The notes: generated from the sequence alone by a model not told the origin. Positions 1-64,000 are shown, counted from the first letter of the stretch. The stretch is DNA of 64,000 nt from Synechococcus sp. UW179A (GCF_900473965.1 NZ_UCNJ01000002.1:186001-250000), one strand, 5' to 3'. Numbers and translations are program-made.

Positions 1-2074
1 CCTGATCGTGCATCAGCGTGTTGGCCTCGCAGGCTTCGGATTGCGTGAAGCCCCAATGCATCGGCAGGAAGACTGATCCCCTGCGGATCCGATCAGTCAC
101 GCTGACCCGTGCTGTGAGCGTGCCTCGCCTGGAGGTGATCGCTGCCACTCCCCGATCCTCGATGGCGAATTGCTCGGCATCGCTGGGATGAATTTCCAGG
201 AGGGGTTCCGGATGCATACTATTAAGTCGCTTCACTTTTCCAGTGCGCGTCATCGTGTGCCACTGTCCGAGATAGCGACCAACGGTGAGCACCAACGGGT
301 AGATCTCACAGGGTGGTTCCGCCAGTCCCAGAGGCGCATCCGCCTGAAATCGGGCGCGACCGCTGGCTGTTGGGAATCGCTTGCCGACGTACAGCCGTTT
401 GGCTGATTGTGTCGGATCGTGGCCGAGGGGGAATGGCCATTGCTGGGGACCATGGGCCTCCAGTAGTTCGTGGCTCAGGCCTGACACGTCACAGACACGA
501 CTCTTGGTGAGAGCGGCAAATTCTGCATACACCTCCGCTGATGTGTCATAACTGAACTGATCGACGAAACCTAGGCGACGTCCTAGCTCTGCGAAGACCT
601 CCCAGTCGGGTCGGCTGTCGCCATGGCGGGGTCGAAATGCTGGACAGAGCGTCACGCGACGCTCTGAATTGGTCATTGCGCCTGATTTCTCGCTCCACTG
701 CGATGCAGGCAGCAGGAGATGCGCGTAGTGAGACGTTTCTGTGTCGGCGTAGGCTTCGCTCACCACCACGAGAGGGCAGCGTTCCATAGCTGCTTTCACC
801 CGCTCTAGATCAGGCATGCTCACAAGGGGGTTCGTGGCAGCGACCCACCAGAGATCCAGCTCACCCCGCTCCATCGCTTCCACTTGCTGCCAGGCGCTCA
901 GCCCTGGTTTCGCAGCGATTGATCCCGATGCAAATCCCCAGGCCTGCTCCACTTCAGTGCGATGGTCCTGGTTGGTCACCAGCCTGTAGCCAGGAAGTAG
1001 GTGGGCCAGGCCTCCCGCTTCGCGGCCGCCCATGGCATTGGGCTGGCCTGTCAGTGAAAAGGGCCCAGCACCGGGTTTACCGATTTCACCGGTGAGCAAA
1101 TGCAGGTTGATCAATCCACTCACCACGGCCGTGCCTTCCCTGCGCTGGTTCACGCCCATGGACCAGAGGCTGAGGATCCCTTCTTTTCGGCTCCAGAGCC
1201 TGCCAACTTCTCGAAGTTGCTGTTCCGTGATCCCGCAGAGTTTGGCGGTCTCCTCAGCTGTCCAGGTATTGATGGTTTTGGCGTAGGCCGAGAATCCTTC
1301 TGTGGCGGCATCGATGAAATCGCTGTCGAAGCCGTTGTCTTCAATCACGAGTCGAGCCAGCCCGTGGAGTAGGGCGAGATCGGTGCCAGGGGCAATCGCT
1401 AGATGATGGTCGGCAACCTTGGCCGTGTCTGTGCAACGAGGGTCCACCACAACGATGCTGAGGCTCTTGGGATCACGTTTTTTGCGTTTGAGCAGGCGCT
1501 GGAACAGCACGGGATGGCATTCGGCGGTGTTCGTGCCGATCAGGAATGCCATGGAACAGTGATCGAGATCCTCGTAGCAACAGGGAGGACCGTCCGAGCC
1601 AAGGCTGCGGGTATACCCGGCAACGGCTGAACTCATGCAGAGGCGTGAATTGGCATCAAAATTGTTGGTGCCCAGAGCTCCTTTTAAAAACTTCTGGGCC
1701 ATGTAGTAGTCCTCGGTATGGAACTGGCCGGAGCCGTACATGGCGATGGCATCGGCACCTTTGCCACTGAGGGTGCTGCGAATCCGCCCTGCTAGTAGGT
1801 CAAAGGCACTGTCCCAGCTGATCGGTTGGAAATCATCATTGAATGTCGGCCGGTAGAGGGGCTGAGTGAGCCTTCCCTTAGCCAGGGTCTCTCCCACGGT
1901 GGCCCCTTTGATGCAGACCTGTCCCAGGTTCGATGGATGATGCTTGTTGCCACGCGCGGTCCACATCGGGTTACCTTCGCTATCCCGTTTTACGGATTTT
2001 CCGGCCTCTCCCGGTGGCATCAGTTCCAGACCGCAACCCACGCCGCAGTACGGGCATTGACTTTGAATGCTCAT
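1..2074 (-). CDS. narB: Ferredoxin-nitrate reductase (3' end outside window)
   Basis: NarB reduces nitrate to nitrite in the cytoplasm with electrons from ferredoxin, using a molybdenum bis-MGD cofactor and a 4Fe-4S cluster. Reading the minus strand from 2074 gives an open frame to the window edge. It begins MSIQSQCPYCGVGCGLEL, the cluster-binding Cys motif of the family, followed by family sequence such as VCIKGATVGETL and YGSGQFHTEDYYMAQK. The last visible part is the C-terminal MopB domain (SVFLPMHWGF), so little more than the C-terminus is missing. An in-frame ATG at 2089 is an alternative start; neither start has a clear ribosome binding site. The gene lies downstream of nrtP on the same strand and beside mobA/moaA, which supply its cofactor. 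Confidence 0.95.
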   Translation of the reverse strand, partial: MSIQSQCPYCGVGCGLELMPPGEAGKSVKRDSEGNPMWTARGNKHHPSNLGQVCIKGATVGETLAKGRLTQPLYRPTFNDDFQPISWDSAFDLLAGRIRSTLSGKGADAIAMYGSGQFHTEDYYMAQKFLKGALGTNNFDANSRLCMSSAVAGYTRSLGSDGPPCCYEDLDHCSMAFLIGTNTAECHPVLFQRLLKRKKRDPKSLSIVVVDPRCTDTAKVADHHLAIAPGTDLALLHGLARLVIEDNGFDSDFIDAATEGFSAYAKTINTWTAEETAKLCGITEQQLREVGRLWSRKEGILSLWSMGVNQRREGTAVVSGLINLHLLTGEIGKPGAGPFSLTGQPNAMGGREAGGLAHLLPGYRLVTNQDHRTEVEQAWGFASGSIAAKPGLSAWQQVEAMERGELDLWWVAATNPLVSMPDLERVKAAMERCPLVVVSEAYADTETSHYAHLLLPASQWSEKSGAMTNSERRVTLCPAFRPRHGDSRPDWEVFAELGRRLGFVDQFSYDTSAEVYAEFAALTKSRVCDVSGLSHELLEAHGPQQWPFPLGHDPTQSAKRLYVGKRFPTASGRARFQADAPLGLAEPPCEIYPLVLTVGRYLGQWHTMTRTGKVKRLNSMHPEPLLEIHPSDAEQFAIEDRGVAAITSRRGTLTARVSVTDRIRRGSVFLPMHWGFTQSEACEANTLMHDQ

Positions 2075-2169
2075 GCAGGGACTGGTCATCAAGGGAGTTC
2101 GATGGAATGAAAGATCCCCGATGCAGACAGCACCAGGGATCCGTGATCTCAGTCGAGAGTGCTGATGGT

Positions 2170-3738
2170 TCAGCGAGCCATCGCAGGTGAGGATTGGGAG
2201 GGACTTTCACCTTCATGCAACTCAGCGAAGGATCCTTTGGGTTCCTTGAGGAAAAAGAAGCAGAAGAAAGCCACGATCAGTCCTGCGATTCCCAGAATCT
2301 GGAAAAAGGTGCTGTTGGAGGCTGCAATCACCTCAGGGGAAGGATCTTTCCCTCCACCCATCCAAAGCGGCAGCAGGCTGAAGATGGTGAGGTAAGTCAC
2401 GGCGCCGACGTTGCCGTAGGCACCAACCAGGCCTGCCACCTGACCCGTGACGCGACGCTTCACTAGCGGTACGAGGGCAAATGTTGCGCCTTCCCCGGAT
2501 TGAACGAAGAAGGAAGCAAGCATGGTGATCACCACAGCAATGAAGATGCCTGTGGAACCACTGAAAGTGCCAGGTTTGATCAGGCTCATCACCAGATAGC
2601 CGATGCCCAGTCCTGCCGTGAGGAAGCCCATGGTGTTTTTTCGGCTGCCGAGCTTGTCGGAGATCAGACCACCGGCGGGACGAGCGACCAGATTCACGAA
2701 GGCGAAACAAGAGGCCAAGATTCCCGCTGTTGCCTTCGGTAGGTCGAATGTGGTTTCAAAGAAAGTAGGAAGCATGGAAACCACAGCCAGTTCGGAACCG
2801 AAGTTCACGATGTAGGTGAGTTCGAGAATGGCGACCTGGCGGAACTCATAACGATCCTCTTTCGGATACACCTTGGTTCCCATGATCAATTCACGGTTGG
2901 TTCGGATGATTCCCCAGGTTTGGAAGATGAACCAGATGAGTACAGCAAGCAGGGCCAGTGGATAAGTTCCAGCGTTCAAGAATCCAACTTTCTGAAGTCT
3001 CCAGCAAAGAACACAGAGGATTGCGGCGAAGGGAACATTCATGCCGAGCAGCCCCCAGAAATCCCTCATTGAAGTAACTTCAAGGCCTGCAGTCCTCTCA
3101 GGACGTTGATACTCCTTGCCTGGCGGGGTGTCGCTGACGTTGAAGAAGTAGATCACTCCGTAAACGGCGGAGATAATTCCTGTTAAAGCAATCGCTCCTC
3201 GCCAGTTCAGGGTGGCGCCAGTCGGCAGCTCAAATCCCCCGGAGAAGGAGAGAAACCCAGCCAGTGCAACAAGGCTCAGTGCCGAGAAGGCGGAGCCGAA
3301 GTTGCCCCAGCCGCCGTAAATACCCTCTGCCAGACCAATCTCTTTGGGAGGGAACCATTCGGCCACCATGCGGATGCCGATCACGAAGCCGGCGCCTACG
3401 ATTGAGAGCAGCAGACGGGACACCACTAGTTGATTGAAATCCTGTGCTGATGCAAACATCAGGCAGGGAATCACCGAGAAAACCAGAAGGGTGGAATAGG
3501 TGAGTCGAGGACCAAATTTATCCAGCAACATGCCTATCAGCACACGGGCTGGGATGGTGAGAGCAACGTTGCAGATTGCAACTGTACGGATCTGGCCAAC
3601 GGTCAGGCCAAGATCCGCTTTCACTGTTGTGGCCAGAGGCGCCAGGTTGAACCAAACGACAAAAGTTAAAAAGAATGCAAACCAGGTGAGATGGAGTGTT
3701 CGATATCTCCCCTGGAATGACCAGAGTTCGCCAAGCAT
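2170..3738 (-). CDS. nrtP: Nitrate/nitrite MFS permease
   Basis: This 522-residue major facilitator protein has about 12 membrane segments and brings nitrate and nitrite across the inner membrane. Family signs are the N-terminal block LTWFAFFLTFVVWFNLAPLA, the nitrate-signature-like glycine-rich stretch GIYGGWGNFGSAFSAL, and a second one near AGLVGAYGNVGAVTYL. A long loop in the middle (roughly residues 200-290) is typical of the NrtP/NapA permeases of marine cyanobacteria. It lies about 95 bases upstream of narB on the same strand, so the two are probably cotranscribed. The upstream region carries two NtcA-like sites (3857-3870 and 3931-3944). Confidence 0.95.
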   Translation of the reverse strand: MLGELWSFQGRYRTLHLTWFAFFLTFVVWFNLAPLATTVKADLGLTVGQIRTVAICNVALTIPARVLIGMLLDKFGPRLTYSTLLVFSVIPCLMFASAQDFNQLVVSRLLLSIVGAGFVIGIRMVAEWFPPKEIGLAEGIYGGWGNFGSAFSALSLVALAGFLSFSGGFELPTGATLNWRGAIALTGIISAVYGVIYFFNVSDTPPGKEYQRPERTAGLEVTSMRDFWGLLGMNVPFAAILCVLCWRLQKVGFLNAGTYPLALLAVLIWFIFQTWGIIRTNRELIMGTKVYPKEDRYEFRQVAILELTYIVNFGSELAVVSMLPTFFETTFDLPKATAGILASCFAFVNLVARPAGGLISDKLGSRKNTMGFLTAGLGIGYLVMSLIKPGTFSGSTGIFIAVVITMLASFFVQSGEGATFALVPLVKRRVTGQVAGLVGAYGNVGAVTYLTIFSLLPLWMGGGKDPSPEVIAASNSTFFQILGIAGLIVAFFCFFFLKEPKGSFAELHEGESPSQSSPAMAR

Positions 3739-3856
3739 GGGGTTTGTTGGTGTGGAGAATCAAACCCCGGTGTCGAAACGAAGGCACTCAGGATTTCAAA
3801 ATGCGGCGCTCATGCAGACCGCCAGATAATTGCACCATTTGGCGGCTACATGAATC

Positions 3857-3870
3857 GTTGCATTGGCTAC
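3857..3870 (-). promoter_or_regulatory. NtcA-like site upstream of nrtP
   Basis: Read in the nrtP direction the sequence is GTAGCCAATGCAAC, which fits the relaxed NtcA pattern GT-N10-AC. The identical 14-mer occurs upstream of the AmiF-type amidase at 34047-34060. No -10 box is seen at the usual 22-base spacing, so promoter class is uncertain. Confidence 0.45.
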
Positions 3871-3930
3871 AAAATTGCAGCGTTGAGGTCTCAATGCCAA
3901 TCGAGTTCGTGGGTGACCCAAGTCTTTTTA

Positions 3931-3944
3931 GTAGTCGTTGTAAC
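3931..3944 (+). promoter_or_regulatory. NtcA-like site between nrtP and mobA
   Basis: The sequence GTAGTCGTTGTAAC fits GT-N10-AC. It is close to the site at 37572-37585, differing at two positions. It sits 50 bases upstream of the mobA ATG and could also serve nrtP on the other strand. Confidence 0.4.
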
Positions 3945-3994
3945 TGCAATGTCGTTGGCTTGAGGTGTTACCAAGGCTCAAGATCTTCGGTCCT

Positions 3995-4579
3995 ATGACT
4001 CGTCGTCTTCTGGGCGTTGTTCTTGCCGGTGGTGCCAGTCGTCGCATGGGTGCCGACAAGGCCCTGCTGACCCATCCAGATGGATCGAGCTGGCTGGAGG
4101 CTCAAGTGCGGCTGGTGCGCTCAGCGGGTCTTGAGGTCTGTGTGATGACAGGTCATGGCACGCATCACGCGCTGCTCAGCACTTGTAAGGGAGTGACTGT
4201 TCAAGGGGAGCCCTGGCAGCCTGCAGGTCCCCTCTGGGCTTTGAGTTGTGTTCTGCATGATCGTGATGATGAAGCGTTGCTCACACTGCCTGTGGATATG
4301 CCAGGCCTACGTCTGGATGCATTGCAGCAACTGATCCTTCGCTGGAGACAGCGGCAAGCCAGGGCGCTTGTTGCGGATGACGGCTCCAGGCTCCAGCACC
4401 TCTTTGGGATTTATCCGTGCGGTGTCTTGTTTCGCAAGGCGCTTGATGATGAGCTGACGGAGGGGAAGGGCCGTTGGTGTGGCTGGCTTGAGCGCATTCC
4501 TTATGACACGGTGAAACTTCCTCCTGATCAGCTGGTCAATGTCAATCGGCCCCTTGATCTGTCAGCGTTGACCGGATGA
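3995..4579 (+). CDS. mobA: Molybdenum cofactor guanylyltransferase
   Basis: MobA attaches GMP to molybdopterin to make the MGD form needed by NarB. The N-terminal nucleotide-binding motif GVVLAGGASRRMGADKALL is clear, and LTLPVDMPGL matches the metal/GTP-binding region. From the ATG at 3995 the protein has 194 residues, normal for the family. A GTG at 3965 would add ten residues before the conserved motif and is less likely. The stop overlaps the moaA start by four bases, so the two are translationally coupled. Confidence 0.92.
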   Translation: MTRRLLGVVLAGGASRRMGADKALLTHPDGSSWLEAQVRLVRSAGLEVCVMTGHGTHHALLSTCKGVTVQGEPWQPAGPLWALSCVLHDRDDEALLTLPVDMPGLRLDALQQLILRWRQRQARALVADDGSRLQHLFGIYPCGVLFRKALDDELTEGKGRWCGWLERIPYDTVKLPPDQLVNVNRPLDLSALTG

Positions 4580-5619
4580 TTACCGCATTCCCCCCAATTG
4601 ACCAGCGGGCTCGAACGCTTGGGGTGCTGCGGATGTCGCTCACGGCCCGCTGCAATCTGGCTTGTCCCTATTGCTGCCCTGATGCTGTGGATCCCCCGGG
4701 CTTGCTCAGTCTTGAGCAGCAATTGCGCCTGATCAGGGTTGCTTCCAGGCTGGGAGCTCACACCCTTCGGCTCACTGGAGGGGAACCGTTGCTGAGTGAT
4801 CGGTTGCTTCCCCTGCTTGAGCAGGTGGCCTTGGGGCGTGCCACTCCTGGAGACCCTTTGCAAGGTTTGCGGCAGGTTGCACTCACCAGCAACGGTGTGT
4901 TGCTGACGGAGCAACGGGCGCGTGCACTTCGCTCTGCTGGCCTCGAACGGATCACCATCAGTCTCGATGCGGTCGAGGCCGCAGTGGTGGCGCGTATGGC
5001 TGGTTTGAGCGGGGGGGAACTTGCCGGAGCCCGTCTGATTCAGCAGGTGTTGGCGGGTCTTGAGGCAGCTCGTTCTGCCGGATTTGACCCTGCTTCTGGG
5101 GCCCTGAAGCTCAATGCTGTGATCCAGCGGGGCGTCAACGACGATCAGTTGATTCCTTTGGCGATGTTGGCGCGTCAGCAAGGGCTGGAGCTGCGCTTGA
5201 TCGAATACATGGATGTGGGTAATCGCAACGGCTGGGCCATGGAGCAGGTTCTGCCTGCCGCCGTGATGATTGAGCGCATCAGCCGCCATTGGCCGTTGTC
5301 GTCTCTCGGGCGCTCCCCTGGTGGCACCGCCCTGCGCTGGCGTTATCGCGATAACGTCGCAGCCATTGGTGTGATTGCCTCAATCAGTGAGCCGTTTTGC
5401 GGAGACTGCAACCGACTGCGCATCACCGCTGATGGGCAAGCTTTCACATGTTTGTTTGCATCCCGTGGAACAGATCTGAAACCGGCCCTGACCAGTGACG
5501 ACGAGCTGCAGCGAGCGATCTGCTCTCTCTGGCAGCAGAGGCTCGACCAGTACAGCGAAGAGGGACGGTCCGCCTCCGGGAGCGCAGCTCACGCAGAGAT
5601 GGCTTATCTGGGTGGCTGA
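4576..5619 (+). CDS. moaA: GTP 3',8-cyclase (molybdenum cofactor)
   Basis: MoaA is the radical-SAM enzyme that starts molybdopterin synthesis from GTP. The first cluster motif CNLACPYC (Cys 26, 30, 33) and the C-terminal cluster motif [11 protein letters not shown] followed by a third Cys are present. The protein ends in Gly-Gly, a conserved feature of MoaA needed for activity. At 347 residues it is full length. It overlaps mobA by four bases. A degraded second copy of its 3' end and downstream flank lies at about 8386-8850. Confidence 0.95.
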   Translation: MITAFPPIDQRARTLGVLRMSLTARCNLACPYCCPDAVDPPGLLSLEQQLRLIRVASRLGAHTLRLTGGEPLLSDRLLPLLEQVALGRATPGDPLQGLRQVALTSNGVLLTEQRARALRSAGLERITISLDAVEAAVVARMAGLSGGELAGARLIQQVLAGLEAARSAGFDPASGALKLNAVIQRGVNDDQLIPLAMLARQQGLELRLIEYMDVGNRNGWAMEQVLPAAVMIERISRHWPLSSLGRSPGGTALRWRYRDNVAAIGVIASISEPFCGDCNRLRITADGQAFTCLFASRGTDLKPALTSDDELQRAICSLWQQRLDQYSEEGRSASGSAAHAEMAYLGG

Positions 5620-5837
5620 ACCGCTGTCGAAGCCACCGTTTCAGCAGAGAAAGCTCGACCAAAGAGTGCAGAGTTCGGGCTTGGATCCGGCCCATTGATG
5701 ATGGTCTCACTAACCCCGCCGAAGCTGAGAAAGTCATCGAGCATGGTGAGTCATTCACTTTTTATCATGGTTGAGCTGGAGAGTGATGTGATCGTGCTGC
5801 GATTGTTGGCCAGCGACGTCATCAATTGATTTGTTTT

Positions 5838-6773
5838 TTAATTCTGTGTCCTGGTTGTCGATGCTTCGACTAGTGCCATGACGTGTTTGCAATGCTCTTC
5901 ATAAAGAGCAGCGCAGTCCCTTGCATCGATGTATCGCCATGCTGCATGGGCTCCGCATGTGCCCCGATACTCCGTTTCGCAACAAAAGCTTTCCACAATC
6001 TCCGGTGGAGCAATAGCACGACTATGGGAGTTAATGTGCTGTGCAAAAAAGATGTCCTCAGCTTCATCCGAAGGGGATTCGTTGGAGTGTTTGATGCATA
6101 TCTCAGCCATAAGCTTTGGATTCCTGATGCTTAATCCACCATTGCCGTTGATTAGTCCGTCAGGTACGGAATTGCAATAGATGCGAGATTCTATAGTTGC
6201 TTCAATTCGATTAAATGTGTTTGAATATCTTGGAAATGAATGCGAGTCATAGCGGTTTTTAGCCCAAGGAGATCCTACATAGTCGTATTTAAAATACTCA
6301 AAATCAACTGGCTTGATGAGTAAAGTGTCGGTTTGAAAGATAAGAATTTTATCGTGATCGAGGCTTTGCCAGAAATTGGCGTCTTTCAAAAGTTGATTGT
6401 ATCCGTTCCAGCCAAATTCAGAATCAGTTTGCTCAAGGCAATTGATTTTCACGAATGGTTCGAGATCCTTGAATAAGGTCCTCATGGCATCCAGTGCCTG
6501 GGAAGTCGTGTAAACAGACACTTGCCATCGTCCCATCCCCATCAACAAAGTATTGAGAACGGAGGCTCTTAATTGGGATGTCGCTCGATCATCAATGATG
6601 ATTGCTACAATGTTCTCTTTGGACCAACTCTCCGCAAGCATATTTATATCTTCGGTCGGTTTGTTTTGTATTGATCGAACCCAAGGCTCGAGAAACTGCA
6701 TCTGGATGATTTGGCAGTGAGCTTGGAAAGCATTTACGCGGTATAGTTCTAGACTTTTTAAGCGTGAGGGCAT
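5838..6773 (-). CDS. DUF5672 glycosyltransferase-like protein
   Basis: The 311-residue product carries the DUF5672 core: a hydrophobic strand with LIFQTDTLLI near residues 150-160, then DYVGSPW, and later GNGGLSIRNPKLM, a pattern seen in GT-A-like enzymes acting on surface polysaccharides. The donor and acceptor are unknown. It is a single gene in a low-GC insert flanked by the intact moaA and its decayed copy. Base use differs from the neighbouring nitrate genes. Its likely role, inferred from family and island context, is decoration of cell-surface glycans. An intact frame suggests it is still functional. Confidence 0.7.
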   Translation of the reverse strand: MPSRLKSLELYRVNAFQAHCQIIQMQFLEPWVRSIQNKPTEDINMLAESWSKENIVAIIIDDRATSQLRASVLNTLLMGMGRWQVSVYTTSQALDAMRTLFKDLEPFVKINCLEQTDSEFGWNGYNQLLKDANFWQSLDHDKILIFQTDTLLIKPVDFEYFKYDYVGSPWAKNRYDSHSFPRYSNTFNRIEATIESRIYCNSVPDGLINGNGGLSIRNPKLMAEICIKHSNESPSDEAEDIFFAQHINSHSRAIAPPEIVESFCCETEYRGTCGAHAAWRYIDARDCAALYEEHCKHVMALVEASTTRTQN

Positions 6774-7163
6774 GGTGAATCTTCGAGCTAACGTGGACTA
6801 TTAATCAAGTTTAGCCTGTATCGAAAAGATATTCTTTTCGTGCGCTGATTCTCTGACTCGATCACATCTCAGGGAGTAGTGATTGCCTGGGTTTCTCGAT
6901 TTAAAAATGTTTCAAGATCTCGCATTGTGGCCGATCTAGCACTTGTCAAGCATAGTTCTTTGCAAGTGTTCAATTGGTCCTTTGCAGTTGAGTCGTATAG
7001 CCATTTTCCATTATCCTGGGCGATTGGTGGATGTCAATAATCCATTTGGTAAGGATATCGCTAACGCAGCCTTATAAAGAGCTTTGGTGCGTTGGGGAAA
7101 TTTCGACAGAGTTTATATCTTTAACCAGATTAATGTTTTTTCAGATGATCTTCGCGAGGATTT
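6774..7163. other. AT-rich spacer inside the insert
   Basis: This stretch separates the divergent DUF5672 gene and the broken glycosyltransferase. Open frames here are short and show no family likeness. It may hold the decayed 5' end of the glycosyltransferase pseudogene. Confidence 0.5.
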
Positions 7164-8020
7164 CATGCTCTTGATCTCGAGAGTACTGATATTCGTTCAG
7201 TGCCAGGAAGTGAGACCGAAGCACTTAGATCGTCGGGAATTTTGCTTCTTGGTCAACCCTATCTCAGTGAGCTTGACTGGTTGAGACGATCTCAATGTTT
7301 AGATTACGAATTGAGTCTTGCCGGGTTGATTCATACGGTTGCATCAGCTCAGATACGCGAGCGCGTTGGTCATTCGTTGTTTTCGCCTGTTCAGGTATGG
7401 GATGCCTTGATCTGCATATCATCGTGGTGCAGGATAATGTTCGGCGTCTTTTTGATGCCTATGAAGAATACGCTTTTGAACGTTTTGGAGGTCGTTGCGT
7501 TCAACGCCCTCAGTTGCCACTGATTCCTTTGGCAGTCGACCTGCTCGAAGTCTCTTCTGATGTGTCGGCAGATTTTGCTTCTGCGCTCACAGCAAAAATA
7601 CAGATTGAGTTCGACGATATTGTGGTTTTGTGGGTAGGAAGACTGTCCTTTTTTGAAAAGACATTTCCTCAGAGCACGTTTCTTGCACTTAAAAAAGCAG
7701 TATCCGAGACATCTAAGAATCTGCATTTTTTACCGGTAGGCTTGTTTCTTTGGGGTGATGATGATTTTGTTCAATGTAGTGTTGAACCCGATCAGTGGTT
7801 ATTCGTTTGGGATCAGCTTCAGGATGTGAATCTCAACAGCGTTTACCCTGGTTTTCGTTTAAATCAGCAAGAGCTGATGCTCCTGAGATCACACCTGCAT
7901 CGTAAGCCCTGTTGTTCTGTTCGTGAATTGAAGAATCTGTTTCTCCCATCGCGCAGTGAACACGTTTTGCTGACGCTTAGTTGGCTTTGTAAGTATGGAC
8001 TTCTATCAATTCCCTCATAA
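7164..8020 (+). pseudogene. Frameshifted GT4-type glycosyltransferase
   Basis: Two reading frames together give one glycosyltransferase-like sequence. The first frame runs from about 7164 through GILLLGQPYLSELDWLR to VQVWDALICIS near 7427. The sequence then continues in another frame with VVQDNVRRLFDAYEEY, RPQLPLIPLAVDLLE and DDIVVLWVGRLSFFEKTFPQ. The last pieces resemble the IPLGVD and LWVGRLSFxEK motifs of family 4 glycosyltransferases. The break near 7427 and the absence of a convincing start indicate a pseudogene. Part of the second frame (7295-8020) could still be translated as a fragment. Confidence 0.65.
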
Positions 8021-8324
8021 CGCAGTTGTGAATGTCAGCATTCATCTCTTTAATTGTCTGGCTAATGTCTCTGGAGTCAGCCGCCGGATCTCACTGGTTT
8101 ACTCAGTTGCAGCTGTTTGTTGAGTCATTGTAAAAGTCTGTATTTCTTCATTGCTGTCTCCCTTTTTCGGTTATCAGATAGTTCTTGCTTTCTACCATTT
8201 CTGCTGTAGGTGTTGTTCAATTTTAAGGCCCTAAGAAATTGACAGGCAAACTATCTTTGCCTTCTTCAATCACTTCTTTGACCGGTGTTGATGTGGTGCC
8301 TATCAGTGGAGGTCCATATGGCAT
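8021..8324. other. Spacer between pseudogenes
   Basis: AT-rich sequence without a convincing gene. It forms the right end of the insert before similarity to mobA begins. Confidence 0.4.
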
Positions 8325-8850
8325 TGCTTCCAGAAGGCTGCACATCTCTTTGGGATCTATTCATGCGGCGAGCTGTATTGCAAAGTGCTGGCGGGTTTTG
8401 AGTCACGCGTCCTGCCGCATTTGACCCTCCACTTAGCTTCCTGAAGCTCCATGCGGTGATCCTTCGGGACGTCAATGATGATCATTGGATTCCTTTGGCG
8501 ATGTTGGCGCCGCGGCATTGGTGTGATCGCCTCACTCAGTGAGCCGTTTTGCGGAGACTGCAACCGACTGCGCATCACTGCTGATGGTCAAGCCTTCACT
8601 TGTCTGTTGGCTCCCGTGGAACAGACCTGAAACCGGCTCTGACCAGTGACGATGACCTGGAGCAAGCGATCTTGCACCCTTTGGCAAGGGAGGCTCGACC
8701 AGTACAGCGAAGAGGGTCGGACTGCTTCCGGGACCACAGCTCATGCTGAGATGGCTCACCTGGGTGGCTGAAACGTTATCGATGCCACCGTTTCAGCAAA
8801 GAAAGCTCGGTAAAAGAGTGCAGAGTTCGGGCTTTGATCCGGCCCATTGG
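8325..8850 (+). pseudogene. Decayed second copy of mobA/moaA 3' region
   Basis: The segment is a patchwork of sequence closely similar to the intact mobA-moaA locus. About 8325-8387 resembles the mobA end (near 4384-4440). About 8386-8512 resembles moaA 5043-5177. About 8512-8771 resembles moaA 5361-5619, including the [11 protein letters not shown] motif. About 8772-8850 resembles the flank just after moaA (5620-5700). Two internal deletions join these blocks. A one-base loss near 8610 shifts the frame and gives an early stop. It is a relic of a segmental duplication, not a working gene. Confidence 0.88.
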
Positions 8851-8852
8851 TG

Positions 8853-9344
8853 ATGTTTGAACTGTTGTCTTTCGAGAGGTTTCGCGATACGCCTTCCGTG
8901 CGTTTTTTTGACGTGACGGTCGAGACGTCTAATGCGCGTGACCTGGTCGTTCACTCCGGTCCTGCCGTGAGTCCTCCGGATGACCCGGAGACGGGGGCCT
9001 GGCAGTTTTACATGCATCCCAATCAGGAAGACAATCTGTTGGCCGCCAGTGGCGGACGAACTTTTTATCTGGTCAATCTTGCCTGGGACCAGCCCTTTCA
9101 CATCGTCCGGCTTGATAGTGGTGGTGACATCCTGCGCATTCCTCCGAGGACATTTCACCGATCCATCTCTGATCCAGATGGCTCGGTGGTGTTAAACCAG
9201 GCTGTTCGCAAGCCTGGAGTGTCTCTCCTGCAGGAATTCCGTGTGTACAACAGCGCACGGATCCCTTCGCTGATGGACGCAACGACGACTTCGGCGCCGA
9301 AACCCCAGTTGCATGGGGTGATGCCCTTGCCTCAAGCGGCCTGA
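8853..9344 (+). CDS. RmlC-like cupin protein
   Basis: The 163-residue product is a predicted small beta-barrel of the RmlC-like cupin class, judged from the pattern HPNQEDNLLA, GRTFYLV, GGDILRIPPRTFHRSI and VVLNQAVR, where a Pro-rich turn and a His fall at the usual second cupin motif. The substrate is unknown. It directly follows the duplicated moaA flank, so before the insertion it probably followed moaA directly. That position suggests a link to nitrate use, but it is not NarM (see rejected items). ATG at 8853 is chosen; TTG at 8847 is also possible. Its 3' end overlaps the transglutaminase gene by 13 bases, convergently. Confidence 0.7.
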   Translation: MFELLSFERFRDTPSVRFFDVTVETSNARDLVVHSGPAVSPPDDPETGAWQFYMHPNQEDNLLAASGGRTFYLVNLAWDQPFHIVRLDSGGDILRIPPRTFHRSISDPDGSVVLNQAVRKPGVSLLQEFRVYNSARIPSLMDATTTSAPKPQLHGVMPLPQAA

Positions 9345-10225
9345 ACCAAGGACTGTGAAGCTGTTTCGCTGTTTTCTTCCTCGATATTGATCGTCCAACT
9401 GAGTTCATTACCGGTATTAGGTGGACCACTGAATGTTCCACTCACCGCTGCTGTGAGCTCCGGTTTCGACGATGTGGCCAACACCACATAGCGCTCATTG
9501 ACTTCGTGACCGGCGCTTGGGTCGAATCCCCTCCATCCTGCTCCGGGAAGGTAGACCTCCGCCCAGGCATGCAGGTCGTACTGTTCCGGTGCCGGTTGCT
9601 GAAGCTGATAACCGCTCACGAAGCGAGCCGGCAGTCCTGCAACGCGACAGCAGGCCACCATCAACATCGCCAGATCGCGGCAGGAGCCGATGCGTTCCCG
9701 CAGGGTGCGGCCTGCCGTCCATGCGGGACCAACATGCCGTTGTGTATACATGACTCGCTCCTGAATCAGCTCCAGCAAATGGTTGAGAAAAGCCAGCATC
9801 TGCTGGTTGCTACCCATCAATGCCTCTTGAGTTAGGTCGATGGCAGAGGGTTCATGCTGTCCATTGGGCAGCCAACCCTCGAGTGCTCCCAGTAGGTCAA
9901 CATTCAGTTGGCCACGTGGAAAGGGCAACGGTGGCTCGAGGTCGTTAAAGCAGAGTTCCAGCGATGGCGCCGGGCGGGTCTCTACACGACTTCGGGCTTC
10001 GAAACACAATTGGTTGGTGCTGCCGGCAAAGTGGAGTCGCTGGACCTCATCGCCACTGGCAGTGAGCACCTCTCGTTGCAAATGTGGCTCGGGCAAAACG
10101 ATGAGTTCATGGTCCAGCAGTGTCTGGAAACCTTGTCCTCGGGGCTTTAGGCAGAGTCGGTGATCGCCGAGGTTGACCGGCGCCTCGTAGCGATAGCTCA
10201 GGCGGTGAATGATGAAAGCGCGCAT
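9332..10225 (-). CDS. Transglutaminase-like protease-fold protein
   Basis: The 297-residue protein has an N-terminal bacterial transglutaminase-like beta domain (about 1-150) followed by a transglutaminase core. The catalytic triad is visible: Cys in RIGSCRDLAMLM, His in DLHAWAEVYLPG and Asp in GFDPSAG. No signal peptide is seen, so it is probably cytoplasmic. It overlaps the alpha-E gene by 28 bases and is the last gene of a three-gene operon with an ATP-grasp enzyme. Comparative genomics has linked this trio to a peptide-ligating or peptide-tagging system, with this enzyme as a predicted amidase/peptidase. The actual substrate is unknown. Confidence 0.88.
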   Translation of the reverse strand: MRAFIIHRLSYRYEAPVNLGDHRLCLKPRGQGFQTLLDHELIVLPEPHLQREVLTASGDEVQRLHFAGSTNQLCFEARSRVETRPAPSLELCFNDLEPPLPFPRGQLNVDLLGALEGWLPNGQHEPSAIDLTQEALMGSNQQMLAFLNHLLELIQERVMYTQRHVGPAWTAGRTLRERIGSCRDLAMLMVACCRVAGLPARFVSGYQLQQPAPEQYDLHAWAEVYLPGAGWRGFDPSAGHEVNERYVVLATSSKPELTAAVSGTFSGPPNTGNELSWTINIEEENSETASQSLVQAA

Positions 10226-11193
10226 GCCGATTCAGATGATGTGCGAGGAAAGTCAGCGCTCATGAAATAGCGCTCCTCGATGAGGCAGTGGAGCCGATTG
10301 AGGTCCTGCTGCAGTTGATCGATCGCTTCGTGAAGACCACCTTCGATGAGGGAGTCGATTCGGACATAGCTCCAGCGGGCAAGCAGTTGACCACGCAAAC
10401 AATCCAGGTCATCCGGTTGCCTCGCGACCGGTTGGGCTTGGATCTGTTGCAACGTGTCGCTGATGCCTTGCAGGCAGAACCGAACCGATCGCGGAAAGAT
10501 TGGATCGAGCAGCAAGAATTGGGCGACGGATATTGGTGTGATTCCCTTCTGCATGCTTTGTCGATACATCTGATAAGCCCCGGCGGTGCGTAGCAGCGTG
10601 ATCCACTGCAGCTCGTCGAGCACCCCTCCGATTTCTTCGGGCATGGGCAACAGCAGGAAGTACTTCACATCGAGGATCCGAGAGGTTTTGTCCGCTCGTT
10701 CCATGAGTCGTCCCAGCTGGCTGAACAACCAGCTCAGATCGCGGCTCAGCGTGGCATCAGTGATGCCATAAAAGATTTGGCAGCCGCGTCGGATGATCCT
10801 CAATTGTTCCTGCGGTGGTTCTTCCCAGATGGTTTCGCCCTTCAGCAGGCTCCAGTGAAGGTCATTGATCTGCTCCCACATCTCCGTGGTAATGACGTCG
10901 CGGATTTGCCGAGCGTTCTCGCGAGCCATGGCGATGCAGCTCACAATGCTGTTGCGGTTGTCTTGATCCAGGAGCAGGAAGTGGATGACATCCTTGGATG
11001 ATCCAGATGGATAAGTCTTGTCGAAGCTGCGGCGGTCGCCGGTGGCATCCACCAAAGGCAGCCACGGTTCGGCGCTGCCTGGAGGGCAGTCGAGAGCCAT
11101 CGATTCGCTGACCTCGAGAAAGCGCGAGATGTTCTCGGCTCGTTCGAGATAGCGATTGATCCAGTAAAGCGAGTCGGCAACCCGGCTCAGCAC
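10198..11193 (-). CDS. Alpha-E domain protein (DUF403)
   Basis: The 331-residue, largely helical protein begins MLSRVADSLYWINRYLERAEN, the hallmark of the alpha-E family. No catalytic motif is known for the family. It overlaps the ATP-grasp gene upstream by 7 bases and the transglutaminase gene downstream by 28 bases, so the three are translationally coupled. Its constant pairing with circularly permuted ATP-grasp proteins suggests it acts as a partner or scaffold of that ligase. Confidence 0.88.
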   Translation of the reverse strand: MLSRVADSLYWINRYLERAENISRFLEVSESMALDCPPGSAEPWLPLVDATGDRRSFDKTYPSGSSKDVIHFLLLDQDNRNSIVSCIAMARENARQIRDVITTEMWEQINDLHWSLLKGETIWEEPPQEQLRIIRRGCQIFYGITDATLSRDLSWLFSQLGRLMERADKTSRILDVKYFLLLPMPEEIGGVLDELQWITLLRTAGAYQMYRQSMQKGITPISVAQFLLLDPIFPRSVRFCLQGISDTLQQIQAQPVARQPDDLDCLRGQLLARWSYVRIDSLIEGGLHEAIDQLQQDLNRLHCLIEERYFMSADFPRTSSESACALSSFTA

Positions 11194-12662
11194 AGCACGG
11201 CCTCCTTTTTCTGCTCGGTTGTGACCAGCTGCTCATCCAGAATCCAGGTGTCCTTGCAGCCGCCACCTTGGGAGGAATTCACCACCAGAGAACCTCGCTT
11301 TAGAGCAACACGGGTGAGTCCACCTGGACTAACCCAATTGCTTTTCCCACGCAGCACGTAAGGGCGAAGATCCACATGACATGGGTAAAGTTCACCTTCG
11401 CTGAGCGATGGCACGGTGGAGAGTTGAAGCGTTGGCTGGGCGATGAAGTTGCGTGGATTCTCCCTGATCTTCGAATCGAAGTCGGCCAATTCTGAGCGGC
11501 TTGCCTGCGGCCCGATCAGCATCCCGTAGCCCCCTGCTTCAGCAACAGATTTCACCACTAGTTGTTCAAGGTTGTCGAGGACGAACTGGCGATCCTCTGG
11601 GCGCGCGCACAGATAGGTGTGGACGTTCTCGATGATTGGCTCCTCACCGAGGTAGTAGCGAATCATTGCCGGCACATGGGCATAGATGAGCTTGTCATCG
11701 GCAACCCCTGTTCCAGGTGCATTGGCGATGGAGACCCTGCCCTGACGCAGCACATCCATGAGGCCGGAGACTCCCAGCATGGAGTCCCTACGAAAAACGC
11801 TTGGATCGAGGAAGTCGTCGTCGATGCGGCGATAGATCACATCGACCCGTGTGCGACCGTTTGTGCTGCGCATCCAAACACTGTTGTCCTCGCAGATCAG
11901 ATCCCGTCCTTCCACCAATGGGATTCCCATCTGCTGGGCCAGGTAGCTGTGCTCGAAGTAAGCACTGTTCAAAACCCCAGGAGTGAGGATCACAACCTGT
12001 GGTGAATCGCTCCAGGGAGCCAGGTCCTGAAGGGTTCGAAACAGGTGGGACGGGTAATCCTCAATGGGCTTGACGGTGCGCCCCTCGAACAGGCTGGGGA
12101 AAAGGCGTTTCATGACCCGTCTGTTTTCTAGGAAATAGGCAACGCCTGACGGACAGCGCAAGTTGTCTTCCAGTACACGCCAGTGGCCGTTGCCATCGCG
12201 AATCAGGTCTAGGCCTGAGATGTGGCACCAACGATTGAACGGAAGTTCAATCCCTTGCATCTGTGGGAGCCAGCCTGATGAACTCTCCACGTCCTCGCGG
12301 TCGATGACGCCGTCACGAATGATCAGCTGTGACCCATAGACGTCGGCGAGGAAGCAGTCGATTGCCTCCAGTCTCTGGAGCAGTCCCTGCTCCAGGGCTT
12401 TCCACTCGCTAAGGGCAATCAGCCGAGGCAGGGGATCGAATGGAAGAATCCGTTCGCTTCCCTCCTGGCCAGAGTCATTGAGGCGAAATGTGGCCCCAAG
12501 CCGGCGCAGCAAGTTGCTTGCAGAGGCATGGTTGCGTTTCAGTTCCGGCAGTCCGATCTGTCCCAATGAACTCAGCAGGGGGGCCAGATTCTTGCGGGGA
12601 CTTGCTGTACCACTGCAGAAATATTCGTCGTAGCCGACCGATGGTCTGTAGTCGGTGAACAT
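11187..12662 (-). CDS. Circularly permuted ATP-grasp protein
   Basis: The 491-residue protein belongs to the circularly permuted ATP-grasp family (DUF404/DUF407). Recognisable blocks are YDEYFCSG near the N-terminus, ADVYGSQLIIRDGVI near residues 110-125, DLIRDGNGHWRVLEDNLRCPSGVAY near 170-195, and VVKSVAEAGGYGMLIGP near 370-385. Enzymes of this fold join a carboxylate to an amine using ATP. It heads the operon with the alpha-E and transglutaminase genes. A GT-N10-AC site (12713-12726) lies about 50 bases upstream. Confidence 0.88.
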   Translation of the reverse strand: MFTDYRPSVGYDEYFCSGTASPRKNLAPLLSSLGQIGLPELKRNHASASNLLRRLGATFRLNDSGQEGSERILPFDPLPRLIALSEWKALEQGLLQRLEAIDCFLADVYGSQLIIRDGVIDREDVESSSGWLPQMQGIELPFNRWCHISGLDLIRDGNGHWRVLEDNLRCPSGVAYFLENRRVMKRLFPSLFEGRTVKPIEDYPSHLFRTLQDLAPWSDSPQVVILTPGVLNSAYFEHSYLAQQMGIPLVEGRDLICEDNSVWMRSTNGRTRVDVIYRRIDDDFLDPSVFRRDSMLGVSGLMDVLRQGRVSIANAPGTGVADDKLIYAHVPAMIRYYLGEEPIIENVHTYLCARPEDRQFVLDNLEQLVVKSVAEAGGYGMLIGPQASRSELADFDSKIRENPRNFIAQPTLQLSTVPSLSEGELYPCHVDLRPYVLRGKSNWVSPGGLTRVALKRGSLVVNSSQGGGCKDTWILDEQLVTTEQKKEAVLC

Positions 12663-12712
12663 TCCTTAAAGGCAGGTTTACTTCATCCAAGAGCTCGCTT
12701 TAGCCACTTCTT

Positions 12713-12726
12713 GTGACTGTTGCTAC
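12713..12726 (-). promoter_or_regulatory. Possible NtcA-like site before ATP-grasp operon
   Basis: Read leftward the sequence is GTAGCAACAGTCAC, one mismatch from GTA-N8-TAC and matching GT-N10-AC. A weak TTGGAT hexamer stands 22 bases further on in the position of a -10 box. Confidence 0.3.
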
Positions 12727-13658
12727 GGATTCTTGTTGAGGGTGATCTGATCTCCAAAGATCGCAAAATTTGTGTAGTGCTCGGTACTCAATTCGCTGAT
12801 TTGGACTTGATCAGTAGATCACCGAGAGCTGACAAAGAGTTTTCAGCTGTTGGAACAAAAAGACAGCTGATGATCCTGAAAGAGGATGCTGAATAGTTGC
12901 CTTCTGTTTGTGCTTGCAGCAGGAGAACTTCCTGGGGCTTGAAAGGGATCAGTTGCAAGCCTTGTTCGGTCTCCCGTTGAGCCACCTCAGCTGTGTTCCA
13001 AGCAGAAACAGAGCCTGAAGCACTCAGCTATTACTCTTTGATTGAATGAAAAGAGTCGATTGCGAGTCGATTGGCTCAGTGGCTGTAAGCCACTCCCCGG
13101 TATTTCAGCTGGACCACCATCGGACGAGCTTCTGCTTGACGTGTCTGATAAGTCTGCCGCCGATAGGTGAGTTGAAGGGCTGGTTTTTTTACACAATCTT
13201 TATGTTGAGCGTAGGTGTGGCCGCGATAGAGAAGCGTGCTCATGATCAGTTCCCCGAAGCAAGCTCAGGTCCCCGTTCCATGGCCTGAGTCGTCCTGCGC
13301 CTTTCCATTAGGAGAGGTGAACGTTGTGTAGCAACGGCTACTGATTCAGCTTATGGCTGTCGACTTTCTGAGGGTGTTCGGCGTGTTACCAGTTCAGAAA
13401 AGTTTTGGATTTTGTTGTCGATGAAATCGAGTGCCGGCTGCTGATTTGATTTTCTAGAGCTTCGTCGACCGTCCCCTGCACGTTGTGCTCAAGCTGTTCA
13501 GGTTTCAGTGATGGCAGCTGGTGATCGTCAGATGTTCATTGGCGATTGGTCAAATGCTGGTCATGTGTGGATGACCAAGCTCCAACCACTTGGCCGCTTG
13601 GTGAGCAGGCCTCTGGGCTCTTTGCTTATCTGGTCATGAGCAGAGAACGACATCATCA
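12727..13658. other. Long intergenic region
   Basis: Roughly 930 bases without a confident gene. A 65-codon leftward frame (12788-12985) and a 42-codon rightward frame (13511-13639) are open, but neither resembles a known family. A perfect GTA-N8-TAC box lies at 13328-13341, so part of the region is probably the control region of the symporter operon to the right. Confidence 0.5.
13328..13341 (+). promoter_or_regulatory. Perfect NtcA box (GTA-N8-TAC)
   Basis: The sequence GTAGCAACGGCTAC matches the full NtcA consensus. It lies about 320 bases upstream of the first small ORF of the symporter operon. No clear TAN3T hexamer is seen 22 bases away on either strand, so the start point is unknown. 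Confidence 0.55.
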
Positions 13659-13778
13659 ATGAATGAGTTGCTTTGGGCGAGGCTGATCTTTGCGCTGGGT
13701 GCAGTGGTCACGGCCGCCACTGTTGTGATGATCCTTCAAGGACATCTTCACTGGCGCAATAAAGGGAAGCGCGCATGA
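13659..13778 (+). CDS. Small membrane protein before symporter (39 aa)
   Basis: The 39-codon ORF starts MNELLWARLIFALG, continues through a hydrophobic segment, and ends in a basic tail (HWRNKGKRA). This is the shape of a single-pass membrane protein. Its stop overlaps the symporter start in the sequence ATGA, a strong sign of coupled translation. A similar small membrane ORF overlaps the other end of the symporter gene. Some SSS transporters have such small partner proteins, so it may be an accessory subunit. No family is recognised. Confidence 0.6.
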   Translation: MNELLWARLIFALGAVVTAATVVMILQGHLHWRNKGKRA

Positions 13779-15205
13779 CTCTCAATTCCACTCCATTCCT
13801 CGCACCAGGCTTTGCATGGGGTTTGGTTGTGATCTTCTCGGTGCTTTGGATCGCGCTTGGCATCGCTTGGGGTCGTCGCGGTAAAGGTGATGCTGACGAG
13901 TACATGTTGGCTGGCCGCAACATCGGCTTGGCCTTGAGCACGGCCACCCTGATGGCGTCCTGGGTGACCGGTAACACAACACTGTTGGCGCCGGAATTCG
14001 GCTATCGCACTGGTCTCTGGGGCATGTTCAGCTACGCCCTTGCTGGCCTCGGACTGATCCTATTTGCACCTCTGGCGCTGCGAATTAAGCAGCTGATGCC
14101 TAATGGACGGACTAGCGGTGATTTCATCCGTTTGCGATATGGCCGGATGGCGTGGTGGGTGTTCATGTTGATCACCGCGATTTACACCTTTGGTTTCCTG
14201 ATGACTCAGGCGATGGGAGCTGGTCTGCTACTCCAGGCCCTCTCGGGGTTTGATTACCACATTGGAATGTTCGTGGTGATTGGGGTGGCCACGATGTACA
14301 CACTCTTCGGAGGAATGCGCGCAGTGATTGGCACCGATTTCATTCAATCGTTGCTGATCATGGTGCTGCTTGCTGTCGTTGCCGTACTCGCTTTTCGACT
14401 TTTTCCCATGCCTGAGGTGCACAGCCAATTGATGGAGTATCACCCGGATCGCCTCAATTTGCTCCTGCCCGCGGGTTTGTTGATTGCCTGGAATTCTGCG
14501 TTGTTTTCGATGGGTGAGGTGTTTCACAACAACATTTGGTGGTCCCGAGTCTTCGCGAGTCGTCGCAGTGTGGTGATGAACTCTTTTCTGTTGGGTGGGT
14601 TGGCTTGGATGAGTGTTCCGTTGGTGACCGGCTCCATTGGCTTGGTGGCTTTGGCTCGTGAGCTACCGCTGGAACAGGTCAACATGGTTTTTCCTGTAAT
14701 GGCGGCTGATTTGCTAGGGGCTGGTGGAGCTGCTCTGGTGTTTGTGGTGGTCTTTGCTTCGCTGACCTCCACCCTCGACTCACTGCTGGCTTCCACGGCG
14801 GATCTACTGGCCGAGGATGTCTATTTTCGGCTGTTGAGACCTCAGGCCACCGATGTTCAGTTGAAGCATGCGGCCAAGTTGATGGTCGTTGGCTTAGCGC
14901 TGGTCACGCTTCTGTTGTCATGGCCACGGCTTGATTCGCTGGCATCGGTTCTTTTTTTCACTGGGTCATTGGTGGCGTCGACGGTGTGGCCTGTGGCCTG
15001 TGGTTTGTATTGGCGTTCTGCGAATGCGAATGCGGCCATTGCAGCCATGCTCTCGGGCAGCATCGTCGGATTGCTTGCTTACAACCTGATCGCTCCTTAC
15101 TGCGCGGCAGTGTTTTCGGCAGCGCTTTCAGCTTTGGTCATGGTGATCGGCAGTCGCTACTGCTCGGAACGGTTTGATTTCGCACTGCTCGAGGAGGAAG
15201 CATGA
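13775..15205 (+). CDS. Sodium:solute symporter (SSS family)
   Basis: The 476-residue protein has about 12-13 membrane segments and SSS-family features such as DEYMLAGRNIG near residues 48-58, the ASWVTGNTTLLAPEFGYRTG region, and LYTLFGGMRAVIGTDFIQ-like sequence near 175-192. These proteins move small solutes inward with sodium. The family includes urea (DUR3-like), proline and pantothenate carriers; the substrate here cannot be told from sequence. Neighbours that handle carbamoyl or amide nitrogen suggest a nitrogen-containing solute. It overlaps small membrane ORFs at both ends. Confidence 0.88.
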   Translation: MTLNSTPFLAPGFAWGLVVIFSVLWIALGIAWGRRGKGDADEYMLAGRNIGLALSTATLMASWVTGNTTLLAPEFGYRTGLWGMFSYALAGLGLILFAPLALRIKQLMPNGRTSGDFIRLRYGRMAWWVFMLITAIYTFGFLMTQAMGAGLLLQALSGFDYHIGMFVVIGVATMYTLFGGMRAVIGTDFIQSLLIMVLLAVVAVLAFRLFPMPEVHSQLMEYHPDRLNLLLPAGLLIAWNSALFSMGEVFHNNIWWSRVFASRRSVVMNSFLLGGLAWMSVPLVTGSIGLVALARELPLEQVNMVFPVMAADLLGAGGAALVFVVVFASLTSTLDSLLASTADLLAEDVYFRLLRPQATDVQLKHAAKLMVVGLALVTLLLSWPRLDSLASVLFFTGSLVASTVWPVACGLYWRSANANAAIAAMLSGSIVGLLAYNLIAPYCAAVFSAALSALVMVIGSRYCSERFDFALLEEEA

Positions 15206-15351
15206 CCATGGTTTCCAACCTCTTGGCTGTGTTGATCGATGCCACTTGGTTCAGCATTGTTTTGCTTGGTAGCCAGGTTGCTTTGGTCCTGTCCGTGATC
15301 GTGCTCTTGTTGATCTGGTTGGTGGAGTGGAGAGGTGGCCGGCTCTGGTAA
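15202..15351 (+). CDS. Small membrane protein after symporter (49 aa)
   Basis: This 49-codon ORF starts within the stop of the symporter gene (ATGA overlap). It encodes a mostly hydrophobic peptide, MTMVSNLLAVLIDATWF followed by a second apolar stretch and a charged end (VEWRGGRLW). One or two membrane helices are likely. Coupling to the symporter suggests a subunit or modulator. No family is recognised. Confidence 0.6.
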   Translation: MTMVSNLLAVLIDATWFSIVLLGSQVALVLSVIVLLLIWLVEWRGGRLW

Positions 15352-15528
15352 GTGTTTACAACGAACAAAAACCGATGTTTTTGTATTGAGTCGAACTTTT
15401 TATCGGGTTTTCTGGTTAAGAAGTTCGTTTAGGTGTGGACGGAGAAATGTTGGATTGGTTACCGATAGAGGATTGGCAGCCTTACGACGCGCGCTGATTG
15501 GCAAACAGCGTGTGAATGCTTTTCTGCA

Positions 15529-16644
15529 ATGACGCATAACCCTCTTGCACTCTTGGATGAGCTGAAGGATCCGATTCGGTTCAAGCCGTTGGGTCCGGAT
15601 GTTTTCGGCAGAACCCACCCTCAGGAACTCCTTGCTGCCATCGCCGAAGATGGTGAACCACTGCTGGACCTGGTGAATCAGCATGTTGTCTCGATTCAAG
15701 CTTTTCGCTCGAAAACGCTGCTTCAGCTTTTTCGACTTGCTGCCAAGTACGAGAGCAATCCAGATCGTTATTGCCGGCACAACACCCCGCTGACGGGAAA
15801 GATCTTGATCAATGCTTTCTACGAGCCAAGCACGCGGACACGTTTGTCCTTCGATAGCGCATGGCATCGTCTTGGTGGTGATTCGATCAACATCACCGAC
15901 CGCAGCACCACAGGCATCGCCAAGGGTGAATCCTTGGAGGATGTTGCGCATATGTTCAACAATTACGGCGATTGTGTCGTGCTGAGAGATGGCAACCCGC
16001 ATGCGGTCTATGCGATGAGCTCAACCCTGCGTATTCCAATCATCAACGCAGGCAATGGCATTGATGAGCATCCAACGCAGGCCATGGCTGACCTGTACAC
16101 CATTTTTAAATGGCGTCCTTCTCTTGCCAAGCCTTCAGTGCCTGCCTCGGATCGCATTCGTATTGGCATTATTGGTTTGCCATCAAGGATGCGCACTGTG
16201 CGCTCACTTCTGCGGATCCTGGCCAAATTTCCTGAAGCAGTTGAGGAGGTGGTGGTCATCCATGCTGCTGATCTCGATTCAAGTACTTCTGTCTTCGACC
16301 CTGATCAACTTGAAGAGTTGGTGACGGCAGGACTCAATGTTCGCGTCAGCACTGACTTACATAGGGAGATTCCAGAGCTTGATGTGATTTATATCAATGC
16401 AATTTCATGGGTGGGTGACACCTATGAGGTGCACGGAAAGGGTTTCCGTCTTACTCGAGACATGCCCTACAAGCCTGAAGCGATTGTGCTCCACCCCCTC
16501 GCTCGTGGTCCTGAATTGTGTACGAGCCTCGATGACACCGCTCACAACTGGTATTTCAGCCAGGCTCGTGGAGCAGTGTTCCTGCGAATGGCCCTACTGA
16601 CCTGCATGGTCAATCGGGCTGAACGGGTTATGGACGTCGTCTGA
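15529..16644 (+). CDS. Aspartate carbamoyltransferase-like enzyme, altered acceptor site
   Basis: The carbamoyl-phosphate half is intact: STRTR at residues 101-105, a KGESLED loop at 132-138 matching the PyrB 80s loop, HPTQ at 181-184, and HPLARGPE at 322-329. The region where PyrB has its aspartate-binding TRVQKER motif instead reads INAISWVGDTYEVHG (about 289-303), so the amino acceptor is probably not aspartate. At 371 residues it is longer than typical PyrB (about 306), mainly at the N-terminus. It is followed after nine bases by an AsnB-type gene. The reaction is inferred to be carbamoylation, or the reverse, of an unidentified amine. Confidence 0.8.
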   Translation: MTHNPLALLDELKDPIRFKPLGPDVFGRTHPQELLAAIAEDGEPLLDLVNQHVVSIQAFRSKTLLQLFRLAAKYESNPDRYCRHNTPLTGKILINAFYEPSTRTRLSFDSAWHRLGGDSINITDRSTTGIAKGESLEDVAHMFNNYGDCVVLRDGNPHAVYAMSSTLRIPIINAGNGIDEHPTQAMADLYTIFKWRPSLAKPSVPASDRIRIGIIGLPSRMRTVRSLLRILAKFPEAVEEVVVIHAADLDSSTSVFDPDQLEELVTAGLNVRVSTDLHREIPELDVIYINAISWVGDTYEVHGKGFRLTRDMPYKPEAIVLHPLARGPELCTSLDDTAHNWYFSQARGAVFLRMALLTCMVNRAERVMDVV

Positions 16645-16653
16645 ATCAATCTT

Positions 16654-18678
16654 ATGTGCGGAATCGGTGGCGTTTTCAATGCCAGAAGGCATCAGTCAGT
16701 TGATCGACAACTGCTCGTCAACATGGCAGCTATTCAGGCCCATCGTGGTCCTGATGGATATGGAGTCGAGTGCCTTGATGAGATGGGGGTTGGTTTTTGC
16801 CATGCTCGCCTCTCGATCATTGATCTGAATGAATCGCGGGCCCGCCAGCCATTCCTCACGTCTGATGGCCAGGTGCTGATGGCTCACAACGGCGAGTTCT
16901 ATGACTTTCAGCGCATCCGTGCTGATCTCACTGCTCAGGGAGTTCACTTCAGCACTAAGAGCGATTCGGAGATTTTGCTGCGGATGTATCAGATGCAGGG
17001 TCTTGAACGCACCCTGCCATTGCTGAGAGGCGAATTTGCCTTTGCTTTGTTTGATCGTGAACAGGATTGTCTTTATCTCGTAAGGGATCGTTTTGGTGTT
17101 AAACCTCAGTACTGGACGTTGACATCAGAGGGATTTGTCTTTGGTTCCGAGCTCAAGGTGCTCTTTGCCCATCCTGCTGTTGAGCGCCGCTTTACTTCTG
17201 AGGGCTTGTTTCATCAATTGATGCAGACCATGGTCCCCGGGACCACCGCATTCGCCGGTGTGCATCAGGTCAAACCCGGCTACGTCCTTAAGGTCCAGCG
17301 CTCCGGAGAACATTTAGATGTCTCGGAATGGCCCTATTGGGATGTCAATTTCCCTCGTAAGGATGAGCGGGATCGCAGTCTCACAGAGAGCGATCACATC
17401 GCAGCTGTTCGCGCGGCGTTACTTGAGGCGGTGGAGATGCGAATGGTCGCTGATGTTCCAGTCGGTTGTTATCTCTCCGGTGGGATTGATAGTTGCTCGA
17501 TTCTTGGTCTCGCATCGGCTGTAAGCCAGTCTCCTGTTAAGGCTTTTACCATTGGGTTTGATGATGCTCGTTACGACGAATCACCCATTGCCAAAGAGAT
17601 GGCAGAAGCCACAGGAGCTGAACAGGATCTTCTGAGATTGTCAGGTCGAGAGCTTTACGGTCATATGGAAAAGACGTTGTGGCATACCGAGCGAACCATC
17701 TACAACACCTTGGCTGTTGCGAAATATTTGATGAGTCGTCATGTCAACAATGTTGACTACAAAGTTGTGATGACTGGGGAAGGCTCGGACGAGCTTTTTG
17801 GTGGATATCCCGCTTTCCGTCGCGACATGTTCCTCCATGGTCTTGATGATCTCCCGGAGGAGGAGCGTGGGCTTTGGGAGTCTCTGCTTCAGCAGTCCAA
17901 TGCTCTTGTTCAGGGGGCGATGTTGTCGGCGGATCAGGTGGATGATCCAGATCTAGAGGCTGTTGTTGGGTTTACACCCAGTTGTCTTCAGCCATGGCTT
18001 GCTTGTGCTCCACTGGTTCCGGACCTGTTAGCCCCCGAGCATCGCGCGGCACTTACTGGTTACAGCCCTGGCAAGGCAATTGCAGCACAGTTGGATTCAA
18101 ACCAGCTGGAAGGACGCCATGCACTTGATAAGGCTCAATACGTTTGGATTAAAACGATGCTTGAGGGTCAGATCCTGACCTGGGGTGGTGATCGGGTTGA
18201 TATGGCGAATTCGATGGAGGCACGGCCTGCATTCCTTGATCATCACCTAGCCGCCACTGCAGTTCAAGTTCCGCCGGAGTTGAGGATTAAGGGAAAAACC
18301 GAGAAATATGTGTTGCGGGAAGCGATGTCTGGTTTGCTCCCTGAAGTTTTATACACCCGTGAGAAGTTTGCTTTTATGGCACCTCCCGCCCATGTCGACT
18401 CTGAGAAATGGAAGGAGATGAAGTCTCTGGCAGAGGACTATCTCAGTCCTAAGGCGATTGATGCTGCCGGTTTGCTGAGTCAGGAGGGTGTTCAGGCGTT
18501 GTTTGATCGGCATGAGGACCCTGCTACCAGTGATGCGGAGCGGGTGCAGATGGATGCAGTGATCAATCATCTGCTTGGTGTGCAGATGCTGCATCGCTTG
18601 TTTGTCGCAACTGATATTCCAGAACTGGCTCGTCAGGAAGCCGACCGACTGGGTTGGAGTGTCCTGATGCCGGTCTAA
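16654..18678 (+). CDS. AsnB-type glutamine amidotransferase
   Basis: The 674-residue protein begins MCGIGGV, with Cys2 as the glutaminase nucleophile after Met removal, and has RGPDGYG and NGEFYDF in the class-II glutaminase domain. The second domain has the ATP-binding SGGIDS loop near residue 270 and the GEGSDELFGGY motif. It therefore moves ammonia from glutamine to a carboxylate activated as an acyl-AMP. It may be plain asparagine synthase, but its place between a carbamoyltransferase-like and a carbamoylase-like gene suggests a special amide product. Confidence 0.85.
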   Translation: MCGIGGVFNARRHQSVDRQLLVNMAAIQAHRGPDGYGVECLDEMGVGFCHARLSIIDLNESRARQPFLTSDGQVLMAHNGEFYDFQRIRADLTAQGVHFSTKSDSEILLRMYQMQGLERTLPLLRGEFAFALFDREQDCLYLVRDRFGVKPQYWTLTSEGFVFGSELKVLFAHPAVERRFTSEGLFHQLMQTMVPGTTAFAGVHQVKPGYVLKVQRSGEHLDVSEWPYWDVNFPRKDERDRSLTESDHIAAVRAALLEAVEMRMVADVPVGCYLSGGIDSCSILGLASAVSQSPVKAFTIGFDDARYDESPIAKEMAEATGAEQDLLRLSGRELYGHMEKTLWHTERTIYNTLAVAKYLMSRHVNNVDYKVVMTGEGSDELFGGYPAFRRDMFLHGLDDLPEEERGLWESLLQQSNALVQGAMLSADQVDDPDLEAVVGFTPSCLQPWLACAPLVPDLLAPEHRAALTGYSPGKAIAAQLDSNQLEGRHALDKAQYVWIKTMLEGQILTWGGDRVDMANSMEARPAFLDHHLAATAVQVPPELRIKGKTEKYVLREAMSGLLPEVLYTREKFAFMAPPAHVDSEKWKEMKSLAEDYLSPKAIDAAGLLSQEGVQALFDRHEDPATSDAERVQMDAVINHLLGVQMLHRLFVATDIPELARQEADRLGWSVLMPV

Positions 18679-18743
18679 ATTCTTTGATCAGCATTAAACC
18701 GTCGCAATGACGACAGGTTTTTACGTTCAACCAGGGCATACTC

Positions 18744-20063
18744 ATGCTCCTTTTGAACGTAAGGATCCAGACATTGCCGCAGCTGCTCTACGCACGAAAT
18801 CATCGTTTCCCTTCACAGCAAGCAGCGCGAACTTCAGCCGTCCGTCCCAATCAAGAGCGGTTGATCCGTTTTTTGAATCAAATGGCAGCCATTGGCATGC
18901 AGCCCGATGGGTCTGTTTGTCGACGTGGATTTAGTCAAGCTGACGTGATCGGTCGCAATCAGTTGATGAGCTGGATGGGTGACCTTGGTTTGCAGGTCCG
19001 AGTTGATGCGGCAGGCAATTTGATCGGACGCTTGGAAGGATTAGACCCCGCCTTGCCCGCTTTAGTTACAGGTTCCCATCTCGATACTGTGCCCACTGGC
19101 GGGCGATTTGATGGAGTTCTTGGCGTACTGGCTGGGCTTGAAGCCGTGCATGCTCTCCTTGATGAAGGCATCCGACTGCGCCATCCCCTCGAGCTTGTGG
19201 CCTTCGCGGATGAAGAATCAACCATGGTTGGTTGCAAGGGAATGGCCGGCAGTGCATCGCCTGATCCCTCTGCTTTTATCACTAGCAATGGTGAGTCGAT
19301 TCAAAAAAACCTTGAATGCATCGGTGGAAACTGGACTGACTTGCCTTCTGCCTGTCGGCCAGATTCTGCGATTGCGGCATTTCTTGAACTTCATGTGGAG
19401 CAAGGCGCTGTTCTTGAACAACGCGCTGATGACATCGGCGTCGTCGAGGGAGTGGTGGGTCAGCGCAGGTTCACGATTCGTGTGATCGGCCAGGCCAACC
19501 ATGCTGGAACCACTCCAATGAGCATGCGTCAAGATGCGCTCGCAGCTGCATCTCGGATTATTTTGGCCATTGAGCAGATGGCCCAATGCCATCCCGGCGA
19601 TCCTGTGGCCACTGTTGGCCGGCTCGAGGTTTGGCCGAACGCAGCCAATGTTGTTCCGGGTGCCGTCACCATGACGGTGGATCTTCGAGACCTTGACCCC
19701 CAGGTTCTTGACCAGTTGTTGGACTCTTTGACACAGAGCCTTGAACGAATTGCACTTCAGACGGATTGTGAGATTCGTTTAGAGCCTCAGTTTGAGGTGG
19801 CGCCGACTCCGGCTTCTGCTCTAGTGATGGCTGCAATCGATGACGCTGCCTCATCTCTTGGCCTCTCCCGAAGTTATATGCCAAGCCGTGCCAGTCACGA
19901 TGCTCAGGAGATGGGTCGACGTTGGCCGATGGGCATGATTTTTGTTCCCAGTCGAGGTGGATTGAGTCATTCGGCTGCTGAATTCACCACCGATGATCAA
20001 TGCTGGGCTGGCACGGCTGTGCTTCTTGAGACATTGCAACGCCTTGACCGGGCCTTGCCATGA
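18744..20063 (+). CDS. M20-family carbamoylase / allantoate amidohydrolase-like
   Basis: The 439-residue protein is a zinc hydrolase of the hydantoinase/carbamoylase (AllC/HyuC) group. Metal ligands and motifs are visible: GSHLDTVPTGG, RFDGVLGVLAG, FADEESTMVGCKGMAGS, ELHVEQGAVLE, the dimerisation segment ANHAGTTPMSMRQDAL, and a late HSAAEFT. Members remove a carbamoyl or ureido group and release ammonia and CO2. The first 30-40 residues are poorly conserved, so the start at 18744 is uncertain. The stop overlaps the next gene by four bases. Allantoate, N-carbamoyl amino acids and N-carbamoyl-beta-alanine are possible substrates. Confidence 0.85.
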   Translation: MLLLNVRIQTLPQLLYARNHRFPSQQAARTSAVRPNQERLIRFLNQMAAIGMQPDGSVCRRGFSQADVIGRNQLMSWMGDLGLQVRVDAAGNLIGRLEGLDPALPALVTGSHLDTVPTGGRFDGVLGVLAGLEAVHALLDEGIRLRHPLELVAFADEESTMVGCKGMAGSASPDPSAFITSNGESIQKNLECIGGNWTDLPSACRPDSAIAAFLELHVEQGAVLEQRADDIGVVEGVVGQRRFTIRVIGQANHAGTTPMSMRQDALAAASRIILAIEQMAQCHPGDPVATVGRLEVWPNAANVVPGAVTMTVDLRDLDPQVLDQLLDSLTQSLERIALQTDCEIRLEPQFEVAPTPASALVMAAIDDAASSLGLSRSYMPSRASHDAQEMGRRWPMGMIFVPSRGGLSHSAAEFTTDDQCWAGTAVLLETLQRLDRALP

Positions 20064-20734
20064 CCTTCTCGATTGTTGCCCGTGATCCCTGCAATGGTCG
20101 ATTCGCTATAGCTGTTGCGAGTTGCCATCTCGCAGTCGGATCGACAGTTCCTCATCTTCGATCCGAAGTAGGTGCAGTGGCTTCTCAAGCGCATACCAAT
20201 CCTTATCTCGGCATTCGCGGTCTCGAAAGGCTCCAAGCAAATGCCCAGGCTGATGTGGTGCTGGAAAGTCTGCTCCAAGATGATCCATATCATGATTATC
20301 GTCAATTTCATCTCATTGATTCCGATGGCCGCACGGCTGCATGGACCGGACGCTGTTGCCAGGCCTGGTCAGGTCATCGTCATCAACACAATCTCTCGAT
20401 CGCTGGGAATTGCCTAATCGGCGATGAGGTGTTGGATGCAATCGAACATGCCTTTGTGACCAGTAATTCCGAGTGGAAGCTTGGACGGCGAATGATGCAT
20501 GCTCTGCAGGCTGGTGAAGCAGCGGGTGGTGATTTCCGGTCGATAACATCAACCTCTGCGGCGCTGCAGGTGAGCGGCGAGGCCTCTTTCCCGTTACTTG
20601 ATTTGAGAGTTGATTTTCGTGAGGGGGCAGTTGCAGAATTGATGGAAATCTATGAGAGGAGTCAGGATCTTTGGGCTCAAGAGTGGCGTGATGGTTTCTC
20701 CGACCTGCCCAAGCTTGATCAACTTGCGGCCTGA
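20060..20734 (+). CDS. DUF1028 protein (Ntn-hydrolase-like)
   Basis: The 224-residue protein starts MTFSIVARDP and has AVASCHLAVGSTVPHLRSEVG and SQAHTNPYLGIRGLERLQ, the DUF1028 signature. The family is thought to have an Ntn-hydrolase-like fold, but its reaction is unknown. It overlaps the carbamoylase gene by four bases, so the two probably act in one pathway. Confidence 0.85.
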   Translation: MTFSIVARDPCNGRFAIAVASCHLAVGSTVPHLRSEVGAVASQAHTNPYLGIRGLERLQANAQADVVLESLLQDDPYHDYRQFHLIDSDGRTAAWTGRCCQAWSGHRHQHNLSIAGNCLIGDEVLDAIEHAFVTSNSEWKLGRRMMHALQAGEAAGGDFRSITSTSAALQVSGEASFPLLDLRVDFREGAVAELMEIYERSQDLWAQEWRDGFSDLPKLDQLAA

Positions 20735-20979
20735 CCGACTGTTACTAAGCTTTTGTGATGATGGATGTTGTAGTTCACGAAATCTGCTTGTCTGGAATTC
20801 AAAGAAACCAGAACCATCCGCCTATTTGCTTTTTTAAATTTAGCTTTCTATTGGTTGATTCAAGTCATCATTAATTAGTTATCTACTGTTTATTTGTGGT
20901 CTCGATCTGAGTGATTGGTGAGCCAACTGTTGGCCTATTTCCGCAATAGGGACTGCCCAATGCATTACTCATATTATCG
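20735..20979. other. Intergenic, AT-rich
   Basis: No gene is supported here. It follows the DUF1028 gene and precedes a short fragment resembling the end of a nucleotide cyclase. Confidence 0.4.
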
Positions 20980-21117
20980 ATGGATGTGTTGAGGAGGTAT
21001 GGCGTTGTGGTTGTTGCGAGGCTTGACGCTACAGGTGTTGGTTTTCTGCTCAAAGACATCAAGCCGCGCAACAAAGGTGAATTGATGACGTATTTTGTTC
21101 GGAGATTGAGTTATTAG
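20980..21117 (+). pseudogene. Possible remnant of class III nucleotidyl cyclase C-terminus
   Basis: A 45-codon open frame ends with KPRNKGELMTYFVRR, which resembles the KGKGEMxTYFL end of class III adenylate/guanylate cyclases. The sequence upstream in the same frame has stop codons and no clear catalytic motifs. If the likeness is real this is a relic of a lost gene. The match is short, so confidence is low. Confidence 0.3.
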
Positions 21118-21169
21118 CTTGTTGAATTGGCATGAAACCGTTAGCTCTTTGTAGGAGAAGATCTGCCAG

Positions 21170-21898
21170 TTATGAGTCTCTCAAGGCAAGCTTCAGTGAA
21201 CCAATTTGAACCATGTGTTCATTAACGCGAGACATCCCTGCCGCAGTCAAGGTCTTGACTGCAGTGCAGGTATTATCAACTCGAACCTCAAGACTTTTGA
21301 TCTCCAGATGCTGCGCCGATGACACAGCAAGACTTGGCCCTTCTAGGAAATCGATCGATTCAGTCCATGGCTGCGGAACTAATAGGTTGCGCATTATCTG
21401 TTTATGAGCATCATCCATCCCGACAATGACTTGTGTCACTGCCTGAATGCCCGCACTGTTCTTTGGGGCAATTGGACCACTCGTTCGCGTGGGATAAAAG
21501 GTGTGACAGAGCTGAAGTGCCGTTTTGCCAACGCTTAGGCCTGGTAGTCCTACGCGTGTGTAAATCGGATTTCCTTGAATCACAACTGCGTCAAAAGGAT
21601 CATGCTCGATTCCACGTGCAACAAGCTCGCTTTCAAGGCTGTCGAGGTTTGTTGGCTCAAATGTCAACCAGTCATCGAGTGCATTCTGCTGGCGGTCTAC
21701 AGCACAGAGTTCGAGGTTCAGATTGCCGAGCCTGATGCCTGCGGTGGAGAAACCTGGTTGTTCAGAGAGTGGCCAGCCCACCGGTAACCCGATGTCAAAC
21801 AGTGCCTTGCTGACCACTCGCAGGTCTTCGATCGTGAGAACGGTTGTGATGTGGTCAGCGAAGGCGACCAATGATTGCGTTGACTCCACTGGTTGCAC
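21170..21898 (-). CDS. Glyoxalase/VOC-like protein
   Basis: The 242-residue protein shows a glyoxalase-like layout. The first half contains FADHITTVLTIEDL, GWPLSEQPGFSTAGIRLGNLNLELC and ELVARGIEHDPFD, typical of the VOC superfamily. A second, weaker unit follows, with VTQVIVGMDDAHKQIMRNLL. A His/Glu metal set is only partly evident. Substrate and role are unknown. It stands alone between the DUF1028 cluster and urease. Confidence 0.6.
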   Translation of the reverse strand: MQPVESTQSLVAFADHITTVLTIEDLRVVSKALFDIGLPVGWPLSEQPGFSTAGIRLGNLNLELCAVDRQQNALDDWLTFEPTNLDSLESELVARGIEHDPFDAVVIQGNPIYTRVGLPGLSVGKTALQLCHTFYPTRTSGPIAPKNSAGIQAVTQVIVGMDDAHKQIMRNLLVPQPWTESIDFLEGPSLAVSSAQHLEIKSLEVRVDNTCTAVKTLTAAGMSRVNEHMVQIGSLKLALRDS

Positions 21899-22081
21899 TC
21901 AAGCAAATAACGCTGTTCTGATTGATGATCGTGCTCTATGGCGATTCATGCCATAGGCAAGGTGCCCTGGTTTACCGCAATGTTGCTTGGAGATTGCCAC
22001 GTTTGTGGGTGCTGGTTTGCCCGCTTTTTGTGAATCAGTGACACGCTGCGTTTGGGATTGGTTGTTGCGTGGTCAACGTGT

Positions 22082-22105
22082 TGAATCACCTGCAGGGGTG
22101 ATTCA
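22082..22105 (-). terminator. Hairpin at the ureC stop codon
   Basis: TGAATCACC (22082-22090) pairs with GGTGATTCA (22097-22105) around a six-base loop. It sits on the ureC stop codon at the end of the ureDABC operon. No T-run follows, so termination is plausible but not certain. Confidence 0.45.
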
Positions 22106-23812
22106 CAACAAGAGGTAGCGCTGGGCGAGTGGCAGCACTTCGGCGGGCTCGCAGCTCAGCAGTTCACCATTGGCGAACACCTCATAGGTCTGAGGGTCGA
22201 CGCTCATCTTGGGCAGGTTGCTGTTGAGCTTCAGGGAGCTTTTATTCACGCTGCGTGTGTCCGTCACCGCTACACAGGTTCGTTCAAGCCCCAATTGTTG
22301 TTGGAGATCGGCATCCATCGCAGCAGCGCTCATAAAGGTGAGGCAACTGGGGGCGAGAGCTTTGCCGAAGGCAGCGAACATTGGGCGGCCGTGCACCGGG
22401 CCCGGGGTGGGAATCGAAGCGTTGGCGTCACCCATCTGAGCCCACACAATCGAGCCGCCCTTGATCACCAGCTCAGGGCGGATGCCAAAGAAGCCAGGCT
22501 TCCAAAGCACCAGATCAGCGAGCTTGCCGGTTTCGATGGATCCCACTTCTTTGCTGATGCCATGGGCGAGTGCAGGATTGATGGTCACCTTGGCGATGTA
22601 GCGCTTCAGTCGATGGTTGTCATTGCGACTGGAGTCTTCAGGCAGCGGGCCGCGTTGAACCTTCATTTTGTGCGCCGTCTGGAAGGTTCGTGTGATCACT
22701 TCCCCGACACGACCCATCGCCTGGGAGTCACTGGCAATAATTGAGAAGGCTCCGAGGTCGTGAAGGATGTCTTCGGCCGCAATTGTCTCTCGGCGGATGC
22801 GCGATTCGGCAAAGGCCACGTCTTCGGGAATCTTCGGGTCTAGGTGGTGGCAGACCATCAGCATGTCGAGATGCTCCTCGAGCGTGTTGGTGGTGTAGGG
22901 CCTGGTGGGGTTGGTGCTGCTCGGCAACACATTGGCTTCGCCGCAAATCTTGATGATGTCCGGTGCATGGCCGCCACCGGCGCCCTCGGTATGGAAGGTA
23001 TGAATCGTTCGACCCTTGATGGCGGCAATCGTATCTTCAACGAAACCAGCTTCGTTGAGCGTGTCGGTGTGGATGCACACCTGCACATCCATGCGGTCGG
23101 CTACTGAAAGGCAGGCGTCGATCGATGCTGGTGTCGTGCCCCAGTCTTCATGCAGCTTGAGGCCGCAGGCTCCCGCGCGCACCTGCTCTTCAAGGGCCTC
23201 GGGTGTGCTGGCATTGCCTTTGCCGAAGAATCCCAAGTTCACGGGAAGTCCTTCGGCTGCCTGAAGCATCCTGCCGATGTGGAAGGCTCCGGGGGTGCAT
23301 GTGGTGGCGTTGGTGCCGGTGGCCGGTCCTGTTCCGCCGCCCATCAGGGTGGTCACGCCGCTGGCCAGCGCCGTTTCAATTTGCTGGGGGCAGATGAAGT
23401 GGATATGGGTATCGATTCCACCTGCTGTGAGGATGTGGCCCTCGCCCGCAATCGCTTCGGTGCCTGGGCCTACAACGATGGTGACGCCTTGCTGTGTGTC
23501 GGGGTTACCGGCTTTGCCGATACCAACGATGCGGCCGTCTTTGAGGCCTACATCGGCTTTGATGATTCCCCACCAGTCGAGGATCAGTGCATTGGTGATC
23601 ACCGTGTCAACGGCTCCTTCGGCCCGTGCTGTTTGCGACTGGCCCATGCCGTCACGAATTACCTTGCCGCCGCCGAACTTCACTTCATCGCCGTAGACGG
23701 TGCAGTCTTGTTCCACCTCCAGGATCAGATCCGTGTCAGCAAGACGTACGCGGTCGCCCGTTGTGGGGCCGTAGGTCTCGGCGTAAGCCTGTCGGGAAAT
23801 GCGGTAGGCCAT
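22103..23812 (-). CDS. ureC: Urease alpha subunit
   Basis: UreC holds the dinuclear nickel site that hydrolyses urea to ammonia and carbamate. In this 569-residue sequence the ligands and active-site residues can be placed: H136 and H138 (THIH), carbamylated K219 in [10 protein letters not shown]248 in CIHTDT, H274 in [11 protein letters not shown]322 in MVCHHLD (active-site flap) and D361 in IASDSQAMG. It is the last gene of ureDABC, four bases after ureB. Confidence 0.98.
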
Positions 23813-23815
23813 GGA

Positions 23816-24136
23816 TCAGGCGTCGAGGGGTCCGTTGATGCAGCCGTTGAAACCGATGACCCGACGGGCACCGGCGAACGGAATCAGGTTGACGTCGCGA
23901 CTATCTCCCGGTTCAAACCGGATCGCCGTTCCTGCAGGGATGTCGAGCCGCTGACCGCGAGCGGCCTCTCGGTCGAACTGGAGGGCTGCATTGGCTTCCG
24001 CAAAGTGGAAATGAGAGCCCACCTGCACAGGACGATCACCGCTATTGGCAACGCTGATTGTGGTGGTGGGTCGGCCTGCGTTGAGTTCGATCTCGCCGTG
24101 TTCGCAGAGAAGTTCGCCAGGAATCAAGGGGGTCAT
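23816..24136 (-). CDS. ureB: Urease beta subunit
   Basis: This 106-residue structural subunit begins [20 protein letters not shown] and contains [19 protein letters not shown], the family signature. It assembles with UreA and UreC into the urease trimer of trimers. It lies between ureA (10-base gap) and ureC. Confidence 0.97.
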
Positions 24137-24146
24137 TGGTCAGTGT

Positions 24147-24449
24147 TCAGCGGATCGGGTCATGAAGTGTGACGAGCTTGGTGCCATCGGGGAATACAGC
24201 CTCGATTTGCACCTCCTGCACCAGTTCGGAGACTCCTTCCATCACTTGATCACGGCGCAACCATGTGGTGCCTTCCTGCATCAGATCGGCAACACTTTTA
24301 CCGTCACGGGCACCCTCGAGGATCAAGAAACTGAGCCAGGCCACGGCTTCAGGATGATTGAGATGAAGGCCGCGCTTGAGGCGTCGTTCGGCCAGCAGTG
24401 CTGCGGTCACGATCAGGAGTTTGTCTTTTTCCTGGGGACTGAGTTGCAT
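24147..24449 (-). CDS. ureA: Urease gamma subunit
   Basis: The 100-residue protein begins [20 protein letters not shown] and contains [11 protein letters not shown] and DLMQEG, all typical of UreA. It is the smallest structural urease subunit and the first structural gene of the operon after ureD. Confidence 0.97.
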
Positions 24450-24467
24450 GAGAAGCCTGGGTCAAAG

Positions 24468-25451
24468 TCAGTGTGTCGCCGTTGGCTTGAACGCACGGTT
24501 CGCTGTGAACAGTGATCGTTGCAAAGGCTGTTCCTGCAAAGGCTTTTCCTGCAAAGGCCAAACCCGTGGAATGTTTGGCTCGTTCAGGTTTCTCAACAGA
24601 CGGGTCCGTCGCCAGATGCGGCTGAACCAGAAACGGGCGTCTCTGCTCGAAGGACCTGCGTAGCGGGCGACGAATCCCTGCTGGAGCCCTCCGCATCGCA
24701 TCGTTCCTTCAAGCCCTTCGCGATCGCCACGCGCAGCATCGACCAATTCATTGAGGATGGGGGTTTGTAGCGGCATTGGTGCGGCCCATACCAGTGTTCC
24801 GAAGACCGGTTGGTGATGTAGGCCGTGTAGATCATGGAGGCTTGAGTCCCCCAGTTCGAGCCTGTCGACCAGTTCCCAGCACTGCGGCTCGGATTTGTTT
24901 GCGCTCAGCCTTTGGATACTCAAAGACGACCGCCAGCGGCCTCGCTGCAGTGTTTCGCCAGAGGCCGTTCGGCCCAGGCGAACAATCTCGGCTCCCAGGA
25001 ACGAGGCATCCTCCGGAAGACGCACACTGAGTTGCTGTTCATAGAGGGCGTTGGCGTAGACCACGAGTTCCTGGGGCAGCCATTCCAAATCGCTGTTGTT
25101 GGAGAGTTGGCAATTCACGTGTTGTCGAGCCCAGGAGCCCTGCGGATTCAGGCGGCTGCGACCGATGGAGCCGTACACCTTTTGAGCTGCGACGCTGGTG
25201 ATCAGGCTGCGGCTGTTGGCCTCGAGATCAAGGCTGATGTTGAGCTGGTCCCCGCCGACCAATCCGCCAGCTGTGTGCAGAAGCGGGATCTCACAGCGGC
25301 CGTTCTCACCGTTTTCAGCCCGCAGCAGTTTGAAGGGGGCATTGCAGCCGCCCTGGTGAATGGTGCTCTCACCTTGCTGAACAAACTGCAGCCGGCAGTG
25401 TCCCTGCCAGGGATCGAGGCGTTGCATCACACCAAGCTCGATGGCTCCCAA
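24468..25451 (-). CDS. ureD: Urease accessory protein UreD
   Basis: UreD binds apo-urease and, with UreF and UreG, helps load nickel. Family motifs include LLHTAGGLVGGDQL near residues 55-70, AAQKVYGS and LEWLPQELVVY. The extreme C-terminus has an odd tandem repeat (PLQEKPLQEQPLQR) coded by near-identical 15-base units around 24520-24565. An internal ATG at 25427 (MQRLDPWQGH) fits the family start better and leaves more room for a promoter. The gene is divergent from ureE. Confidence 0.93.
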   Translation of the reverse strand: MGAIELGVMQRLDPWQGHCRLQFVQQGESTIHQGGCNAPFKLLRAENGENGRCEIPLLHTAGGLVGGDQLNISLDLEANSRSLITSVAAQKVYGSIGRSRLNPQGSWARQHVNCQLSNNSDLEWLPQELVVYANALYEQQLSVRLPEDASFLGAEIVRLGRTASGETLQRGRWRSSLSIQRLSANKSEPQCWELVDRLELGDSSLHDLHGLHHQPVFGTLVWAAPMPLQTPILNELVDAARGDREGLEGTMRCGGLQQGFVARYAGPSSRDARFWFSRIWRRTRLLRNLNEPNIPRVWPLQEKPLQEQPLQRSLFTANRAFKPTATH

Positions 25452-25461
25452 TGATCACTCT

Positions 25462-25475
25462 GTATCAATGCACAC
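25462..25475 (+). promoter_or_regulatory. NtcA-like site between ureD and ureE
   Basis: GTATCAATGCACAC fits GT-N10-AC and differs from GTA-N8-TAC at one base. It lies in the 72-base divergent region between the two urease operons and could serve either. Confidence 0.35.
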
Positions 25476-25523
25476 GAAAAGAAGTCTTGGGTCCTAGGCA
25501 GGCTCAGCGCTGGACAGGGAAAG

Positions 25524-26015
25524 GTGGTGGTTGAACGTGTCATTGTGCTGGAGCACCGCCAAGTGGCCGGGGGATGGACCAACGCCGAGGCTGTCGGTCG
25601 TTTGCAACTGCTGCTCACTGCAGACGAACGCAAGGTTTTGCGTGGGAGCCGTCGCACGCGCTGCGGCAGGGCACTGTTGCTGCAGTTGCCTCGTGATGGC
25701 GCCCTTCAGCCGGGTGATCTGCTGCTGGATGGATTACGTCACTTGCAGGTGGAAGTGATCGCAGCGCCAGAACGGTTGTTACGAGTTCAGGCAGCTTCGC
25801 CTCTTGAGCTGTTGCAGGCTGCCTATCACCTTGGAAACCGTCACGTGCCGCTTGAGGTTCATGAACAGGAGCTTCTGCTGCTTGAGGATGCGGTGCTGGC
25901 CGTCATGTTGAAGAGTCGCGGACTTCAGTTGACTGCCTGTGAACGGCCTTTTGTTCCTGATGCTGGCGCTTACGGCGCTATTCATTCGCATCCTCATGCT
26001 CACGCTTCTGCATGA
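25524..26015 (+). CDS. ureE: Urease accessory protein UreE
   Basis: UreE is the nickel metallochaperone for urease. The 163-residue protein has RTRCGRALLLQLPRDG and DGLRHLQVEVI, then YHLGNRHVPLEV, the conserved site with the metal-binding His. The C-terminal His cluster is short (HSHPHAHAS), so nickel storage capacity is probably small. Translation is taken from a GTG; a second GTG follows directly. The stop overlaps ureF by four bases. Confidence 0.94.
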   Translation: MVVERVIVLEHRQVAGGWTNAEAVGRLQLLLTADERKVLRGSRRTRCGRALLLQLPRDGALQPGDLLLDGLRHLQVEVIAAPERLLRVQAASPLELLQAAYHLGNRHVPLEVHEQELLLLEDAVLAVMLKSRGLQLTACERPFVPDAGAYGAIHSHPHAHASA

Positions 26016-26683
26016 CATCGCTCGCCTTGCTTCAGATGGTCAGTCCGGCGCTGCCCGTGGGCGCATTCAGTTATTCCGAGGGACTTGAGATGTTGATCCA
26101 GTCCGGTGCACTCCAGGATGAGCATGGGATTGAGCAGTGGCTGGCAGCAGAGCTTCAGCGGGGTGCCTTGCGCTTCGAAGCTGCAGCACTTCCCGACTTG
26201 GCTGTTGATCTCAGGCGATGGCATCACAGTGCTGATGCCAGTGCGCGGGAACGGGTGATCAACCTGGATGGCTGGCTGTTGGCTATGCGCGAAGCTGAAG
26301 CTGTGCGCACCCAACAGCGTCAGATGGGTAGTTCACTGCTGCAGCTCCTTAAAGACATGGGCCACTGTCTTTCTGAAGAGCACTCTCTTGCTTGGCCTGC
26401 TGCATGGGCTTGGGCATCTGTTGCCCTACAGGTTCCTGAGCGAGAGATGGTTGAGGGCTATCTCTACGGTTGGGTCGCTAATCAACTCAGTGCGGCTGTC
26501 CGTTTAGTGCCTTTGGGGCCTACGCGAGCTCAGGTGCTGCAGCAACGCCTGTCTCCCCAGATCGTGGATTTGGCGGAACAGCTGTCTGGTCTTCACCCCC
26601 ATGATTTGTGGTCCGGTGGTGTTGGCGCCTCGATGGCTCAGCTGGCCCATGCTGAGTTGTATTCCCGCTTGTTTCGAAATTGA
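26012..26683 (+). CDS. ureF: Urease accessory protein UreF
   Basis: The 223-residue helical protein has [17 protein letters not shown] at the N-terminus, the family signature. UreF works with UreD and UreG as a gate for nickel insertion. It overlaps ureE by four bases and shares one base with the ureG start. Confidence 0.95.
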
Positions 26684-27282
26684 TGTCTAGCAAGTTGCGC
26701 GTTGGCATCGCTGGACCGGTTGGTTCAGGCAAGACCGCGTTGGTTGAAGCTCTTTGTCTTCGGATGCGAGATCAGCTCGAGTTGGCTGTGGTTACCAACG
26801 ACATCTTCACGCAGGAAGATGCACAGTTTTTGACCCGGGTTGGAGCTTTACAGCCAGAGCGTATTCGTGGAGTTGAAACTGGGGGTTGCCCCCATACAGC
26901 CATCCGTGAAGATTGTTCGATCAATCGGGCGGCTGTGAAGGAGTTAGAAAGCCAGTTCTCCGGTCTTGATCTGGTTTTTGTTGAAAGTGGTGGTGACAAT
27001 CTTGCTGCCAGCTTCAGTCCTGAGTTGGTTGACCTATGCATTTATGTGATTGATGTTGCCGCTGGCGACAAGATTCCTCGCAAAGGAGGGCCCGGAATTA
27101 CAAGATCCGATTTTTTAGCCATCAACAAGACGGATCTTGCTCCGTTCGTGGGCGCCAGCCTTGAAGTGATGGCGCGCGACACAACATCAATGCGTGGTGA
27201 TCGGCCATGGTGCTTTACCAATCTGCGTTCAGGTGAGGGTGTAAGCGCAATCGAGAAGTTTTTGTTGCAACAACTACCTTGA
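26683..27282 (+). CDS. ureG: Urease accessory GTPase UreG
   Basis: UreG hydrolyses GTP to drive nickel delivery to urease. The P-loop GPVGSGKT lies at residues 11-18, [10 protein letters not shown] follows, and the nickel-binding GGCPH motif and NKTDLA base-recognition motif are present. The ATG at 26683 (TGATG junction with ureF) fits the family start, giving 199 residues. Confidence 0.97.
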
Positions 27283-27335
27283 TAATGTCTTAATGGTTAC
27301 TTGATCGCTTTTCGCTGAGCCCTAAAAAAGATTTC

Positions 27336-27349
27336 GTAGCGGTGAGCAC
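27336..27349 (+). promoter_or_regulatory. NtcA-like site upstream of urtA
   Basis: GTAGCGGTGAGCAC fits GT-N10-AC and has one mismatch from GTA-N8-TAC. It lies 73 bases upstream of the urtA ATG. No -10 hexamer is clear at 22 bases. Confidence 0.4.
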
Positions 27350-27421
27350 AATTTCTAGTTTTGCAAGCATCCATGGTTGTAGTGCTGACATGTTCGGCTC
27401 CCTATCAACTCACGATGTGCA

Positions 27422-28741
<1,320 letters not shown>

Positions 28742-28813
28742 CTATTGCGTCTGAAATGATTCATTGGATGGGCCACAATTGATTGAGGTCCATCTTTTTT
28801 TTTATATGAACTC

Positions 28814-29971
28814 ATGGAATTAATTTTCTCTCAGCTTTTAGATGGGATCAGCATTGGAGCTGTGCTCTTGCTTGCTGCAACTGGCTTGGCAATCGTGTTC
28901 GGATTGATGGGCGTCATTAATTTGGCGCACGGCGAGTTGATGATGGTCGGCGCCTATGTGACTTTCGTGATTCAGAATTTGTTTAAGCCATTAGGAGATG
29001 GCATTTTTCAACTTTATTATATTGTCGCTTTGTTCGTAGCTTTCATCGTCACTGCGTTGGTTGGTGTCCTCTTGGAGAGAACATTAATTAGGCAGTTATA
29101 TGGACGACCTCTAGAAACATTGTTGGCAACATGGGGCGTCAGCCTTGTTTTGATTCAATTCATCAGAAGTGTCTCCACTAGTATGGCGATAGGCATTGCA
29201 ATTGCACTTATTATTGGCTTTGCAGCTAAGAAATTTACACCTACAAAAATTCGCAAAGCATCATTTTATCCATATTTATCAGGCTTGATTTGGATTGTCT
29301 CTGCGATTGTGGGATTCATAGCAATTTCCGCTATGTCAGAGTCTAAGATATTAGCAAAGCCATGGTTTGGCCCCAGAAATATTGATGTTACTGCTCCGAA
29401 ATGGCTACAGGGTAGTTGGGGATCAATCGCTGGAATTGAGCTTCCAGGTATTCGAATTTTTATCATTGTTTTGTCAGCCTTATTGCTAGCTCTTGTTGCA
29501 TGGTTCCTCACTAAAAGTGTGTGGGGACTGCGGATTAGAGCAGTGACACAGAATCGTCAGATGAGCAATTGTCTTGGTATACCAACCGATAGTGTTGACA
29601 GCATCACCTTTGGAATTGGCTCTGGTTTGGCTGGTGTTGCTGGGGCAGCCATCACCCTTCTTGGATCCGTTGGTCCCAATCTGGGCGCAGCATATATCGT
29701 TTCCTGCTTCATGGTTATTGTTCTGGGAGGTGTTGGAAACCTTGTCGGAACTGTTATCGCGTCTTTGATGCTGGGAATCATTCAATCCATCATTGGATCT
29801 GGATCTTTATTGATTGCTTTTCCAGAAATGCCTACTGCAGCAGCAGCAGTCGTTGAATTTTTCGCAACGACAAGCATGTCATATGTCCTGATATTTATTT
29901 TCATTATCGCTTTCTTGCAGTTCAAGCCAACAGGCATGTTCCCCCAGAAGGGACGTTCTGTTGAGGCCTGA
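28814..29971 (+). CDS. urtB: Urea ABC transporter permease UrtB
   Basis: The 385-residue inner membrane protein of the LivH type has about 8-10 membrane segments and the motif GLMGVINLAHGELMMVGAY near residues 30-50. Other matches are LLERTLIRQLYGRPLETLLATWGVSL and GSGLAGVAGA. It forms the channel with UrtC. The ATG follows a T-rich 70-base gap after urtA, which may hold an attenuating structure. Confidence 0.95.
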   Translation: MELIFSQLLDGISIGAVLLLAATGLAIVFGLMGVINLAHGELMMVGAYVTFVIQNLFKPLGDGIFQLYYIVALFVAFIVTALVGVLLERTLIRQLYGRPLETLLATWGVSLVLIQFIRSVSTSMAIGIAIALIIGFAAKKFTPTKIRKASFYPYLSGLIWIVSAIVGFIAISAMSESKILAKPWFGPRNIDVTAPKWLQGSWGSIAGIELPGIRIFIIVLSALLLALVAWFLTKSVWGLRIRAVTQNRQMSNCLGIPTDSVDSITFGIGSGLAGVAGAAITLLGSVGPNLGAAYIVSCFMVIVLGGVGNLVGTVIASLMLGIIQSIIGSGSLLIAFPEMPTAAAAVVEFFATTSMSYVLIFIFIIAFLQFKPTGMFPQKGRSVEA

Positions 29972-29994
29972 TTAACTAATTCCCTGTATTACTC

Positions 29995-31131
29995 ATGAAA
30001 CTTTTCCGCCAACTCATCCCTTGGATTCTTCTGGCCTTCGCATTCTTTGTGCTGCCAGCGATTCTTTCCCAATTTCGATTGAATCTCTTTGGTCGCTATT
30101 TCTCTTTGGCAATTGTTGCTCTTGGTATTGATCTTATTTGGGGATATACAGGCCTATTAAGTTTGGGACAAGGTATCTTCTTTGCCTTAGGAGGTTATGC
30201 TATAGCGATGCATTTGCTGCTTGTCACGAATAATGATTTCACAACCGGAGCAAATGGATTGCCTAAGTTTTTTGAAAACTATGGTGTTGACAATTTGCCC
30301 TTCTTTTGGGAGCCATTTTGGTCATTTCCAGTCACTTTAATCGCTATATGGGTCATACCTGCTGTTGTGTCTGGCCTTGTTGGATATCTGATTTTTAGGA
30401 ACAGGATTAAAGGAGTTTATTTCTCAATTATCACACAAGCTTCATTGATGGTTTTTTACCATTTCTTTAATGGACAACAAAAGCTTGTAAACGGAACAAA
30501 TGGTCTAAAAACATCCACGACCGAACTCTTTGGCATGATTGTTGGTTCCGATAGTGCTCAATTAGTGTTTTATCGAATCACACTCATATTGCTCCCACTT
30601 GCATATCTTTTGTGCAAATTTCTGACTAGTGGTCGTTTCGGAGATGCATTAATTGGGATTAGAGATGATGAAGCTCGGGTCCGTTTTACAGGATTTAATC
30701 CAGTTCCATTTAAAGTCATTGTTTTCCTAGTTGCTGGAGGACTCGCTGGAGTTTCTGGAGCTTTGTACACAGTACAGTCGGGAATTGTTTCGCCACAATA
30801 CATGGCTATTTCGATGTCTATCGAGATGGTTATCTGGGTTGCAGTTGGTGGAAGGGGCACATTAGTCGGGCCTATTATAGGAGCCGTTTTGGTTAATTAT
30901 CTTCGAAGTTTGGTCAGTGAAGCACTACCAGAAGCCTGGCTTTTTGTTCAAGGAGGTCTCTTCATTTTTGTGGTAGTCCTTATGCCAGACGGAATTTATG
31001 GATGGATAACAAAAGGAGGTTTAACCACTATGCTTGCGGCATTTGGAATTACTAAAAAATCTAAAACATACCCGCGCATCGATGTTGATGAGCAGATTAA
31101 TCTGGAGCCGAAAACAATTATTCAAAAATAG
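29995..31131 (+). CDS. urtC: Urea ABC transporter permease UrtC
   Basis: The 378-residue LivM-type permease has DLIWGYTGLLSLGQGIFFALGGYA-type sequence in its first third and GVSGALYTVQSGIVSP further on. It pairs with UrtB in the membrane. The gene starts 23 bases after urtB. Confidence 0.95.
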   Translation: MKLFRQLIPWILLAFAFFVLPAILSQFRLNLFGRYFSLAIVALGIDLIWGYTGLLSLGQGIFFALGGYAIAMHLLLVTNNDFTTGANGLPKFFENYGVDNLPFFWEPFWSFPVTLIAIWVIPAVVSGLVGYLIFRNRIKGVYFSIITQASLMVFYHFFNGQQKLVNGTNGLKTSTTELFGMIVGSDSAQLVFYRITLILLPLAYLLCKFLTSGRFGDALIGIRDDEARVRFTGFNPVPFKVIVFLVAGGLAGVSGALYTVQSGIVSPQYMAISMSIEMVIWVAVGGRGTLVGPIIGAVLVNYLRSLVSEALPEAWLFVQGGLFIFVVVLMPDGIYGWITKGGLTTMLAAFGITKKSKTYPRIDVDEQINLEPKTIIQK

Positions 31132-31170
31132 CAAGATCCATTTGATTTCCATCCATTATCCCTTCCTTCT

Positions 31171-31920
31171 ATGCCAACACCAATTCTTGAGCTAGATGAT
31201 GTAAGCGTCGATTTCGATGGCTTCTTTGCATTGACCGATCTCTCTCTATCACTTCACCCTGGAGAGCTTCGATCGATTATTGGGCCTAATGGTGCAGGGA
31301 AAACTACTTTTCTCGACGTCATTACTGGCAAAGTCAGGCCTACAAAAGGCTCTGTATCATTGCGTGGGCAAAGCATTCTTGGGCTGTCTGAGCAGAAAAT
31401 TTCTCGTCTCGGTGTTGGCCGTAAGTTTCAAACACCGCGCGTCTTTGAAAATTTGTCTGTTATTCGTAACCTTGAATTTGCTGCTTCTCCAAACAAGTCT
31501 CCTTTCAAATTAATGTTTGAATCTCTTACCTCAACTGTCAAAGATGAGGTACATCGAATCATGGATTATGTGGGTCTTGCACCATATGCAAAAGTTGATG
31601 CGGGTTCCCTTTCTCACGGTCAGAAGCAATGGCTTGCCATCTCCATGTTGGTTGCACAAGCTCCGGATGTGATTCTATTGGATGAACCTGTCGCAGGTCT
31701 GACTGACGAAGAAACCGCAAGAACCGCTGAACTCATCAAATCACTCGCCGGTGATCATACGGTTGTTGTGATTGAGCACGACATGGAGTTCATTCGCGAC
31801 CTAGGAGCACCGGTTACTGTTCTCCACCAAGGTAAGCTGCTGACTCAGGGCATGATCGATGATGTTAAACAGGACCCTAGAGTGATTGAGGTTTATCTAG
31901 GTCAGTCTGATGATGATTGA
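31171..31920 (+). CDS. urtD: Urea ABC transporter ATPase UrtD
   Basis: The 249-residue ATP-binding subunit has Walker A GPNGAGKTT near residue 38, signature SLSHGQKQW (a variant of LSGGQ), and Walker B VILLDEPVAGL. The LivG-type RKFQTPRVFENLSV segment is present. It powers uptake together with UrtE. Confidence 0.95.
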   Translation: MPTPILELDDVSVDFDGFFALTDLSLSLHPGELRSIIGPNGAGKTTFLDVITGKVRPTKGSVSLRGQSILGLSEQKISRLGVGRKFQTPRVFENLSVIRNLEFAASPNKSPFKLMFESLTSTVKDEVHRIMDYVGLAPYAKVDAGSLSHGQKQWLAISMLVAQAPDVILLDEPVAGLTDEETARTAELIKSLAGDHTVVVIEHDMEFIRDLGAPVTVLHQGKLLTQGMIDDVKQDPRVIEVYLGQSDDD

Positions 31921-31972
31921 CTCTCTATCTTTAAATAATGCTGTCCATTTTTCTTGTTTGTGTTAATTTGCC

Positions 31973-32701
31973 ATGACTTCTTCTACAACCACTAAGACAA
32001 TTCTCCAGGTCTCAGGTTTGAATGTTTATTATGGGGAAAGTCATATTCTTCGAAATGTTGACTTGCACATTCCTGAAGGTCAAATGATATGCTTGATTGG
32101 CAGGAATGGAGTTGGAAAAACCACTTTCCTGAAGTCAATCATTGGCCTTCTAAATCAAGAAAGTGGCACGATTGAGTACGATGGAACCTTACTGCAAGCT
32201 CAGGCACCTTATCAACGTGCCAATAAGGGTATTGGCTATGTATCACAGGGTCGTGACATCATTCCACGCATTACAGTCAAGGAAAATCTACTTCTAGGTA
32301 TGGAGTCACTACCGGGAGGCCTCGCTAAAAATCGTCATATTGATCCAATTGTTTTTGAGCTTTTTCCCATTCTCGAGCAATTTCTTAATCGGCGAGGCGG
32401 CGACCTTAGTGGCGGTCAACAGCAACAACTTGCTATTGCTCGCGCCTTGCTTGGAAAGCCCAAGCTTTTGCTTTTGGATGAACCCACTGAGGGAATTCAA
32501 CCTTCTATTATCCTTGATATTGAGAATGCTGTGCAGCGAATTGTACGTGAAACAGGGATCAGTGTTCTTCTAGTTGAACAACATCTTCATTTTGTTAAAA
32601 AGTCTAGTTACTATTATGCGATGCAACGTGGAGGAATCGTTTCAAGTGGTCCTACTGGAGCATTGTCCGATGATGTTATTCAGGAGTTCTTGACAGTCTG
32701 A
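31973..32701 (+). CDS. urtE: Urea ABC transporter ATPase UrtE
   Basis: The 242-residue LivF-type ATPase has Walker A GRNGVGKTT, a standard signature DLSGGQQQQLAIARAL, and Walker B LLLDEPTEGIQPSI. It is the last gene of the operon and is followed by a strong hairpin at 32865-32890. Confidence 0.95.
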   Translation: MTSSTTTKTILQVSGLNVYYGESHILRNVDLHIPEGQMICLIGRNGVGKTTFLKSIIGLLNQESGTIEYDGTLLQAQAPYQRANKGIGYVSQGRDIIPRITVKENLLLGMESLPGGLAKNRHIDPIVFELFPILEQFLNRRGGDLSGGQQQQLAIARALLGKPKLLLLDEPTEGIQPSIILDIENAVQRIVRETGISVLLVEQHLHFVKKSSYYYAMQRGGIVSSGPTGALSDDVIQEFLTV

Positions 32702-32864
32702 ACAGTCTTAATTTAATAGGAGCAAAACTATCATCCACGTTTCAGTTATTGATTGCCTTTCTACTCAATGCAGGCATAGTCAAATATCTTAGCCCTATGT
32801 CTTGTCATGCAATTGGGCCTTTAGTTTCCTAGTTGGTTTGATTCAACTGTCTCTGTGCAAAAAA

Positions 32865-32890
32865 AGACCTCAGGTGAATACCTGAGGTCT
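32865..32890. terminator. Bidirectional terminator between urtE and amidase gene
   Basis: AGACCTCAGGT (32865-32875) pairs perfectly with ACCTGAGGTCT (32880-32890) around a GAAT loop. An A-run precedes it and AAATTTTT follows. It lies between two convergent genes and can stop transcripts from both sides. Confidence 0.9.
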
Positions 32891-32921
32891 AAATTTTTCT
32901 GTTAATGAGCTAATGATTTTG

Positions 32922-33995
32922 TTATGTCTGTGCCATTGCAGGCACTTTTTCTGAGATTGAAGGTGTTTCGGTGCTGTGTCCATTGCCTGATGCAGGCAAC
33001 GGACCTAGTTGGACTCCTTCTGGATAATACTTCCAACCGTCTCTAATCTTGACTTTATCGTCCCAGGGTAGTTTGTATTCACCGTTTGCTAGATCTTTGA
33101 CCCATGTGAGATAGTTTTCTTTTTCTCCCCCTGGCTTGCCAACATAAGCTCTGCACCCAAGGTTGAAAATGTTGTTTTCAAGCGCCCAGTTCTCCCTTGC
33201 TTTGTCAACAAGACGCGGGAACAATTCTGCGGTAACGATCTCCCATGGATTTCGGTGGCCTTGTTGGATTACATTGCCGTCGTAATTGCAGACAGTTCCT
33301 TCTCCAAAATAGTAGAAAACGTTATCATAGCCTGCAAGGTTAACAGAAATTGTATACATCAAATTCTGCCAGGCATTGGTTTGATTCGTCAAAATCCATT
33401 GATCATTGACTTGCGTTGAGTACCCAGAGATTCTGATGTAAACATTGGCTCCCTTGTAGGCTGCTTCTCGAGCTAACTCTGGGAACATTCCATCATGGCA
33501 AATACAAACCGCTAGCTTTGATCCCTTTGGACCTTCACAGACTGGCATTCCATAGTTGCCTGGAGACCAAGGTTCAATGGGTACCCAAGGCTGCAACTTC
33601 CTGTAGTGAAGTGCAATTTCTCCATCTGAGTTGATGATGATTGCAGTATTGAATGGTGGGAGACTCGGATCGTCGTTCTGCTCCATGAGGGAGAACACAC
33701 CCCACACGTCGTTTTCTTTGCATGCTTGGCGGAATCGATCGATTTCTGGTGAATCGATCCGCAGCAGCATCTCGTCGTAGGTCCAGATTTTAGTGTTTAG
33801 CCCTTGAGTTGAGTATTCGGGAAACACAATGAGGTCTAAGCCCGGATAGCCAGCCTTCGTATTCGCTAAGCACTTGCAGATTTTATCGACTTGGGTCTGA
33901 ATATCCTCCGGTCCTGTAATAACAGGGACAGGATATTGAACCATTGCTGTGAGCAATGCTTCATCCCATGAGCTGACGCTTCCTGTACTTGCCAT
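32922..33995 (-). CDS. amiF: Formamidase of the nitrilase superfamily (AmiF-type)
   Basis: The catalytic triad falls exactly at the numbers known for AmiF: E60 in IVFPEYS, K133 in HYRKLQPW and C166 in [10 protein letters not shown]. The enzyme would hydrolyse formamide, or another short aliphatic amide, to ammonia and the acid in the cytoplasm. The C-terminal region after about residue 330 is low-complexity. It faces the urt operon across a terminator and lies near fmdA. An NtcA-like site stands 50 bases upstream. Aliphatic amidase (AmiE) is the main alternative name. Confidence 0.85.
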
Positions 33996-34046
33996 GAATG
34001 GATATGATAACCATTTTCACCATGCCACTTGCTCAAAAGGGTATAA

Positions 34047-34060
34047 GTAGCCAATGCAAC
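34047..34060 (-). promoter_or_regulatory. NtcA-like site upstream of amiF
   Basis: GTAGCCAATGCAAC on the plus strand is identical to the 14-mer upstream of nrtP. In the amiF direction it reads GTTGCATTGGCTAC. A TATCAT hexamer lies 37 bases further on and may be the -10 box. Confidence 0.45.
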
Positions 34061-34195
34061 ATTATTGAATACTTGTGAACGGACTGGAAGATTTTTGTAT
34101 CAATTGATAGAAATTTTTTTGTTTTTGCATCCCCTCCAATTTCTTTTTTGAAGTAAAAATAAATAAAAATGCTGAAATCAGTTTTGCCTTAGAAG

Positions 34196-34474
34196 TCAGC
34201 ATCCCCTGTTAAGCATCCATGGTCTTGAATCACTTTGTTTAAGCCTAGGCTTAACTCTATTATCTATTAAATCTTCACCTCGAACAAGTTTAGGCTCTTT
34301 TGTGCTTGTTTTGAGTCGGAGTGTTCCCGTTAAAGTTAGAGGTGGTGAATAGACACGCTGCCCTGCTCCTCCGCATTTGGGGCAAAGAGTATTTTTTGAT
34401 CGATCTTGAATTGTTGCCCATATTTCATACTGGCCGCAGTTGTTCTCTTCGCAGAGAAATTCATAAATAGGCAT
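34196..34474 (-). CDS. fmdB: FmdB-family zinc ribbon protein
   Basis: The 92-residue protein begins MPIYEFLCEENNCGQYE and continues to CPKCGGAGQRVYSPP, giving four Cys of a zinc ribbon in the FmdB layout. FmdB proteins sit next to formamidase genes and are thought to regulate or mature them. It follows fmdA by 47 bases on the same strand. The tail after residue 55 is not conserved. Confidence 0.85.
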   Translation of the reverse strand: MPIYEFLCEENNCGQYEIWATIQDRSKNTLCPKCGGAGQRVYSPPLTLTGTLRLKTSTKEPKLVRGEDLIDNRVKPRLKQSDSRPWMLNRGC

Positions 34475-34521
34475 TGAGTCAATCTGATTAAGTGCTTTTA
34501 TTAAGATAAGATTTTTTATTG

Positions 34522-35727
34522 CTAGCAGGGAAGTATGTCTTTGTCAAATATGGCCGTTGGCAATGCCAATGTGCAACATGCATTAGGAATATCTACGATG
34601 CCGCTTATTCTCCCTTCAACTGGCGCACAACTCAATAAAAGATATGCTTGTTCGCCCGTGTATCCAAATTTCTTCAGGTATTCAATTGTATTCAGACATG
34701 CTCGACGATAAGCGATATGAACATCCATGTAGTGTTGCTTACCTTCAAACTCGTCTACAGAAATTCCCTCAAAAACGAGATAATCACTGTAATGAGGTTC
34801 TACAGGGCTGGTTTTGAACATAGGGTTGATCATTCCGTATTTGGCGACACCTCCTTTGATGATGTCTACGTGAAGATCAAGATAACCCGACATCTCAATT
34901 GCTCCGCAAAACGAAATTTCACCATCTCCTTGTGAGAAATGGATGTCACCCATTGATAGCTTGGCTCCCTCAACATAAACGGGAAAATAGATACGTGTCC
35001 CTTTGGTCAGATTTTTGATATCGCAATTACCGCCGTGCTCCCGTGGCGGCACGGTCCTCGCTGCCTCATTGGCGATTCGATCGAATTCCTCAGCACCGAC
35101 AGTTCCCAGGATCGCGCTGTTTGGGTTTGGTAAAGCTGCTAAGACCGGTTCGCTTCCAGATAATCCCGCACCGTAGGTTCTTCGATCAGGAGCTGTATTC
35201 ACTAATTCTGTTTCTCTGCGATTCCATTCTTTTAAAAGTTCGTGGGATGGAGCGCAACCAATCAGGCCAGGGTGAGTAATCCCAGCAAATCGAACTCCGG
35301 GTATATGACGTGAGCTTGTATAGACACCTTGAAGGTCCCAAATCGCTTTTGCTGCTTTTGGATAATGATCGGTAAGGAATCCTCCACCATTTTCCTTTGC
35401 AAAAATTCCAGTAAATCCCCACTCGTCTCCTTGAAGTGCTCCAACTTCAAGAATGTCAACAACCAAAATGTCTCCAGGTTGTGCTCCATTGACCCATATT
35501 GGTCCACTAAGAACGTGAACAACTTCTAGGTTGACATCCGCTATGTCCTGTGGGTCGTCATTATCTTTAATTTGCCCGTCAGTCCAATCTTTACACTCGA
35601 TTCTGAAGGTTTCTCCCGGGTTCACCGATGCAATTGCCGGAATGTCTGGATGCCAGCGATTATGCCCAGGCATTTCCTGCTGGTCCATTGATTTTGTGAG
35701 ATCAACCTCGAATAATGTTTTAGGCAT
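34522..35727 (-). CDS. fmdA: Formamidase / acetamidase
   Basis: FmdA hydrolyses formamide to formate and ammonia. The 401-residue protein has GHNRWHPDIPA near the N-terminus, FAGITHPGLIGCAPS, REHGGNCDIKNL and MGDIHFSQGDGEISFCGAIE, all typical of the FmdA/AmdA family. This family is unrelated to AmiF, so the window carries two unrelated enzymes for the same type of substrate. An NtcA-like promoter lies upstream at 35776-35789. Confidence 0.93.
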   Translation of the reverse strand: MPKTLFEVDLTKSMDQQEMPGHNRWHPDIPAIASVNPGETFRIECKDWTDGQIKDNDDPQDIADVNLEVVHVLSGPIWVNGAQPGDILVVDILEVGALQGDEWGFTGIFAKENGGGFLTDHYPKAAKAIWDLQGVYTSSRHIPGVRFAGITHPGLIGCAPSHELLKEWNRRETELVNTAPDRRTYGAGLSGSEPVLAALPNPNSAILGTVGAEEFDRIANEAARTVPPREHGGNCDIKNLTKGTRIYFPVYVEGAKLSMGDIHFSQGDGEISFCGAIEMSGYLDLHVDIIKGGVAKYGMINPMFKTSPVEPHYSDYLVFEGISVDEFEGKQHYMDVHIAYRRACLNTIEYLKKFGYTGEQAYLLLSCAPVEGRISGIVDIPNACCTLALPTAIFDKDILPC

Positions 35728-35775
35728 AATGAATTTTCAATATTTAATAAATAGCTCAGGCCATCTACATAAACT

Positions 35776-35789
35776 GTCAAAAGAGCTAC
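35776..35789 (-). promoter_or_regulatory. NtcA-like promoter of fmdA
   Basis: In the fmdA direction the site is GTAGCTCTTTTGAC (GT-N10-AC). Exactly 22 bases later comes TATTTA, which suits a -10 box. This is the spacing of NtcA-activated class II promoters. Confidence 0.45.
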
Positions 35790-35974
35790 ATTATTTACTA
35801 GTTATCAATGACTTTATGGTATCTATGCCGGCTGCAATATTTGCCGTTTTGTGCTATGTATGAATATAGGAATGATAATCATTTTCGTTTGTGCGGTTCG
35901 GGCAGCGCTGTTGTGATTTTTTCTGGAATCATTTACTTCTGTTGCCTTGGCTTAATAGGATTGGCTGGTTTGGG

Positions 35975-36499
35975 TTATGAATTCTTGGCTTCAATGTTCT
36001 GATCGTTGAAGTCACCCTTTCTGCATAGATTTTGTGCCAATCTCTTTGCCCATGCGGGTGGTTTCTCTTTGCCTTTCGATATGTCTTCGCCGTTAAACTT
36101 TAATAATAGTTGCCACTCTGTATTTCCTCCTTCCTGGCCTGCATCACTTGGATTACTAATTGTCTTTCCATAAATGTTGTCATAATCAGGCCAGCCTTCC
36201 AGGCCAGGCATGCTGCAGATCGCGTTAATCTCGTAATGTGTGGTCCCTGCTGAAGGAGTTTCAATTTTTACTCCTCCGTCATAGAGGCCGTTTGGTTGGC
36301 CAGCTCGAAATGGTGCTGTTAGTACTACTTGAGCATCATCGGTCGCGACAAGAACCTCGCCGACTTTGGCACTTTTCGCTGGAACTTCATCGACTTGAGA
36401 TTGATCATCGATTTTTTTTGGACTCGAATCGCACCCACTGGCAAGGCCCAATGTTGCCATGATGATGATGCAGCTCATCAGTTGATTTTTTTTGTTCAT
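35975..36499 (-). CDS. Predicted lipoprotein, unknown function
   Basis: The 174-residue protein has a lipoprotein signal with lipobox LASGC at about residues 19-23, then an acidic linker. The remaining domain contains paired Cys (ICSMPG and NLCRKGD) and ends NQNIEAKNS-like. No family is recognised. It is a lone leftward gene beside the DUF4278 gene, and the two share a 176-base divergent region with a perfect NtcA box. Confidence 0.6.
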   Translation of the reverse strand: MNKKNQLMSCIIIMATLGLASGCDSSPKKIDDQSQVDEVPAKSAKVGEVLVATDDAQVVLTAPFRAGQPNGLYDGGVKIETPSAGTTHYEINAICSMPGLEGWPDYDNIYGKTISNPSDAGQEGGNTEWQLLLKFNGEDISKGKEKPPAWAKRLAQNLCRKGDFNDQNIEAKNS

Positions 36500-36608
36500 G
36501 CAGTTTGGATCTGATTGCAGAGGAATTGTTTAGAGGGCCAGATGCTAAGAATTGTCTCAATTTGGTCAAAGGGCTTTACTTTTATAGATCTTTTGAGCAC
36601 TTTTGAAT

Positions 36609-36624
36609 TGTAGTCTTAGCTACA
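36609..36624 (+). promoter_or_regulatory. Perfect NtcA box upstream of DUF4278 gene
   Basis: TGTAGTCTTAGCTACA contains GTA-N8-TAC with the extra outer T and A of the best sites. TAACGC lies 22 bases downstream, in -10 position, and the gene begins about 30 bases later. The divergent lipoprotein gene could also use it. Confidence 0.6.
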
Positions 36625-36675
36625 TGATTCGTTCACCTTTTTGTTTAACGCGAAAAGGCGCATTCACTTCAGGCC

Positions 36676-36963
36676 ATGGAACGGGGACCTGAGATGCTTC
36701 GGATTTCTTCAATGACAACACTTACGTTTCGTGGCGTTCGCTATGAGCCGCGTTCCCTTCCGGTTGATAAGCCTTGTCAAACCCTCACTTACCGGAGAGC
36801 AACCTATCGAGTACGCCAGCTCGAGGCATCCCTCGCGGGTGACCTGTGTGTGCCCGACGGCTTCATCCGCTCAAAGCAGACGGCCAAACTGATTGGGGTT
36901 CCTTTGGAGTCATGCGCAACTAAGCACCTCGTGTATCGAGGTATTTCCTACTCAAAGTGTTAA
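36676..36963 (+). CDS. DUF4278 protein
   Basis: The small protein has two copies of the DUF4278 type motif: LTFRGVRYE near the start and LTYRRATYRVRQLE in the middle, with a third partial one (LVYRGISY) at the end. Function is unknown; the family is common in cyanobacteria. Homologues usually begin at a Met like that at 36712 (MTTLTFRGV), which is an alternative start giving 83 residues. A perfect NtcA box upstream suggests nitrogen control. Confidence 0.75.
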   Translation: MERGPEMLRISSMTTLTFRGVRYEPRSLPVDKPCQTLTYRRATYRVRQLEASLAGDLCVPDGFIRSKQTAKLIGVPLESCATKHLVYRGISYSKC

Positions 36964-37203
36964 TAACACCGTTAACAAGAGCTCATTTTCTTGAGTTCTA
37001 AACTTATGGGATGTTGCAGATTTCAAAACAGTTAATAAGGCCGCCCGAACTTTGCATAGGCAGGTCTAATTATGATTGTTTCCTGCAGATGGAAGATTTG
37101 TTTTGAGTCAGCAGCTATTTAGATGGGCCTTGGAAGGATCTTCTGTTGGGATTTAATTTGATTCTACTAGAGTTTGTCGTTGATGTAAATAATTTCAATA
37201 TTT

Positions 37204-37449
37204 TCAACTTGCATATGCAGTTTCTGTCGTTATGTCTCTTTTAATTGAGTGGTCGGCGACGTAGCCGCGAATATCGAGCATTTGTCCCTGTGGTGACATC
37301 TTCCACAGTTCAAGGCGTGCTTCTTTTGGAGCCTCGAACCAGAAGAACTCTTTCGGCATGACAACCTTCTCGAGGTAGAAATTATTTTGGCCTATGCATT
37401 TAACGATCACCATCTTGTTGGTCTCGTTCTGGTACACGCATTCAATCAT
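37204..37449 (-). CDS. DUF1830 protein
   Basis: The 81-residue protein starts MIECVYQNETNKMVIVKCIG and contains NNFYLEKVVMPKEFFWFEAP, the DUF1830 signature. The family is limited to cyanobacteria and has no known role. An NtcA-like site (37572-37585) lies about 120 bases upstream. Confidence 0.85.
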   Translation of the reverse strand: MIECVYQNETNKMVIVKCIGQNNFYLEKVVMPKEFFWFEAPKEARLELWKMSPQGQMLDIRGYVADHSIKRDITTETAYAS

Positions 37450-37571
37450 CTGAAATTAAATAGAGTATCTTTAATTTCTCGAGGATTGATCTGTAAAAAT
37501 GTCTAATCTATAACCAAACTCAAACTTTGTTGATATGAATTTTCTCGCTTGATACCAAACGCACTTATTGG

Positions 37572-37585
37572 GTAGTCGATGCAAC
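37572..37585 (-). promoter_or_regulatory. NtcA-like site upstream of DUF1830 gene
   Basis: The plus-strand sequence GTAGTCGATGCAAC fits GT-N10-AC. It differs at two positions from the 14-mer shared by the nrtP and amiF upstream regions. Confidence 0.35.
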
Positions 37586-37623
37586 ATTTGGATTGGTTCG
37601 CTGTGTTACACCTGTTATTTCTT

Positions 37624-37641
37624 CCTCACTGATTGGTGAGG
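37624..37641 (-). terminator. Possible hairpin after gpgS
   Basis: CCTCAC and GTGAGG pair around a six-base loop, 25 bases past the gpgS stop. No good T-run follows on the gpgS strand, so this is a weak call. Confidence 0.3.
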
Positions 37642-37665
37642 GAGGTCTCGTTTTTGCGGTACTCC

Positions 37666-39003
37666 TCAAGCTGCTGCTGTTGTTGATGCTTTGGCCTCAA
37701 GTTCGAGTCTTACTGGTGAATGGTTAGGACGCCTGAGTTTTATGGCAGTTGGTGTGTAACTCGACGACTGGTGGCCGACTCTGCCAGCTTTGGCAAGATC
37801 CATTGCAAAGGATGGGTTACAGCTGTTGAGTCTCGACCAGCTTGGTAGTTGATGAGCAATTGGTGATGCCAGCAGTCCGCTCAGGCTTGGACGCAGCAGG
37901 TCGGCAAAACGGTGGATCGCCAGTTCTTCGCCATGACGGTCGTAGGGAAGTCGATTGATGGCGGAGTCGAGTCCAAATTGACGAACCCTGTCCTCTCCGA
38001 CACGCCGATACAGCACTTCCAGAGTGGGTAGCTGATCCATCGACATCACGCAGCCTTCATGCTCCATCAGGCTGCGCAACACAGTGCAGAAGATCTCACT
38101 GGCCATGCGTTGTAGACCTTCGTCAGGCTTGTCTCCAAGGCTTTTGTGCTTGTGATCAAACAGACCTAAATCCACCTGTGTGATCCGGCTGGGTGCTACG
38201 TGTCGATAGACCTCGGAGAGCAGTCCCATCTCGAGGCCCCAATCGGATGGAATCCGCAGGTTCATCGCCAGGTCGCGCGTGAAAGCAAACTCTCCAGCCA
38301 GTGGATAACGGAAGGTCTGGAGGTAGCGGAGATAGGGCAGTGCGCCGAAAATCTCCTCTAAGCTCGCCAATAATGGGCCAACGAAAAGTCTTGTGGCGCG
38401 CCCCTGCAGTGCTTGGGTTTCTAGAGATAGTCGGCTGTAAAAGGCTTTGACGTAAGCCATCCCATGGGATGGATTGAGCAGTGGTCGCAGCATCCGCTCG
38501 GGATACCCGGAACCAAAGGTGCGGATGTCTGCGTCAAACAGTCCAATGACTTCAGCTTGCTGACAGGCCACCCCGAGCCCTTGCCAGACAGCCCATCCTT
38601 TACCGGGGGGGCCGGTTAGATCTAGGCCCAGGCTGCCCATGGAGGAGAGCACTTCACCCACTGCTGGGCCGTTTGTCCAGTGCACTTGCACTGGGAAAGG
38701 CATGTTTGCAAAGAAGGCTTCTGCGGCGTTGACGTCCTCGATGCTTTCGGCGTAGAGGGCGATCACCAGACTGGAAAGTCCCGGGAGTGTGGACAGGGTG
38801 TCGCGGATCAGGCTCAGTGCCGGCCGGTTGAATTCCTCCATCAGACACGGAATCAGCAGAGCTGTGGGTCTTTGCTGAAGCTCCTTGTTGAATTCGATGG
38901 CATCGAGATTGCCAAGGCTGTAATCATGAACCGTGGTGATCAGGCTTTGCTGAAAATCCATGCGGTGTTCGATGCGACAACAGAGGAGAAGAACCTGTTC
39001 CAT
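37666..39003 (-). CDS. gpgS: Glucosyl-3-phosphoglycerate synthase
   Basis: GpgS transfers glucose from a nucleotide sugar to 3-phosphoglycerate, the first step to glucosylglycerate, a nitrogen-free compatible solute. The 445-residue protein has a GT-A fold with the metal-binding FDADIRTF motif near residue 178 and GPPGKGWAVWQGL just before it. YPLAGEFAFTRDLA fits the GT81 family. An internal Met at 38961 (MDFQQSL) may be the true start. The gene is divergent from the GH13 gene, with only 27 bases between the longest frames. Confidence 0.88.
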   Translation of the reverse strand: MEQVLLLCCRIEHRMDFQQSLITTVHDYSLGNLDAIEFNKELQQRPTALLIPCLMEEFNRPALSLIRDTLSTLPGLSSLVIALYAESIEDVNAAEAFFANMPFPVQVHWTNGPAVGEVLSSMGSLGLDLTGPPGKGWAVWQGLGVACQQAEVIGLFDADIRTFGSGYPERMLRPLLNPSHGMAYVKAFYSRLSLETQALQGRATRLFVGPLLASLEEIFGALPYLRYLQTFRYPLAGEFAFTRDLAMNLRIPSDWGLEMGLLSEVYRHVAPSRITQVDLGLFDHKHKSLGDKPDEGLQRMASEIFCTVLRSLMEHEGCVMSMDQLPTLEVLYRRVGEDRVRQFGLDSAINRLPYDRHGEELAIHRFADLLRPSLSGLLASPIAHQLPSWSRLNSCNPSFAMDLAKAGRVGHQSSSYTPTAIKLRRPNHSPVRLELEAKASTTAAA

Positions 39004-39030
39004 ACCTGAACGACGTTCTGGTGGAACCTG

Positions 39031-40761
39031 ATGCAGCCTCCGCGCGATGAAACGCTGCGAACCCTGCTAAGAGATCTCTACCCAAACAATTCTTCCGGCG
39101 ATCTCCAAGAGTTGTCGTCGCAATTGCTGCAAATTCTCGGACCGGCTTCAGCGCATGCCGACCCGGCAGTCGTGGACCACCGCTGGAATGGAGATGATGT
39201 GGTGTTGATTACCTATGCGGATTCTGTTGTCGATGATGCCAAACCTGGATTGCAGGGGCTTCGCAGTTTTGTGAACCGCCATCTGCAGGTTTTTGCACCT
39301 GTGATTCATGTGCTTCCGTTTCTTGAGTCCACTAGCGATGGAGGTTTTGCCGTTTCGAGTCATGAGCAGTTGGAGACACGCCATGGCGACTGGAGTGACC
39401 TTGCCGCGTTGGCAGAGGGGCGCTGCTTAATGGCGGATCTGGTGCTCAACCACGTATCTGCATCCCATCCATGGGTGCGCCAGTTTCTGAGAGATGAGGA
39501 GCCTGGTTGCTTCTGTGTTCTGGAGGCTGCCCCTGATCCCTGCTGGGACGACGTGGTTCGTCCTCGTAGTTCAGCACTATTCACCCATCTGCAGAGCTCT
39601 GGGGGTCAGCGTCAGGTGTGGACCACCTTCGGACCCGATCAGGTTGATTTGGACTGGCGTTGCTCGGAGGTTTTGCTTGGCTTCACGCGATTGTTGAAGC
39701 AGAAGCTCGCCCATGGTGTGCGTTGGATTCGTCTTGATGCTGTTGGCTTCGTCTGGAAGGAGCCGAACACCTCTTGCATTCACCGACCTGAGGTCCACCG
39801 GCTTGTTGAGGTGCTGCGTCATTTGCTTACGCATGCCTGTGCTGGCCGAGGCGTGGTGGTGACGGAGACCAATGTTCCGGAAGAAGAGAATCTCTCCTAT
39901 TTGCGCAGTGGTCGGGAAGCCCATCTCGCTTACAACTTCCCGCTTCCTCCACTGTTGATGGAGGCCGCCATGAGTGGTTCTGCTGATCTGCTCAACAGCT
40001 GGCTCTCGCGTTGGCCCCAACTCCCAAATTCCACTGCACTGCTGAACTTCACGGCCTGCCATGACGGTGTGGGGTTGAGGCCACTGGAGGGACTGATGCC
40101 TCAGCGGCGTTTGTTGAATCTGCTGATTGCTTGTGAGCAGCGAGGTGGCTTGGTCAGTCATCGTCGTCTCGCTGATGGGGAGGACGTTCCCTATGAGATC
40201 AACATCAGCTGGTGGAGCGCCATGGCAGACGGAGGTCTTGACCCAGCTCATCTTCAGCGCCAGCGTTTTCTGCTTACCGAAATGCTGAAGTTGGTGCTTC
40301 CTGGCATTCCCGCTTTTTATTTACCAGCTTTGCTGGCCAGTCCGAACGATCTGGCTCGCTTTCGTCAAAGTGGTCATCGAAGGGATCTCAACCGTCCTCA
40401 ATTCAAAGCAGCGGCGCTCGAGCGGCGCCTTGATGATCCTGATAGTGATGCAACCGCTGTGTTGACGTCTCTTCGCCATGCACTCAAGCTGCGGGCCGAG
40501 CTGCCTGCTCTGCATCCAGACAGCGTCTTTGATGTGCTCAGTGTGGACCGTGTGGATCGTGTCGTCCTTCGCTGCTCTCATCAGGGTCACACTCTGGTGG
40601 CTGTCCACAACTTCACTGCTTCTCGCCTCACGTTTGATCCCACCGTTCTGGGTGAGCGAGATGACCTGATCTGGGTCGATCGCCTCACTGATCAGCAGTT
40701 TGTTCCCCGAAAGCGGCATGCACTGGAGCCGTATGCAGTGCTCTGGCTGGTGCAGGAATGA
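39031..40761 (+). CDS. GH13 glucosylglycerate phosphorylase-like enzyme
   Basis: The 576-residue protein is in the sucrose phosphorylase branch of GH13. Catalytic features are the nucleophile Asp in RLDAVGF, the acid/base Glu in VVTETNVP and the transition-state Asp in ACHDGVGL. The early LVLNHVSASHPW block is typical of the branch. In this context the expected substrate is glucosylglycerate, split by phosphate to glucose-1-phosphate and glycerate, so it would recycle the solute. Sucrose phosphorylase activity cannot be excluded. It overlaps gpgP by four bases. Confidence 0.8.
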   Translation: MQPPRDETLRTLLRDLYPNNSSGDLQELSSQLLQILGPASAHADPAVVDHRWNGDDVVLITYADSVVDDAKPGLQGLRSFVNRHLQVFAPVIHVLPFLESTSDGGFAVSSHEQLETRHGDWSDLAALAEGRCLMADLVLNHVSASHPWVRQFLRDEEPGCFCVLEAAPDPCWDDVVRPRSSALFTHLQSSGGQRQVWTTFGPDQVDLDWRCSEVLLGFTRLLKQKLAHGVRWIRLDAVGFVWKEPNTSCIHRPEVHRLVEVLRHLLTHACAGRGVVVTETNVPEEENLSYLRSGREAHLAYNFPLPPLLMEAAMSGSADLLNSWLSRWPQLPNSTALLNFTACHDGVGLRPLEGLMPQRRLLNLLIACEQRGGLVSHRRLADGEDVPYEINISWWSAMADGGLDPAHLQRQRFLLTEMLKLVLPGIPAFYLPALLASPNDLARFRQSGHRRDLNRPQFKAAALERRLDDPDSDATAVLTSLRHALKLRAELPALHPDSVFDVLSVDRVDRVVLRCSHQGHTLVAVHNFTASRLTFDPTVLGERDDLIWVDRLTDQQFVPRKRHALEPYAVLWLVQE

Positions 40762-41579
40762 CGCTGACTCCATACTCCAGCTGGTGGGTCGTGACCGATC
40801 TCGACGGCACGCTGATGGATCATCACTACGACTGGTCTGCCGCGATGGACGCGATTCGTTGCCTTCAGCGTCATGGCATCCCTGTGATTCCCTGCACGAG
40901 CAAGACGGCAGAGGAGGTGCTCCGTTTTCGTGAGATGGCGGATCTGCATGATCCGTTCATCGTCGAGAATGGTGGAGCCATCTATGGAGAATCCGCGACT
41001 GGTGAGCTTTGGCACCATGACTTAGGTCCATCCTGGAGACAGCTCAGACCGCAACTTGCTGACCTCGAGCGCGAGCTCGGCGAACCGCTCCAGGCTTTAG
41101 ACGATCTCAGTGACAGCGAGGCTGATCGACTGTTGGGCCTCAGCGGTGAGGCCCTACAGCAAGCACAGCGCCGTCAGTGCAGTGTTCCCTTCGTTCCGCC
41201 GAAGACCCTTGAATCTCGGCAGCGTCTTCAGGGGCTGGCAGAGATGCGCCAGCTGGGTTTGGTGCAGGGCAATCGCTTGGGTCATCTGCTTGGTGCTGGC
41301 GTTAGCAAGGGCCAGGCACTGAAGACGCTCAAGCAACACCTGGGGGTTCCGAAGGTGAAGGTGCTTGCCCTGGGGGACTCGCCCAATGACCTACCGCTGC
41401 TGAATGCCGGCGACTGTGCTGTGGTGGTTCCAGGACCGACCGGACCGCATCCCGAGCTGAAGAACGGAGTGGCCGAGGGTCGTTATCAACTGGCGCCTGC
41501 ACCCCATGGCGAGGGTTGGTCGGCGGCCGTGCTGCGCTATATCCCAGGCTTGCAGGACAACGACACGGTGCTTGTCTAG
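40758..41579 (+). CDS. gpgP: Glucosyl-3-phosphoglycerate phosphatase
   Basis: The 273-residue HAD phosphatase has motif I TDLDGTLMD, IVENGGAIYG, and motif IV LGDSPNDLPLL. It is in the mannosyl/glucosyl-3-phosphoglycerate phosphatase family and would release glucosylglycerate from the GpgS product. It overlaps the GH13 gene by four bases and converges on pabC with a 14-base gap. Confidence 0.85.
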   Translation: MTLTPYSSWWVVTDLDGTLMDHHYDWSAAMDAIRCLQRHGIPVIPCTSKTAEEVLRFREMADLHDPFIVENGGAIYGESATGELWHHDLGPSWRQLRPQLADLERELGEPLQALDDLSDSEADRLLGLSGEALQQAQRRQCSVPFVPPKTLESRQRLQGLAEMRQLGLVQGNRLGHLLGAGVSKGQALKTLKQHLGVPKVKVLALGDSPNDLPLLNAGDCAVVVPGPTGPHPELKNGVAEGRYQLAPAPHGEGWSAAVLRYIPGLQDNDTVLV

Positions 41580-41593
41580 AGGTCCGTCATGTC

Positions 41594-42430
41594 TCAGCTA
41601 ACGATCAGCTGCTGCCACAGTTGTTCTGGCTCGGGATATGGATTCAGGTCCATTCCGTTCACGCTGTTCAGCGATCTGCAGCCCAGGCTGTTGATCAATA
41701 GCGCCTGGTCATTGGCTCTCAGCGCAGGACCGATCGACGTTTCACTCACAAGTCTCTGTTCCAGTGCTCTGGCTCGCATCACTCCTGGTAAGCATCCGCT
41801 GCTTAGCGGTGGGGTGATCCACGCACCCTGTCTTTTTACCAGCAGGTTGGCGCTGTCTGCGCAGCAGAGATCACCGCTTGTGTTGCGCAGCAGCGCCAGT
41901 TCTGCTCCATGTTCTTGCGCTTCCCGCCTGGCCTGAATCGACTGGCCGTAGGCGAGGGTTTTGCAACGGCTGAGAACACTATTGGCGTTGCGTTGTTCCT
42001 GAACACTGATCCAGGCCTGCGTGGGTTCAAAATCCAGCTGATGGGGCTGAAGGGTGAGCCAGAAGCGGTGCTGAGTTGGATCCGGATCACCGGTGGCTAA
42101 GCCGATTCCGCGGCCAGCACTGCTGCCACGGCTCCAGTTGAGACGCATCGCCCCTGCTGTGCCGGTAGTGTTCAGGCCTGCTCGAGTGATGGCTTTATCA
42201 ACTATTTGCTCCAGCCAGAGGCGAGCGGGAGGAGCTGCCATTCCAAGCAGTGCTGAGCTGTGCTGCCACCGCTGTAGATGTTTACTCAGTAGCTGGGCTC
42301 TTCCGTCCTGGATCAGGATCGTCTCGAACAATCCATCCGCAAGCTGCAGACCTCGATCCAAGAGCGGCATGCGCAGCGCATCGGCACTGCCCCATTCGCC
42401 GTTAAGCCAGCTGATAGTTGTTGCGGTCAT
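41594..42430 (-). CDS. pabC: 4-amino-4-deoxychorismate lyase
   Basis: This 278-residue class IV PLP enzyme would make p-aminobenzoate for folate. Family features are RGLQLADGLFETI near the N-terminus, the PLP Lys in RCKTLAYGQSI, and a LPGVMRARALE segment. It could instead be a related branched-chain-type aminotransferase, but the four-base overlap with pabB supports PabC. Confidence 0.85.
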   Translation of the reverse strand: MTATTISWLNGEWGSADALRMPLLDRGLQLADGLFETILIQDGRAQLLSKHLQRWQHSSALLGMAAPPARLWLEQIVDKAITRAGLNTTGTAGAMRLNWSRGSSAGRGIGLATGDPDPTQHRFWLTLQPHQLDFEPTQAWISVQEQRNANSVLSRCKTLAYGQSIQARREAQEHGAELALLRNTSGDLCCADSANLLVKRQGAWITPPLSSGCLPGVMRARALEQRLVSETSIGPALRANDQALLINSLGCRSLNSVNGMDLNPYPEPEQLWQQLIVS

Positions 42431-43752
42431 GTCAGTGCCTCCAGCAAAGGCAGCAGCTTCCAGTCGAGTTCGTCTGCTTCCGTTTCGGGGTCGGAGTCAG
42501 CCACAATTCCGCAACCTGCATGGAGCCGTAGCTGCGCGTCTTTACGTAGCAGGGTGCGGATCAGGATGTTGCTGTCGAAGCGGCCGTTCCAGTCGAGGTG
42601 CAGCAGCGAGCCGCAATAGGGGCCACGGCCCTGCGCTTCCAGTTCATGGAGCCGTTGGCAGGCTCTCAGCTTGGGTGCACCGGTGATCGACCCCCCTGGC
42701 CAGCTGGCCTCCAGCAGATCCACCCAGGACGCGTCCGGACGCAACTGGCCTGTGACAACTGAGGTGAGATGGTGCACGCGGGCGTAGCTCTCGAGCCGTA
42801 CGAGGTCTGGCACCTGGACGGATCCAGGACGGCAGACACGACCGAGGTCGTTGCGCAGCAGATCCACGATCATCACGTTTTCGGCTCGATCCTTGGCGCT
42901 GCAGACCAGGTCCGCCGCTAGGTCGTCGTCGATGCGCGGATCAGCGTGGCGCGGCCGGGTTCCTTTGATTGGTCTTGTCTGAACCGCTCCGCCAGGCTCC
43001 ACCTGCAAAAAGCGTTCCGGGGAGGTAGAGAGAACCGCTTCTCCTGCGGCAGCACCCCCTCCAACCAGCAGACCACTGAAGGGAGCAGGGCATCGATGGC
43101 GCAGACGCCCATAGAGCTCCAAGTTGCTGACGTTGCTCTTGAGAGTGCTGCTTGCGCAGCTGGTGAGGTTGGCCTGGAACAGATCGCCGCTGGCAATCAG
43201 CGCACGAATTTTGCTGACGCCTGCTTTGAATGTGGCGCGGTCGCTGTGCCGATGCCAGGTGCATCCAAGCGTCTTCTCTTGCCGTGATGTGGTTTTGGTC
43301 GTACCCAGGTTCTCCAATGTCCTGGCCATGGCGGCATGGCGTTCAGGGTCGATGCCTTGCAAATGGATCTCCCTAGCTTTGAGATCAAATCGCAGCACAG
43401 GATCGTGGCGTGCGATCCAGAGGGTTGCCATCGCATCACGACGCCAGGGGTTGCCGGGTTCCATCCAGGCGGCAGCGTCGTAGCTGAGCCATCCAGTCCA
43501 GTGGCCGCCTTGGAGTTGCCGCAGAGTTGTGAAGGGATTGGATGCTCCTGGCTCACCCGGCAGACCTCTGCAGCAGTGCTGCTCCAGAGGGTCCACCGCC
43601 AGGGTGATGTGCTGTCCAAGTTCGCTGCCATCTCCATCGAGCCAGATCAGGCCGTTCTCACCGTGAATATGAGCCAGGTTTTCCGCGACCATTGCCGGCT
43701 CGAGCCAGGGCAGACGCCTGCGCAGCAGGGTCATCGGCTTGCGCTGCTGCAT
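42427..43752 (-). CDS. pabB: Aminodeoxychorismate synthase component I
   Basis: PabB aminates chorismate for p-aminobenzoate synthesis. The 441-residue protein has the chorismate-binding motifs [32 protein letters not shown] and [13 protein letters not shown]. Anthranilate synthase (TrpE) is the alternative, but the PIKGT motif and the coupled pabC gene favour PabB. Its start overlaps the 3' end of queC by 22 bases. Confidence 0.88.
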
Positions 43753-44411
43753 AGATCGGGGCGACCGGCATCACGCAGAGCCGCATCACGAATGCGACAG
43801 CTGTCGCAGACGCTGCACGGTCTGCTCCCTCCGCTGTAGCAGCTCCAGGTGGAATCGATCGGCACACCCAGGCGCAGGGCTTCCTCCACGATGCGTTGCT
43901 TGCTCCACTGCACCAGCGGTGCCCAGAGTCGAGGGCCATGTCCCTCGCGGCCAACCCTGCTGCTGAGGTTTGCCAGGGTCTGGAAGGCCTCCAGATAGTC
44001 GGGCCGACAATCTGGGTATCCCGAGTAGTCCACGGCATTGACCCCAAGAACGACTCGCTCGGCGTTGCGAGCCTCGGCCAGGCTGAGGCCAATGCTGATG
44101 AACACAGTGTTTCTGCCCGGGACGTAGGTGTTGGGGATGACTCCCTCCTGCACTCCTTTGGTCGGTAAATCCTGCTGCTGATCGGTCAGAGATGATCCAC
44201 CCCAACTCGCCAGGTTCACGCTGATCGTGTGGTGCTCGGCCAGGTTCAGAGCTTCGGCGATGGTGTTGGCGGCCTGCAGTTCCCGCCGATGGCGCTGGCC
44301 GTAATCGAAGGAGAGCCCGATCACCCGCCCGCCCGCTTCCATCGCCAGGGCTGCCGCTGTGGCGGAGTCCAGTCCGCCAGATAGAAGGGCAATCGCTGTG
44401 AAATCGGTCAT
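43731..44411 (-). CDS. queC: 7-cyano-7-deazaguanine synthase
   Basis: QueC makes preQ0, the precursor of the tRNA base queuosine. The ATP-binding [11 protein letters not shown] motif is near the N-terminus, followed by [29 protein letters not shown] and the C-terminal zinc site [15 protein letters not shown]. The ATG at 44411 ([13 protein letters not shown]) is chosen; frames extending to 44456 would overlap the divergent ecotin gene. queE lies further left-to-right on the same strand at 50673. Confidence 0.94.
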
Positions 44412-44438
44412 GCTGTGCATTCTGTTGTCCATGGGGTG

Positions 44439-44984
44439 ATGACGAAGCCTCCGCATCAGCTGTTGAAGCCAATCGCCTGCGTTGGAGCTGCTCTGTCGCT
44501 CGCCGCTTTTTCTGCGCCACCCGGTGTTGCGATTCCGCGTCTGAATCTGACCGGCTATCCGGAGCCAGCCCCTGGCCTCAAACGTTGGGTGATTCAGCCT
44601 TCGGGTCTGCTGCCTGAGAGTTCAGATCCATTCATCTCTGCACAACCGATCGACTGGCGGATTCAGCTGATCGTGGGCCAGACGGTCACGCTTGATTGCA
44701 ACTCCAAGCGTCTTTCAGGTTCCGGGATGACCATGCGCATGCTTCCTAAGGCATCTGGCAAGGCCCTGTTTGAAGTGAAGTCTCCTGTGGCTGTGATCAG
44801 CACCGCGATGGCCTGTCCTGATGATCAGTCCACCAGAACATCTTTCCTGTCGCTGGGCAAGCAGCCCTATCTGGTTCCTTACAACGCCTCCTGGCCGATC
44901 GTTGTGGATCTGCCCGAGAACTTGCAACTGCGCTGGCGGATCTGGAAAGCAGAGACGCGTCAGCTGCCTGGGGTCAGGCTTTGA
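44439..44984 (+). CDS. eco: Ecotin-family periplasmic serine protease inhibitor
   Basis: After a signal peptide (about residues 1-31 from the Met at 44439, ending near GVAIP) the sequence matches ecotin: [26 protein letters not shown], a CPD block (MACPDD), [14 protein letters not shown] and RIWKAET. The two Cys that form the ecotin disulfide are present. The reactive loop between SPV and ACPD is longer than in E. coli ecotin by three residues (AVISTAM in place of STMM). The gene converges with the HlyD gene with no gap between stop codons. Confidence 0.88.
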
Positions 44985-46265
44985 TCAAATCTGGCGTAGT
45001 GAGTCAGTCTTGCTTCGGAATGTGTTCAGCAACAGCTGCAAGTAGCTGACACTGCGCAACTTGATATTGGCGGTAAGCGACATGCCAACTTGCAGTGGCA
45101 ATTTGGTGCCGCTGCTCAGTTTGAGTTGCTGGCTGTCCAACTTGATTACTGCTGGGTAGGTGTACTCCTGTTGCATCAGCTGGGGATTGGGAGGAAGTGC
45201 GTCTGATCCCACCGACTGAACGGTCCCTTCCAGAACGCCGAAGTCAGTGGCTGGAAAGGAATCAATGCTGATATCCGCTGGCTGGCCAGCGCGTACAAAG
45301 CCAATCTTGTTGCTGGGAATCTCTACATCGGCTTCCATGCTGTTGAAGGGGACCACCTTCAACATCACATCGGACGACATGGCCTGGGAGACGAAACCAG
45401 GATTGTTCAGTTTCAAATCAAAAACAATGCCGTTAACAGGTGCCCGTAGGGTCTTGTTTTTATTGGCGACTCTTATTTGCGTTAGTTCGGCATTGAGCTG
45501 AGCTTTCTCGCTACGTAGACCTGCAAGTTCTGAGTTAATTAACTTAATCTGCTGGTCGATCTGATTAGTTTGTCGACGTCCATCGAGCTCTAGTTTTATC
45601 AGTTCACCTTTCACCTCCTCAACCTTGTTGCGTTGCTGCAGATATTGAATATCTTTAATTCCACCTTCTTCAGCCAGGGTACTTAATCGTGCCAGGATAT
45701 CTTCTTCAAGAGCAAGTTTGGCACGCGTGGTGGCTACTTGCTCGCGGTTTAAATCCTCAGTGCGTTCTTTTTCCTGCTTTTTCAGAACTAGCTGTTGCTC
45801 TTTTTGCTTGATTTGTGTGGTTTTTTCTTCCACTCCTTTGATCGAGGACTTGAGTTGTTCCGCTGTGCTTTCCTGATCGAGACGGATCAGTGCCTGCCCC
45901 TCAGAGACGCGTTCGCCGTTTTTCACCAGAATTTCTTCGACGAGTCCGCCGGGTGGGACTCGAACCTCCTTGACGTTCCCGATCGGTTCCAGTTTGCCCT
46001 TGGCAACCACCACTTCCTCTGTTCGAGCCACCGCCAAGAAGCCGATACCCAGAGCGGTGGTACCAATCAGCCCCCAGGTGACTGTCTTCATCCAGAAGCG
46101 ACTTTGCTGCAGAACGTTCTCCTGCTCGCTGACCAGAGTGATGCGGTTCTCGAGTGCTGAGCGTGCCTGCCGGACAAGCTTTCCAGGAGCACTTTCCTTG
46201 TTGCTTCCGTTCTCCTGACTGCCAGTGTCGTTCTGAGGATTGTTGTTGTTTGAATCGTTCGTCAT
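44985..46265 (-). CDS. HlyD-family membrane fusion protein
   Basis: The 426-residue adaptor has a disordered N-terminus rich in Asn, one membrane helix near residues 60-85, a biotinyl-lipoyl-like half-motif (VRVPPGGLVEEILVKNGERVSEGQALIRLD), a long coiled coil (about 135-255) and the matching C-terminal barrel sequence LRAPVNGIVFDL. It would link the ABC exporter to an outer membrane channel, which is not encoded here. It follows the exporter gene by one base. Confidence 0.92.
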   Translation of the reverse strand: MTNDSNNNNPQNDTGSQENGSNKESAPGKLVRQARSALENRITLVSEQENVLQQSRFWMKTVTWGLIGTTALGIGFLAVARTEEVVVAKGKLEPIGNVKEVRVPPGGLVEEILVKNGERVSEGQALIRLDQESTAEQLKSSIKGVEEKTTQIKQKEQQLVLKKQEKERTEDLNREQVATTRAKLALEEDILARLSTLAEEGGIKDIQYLQQRNKVEEVKGELIKLELDGRRQTNQIDQQIKLINSELAGLRSEKAQLNAELTQIRVANKNKTLRAPVNGIVFDLKLNNPGFVSQAMSSDVMLKVVPFNSMEADVEIPSNKIGFVRAGQPADISIDSFPATDFGVLEGTVQSVGSDALPPNPQLMQQEYTYPAVIKLDSQQLKLSSGTKLPLQVGMSLTANIKLRSVSYLQLLLNTFRSKTDSLRQI

Positions 46266-46266
46266 C

Positions 46267-49203
46267 TCAGCTGGCCTCCTGCTGGCGATAAAGGGCGTAG
46301 TAACGACCGCGTTGGCTCATCAGTTCGTCGTGCGAACCCATTTCAACCACCGCGCCCTGGTGCATCACCACAATCAGATCTGCCCGACGCACGGTGGATA
46401 GGCGGTGGGTGATAAAGAAAACCGTGCAATCGTGCAAGGCCTGGATCATGTTGTCGCAGACCCTGCGCTCGGTTTCGTAGTCAAGTGCGCTCGTGGCCTC
46501 GTCCATCACCAGCAGCTTTGGATTGGCCAGAAGTGTGCGGGCTATGGCGATGCGCTGACGCTGTCCTCCACTGAGAGAGGCTCCACGTTCACCCACTGAG
46601 GTGCTGTATCCAGCCGGTAATTCCATAATGAAGTCATGGGCGCAAGCCACTTTTGCGGCCATGACGATCTGTTCGCTGCTGGCATCCGGCTGGGTCAGAG
46701 CGATGTTCTCATTCACGTTGCCCGAGAACAGCAAAGGGTCCTGGGGAACGATGCCGATCTGGCGCCGCAGCGAGTAGAGCTCGACTTTGTCGATGTCATA
46801 TCCATCGATCAAGATCCGCCCCTGGTTTGGCGAGTAAAGCCTTGGCAGGAGTTTCATCAGCGTGCTTTTGCCGCTTCCGCTTTGTCCAACGATTCCGACA
46901 AAGGTGCCGGGCTTTACTTGCAGTGATACATCGTTCAAGACAGGCGCTGATCCTGGATTGAAGGCAAAAGTGAGGTTGTCGAAGTGCACTGCACCTTCAA
47001 TGGGCGGTAGGGGCACTTTGGCTTTGTCCTGATCGTCAGATTCCTGTTTGTGGTCGATCACGTCGGCCAATCGCTCGAAGCTCACCCGTAATTCCTGGAT
47101 CGTCTGCCAGATCGATGAAAGGCGCAGAAGTGGTTGAGTGACATAGCCGGAGATGATTCGGAAGGCAATCAGCTGACCAAGGGTGAGCTCTCCGGATAAA
47201 ACCAATGTGGCGCCCACCCAGAGCACCAAGAGCTGGGAGATTTTCTGCAGAACCTGTGATGTTTGGCTGAGTGCTGTTCCGGTAATGGTTTGTTCAAATG
47301 TGCGGCTGATGTATTTGCCGTAGCGTTCCTGCCAGGTCCAACGGCTCACCATTTCAACGTTTTGGCTTTTCACCGTTTGGATTCCAGTCAGCACCTCAAT
47401 GAGATGGCTCGCAGTTGAAGCATTGGCTTCAGCAGCTTTGCGGTACTGACGCCGGAACAGAGGAGCACCCAGCAGGGTGAGTGTGATCTGAATCGGCAGA
47501 ACGGCCAGAGCCACCAATGTCAGCACCCAGCTGTAGAAGAGCATCACCACGATGTAGATGACTGAAAAAGCTGCATCAAGAACAGTGGTCAGAGCCTGAC
47601 CAGTTAGAAAGTTGCGAATCTTTTCCAGTTCGGCGACTCGTGATCCCAGCTCACCCACCGGGCGGCGATCGAAATAGCCGAGAGGGAGCCGGAGCAAATG
47701 GTCAATGACTTCTGCGCCGAGGCGCTGGTCGATGCGGTTGGTCGTTTCGGTGAATAAATAGGTCTTCAGACTGCCAAGAACTCCTTCAAGTAGCGTCACT
47801 GCCACAAGCGCGATGCCAAGTACCTCCAGGGTGTCTAAGCTGCGCTGGGCAATCACCTTGTCGATGATCACCTGGATCAGCAGTGGATTAGCCAGCGTGA
47901 ACAACTGCACCACGAAGCTGGCGATCAGCACCTGAACCAGCACTCCGCGGTAGCGCTTGAGAGCAGGCCAAAACCAGGAGGGACCGAATTTTTGCTCTGG
48001 TGTGGCGCTGGTGCGGTCGATCAGCAACAGATCGATGCCCTCTGGAAAGGCGTTTTCCAGTTGGGTTGAGTCGAGTTCCACAAAGCCCTGGCTCGGAGAC
48101 GCCAGCACAAGGCCGCGTTGATCGCTGCGCACTGCCAAGGCGAAGGCCTGTCCCCAGGGCACCAATGTTGGTGTCTGCAGACGTAGGCCCATGCTTGCCG
48201 GAACCTTCGCACCCGACACATGCAGGCCTAAACCAGCTGCGATTTGGCCACAGAGTCGCAATGTGGGTGTCTGGTTGCGGCGCAGCTGATCGCGCAGGAC
48301 CCGCTCAATCGCATCGCGCCGGAACGGCAGCTTCATCAGCTTGGTCAGCATCTGGAAGCAGGCCAATGTCTCTTCGACAACGCCTTCACCCGCCACGAAG
48401 AAGTCGCGGTTGTCTTCATTGGTTTGGTTGAAGCGGCTCACCGGCACGTGCCGAGGGGCCTGCGTGATCTCACTGCGAGATTGGGAGTTGTCAGCGGAGT
48501 TGCTGATGGCCTCGGGTTCGATCGTTTGTTCGTGTATGACTGCGTCGATAGCTGCAAAAGCCCCGCCTGGAAGGGCGATCACCCGCATTGGCAGGCCATG
48601 CACATCGACTGGCATCGCAGCGATGAGGCCAGGATCGATGAGTTCATCTCCAAGCACAGCCTCAGTTTCCTCAGCGGGTTGACTGGCGAGGAACAGTCGC
48701 TCTCCTTTGTCCAGGGAGGTGCGGATGGCGCCGTCGTTCGAGGCGTCTAACAGTCGTGCTGTCGGCAGCAGCTCCACGAGCAATTCGCTCAGGGACAGTG
48801 ATTGCTTGGCTACGCGATCGAGTTGCTGCTGCAGAAGCGCTGCCAGCTCCGCTTCCCACAGGTGATTGCGGCAAGCAGCAGCGATTGTTGGGTCACTGTT
48901 CACAAGTGCAAGCAGTTGCTCATCGCTGAGGCTGATGGCGACCATCTCTGAGGCGGCTCTGACCTCTTCGCAAGGAGCTGCACGCAGGAGTGAAGCCACA
49001 CCTACAAAGCTGCCGGCTTGAAGACGGATCAGGGTGCTGAGTCGACCCCCCTGTTCTCCGAGTAGTCGGGCGTTGCCACTCTCGATCAGCAGGACGCGGC
49101 CAGGGATGAATTGCCTCTCGCAGAGAGGCTGGCCCAGGGCAAACCGCTGGGATTCACCCTGTTCGCGGAATCTGGTACGCAGGGCTTCGAGCCCGATCGA
49201 CAT
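46267..49203 (-). CDS. ABC exporter with N-terminal cyclic-nucleotide-like and C39-like domains
   Basis: The 978-residue protein is a type I secretion ATPase. Residues about 15-150 look like a cyclic-nucleotide-binding-like domain (RFALGQPLCERQFIPGRVLLI, then FVGVASLLRA). Residues about 280-420 resemble a C39 peptidase-like domain but lack the catalytic His context, so it is probably a non-cutting docking domain. Six membrane helices follow, then an ATPase with GQSGSGKST, LSGGQRQRIAIAR and LLVMDEATSALD. The cargo is not visible nearby. It lies in one operon with a PPIase and the HlyD gene. Confidence 0.93.
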   Translation of the reverse strand: MSIGLEALRTRFREQGESQRFALGQPLCERQFIPGRVLLIESGNARLLGEQGGRLSTLIRLQAGSFVGVASLLRAAPCEEVRAASEMVAISLSDEQLLALVNSDPTIAAACRNHLWEAELAALLQQQLDRVAKQSLSLSELLVELLPTARLLDASNDGAIRTSLDKGERLFLASQPAEETEAVLGDELIDPGLIAAMPVDVHGLPMRVIALPGGAFAAIDAVIHEQTIEPEAISNSADNSQSRSEITQAPRHVPVSRFNQTNEDNRDFFVAGEGVVEETLACFQMLTKLMKLPFRRDAIERVLRDQLRRNQTPTLRLCGQIAAGLGLHVSGAKVPASMGLRLQTPTLVPWGQAFALAVRSDQRGLVLASPSQGFVELDSTQLENAFPEGIDLLLIDRTSATPEQKFGPSWFWPALKRYRGVLVQVLIASFVVQLFTLANPLLIQVIIDKVIAQRSLDTLEVLGIALVAVTLLEGVLGSLKTYLFTETTNRIDQRLGAEVIDHLLRLPLGYFDRRPVGELGSRVAELEKIRNFLTGQALTTVLDAAFSVIYIVVMLFYSWVLTLVALAVLPIQITLTLLGAPLFRRQYRKAAEANASTASHLIEVLTGIQTVKSQNVEMVSRWTWQERYGKYISRTFEQTITGTALSQTSQVLQKISQLLVLWVGATLVLSGELTLGQLIAFRIISGYVTQPLLRLSSIWQTIQELRVSFERLADVIDHKQESDDQDKAKVPLPPIEGAVHFDNLTFAFNPGSAPVLNDVSLQVKPGTFVGIVGQSGSGKSTLMKLLPRLYSPNQGRILIDGYDIDKVELYSLRRQIGIVPQDPLLFSGNVNENIALTQPDASSEQIVMAAKVACAHDFIMELPAGYSTSVGERGASLSGGQRQRIAIARTLLANPKLLVMDEATSALDYETERRVCDNMIQALHDCTVFFITHRLSTVRRADLIVVMHQGAVVEMGSHDELMSQRGRYYALYRQQEAS

Positions 49204-49220
49204 TGCGGATTCCAGAGTCG

Positions 49221-49979
49221 TTAGGGCACGGCCGGACTATTTTCCATGCTTGAGAGTGATTTGACTAGTTCCTTGGTCTCAATCCGCAGCCAATCGTCGA
49301 GCATTTCGCTGGCCATGCGCTGACGCATTGGATCATTGAAGCTGGCTTCATGACGCTCATCAAGCCGGCTCACCACCCACCATTGATCGATGAGGATGGG
49401 TTCCAGCACCACTCCTGGGGTGGCTGTGCGCAACTGGTAACGCAGTTTGGGATGAGCACGCATCAGGCTTCCTGGACCGATTTTGCCACTGCTGCGCTTC
49501 TCGGGCCCTTCGCTGTGATCGGTGGCCAAGTTCTCAAAGCTTGCTTCACCTGCTTCCAACTGCAGGTAGAGCTCATGGGCCATTCCGGAATCTTTAACCC
49601 GCAGCAGGCTGTAGGTCACTTGATCGAGCGATTCCTTTCGTTGCAGAAAACGTGCTTCTGCCTGGATGCCAAAACTGTTTAGAGCCAGTTCGGCAAGCTT
49701 GAGAGGCATGCTCAATTGCAAAAGCAGCTCATCCCTGCTTAAACAACGCTCGTCTAGCCAGACTTTTAGAGCTGCTTCATCTTTAATCTGTGCTTTCTGG
49801 CAGTGATTGACCAGCGCCTTCTGAATCAGTTCAGGTGAGGGGTTGAGGCCGGTAGTGGCCTCAAGCATGAGCTGTTTTCGCGCTAAGGAATGCAGTAAAT
49901 CGTTGCGACGCAGCAGATCAAGGGTGTTGGCACCCAGAGTGGTCAGCGAGGCCAGAACAGCGGGCCGAAAGTCATCCAT
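49221..49979 (-). CDS. Parvulin-type peptidyl-prolyl isomerase
   Basis: The 252-residue protein has a SurA-like helical N-terminal part and a parvulin-like C-terminal domain (VTYSLLRVKDSGMAHELYLQL, FENLATDHSEGPEKRSSGKIGP). It lacks a signal peptide, so it would act in the cytoplasm, perhaps keeping export cargo unfolded. It is 17 bases upstream of the ABC exporter gene and three bases after the M23 gene. Confidence 0.85.
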   Translation of the reverse strand: MDDFRPAVLASLTTLGANTLDLLRRNDLLHSLARKQLMLEATTGLNPSPELIQKALVNHCQKAQIKDEAALKVWLDERCLSRDELLLQLSMPLKLAELALNSFGIQAEARFLQRKESLDQVTYSLLRVKDSGMAHELYLQLEAGEASFENLATDHSEGPEKRSSGKIGPGSLMRAHPKLRYQLRTATPGVVLEPILIDQWWVVSRLDERHEASFNDPMRQRMASEMLDDWLRIETKELVKSLSSMENSPAVP

Positions 49980-49982
49980 GCA

Positions 49983-50639
49983 TCAGAAGTTAGCCGGCGG
50001 GCCATCGATCTCCGAGCGTTTGGATGTTGACAGCAGTAGTGGACCGAGGTCCAGCGCAAAGGCCTGGCGTCCTTCCAGTCGTCTGAGCTCAACATGCAGA
50101 TGGTCGGTGCTGGCGGAGCCGCTGCGACCGACGCGGCCGATGCGGTCACCGGCACGCACCAGCTGACCAGCATGAACGTCAGCACTCTGAAGATGGGCGT
50201 ACACGGTTTGCCAGCCCCGGCCATGGTCCAGCAGAACCGTGAGCCCATAGCCGCTGATCGACTGCGCCAGTTGTACCCGTCCTGAAAGCATGGCCAGTAC
50301 GGGTGTGGCCGCAGGAGCGATCAGGTCGTGGCCCACGTGCATGCGCCAGCGTTGGCGACGGTCTGAGTAGCGCCAGCCATAGGGCTGAACCTCCTGCGCG
50401 GGCTGAGCTAAGGGATACACCAGACGCAGCGTTTCGCCTTTGCGGAACGGACGGTGGGAGTCGGGTAGCCGTCGCGGGCGGGATTGGCTGAGCAAAGCCA
50501 GATTGGAAACACCGGTGCGTTCAGGGACCTGTTTGGGAGGGAGAGGTTGTGCAGAGATGGTTGGTGTCAGAGCGACCAAGGCCCATGTGATCCCCCCAAT
50601 CGCCGTGGCTGCAAGCATCAGCAGATTGTTGCGCTGCAT
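49983..50639 (-). CDS. M23-family peptidase (LytM domain)
   Basis: The 218-residue protein has an N-terminal membrane anchor or signal (residues 5-30) and a LytM domain. The zinc motifs are HVGHD (HxxxD) and DHLHVEL (HxH). It would cut peptidoglycan cross-links in the periplasm. It is the first gene of the operon that continues into the PPIase, ABC exporter and HlyD genes. Confidence 0.9.
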   Translation of the reverse strand: MQRNNLLMLAATAIGGITWALVALTPTISAQPLPPKQVPERTGVSNLALLSQSRPRRLPDSHRPFRKGETLRLVYPLAQPAQEVQPYGWRYSDRRQRWRMHVGHDLIAPAATPVLAMLSGRVQLAQSISGYGLTVLLDHGRGWQTVYAHLQSADVHAGQLVRAGDRIGRVGRSGSASTDHLHVELRRLEGRQAFALDLGPLLLSTSKRSEIDGPPANF

Positions 50640-50672
50640 GGCAAGCGGATCTGATTTCGCTGTTGTATCGAT

Positions 50673-52990
<2,318 letters not shown>

Positions 52991-53033
52991 TCAATGTACC
53001 CATTGCACCAAGGGGCCCAGTTTTGGCTGAAGG

Positions 53034-53516
53034 TCATCCCTCCAGCAGGCTTCTGAGCATCCAGGCTGTTTTCTCGTGAATCTGCAGCCGCTGGGTCAGC
53101 AGGTCAGCGGTGGGTTCATCGCTCGCGGCTTCCGCCAGAGGAAAAATGCTGCGAGCGGTTCTGGCCACGGCCTCATGGCCAGCAACCAGTTCCCTCACCA
53201 TGTCGAGAGCAGCAGGTGGTTGGCTGATTTCCTTGATGGATGCCAGTCCAGCAAGGGTTGCGCCGCCATAGGGGGCCACGATGCCAAGAGCCCTGATTCT
53301 TTCAGCGATCTCGTCCAGGGAATTCCACAGCTCGGTGTACTGGTCCATGAACATCAGATGCAGGGTGTTGAACATCGGACCGGTCACATTCCAGTGGAAT
53401 CCATGCGTTTTTCCATAGAGCACATAGGTATCCGCCAGCAATCGGCTTAGCCCAGCTGCGATTTCCTCGCGCTGTTCCTGAGGGATACCAATGTTGATCT
53501 GGGGTGCGCTGGCCAT
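53034..53516 (-). CDS. dps: Dps-family ferritin-like DNA protection protein
   Basis: The 160-residue four-helix protein has the ferroxidase site residues of Dps: [17 protein letters not shown] and [26 protein letters not shown]. It stores iron and protects DNA against peroxide. It is a single gene between pyrG and the sigma factor gene. Confidence 0.93.
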
Positions 53517-53545
53517 GCAATTGGTTGGAATAAGGGTGGTTGAAG

Positions 53546-54676
53546 TCAGGAATCCAGGCCCAGGATGTAGTCCTTTACCTTGGATCGCCGCTGCGGTTGG
53601 CGCAGCTTGAGTAGGGCGCGCGTCTCGATCTGGCGAACCCTTTCTCGCGACAGCGCCATCGCTTCACCGATTTCCGCCAGGGTGCGCGGGTGATCGTCCT
53701 CGAGGCCGAAACGACTACGGATCACTTCCGCTTCCCTTGGTGTGAGCTCATCCAACAAGTGCTCCAGGTCGTCATGGAGGGAATCGCGGGTGAGGGTCTG
53801 CTCAGGTGTGGCACTGCCGTCTTCCAGCAGGTCTCCCAACTGGGTGTCCTGGTCCTTGCCGACCCTGGTTTCCAGGGAGATCGAGCGAGGAACCCGCATC
53901 AGCGTCATGCGCACTGTTTCTTCGCTCAGCCCCAGTTCCCTGGCCAGATCAGTCACTGATGCCAGTCGTCCCTTTTCGGTGGCGATCTCCTGCTGAACGC
54001 GTTTGATGCGGTTCAGTTTTTCGGTGACATGCACCGGTAGACGAATCGTTCGGCTCTGGGTGGCGATCGCTCGGGTGATTCCCTGACGGATCCACCAGTA
54101 GGCGTAAGTGCTGAAGCGGAAGCCTCGGGTGGGGTCGAACTTTTCAACCGCCCGCTCGAGGCCAAGCGTTCCTTCTTGAACCAAATCCAGCAGTTCCATG
54201 CCCCGCTGCTGATACTTTTTCGCCACCGCCACCACAAGGCGCAGGTTGGCCTGGATCATCCGGTCGCGGGCCCTGCGGCCCTCCCGAAGCCGTCGCTGCA
54301 ATTCCTTAGCCTCAAGGCCCACCTCATCTGCCCAGAGGCTGTACCCCTCATTCAGCTTTCGATTGAGTTCTTCGATGGGCAATTCAGCCGCCCGTGCCCA
54401 TTCCTGACGTGTGGGCCAGTGGCTCACCTGATTGGCTTCGCGCAACTGCAGCTCCTCTAGATCCAGCAGGATCCGGATTGCCGCATGCTGATTGCTGAGG
54501 TCCCGCTCCTGCACGAGCAGTTTCTCCCGTGCCTGGACCTGACGAGAGAGGGTGACTTCTTCTTCGCTGGTGAGCAGGTCGACTCGACCGATGTCCTGCA
54601 AGTACAGGCGCAGCAGATCGTTGCCACCGCTCCAGCGGATCGGGGCATGCCCCGTCGATCGGGAGTGTTTGGCCAA
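53546..54676 (-). CDS. RpoD-family (group 2) RNA polymerase sigma factor
   Basis: The 376-residue protein has region 1.2 ([21 protein letters not shown]), region 2 ([24 protein letters not shown] and [10 protein letters not shown]), region 3 and region 4 with a helix-turn-helix ([19 protein letters not shown]). It lacks the long N-terminal region 1.1 of the primary factor. It is therefore a group 2 type, as cyanobacteria often carry in several copies. Confidence 0.92.
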
Positions 54677-54758
54677 GAAACCCTGAATGGCTCACTGTTC
54701 TTCCAGGGTTGATGCTTTGAGGGCTCAGTGCTCCGAAACGCTGGTTTCTGTTCGGGTT

Positions 54759-56606
54759 CTAGTTTTCGGTCTCGTCGTTCTCTTCCACCCAGGTGCTGGC
54801 CACATGCAGCTCCTCTAGCTGTTTGTCGGCGACATCGCCGGGAGCATTGGTCATCAAACAACGCGCCTGCTGGGTCTTGGGGAAGGCGATCGTGTCGCGG
54901 ATCGATTCCTCGCCTGCCAACAGCATCACCATCCGGTCGACGCCGAAGGCCAGGCCTCCGTGGGGTGGAGCTCCCACATCCAGGGCGTCCATCAGGAAAC
55001 CGAACTGCTCTTGAGCTTCCTCCAGAGGCAGTCCCACGGTTTGTAACACCTGTCGCTGCAGGGCCGAGTCGTGGATGCGCAGCGAGCCACCGCCGAGTTC
55101 GAGCCCATTGAGCACGAGGTCGTAAGCCTGAGCGCGGGCTTCTGGCAGTGTCTGAGCCCACTCCGATGGGTCGTTGCCCAGGTCTTCGGCGTTCGGAGCG
55201 CAGAAGGGGTGATGCAGAGCCTCAAAACGATTCTCATCACTGTTGAACTCGAACATCGGGAAATCCACGACCCAGAGGAAATTCCACTGGTCGTTTTCCC
55301 TGTCGTATTGGACCATTCCCAGCTCTTTGGCGAGGTACTGACGCACCCGGTCGAGGGCCTTGTTCACCGTGGCGGTGTCGCCGGCACCGAACAACAGCAG
55401 GGTGCCGGGTTCCGCGCCTGTGCGGCTGAGTAGCAACTGCTTCTGCTCGTCGCTGATGTTGTCCTTGATCGCGCCGATGGTGTCGATCTCGCCGCCATCT
55501 CGCACGCGGATGAAGGCCAGACCACCGGCACCGGCGGCCTGGGCTTCGCTGAACACATCTCCACCGGGTTTGATGCGCACATTGGAGACGGCATCATTGC
55601 CGCCTGGCACGGCAATCACCTTCACCGCGCCGCCGGACTTCACCGCGCCGCTGAACACCTTGAAGCCCATGTCCTCGACGATGTCCGAAACGGTCACCAG
55701 CTCCATGCCGTAACGGGTGTCGGGCCTGTCGGTGCCATAGCGTTCCATGGCGTCATGCCAGGTCATGCGCGGGAACGGTCTCGGCAGCTCGATGCCTTTC
55801 ACCGCCTTCCAGATGGCGCAGATCAGTGATTCGTTGAGCTCCAGGATCTGCTCCTGGTCCATGAAGCTCATCTCGATGTCCAGCTGGGTGAACTCCGGCT
55901 GGCGGTCGGCGCGCAGGTCTTCATCGCGGAAGCAGCGCGCTACTTGGTAGTAGCGCTCGATGCCGCCCACCATCAGCAACTGCTTGAACAACTGGGGTGA
56001 CTGCGGCAAGGCGAACCATTCGCCGCCGCAGACGCGGCTTGGAAGCACGTAATCGCGTGCGCCTTCAGGAGTGGAGCGCGTGAGCACTGGCGTTTCCACC
56101 TCAATGAAGCCAGCGTCCTCGAGGAAGCGGCGGGCGGCCTGGATGGTCTGGGCCCGCAGGCGCAGGTTGTCGTTCATGCGCTTGCGGCGCAGATCCAGAT
56201 AGCGGTGACGCAGTCGCAGCTCCTCGCGTGTGTTCTCTTCGTCGTGCACCGAAACGGGGAAGGGAAGGTTCCCTTTCACGCTGTTCAACACCTTGATTCC
56301 ACTGGCCAGCACTTCCACAGCACCGGTTGCCAGCTTGTCGTTGAGGGATTCGGCTGGGCGGGCTCGCACCTTGCCATTCACCTGCAGCACGGTTTCGCTG
56401 CGTAGATGTTCGGCTACAGCAAAAGCCTCAGCACCCAGGTCGGGGTCCACGGTGATCTGCACGGTGCCGCTGCGGTCGCGCAGGTCAATGAAAATCACAC
56501 CGCCGTGGTCGCGGCGTCGATCCACCCAGCCGCACAGCTGCACCTGCTTATCTATGTGCTGCTTGCGCAGGTCGCCGCAACCATTGCTGCGCATCGGATC
56601 TTTCAA
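54759..56606 (-). CDS. aspS: Aspartyl-tRNA synthetase
   Basis: The 615-residue class II synthetase has the N-terminal anticodon-binding OB fold ([24 protein letters not shown]), [10 protein letters not shown], the motif 2 region [20 protein letters not shown] and the C-terminal motif 3 [13 protein letters not shown]. The insertion domain of the bacterial type is present. In this group it often charges both tRNA-Asp and tRNA-Asn. Confidence 0.97.
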
Positions 56607-56642
56607 CTGTTGACAGGCGAGTTTCCCATAGCCCGGGCCCCT

Positions 56643-57746
56643 TTAACCACGTCGGTAGAAGGGCCGCTTCACCACGGTGGCCGGTTGTACCTGCCCTCGT
56701 ATCTCCACACCAAGTTCGCTGCCGACTTTCGCCAGCTCCTTTGGTACGACCGCAAGGGCGATGGCCTCCTCCAGGGTGGGTGACCAACTGCCGCTGGTGA
56801 CCACTCCCACCTTTTTACCGTTGTGCAGCACCGGGTAGTCATGCCGGGCAATAGCTCGTCCTTGCAGCTTCAGTCCCACAAGTCGCTGGGAGGCTCCATT
56901 GGCGGCCACCTGCTCTAGAGCTGCGCGGCCAATGAAGTCCTGAGGCATCTCAAGGTGGACCAGCCAACCCAGGCCTGATTCGAACGGATTGGTGTTGGCA
57001 GTCATGTCTTGGCCATAGAGGTGCATGGCGGCCTCAAGACGCAAGGTGTCGCGTGCTCCCAGGCCGCATGGCACGACATCCAGGGCCAGCAGTTGCGCCC
57101 AGAGTTTGCGTCCGTCTGTCCGGCTCAGCAGCAACTCAGCACCGTCTTCTCCGGTGTAGCCGGTTCTGGCGCAGAACACCTGTTCGCTGAGCCCTTGCAA
57201 GTGCAACTGGCGATGGCCAAAGCGGGGTAGCTCGTGCAGAGACTCTCCGCTGAGTGTCTCGAGAATGCCAATCGCCTTCGGGCCCTGCAGGGCCAACAAC
57301 ACGCCATCCCCCTTTTCATCCCGCACACGCAGACCTCGTGGTTCCAGCTGCTGTTTCAGCCAGGCCGTGTCGCTGTCAGCGCAGGCAGCATTGATGACTA
57401 CCAGCAGGGTGCCGTCGCCGGATGCAGTTTCCCCCTGGTCGTAGATGATTAGGTCATCACGGATGCCGCCGTTGTCATTGAGCAGCACGGTGTAGCAGGC
57501 CTGGCCCACTCCGATCCGGTGCAGGTCCGTTGGCACCAGAGTCTGGAGTGCGTCCTTGGGATTACTGCCTTCGATGCGAACTACGCCCATGTGAGAGATG
57601 TCGAACATCCCTACGGCTTCACGAACGGCTTTGTGTTCGGCGATCAATCCTGAGAACTGCACCGCCATCTCCCAGCCAGCAAAAGGAACCATGCGGCCTT
57701 TGGCCTCTCGACAGAGGTCATGAAGCGGCGTGCGATGCAGATCCAT
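56643..57746 (-). CDS. gcvT: Glycine cleavage T protein (aminomethyltransferase)
   Basis: The 367-residue protein begins MDLHRTPLHDLCREAKGRM and has FAGWEMAVQF, GMFDISHMGV and the folate-binding RTGYTGEDGAEL segment. GcvT passes the methylene group of glycine to tetrahydrofolate, here mainly for photorespiratory glycine. No other gcv gene is adjacent. The upstream 509-base region has a long perfect hairpin. Confidence 0.95.
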   Translation of the reverse strand: MDLHRTPLHDLCREAKGRMVPFAGWEMAVQFSGLIAEHKAVREAVGMFDISHMGVVRIEGSNPKDALQTLVPTDLHRIGVGQACYTVLLNDNGGIRDDLIIYDQGETASGDGTLLVVINAACADSDTAWLKQQLEPRGLRVRDEKGDGVLLALQGPKAIGILETLSGESLHELPRFGHRQLHLQGLSEQVFCARTGYTGEDGAELLLSRTDGRKLWAQLLALDVVPCGLGARDTLRLEAAMHLYGQDMTANTNPFESGLGWLVHLEMPQDFIGRAALEQVAANGASQRLVGLKLQGRAIARHDYPVLHNGKKVGVVTSGSWSPTLEEAIALAVVPKELAKVGSELGVEIRGQVQPATVVKRPFYRRG

Positions 57747-58255
57747 GACGGAGATCAGGCGTTTAAAGCGGATCCTATGGATGCAGTTCCGGTTTGCGTT
57801 GGAAGTGGAAGCAAAGCCGCAGATTGAGCCACCAGCGTCGACCGCTGCGGAAAGTGTCCTTAGCTTGAACTCCTCTGTTCAGAAAGCCTTCTGTCCAAGT
57901 CTTCCTGCCAGTCGTGTCAGCACTGCATCCCTGCACAGGGTGGTGGGGGCGGCAGCTGGTGCAGGTTGCGCAATCTGACGGTGCATGTTGAGCTTGCACG
58001 GGTGATTTGGTGCCATCACTGGACAGCCCGTGCTCCGGTGCTCCCTGGCCTTGTGTCCTCCGACCAGCCTCTGGTCGGAGGCGACCGACAGTTGGATTTG
58101 GGAGCTTCCGTTGACGGTCTCGGTCACTCTGGAGAGCCTGCCCAGGTGTTGTGAACAAAGACGGTGTGTCGTTTCAGTTACAACACCCATTGAATCGGTC
58201 GTAAAAATGAAGAGACTGAAGATTGTTTGCGTTTCCGTTGTCGGTCTCCACATCC
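57747..58255. other. Intergenic region with long hairpin
   Basis: No convincing gene is seen between the divergent gcvT and cNMP-domain genes. The notable structure is a perfect 11-bp hairpin at 58057-58081. A glycine riboswitch could not be recognised. Confidence 0.5.
58057..58081. other. Perfect 11-bp hairpin
   Basis: CCTCCGACCAG (58057-58067) pairs with CTGGTCGGAGG (58071-58081) around a CCT loop. No T-run follows on either strand, so it is not a typical terminator. It may be part of a structured RNA or a leader. Confidence 0.5.
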
Positions 58256-58636
58256 ATGCCGACCGCTGTTCAGCTGATCGCTGAGCATCGCAATGTTGAT
58301 CAGTTGCTGTTGCCCACGGGCAGCATCCTGTTTGATCGGGGTGAATCGGCGACTGCTCTTTATGCGATTGAGCGCGGACTTGTAGAGCTCACGACCGGCG
58401 GTCGAGACCGCCTCCGCTACGGCGATGGCGAAGTCTTTTTCTATGAAGACCTGGTGGCGGAAGACGCACATCACAGCCGAACAGCGCGAGCGATTACCCC
58501 GGTTCACGTTCTTCGACTGGATCGCAACAGTTTTCTGGAGTTGATTCACGGGCATCCCACACTCGTGCTCAGCCTGCTCAGCGGTCAGCACCGACGACTG
58601 CGGCAGCAGCGTCTGGAAGCTGCTCACTTCTACTGA
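58256..58636 (+). CDS. Cyclic-nucleotide-binding-like domain protein without DNA-binding domain
   Basis: The 126-residue protein is a single CRP-like sensor domain: LLPTGSILFDRGESATALYAIERGLVEL then LRYGDGEVFFYEDLVAED. The usual C-terminal helix-turn-helix is missing; the protein ends soon after the long helix ([19 protein letters not shown]). The ligand-binding Arg of true cAMP sites is not evident. Its 3' end overlaps speB convergently by 7 bases. ATG at 58256 is chosen. Confidence 0.75.
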   Translation: MPTAVQLIAEHRNVDQLLLPTGSILFDRGESATALYAIERGLVELTTGGRDRLRYGDGEVFFYEDLVAEDAHHSRTARAITPVHVLRLDRNSFLELIHGHPTLVLSLLSGQHRRLRQQRLEAAHFY

Positions 58637-59496
58637 GCCATCAGCAACAACAGGCTGCGGGTCACCTTGGCTGCCAAAACGCTGCTGCTGCCACTGGGGT
58701 CTAGTTGAGGAGCCAGTTCAACAACATCGGCTCCGACCAGGTTGTGGTGCTGTAACTCGCTCACCAGTTCGGCGAAGTGTTGCCAGAGAAAGCCTCCTGG
58801 TTCAGGGGTCCCTGTGCCAGGCATCACGGCCGGGTCAAACCAGTCAAGGTCAACTGTCAGATAAAGCGGCTGGCCGCGCAAATTCTGTAAACGGGAGACC
58901 ATCTGATCGAAGGGGACCAGGCGGTTGCTGCTGCGCAGTTCTGAGAATTCCTCCTTGGTGCCGCTGCGAATGGCGATCTGCAGCAGCTCTCTACTGGGAA
59001 GCACCTCCAGGCAGCGCCGCATGGCGCAGGCGTGGCTGTGGCGAGATCCCAGCCATTCATGGCGGAGATCTGCGTGGGCATCCAGCTGCACCAGCGCCAG
59101 ATTCGGATGTCGTTCGGCGACAGCGGCGACAGCTCCGGAGCTGATGGAGTGTTCACCACCCAGCATCAAGGGCTTGAGCTGCAAGTCCATGGCGTGGATC
59201 GTGGCCTTGTGAACGGCCTCCACGACGGGTTCAGCGGCGCCAAAAGGGATCTCGACCGCTCCAAGGTCGGCGTAGGCCATGGTCTCGAGGTCAAGGTCAA
59301 GCTGGGGGCAGTAGGTCTCAAGGCCAGTACTCACATCCCGTACCGCTGCGGGTCCAAAACGGGTGCCTGGCCTGAAGGATGTTGTGCCGTCGTAGGGCAC
59401 GCCGAACAGGCCCACTTTGCAGCCGTTCGGATCCCGGCTCGCGCCCATGTAGACCGCTCCCTCCTGGTCAAACAGTGAATGGCCCGGGATGTTCAC
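58630..59496 (-). CDS. speB: Agmatinase / ureohydrolase
   Basis: The 288-residue protein has the two manganese-site motifs of ureohydrolases: [11 protein letters not shown] and [21 protein letters not shown], with GGEHSIS before them. Agmatinase splits agmatine to putrescine and urea. It overlaps speE by four bases, which supports polyamine synthesis. The urea released could feed the urease encoded in this window. Guanidine hydrolase, a relative in cyanobacteria, is less likely given this neighbour. Confidence 0.9.
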
Positions 59497-60356
59497 GCCA
59501 ATAGCTCCCGTTCGATGAAGGCAGGTATCGCTTCAAAGGCACCGGATTGCCAGCGTGTGCTCCAGATCTCGCAGCCTGCGGCGATGGTGGCCGCCCGCTC
59601 CGCGACGGCTTTGCGGTAGCGCGGGCCTTCCACCGCAGCGAAAGTCCAGCTCCACCAGCCGCTGGGATACATCGGCACCCAGCCGTAGAGGGGGTCGGCA
59701 TGGTCGAACACATCCCTCAGCAGGCGAACAATGTCGATGTGGACCTGCCGAAAGGCTTCGGGCGACTCGCTTTGGGTGGCGAAGACGCCCCCCGGCCTGA
59801 GGATGCGCCGGCAGTGCTCGAAGAAGCTGCGGTTGAACAGACCCTCAGCTGGACCTGCCGGATCGGAGCCGTCCACGATCACCACGTCGTAGCTGGCGTC
59901 GGTGCACTCCGCTGCCCAGGCAATGCCATCTCCCACAGTCAGGTGAAAGCGCGGGTCCTGCCAGCAACCTCCGCCAATTGAAGCCAGATGCTTCTGGCTG
60001 AGTTCCACCACCCGGCCATCGATCTCCACCATGTCGAGATGTCGCACGCCCGGATAGCGAAGGCATTCGCGAGCTGTGCCGCCGTCGCCACCGCCGATGA
60101 CCAGGATGCTTTCAATGGCCGCGGCACTGCAAAGAGCCGGATGCACCAGTGCTTCGTGGTAGTGCCTTTCCTGGTGCTCGGCGGTCATCCAGCAACCGTC
60201 CAGCAGCAAGCCTCTGCCATAGCGCTCGCTCTCGATCACGGTGATGCGCTGGAAGCTGCTCAGTTCATCCACTAGCACCTGCCCAGTGAGCCCATAACGA
60301 ACCCCTTCATGGTGTTCATCGATCCAGCCGCCGCTGGCCGGGGATGCCTTGGTCAT
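59493..60356 (-). CDS. speE: Spermidine (polyamine) synthase
   Basis: The 287-residue aminopropyltransferase has the decarboxylated-SAM site [18 protein letters not shown] near residues 84-101, [17 protein letters not shown] and the catalytic region [16 protein letters not shown]. It adds an aminopropyl group to putrescine or a relative. A perfect 14-bp hairpin stands 37 bases upstream of its start. Confidence 0.93.
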
Positions 60357-60393
60357 GAAGGTGGTGGTGGAATCCTTCCTCCAGCTAAGAACA

Positions 60394-60425
60394 GCGTTGG
60401 CTCAGCGTTTGCGCTGAGCCAACGC
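60394..60425. other. Perfect 14-bp hairpin between speE and arfB
   Basis: GCGTTGGCTCAGCG (60394-60407) pairs with CGCTGAGCCAACGC (60412-60425) around TTTG. The two flanking genes point away from it, so it cannot be a terminator for either. If transcribed it would form a stable leader structure of speE. Confidence 0.6.
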
Positions 60426-60466
60426 AGACTGCTGATACCACTCCTATTGCTCGTCGGGGTCGGAGC

Positions 60467-60901
60467 GTGATTCAGGATCTGCCGATCAATGACCGTTTGG
60501 TGATCCCAGCCGCTGAGCTGCAGTGGCGGTTTTCCAGGTCCTCTGGTCCGGGTGGGCAGGCTGTGAACACCACCGACTCCAGAGTGGAGTTGCGATTTGA
60601 CCTGGAGAGTTCCAAGGCCCTTGGTCCCTTTCGCAAGGCCCGCTTGCGTGAGCAATTGGCGTCGCGCCTGGAGGGAAATTGCCTGCGGGTGGTTGCGGCT
60701 GAGGAGCGTTCGCAGTGGCAGAACCGTCAGAGAGCTATGGCGCGACTGGCCGATTTGTTGAGGGAGGGGCTTAAGCCGCCTCCGCCGAAGCGCAGGCCCA
60801 CCCGTCCGGGCCGTGCTGCAGTCAAACGAAGACTTGAGGCCAAAGGCAGGCGCAGCGAACTCAAACGTCGCCGCCAAGGCAGGCCTTCATTGGATGACTA
60901 G
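60467..60901 (+). CDS. arfB: ArfB-type ribosome-rescue peptidyl-tRNA hydrolase
   Basis: The 144-residue protein has the release-factor GGQ motif in SSGPGGQAVNTTDSRVEL and a basic C-terminal tail (KRRLEAKGRRSELKRRRQGR). The tail enters the mRNA channel of stalled ribosomes in ArfB. It frees ribosomes stuck on mRNAs without stop codons. Confidence 0.92.
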   Translation: MIQDLPINDRLVIPAAELQWRFSRSSGPGGQAVNTTDSRVELRFDLESSKALGPFRKARLREQLASRLEGNCLRVVAAEERSQWQNRQRAMARLADLLREGLKPPPPKRRPTRPGRAAVKRRLEAKGRRSELKRRRQGRPSLDD

Positions 60902-60920
60902 GGGTTGGTCCAGATGGATT

Positions 60921-60947
60921 GCTTGGTTAAGATTGGGTTAACCAAGC
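60921..60947. other. Inverted repeat between arfB and small ORF
   Basis: GCTTGGTTAA (60921-60930) pairs with TTAACCAAGC (60938-60947), a 10-bp stem with a 7-base loop. It may be the arfB terminator or an operator for the small gene 19 bases on. Confidence 0.45.
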
Positions 60948-60965
60948 TGTCTTGGAGGTGGATGA

Positions 60966-61142
60966 ATGAATCAATCACATGATCACCACCCCTCAGCCGA
61001 ATTGGTCAACCTGATGCGTCTGGAAGAAGGGGCGCGTAGCTGCACAACCCGTGATCAGGCGCGTGCCTTCATCCGCGAAGCCGACCAGGTCAAGCGTCAT
61101 CTCTGGGGCACAACGGAAGGCACGATTGCCGCTCACGACTGA
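60966..61142 (+). CDS. Small protein, 58 aa, unknown function
   Basis: The ORF starts MNQSHDHHPSAELVNLMRLE and ends in TTEGTIAAHD. A strong ribosome binding site, GGAGG at 60954-60958, stands seven bases before the ATG and decides the start. The product is soluble and charged, with a likely helix pair (ELVNLMRLEEGARSC and ARAFIREADQVKRHLW). No family is recognised. Confidence 0.65.
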   Translation: MNQSHDHHPSAELVNLMRLEEGARSCTTRDQARAFIREADQVKRHLWGTTEGTIAAHD

Positions 61143-61196
61143 TCCAGGCCTCCAAGCTGATTTCTGTCTACGGTCCGCGCAACATCGCTGATCAAT

Positions 61197-61937
61197 GTGC
61201 AAGTACGCAAGGACACTGTTGGGCTGACCGTCGACAAAAGCCTGATGCGTCTGCACGTTGTGCGGCCCCAGAGCGATGGTTGCTGGCCGGGCATCCTTTT
61301 TTATTCGGATATCTATCAGCTCGGTGCGCCGATCACCCGTCTTGCTGATCGGCTTGCCAGCTATGGCTATTTGGTCGCTGCGCCGGAGATTTTTCATCGC
61401 CGTGAGCCGATCGGCTCGGTGATCGAGCCTGATCCCATCGGCCGATTGCGAGGCAACGACAATGCTGCAAACACGTCTATCGCTGCCTATGACTCCGACG
61501 CAGCGGCGGCATTGGCCTGGCTGTCGGAGAATGCTGATGTGGATGCCCGGCGTCTGGGAGCCGTTGGCTTCTGCCTCGGAGGTCATCTTGCTTTTCGTGC
61601 TGCGCTCCTGCCTCAGGTCAGGGCCAGTGTCTGCATCTATCCCACTGGACTTCAGGACGGCAAGCTCGGTTTTGAAGCAGCTGATTCATTGCAACGGGCT
61701 GCTGAGATCCAGGGAGCCCTGCTCACGATCTTCGGCAGTCTCGATCCCCATGTCCCTCGCGAAGCCAGGACACTGATCCTTGCGACGCTCGCGGCTATCC
61801 CTCAGCTGCGGCACCAATCCATTCTTTATGAGGCGAACCACACCTTTATGCGCGATGACGGCGAGCGCTGGGATCCGCAGTGCGCTGATCAGGCATGGGC
61901 AGAGCTAACTGGTTTCTTAGAAAGGGAACTGAGCTGA
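61197..61937 (+). CDS. Dienelactone hydrolase family protein
   Basis: The 246-residue alpha/beta hydrolase has the nucleophile motif GFCLGGHLAF (Cys in the dienelactone hydrolase manner), an Asp in FGSLDPHVP and a His in EANHTFMRDDGERWDP. The natural substrate is unknown. Translation is taken from a GTG. It ends directly against the convergent mazG stop with no gap. Confidence 0.85.
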   Translation: MQVRKDTVGLTVDKSLMRLHVVRPQSDGCWPGILFYSDIYQLGAPITRLADRLASYGYLVAAPEIFHRREPIGSVIEPDPIGRLRGNDNAANTSIAAYDSDAAAALAWLSENADVDARRLGAVGFCLGGHLAFRAALLPQVRASVCIYPTGLQDGKLGFEAADSLQRAAEIQGALLTIFGSLDPHVPREARTLILATLAAIPQLRHQSILYEANHTFMRDDGERWDPQCADQAWAELTGFLERELS

Positions 61938-62792
61938 TTAGGTTCCCTGATCTTGAGACGCGCACTCGCGCTGGATGGCTTGTTTGGCCTGCTGCCAAAG
62001 CCCCTCCAGTTCCTGGATGCTATGGCCGTGGAGATCACCGCCCAAGGCTGCTTCGACCCTTGAAAAGCGAGCCAGGAAGCGTTGATTGGTTCCTGCCAGT
62101 CCTTCCTCCGGGCTGATCTCACACCAGCGAGCCACATTCACCAGGGTGAACAACACATCCCCAAGCTCCTCCTGGGCATGGGCCCTGTCGCCTGAGGCAA
62201 TGGCTTCTTTGAGCTCTTCGAGCTCTTCGTTCACCTTGCTCCAGACACCGGTCATGTCCGCCCATTCGAAGCCGGCCTTTGCGGCTTTTTTGGAGATGGT
62301 CATCGCCCCAGAGAGGGCCGGCTGTCCACGCACCTTGCCGGCGAGCTGATCGCTGAGCGGAGAGGCCGAGATTGCAGCAGCTTTTGTTTCTGCTCGTTCC
62401 TGCGCTTTGATGGCCTCCCAGCTGATGCGAACAGCTGCGCTGTCGCGCACTTCGGCATTAGCGAAAACATGGGGATGGCGGCGAATCAGTTTCTCGCTGA
62501 TGCCGGCTGCCACAGCATTCAGATCGAATCGCTCGTCTTCCTCGGCGATGCGGGCATGAAGCACCACCTGCAACAGCAGGTCACCGAGCTCCTCCTTCAA
62601 ATGCTTGTCATCGCCATGACGGATGGCATCGGCCACCTCATGGGCTTCCTCCAGCACATAGGGGATGAGTGACTGGTGGGTCTGTTCCAGATCCCAGGGG
62701 CAGCCTTCTTCTGGATCACGTAACCGTGCCACTAAGGCCTCCAGCCGGCGCAGGGGGTCCTGGTGCTGGGTCACTTCGGAGCCTGAGGCCAT
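61938..62792 (-). CDS. mazG: Nucleoside triphosphate pyrophosphohydrolase
   Basis: The 284-residue protein has two MazG domains. The first has the metal-binding motifs EEAHEVADAI and LKEELGDLLLQVVLHARIAEE; the second has KVNEELEELKEAI and AQEELGDVLFTLVNVAR. It removes pyrophosphate from non-standard or excess NTPs. Confidence 0.94.
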   Translation of the reverse strand: MASGSEVTQHQDPLRRLEALVARLRDPEEGCPWDLEQTHQSLIPYVLEEAHEVADAIRHGDDKHLKEELGDLLLQVVLHARIAEEDERFDLNAVAAGISEKLIRRHPHVFANAEVRDSAAVRISWEAIKAQERAETKAAAISASPLSDQLAGKVRGQPALSGAMTISKKAAKAGFEWADMTGVWSKVNEELEELKEAIASGDRAHAQEELGDVLFTLVNVARWCEISPEEGLAGTNQRFLARFSRVEAALGGDLHGHSIQELEGLWQQAKQAIQRECASQDQGT

Positions 62793-62821
62793 GGAAACCG
62801 TGCACGCTTGTGGTCACCTTC

Positions 62822-63334
62822 TCACCGACGTCGATGCCTGCGCCAGGATTTTGACCACTCCGCAGGCAGTGGATCCCCATCCAGAATCAGATGCAGCCAC
62901 ACGCTGCTTTCCAGACCCATCAGGACGCCGATCCAAGTCCGGGGATGTTCTCTCAATGCTGAAAGCAGGTCTGGCCATGCCTGGGATGGGGTTGGAATGG
63001 CAGGGGACAACAGCGATGCAGTGGCTGTCCAGATCAGCAGTATCAGGGCTGACAGCCATGCCAAGCGCAGTGTCATGCCGATCAGGGGGCCGTGGGATAA
63101 GAGCGATCGATGCGGAAGCAGTCGCCGATAGGGCCACCAGATCGCACTCAGCACCCCCCAGCGCCTGAGGGCGGTCGAGCGCACGTCAAGGTCCGGTGAC
63201 AGCCATAGGCCTCCAACCAGGAAGGCCAGCGCCGTTAGAGCACCGTTGATCCATCCCAGCCACCAGCTCGTGAGCAGGCCAATGGGCAGGAACCAGGCCA
63301 AGGTGGCCCGGTCATGGTCTCGGCCTGAGGCCAC
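62822..63334 (-). CDS. DUF2227 metal-binding membrane protein
   Basis: The protein has several membrane segments and the family features ASGRDHDRATL, WLSPDLDVRS, LLPHRSLLSHGP and HLILDGD, which contain His/Asp residues thought to bind metal. The GTG at 63334 gives the usual family start (ASGRDHDR). A longer frame from a GTG at 63388 runs to within three bases of the tRNA gene and is less likely. Function is unknown. Confidence 0.8.
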   Translation of the reverse strand: MASGRDHDRATLAWFLPIGLLTSWWLGWINGALTALAFLVGGLWLSPDLDVRSTALRRWGVLSAIWWPYRRLLPHRSLLSHGPLIGMTLRLAWLSALILLIWTATASLLSPAIPTPSQAWPDLLSALREHPRTWIGVLMGLESSVWLHLILDGDPLPAEWSKSWRRHRRR

Positions 63335-63390
63335 ATCAATTGGTGTTGAGCTGTTCCAGCCTGCCTCGATCAGGCAGAATCGGCTCACCG

Positions 63391-63461
63391 GGCGATTAGC
63401 TCAGCGGTAGAGCACCTCCCTTACAAGGAGATTGTCACAGGTTCGATCCCCGTATCGCCCA
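63391..63461 (+). tRNA. trnV-UAC: tRNA-Val (UAC anticodon)
   Basis: The acceptor strands GGGCGAT and ATCGCCC pair at the ends. The D arm GCTCAGCGGTAGAGC, anticodon loop around CTTACAA (anticodon TAC) and T arm with GGTTCGATCC are present. No CCA is encoded. Exact ends are good to about one base. Confidence 0.9.
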
Positions 63462-63868
63462 TCCCGGACCACCACTCTTGAATGCCGTTCAGAACTGGCT
63501 TTTGAGAGTTTTTGTTACTGACTGCCCACAGCTCAGGGCGGGCGTCACATTGCGAGCACTCATAAGGATGCTCACTGAACTGGACCGGATGCCTGAATCG
63601 TCAGGCCTGAGCGATTCGCTGGTGATCATCCTCCAGAAGGCCGCACTGCTGGTGACCCAGCTGCTCTCGAGGTTGCGATGACAAAACTGCAATGGACAGA
63701 TAAAAAAAGAGGAGGGCCCCACCCTCCTCAGCTCGACGCGTCTTCGGATTTCCCGTCCTCAGACGAGCTAACAGTGCAGTACGGCGACCAGATACTTCGT
63801 AGTTATAAATACCTAGGTGAGCGTGTCCTCACTTTGGGAAAGCATGGGATTAGGGGCTTCTCCGATGA
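63462..63868. other. Intergenic region with possible small RNA
   Basis: A TTG-started 67-codon rightward frame (63478-63681) is open but has no recognised family. On the left strand a terminator lies at 63709-63729 with no protein gene before it, which suggests a short RNA transcribed from about 63800. Confidence 0.4.
63709..63729 (-). terminator. Leftward rho-independent terminator
   Basis: GAGGAGGG (63709-63716) pairs with CCCTCCTC (63722-63729). On the left strand the stem is followed by TTTTTTT. It has no obvious protein-coding gene to terminate. Confidence 0.7.
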
Positions 63869-64000
63869 ATGCCCCTCGGCGGATGGGACCACGCCGACGC
63901 GCTGCGTGGCCAGTCGACCAATCTGGTGTTGGGGCATGAATTCGCCTCTGCCCAGCAGGACCGTCTGCAGGAAGCCCTCGAGGGTGCTGTTTGGCCAATG
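63869..64000 (+). CDS. Start of an unidentified gene, cut by window end
   Basis: An ATG at 63869, directly after an in-frame stop codon, opens a frame that runs to the window end. It gives 44 residues beginning MPLGGWDHADALRGQSTNLV and continuing HEFASAQQDRLQEALEGAV. Composition is like a soluble protein. The family cannot be told from this part. Confidence 0.55.
   Translation, partial: MPLGGWDHADALRGQSTNLVLGHEFASAQQDRLQEALEGAVWPM

Follow-up and report, generated by a model that had tools for sequence, protein, structure and literature searches.

What does a cyanobacterium do with a gene set that joins a sodium/solute symporter to a carbamoyltransferase, a glutamine amidotransferase, a carbamoylase-like hydrolase and a protein of the uncharacterised family DUF1028? 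We examined this question in a stretch of 64,000 nucleotides (hereafter the window) from the 3.06 Mb genome of Synechococcus sp. UW179A, whose genus includes many marine Synechococcus relatives. The initial annotation had offered two answers: a solute that is carbamoylated, amidated, re-imported and finally hydrolysed, built like N-acetylglutaminylglutamine amide (NAGGN) with a carbamoyl cap, or a route that salvages a ureido compound found in seawater. No described pathway with this combination of genes was found in the open-access literature.

Layout of the gene set in the window

The window carries 7 open reading frames (ORFs) of interest, all on the + strand, between positions 13659 and 20734. 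The five protein families that had been read from the DNA (SSS symporter, carbamoyltransferase, AsnB-type amidotransferase, M20 hydrolase and DUF1028 protein) were all recovered in that place and orientation:

13328..13341, + strand: GTA-N8-TAC match GTAGCAACGGCTAC, claimed as an NtcA box; probably not functional
13659..13778, + strand: micro-ORF 1, 39 aa, one predicted membrane segment; overlaps the start of the symporter gene
13775..15205, + strand: SSS-family Na+/solute symporter (SSS; PF00474, E=1e-31)
15202..15351, + strand: micro-ORF 2, 49 aa, membrane; overlaps the stop of the symporter gene
15529..16644, + strand: carbamoyltransferase (CT), ATCase-like, with OTCace_N and OTCace domains
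16654..18678, + strand: AsnB-like glutamine amidotransferase, with GATase and Asn_synthase domains
18744..20063, + strand: M20 N-carbamoyl-L-amino-acid amidohydrolase; its best NCBIfam model is ErtE
20060..20734, + strand: DUF1028 protein, predicted Ntn-hydrolase (PF06267, E=4.5e-63)

The genes are, as had been described, mostly overlapping or close: CT and AsnB are 9 bp apart, AsnB and M20 65 bp, and M20 and DUF1028 share a 4 bp overlap, the sole larger gap being the 177 bp between micro-ORF 2 and CT. Urease genes adjoin the cassette in the window. The coupling of the two micro-ORFs to the symporter, whose start and stop they overlap, is also seen in orthologous loci. A short ORF like micro-ORF 1 (..LIFALGAVVTAATVVMI..) lies upstream of SSS in nearly all of these loci, in some of them with an alternative start only, and micro-ORF 2, with the conserved stretch ..LVGSQVALVLSVLVLLLIWWVEWRNGRVW, is kept in most. 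Because both are retained as short membrane proteins, we consider them more than chance ORFs.

The regulatory signals were less convincing. The proposed perfect NtcA box, GTAGCAACGGCTAC, does fit GTA-N8-TAC exactly and lies ~450 bp from the SSS start. Control by NtcA did not stand, as the window holds 5 matches to this pattern versus 1.6 expected, and the pattern is missing from the 700 bp upstream of SSS in all 19 orthologous loci. We therefore dropped NtcA control as unsupported, which leaves a nitrogen-store role without regulatory evidence here. A promoter scan returned a single promoter-like site, on the opposite strand and scoring below shuffles, and predicted terminators were at chance level.

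Distribution of the cassette and its proposed link to a known osmolyte

For the purpose of judging whether these genes belong together, we searched 99 related genomes for close CT homologues (E below 1e-150), and assessed co-conservation in those cyanobacterial copies that had enough flanking DNA. This search yielded 14 further CT copies in 13 genomes, all of one family; SSS, CT, AsnB, M20 and DUF1028 occur together in 14/14, in several genomic settings, with DUF1028 inverted in one rearranged copy. The neighbourhood comparison suggested by the initial annotation thus came out in favour of its grouping, the five families staying together wherever a cyanobacterial copy has enough flank, and the gene set is real. 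Among sampled cyanobacterial genomes, CT is present in 17 of 386, and exclusively in Cyanobiaceae, so its distribution in this phylum is patchy. Among the carriers are Synechococcus sp. RCC307, members of Cyanobium and a large number of Prochlorococcus genomes, and the five-gene set is seen in Synechococcus and Cyanobium. SSS lies directly upstream of CT in cyanobacteria; in Prochlorococcus, CT-AsnB-M20-DUF1028 are present and no cassette-type symporter adjoins them.

Beyond the marine picocyanobacteria, the cassette extends to salt-loving purple and sulfur bacteria. A CT profile found matches at 62-67% identity in Kangiella, Aliikangiella, Pleionea, Idiomarina, Aliidiomarina and Pseudidiomarina, as well as in Pseudoalteromonas, a Thiotrichaceae MAG and Pseudokordiimonas, genera that we take to be mainly marine or saline. 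SSS, CT and AsnB follow one another in this order in Kangiella, Idiomarina, Aliidiomarina, Pseudidiomarina, Pseudoalteromonas, Pleionea and Pseudokordiimonas. Most of the gammaproteobacterial loci examined contain M20, an isochorismatase-type amidase, SSS, CT and AsnB, usually with a small membrane protein first, and in many of them SSS sits between the amidase and CT; some have no M20 within the flanks examined. DUF1028 was found in cyanobacterial loci only, its place in gammaproteobacteria being held by the isochorismatase-type amidase. The CTs of the two lineages differ by about 35-40%.

In a random sample of the gammaproteobacterial class, CT was present in 23/369 genomes. Six genomes of this sample carry photosynthetic reaction centre genes, and two of these six carry CT. 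In the family to which those two phototrophs belong, CT was found in 41 of 47 genomes, against the class base rate of 23/369 (Fisher p about 1e-33 for family versus class sample, uncorrected for phylogeny). Phototrophs made up 11 of the 26 family members screened, and CT was present in 11/11, one match being partial (in genome G483, from position 103 on only); in one phototroph (locus L205), AsnB does not adjoin CT. The high-potential iron-sulfur protein (HiPIP) of one phototroph in the family is 100% identical over 71 residues to PDB 1hpi, presumably the HiPIP of Ectothiorhodospira vacuolata, and we therefore assigned the family to Ectothiorhodospiraceae; much of the 47-genome set is, we assume, Thioalkalivibrio. 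The HiPIP structure paper (Benning et al. 1994) is listed in PMC5439954.

This assignment connects the cassette to a real compound. N-carbamoyl-glutamine amide (CGA) is an osmolyte of the purple bacterium Ectothiorhodospira marismortui, which equals E. mobilis (PMC1224877), and a genome survey considers it a possible solute for those phototrophs in which betaine and ectoine genes are missing (PMC7824335). In other words, the lineage that is dense in CT (41/47 genomes, all 11 phototrophs) is the lineage of CGA accumulation, and the CGA producer E. marismortui itself may carry the cassette, judging from its genus. The Thioalkalivibrio solute literature that we examined discusses betaine and sucrose, with CGA unmentioned. 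Within open-access papers, three of which name the compound, we found neither genes for CGA nor a report of CGA in cyanobacteria. A carbamoyltransferase and a terminal amidotransferase are the minimal chemistry for converting glutamine into CGA.

The neighbours of the gammaproteobacterial loci point to osmotic stress. In several loci of the Ectothiorhodospiraceae (L194, L201 and L202, plus L258 from the class sample), AsnB is followed at once or after a short gap by a mechanosensitive channel of the MscS type, and MarR regulators adjoin the cassette in most of these loci. Idiomarina, Kangiella and others have a MarR close to CT that is 36-52% identical to the MarR beside ectoine genes, which was found about 1-3 kb upstream of ectC in 8/15 ectoine loci from other genomes. 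This ectC-upstream MarR, which we take to be of the EctR/CosR type, occupies the place of the ectoine-operon regulator. The MarR of the Ectothiorhodospiraceae loci belongs to another type and shares about 30% identity with that of Idiomarina. Such osmotic neighbours were seen in gammaproteobacterial loci only, and no osmotic-type regulator or channel was found beside the cyanobacterial copies. The possibility that the cassette tracks ectoine synthase was rejected, as the two show no association (2 genomes with both versus 3.2 expected).

Predicted activities of the cassette enzymes

CT resembles the aspartate carbamoyltransferase PyrB in its fold (Z about 32), its carbamoyl-phosphate residues and its equivalent of R167. 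S101-T104, K132, R153, H181 and Q184 are invariant in the family alignments and form its carbamoyl-phosphate site, the counterpart of what we take to be the PyrB site S52-T53-R54-T55, K84, R105, H134 and Q137 (E. coli numbering); the equivalents of the PyrB STRT motif, K84, R105, H134 and R167 are all retained. It departs from PyrB in having an N-terminal extension of about 40 residues, in forming a separate clade and, above all, in the 240s loop, where Arg229 and Gln231, presumably the residues that hold the aspartate side chain, are replaced by Ala/Ser: the TRIQ of the same-genome PyrB reads NA(I)A/S in all CTs aligned, while PyrB of the same genomes keeps both residues. CT also scores below the cut-offs of both PyrB equivalog models (TIGR00670, 186 bits against 236.95; PRK00856, 185 against 263). 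Carrier genomes have PyrB and ArgF in addition to CT. The concern that CT might be the only PyrB in the genome was not borne out: the genome has 3 OTC/ATC-family genes and CT groups with neither the PyrB nor the ArgF clade, which rules it out as either enzyme. The loss of R229/Q231 with retention of the R167 equivalent suggests an acceptor with a neutral side chain and a free alpha-carboxylate, and CT would therefore act before AsnB. From these motifs we propose that CT has a non-aspartate specificity and is a candidate glutamine N-carbamoyltransferase; the choice of glutamine over other neutral amino acids as the acceptor is a guess, drawn from CGA and from the ErtE similarity described below.

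The AsnB-like protein scores above the cut-off of TIGR01536 (422 bits against 267), but this model is broad, and it remains below those of PRK09431 (265 against 499) and of the NAGGN amidotransferase TIGR03104 (296 against 570); it also scores on the XrtA amidotransferase model, under its cut-off. Its solved relatives include a hydroxyamidotransferase and beta-lactam synthetase. The TTxR motif of E. coli AS-B (T322-T323-x-R325), to which we ascribe a role in the aspartate half-reaction, is absent: TTIRAS of 1ct9 aligns with NTL--A/G, and YNTL is conserved at this place in all cassette AsnB proteins aligned. As to whether this is the only asparagine synthase of the genome, one other full AsnB-type gene exists, which is itself divergent and without TTxR. 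The argument that a second AsnB proves the cassette protein special is accordingly only partly useful. GatB is present in the genome, and asparagine may therefore come from the tRNA route. We propose, on these sequence features, that the cassette protein amidates an alpha-carboxylate. NAGGN synthesis, with its GNAT-type ligase and TIGR03104, offers the closest parallel, as there too an AsnB-like enzyme amidates the C-terminal carboxylate of an N-capped glutamine derivative, and both NAGGN and the proposed cassette product are uncharged compatible solutes. The two differ in the cap, which would be a carbamoyl group from the carbamoyltransferase in the cassette and is an acetyl group from a GNAT enzyme in NAGGN; moreover, the cassette has no dipeptide ligase, and no acetyltransferase-type partner was noticed in it.

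For the M20 protein, the best NCBIfam model is ErtE, an N-carbamyl-L-glutamate amidohydrolase (424 bits, below the cut-off of 520), and the hydantoinase/carbamoylase model TIGR01879 is exceeded (401 bits against 204). Its closest solved structure is the N-carbamoyl-L-amino acid hydrolase 3n5f, which, like ErtE, belongs to the same subfamily, and the M20 proteins of cyanobacteria and gammaproteobacteria both score on the ErtE model. The other cassette genes differ, as far as we can judge, from known ergothioneine-degradation genes. This similarity is consistent with an M20 enzyme that would remove the carbamoyl cap.

The DUF1028 protein gives structure matches to 2imh (Z 29, 28% identical in the structural alignment), Taspase-1 (Z 16) and proteasome beta subunits and HslV (Z 11-12). 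With 2imh, Taspase-1 and the proteasome beta subunits it shares the four-layer fold and the position of an N-terminal Thr: Thr2 is invariant in 12 sequences, and residue 2 of the model aligns with residue 1, where many proteasome beta subunits have their nucleophile. It is therefore predicted, from the model, to be an Ntn hydrolase with an N-terminal Thr nucleophile, for which processing would expose Thr2. PADLOC returned nothing for DUF1028. We propose that it is an amidase that removes a 1-amide.

A proposed CGA cycle and its rivals

Taken together, we consider it likely that through this cassette CGA, or a close homologue of it, is made (by CT and AsnB), imported (by SSS) and broken down (by M20 and DUF1028). 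For the product, the order of substrates and each activity, we infer the following route. CT would transfer the carbamoyl group of carbamoyl phosphate to L-glutamine, giving N-carbamoyl-L-glutamine, whose alpha-carboxylate the AsnB-like enzyme would amidate with ATP and glutamine nitrogen, giving CGA. SSS with its two micro-subunits would take up CGA or recapture what has leaked. Upon a hypo-osmotic shift or nitrogen demand, DUF1028 (in gammaproteobacteria, the isochorismatase-type amidase) would strip the 1-amide and M20 the carbamoyl group, so that glutamine, NH3 and CO2 are recovered. The NAGGN-like solute with a carbamoyl cap that the initial annotation had imagined is thus well supported, by co-conservation across phyla, by the osmotic-stress neighbours, and by the existence of CGA as a real compound in the lineage densest in CT.

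The product may instead be a different amide of an N-carbamoyl amino acid, derived for instance from asparagine, citrulline or some non-protein amino acid, that serves as compatible solute or nitrogen carrier; the CGA of Ectothiorhodospira would then come from other genes or be one of several products. We regard this as rather unlikely. The substrate pockets of CT and AsnB are judged from motifs, and the divergence between the CTs of the two lineages leaves room for such a difference; CGA, on the other hand, is the only such compound known and comes from the lineage densest in CT, and the M20 proteins of both lineages score on the ErtE model. The seawater salvage originally considered has also become less likely, and we would give it only a small chance. 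Here SSS would import an N-carbamoyl or ureido compound, M20 and DUF1028 would hydrolyse it, and CT would run phosphorolytically. Such a scheme fits the grouping of symporter, carbamoylase and amidase genes and the urease genes next door, but sits poorly with CT and AsnB, biosynthetic families that consume carbamoyl phosphate and ATP, adjoin each other in nearly every copy and stay together without an adjoining symporter or carbamoylase: Prochlorococcus lacks the cassette-type symporter beside its four genes, and some gammaproteobacterial loci lack M20 in the flanks examined. MscS and ectoine-type MarR neighbours are likewise ill-suited to nutrient salvage.

Finally, AsnB homologues often act in natural-product tailoring, and CT and AsnB could be tailoring enzymes for a signal, a siderophore-like small molecule or a similar specialised metabolite. 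This seems very improbable to us, given that no scaffold-building enzyme is found in the cassette of any lineage examined, that the genes are present in small Prochlorococcus genomes, and that the matched hydrolases and symporter suggest a recycled bulk metabolite.

Returning to CGA, we lean towards the view that part of marine Synechococcus and Prochlorococcus makes and cycles this compound, through a glutamine N-carbamoyltransferase and a terminal amidotransferase that would both be new, and through a DUF1028 amidase, the first role assigned to that family. CGA is a nitrogen-rich uncharged osmolyte with four nitrogens per molecule, and a defined cassette makes its pathway directly testable. 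If the proposal is true, it would account for the salt tolerance of halophilic phototrophs in which no betaine or ectoine genes are annotated, a question raised in the genome survey (PMC7824335). DUF1028 would thereby gain a function, as would an ATCase-like family that is likely auto-annotated as aspartate carbamoyltransferase, and there would be a hitherto unmeasured nitrogen-rich metabolite, with marker genes, in some of the most abundant phototrophs of the ocean. CGA has apparently never been sought in cyanobacteria, and the cassette looks like its missing machinery.

Genes flanking the cassette

On either side, the cassette in the window is bordered by genes on the opposite strand:

10198-12662, minus strand: gene pair encoding an Alpha-E (DUF403) protein and a circularly permuted ATP-grasp protein, adjoining the cassette
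21170-21898, minus strand: 242-aa ORF separating the cassette from the urease genes
22103-23812, minus strand: urease alpha subunit gene, adjoining the cassette

The Alpha-E/ATP-grasp pair also adjoins the cassette in most syntenic Synechococcus copies. When the flanks of the copies were compared, the pair was absent next to those sited elsewhere, and we therefore consider that it is probably not a component of the cassette system. The urease alpha subunit gene likewise adjoins the cassette in many relatives, and some cassette copies sit away from urease genes. The intervening 242-aa ORF had no matches in Pfam or NCBIfam.

Additional copies and isolated homologs

In one relative (genome G018), the five-gene set occurs twice at separate sites, as two complete and mutually diverged copies, one of which adjoins urease genes while the other lies elsewhere. 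Cyanobacterial-type cassettes were also found on a contig binned as a gammaproteobacterium (locus L056, 82-83% to the window) and on one binned as Trichodesmium (L084, 62-64%); the DNA of these contigs probably comes from Synechococcus and Prochlorococcus and was misbinned.

The carbamoyltransferase is also present in a phototrophic member of a family identified as Ectothiorhodospiraceae (locus L205, genome G519), where homologs of AsnB, M20 and the amidase are all absent within approximately 9 kb either side of it. Within the window, the Asn_synthase profile gave a further, weak match (44217-44423, minus strand), which we rejected as an unrelated frame that looks like a QueC-type 7-cyano-7-deazaguanine synthase.

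Small membrane protein of the gammaproteobacterial cassettes

Gammaproteobacterial cassettes carry a gene for a small protein, immediately before the symporter gene (or before M20), at these and equivalent positions:

Locus L092, 6922-7455: small-protein gene
Locus L114, 6961-7449: small-protein gene
Locus L110, 7021-7362: small-protein gene

The protein is fast-evolving, has a C-terminal membrane segment and gave no matches in Pfam. It is perhaps a partner of the symporter, as with the micro-ORFs of the cyanobacterial cassettes.
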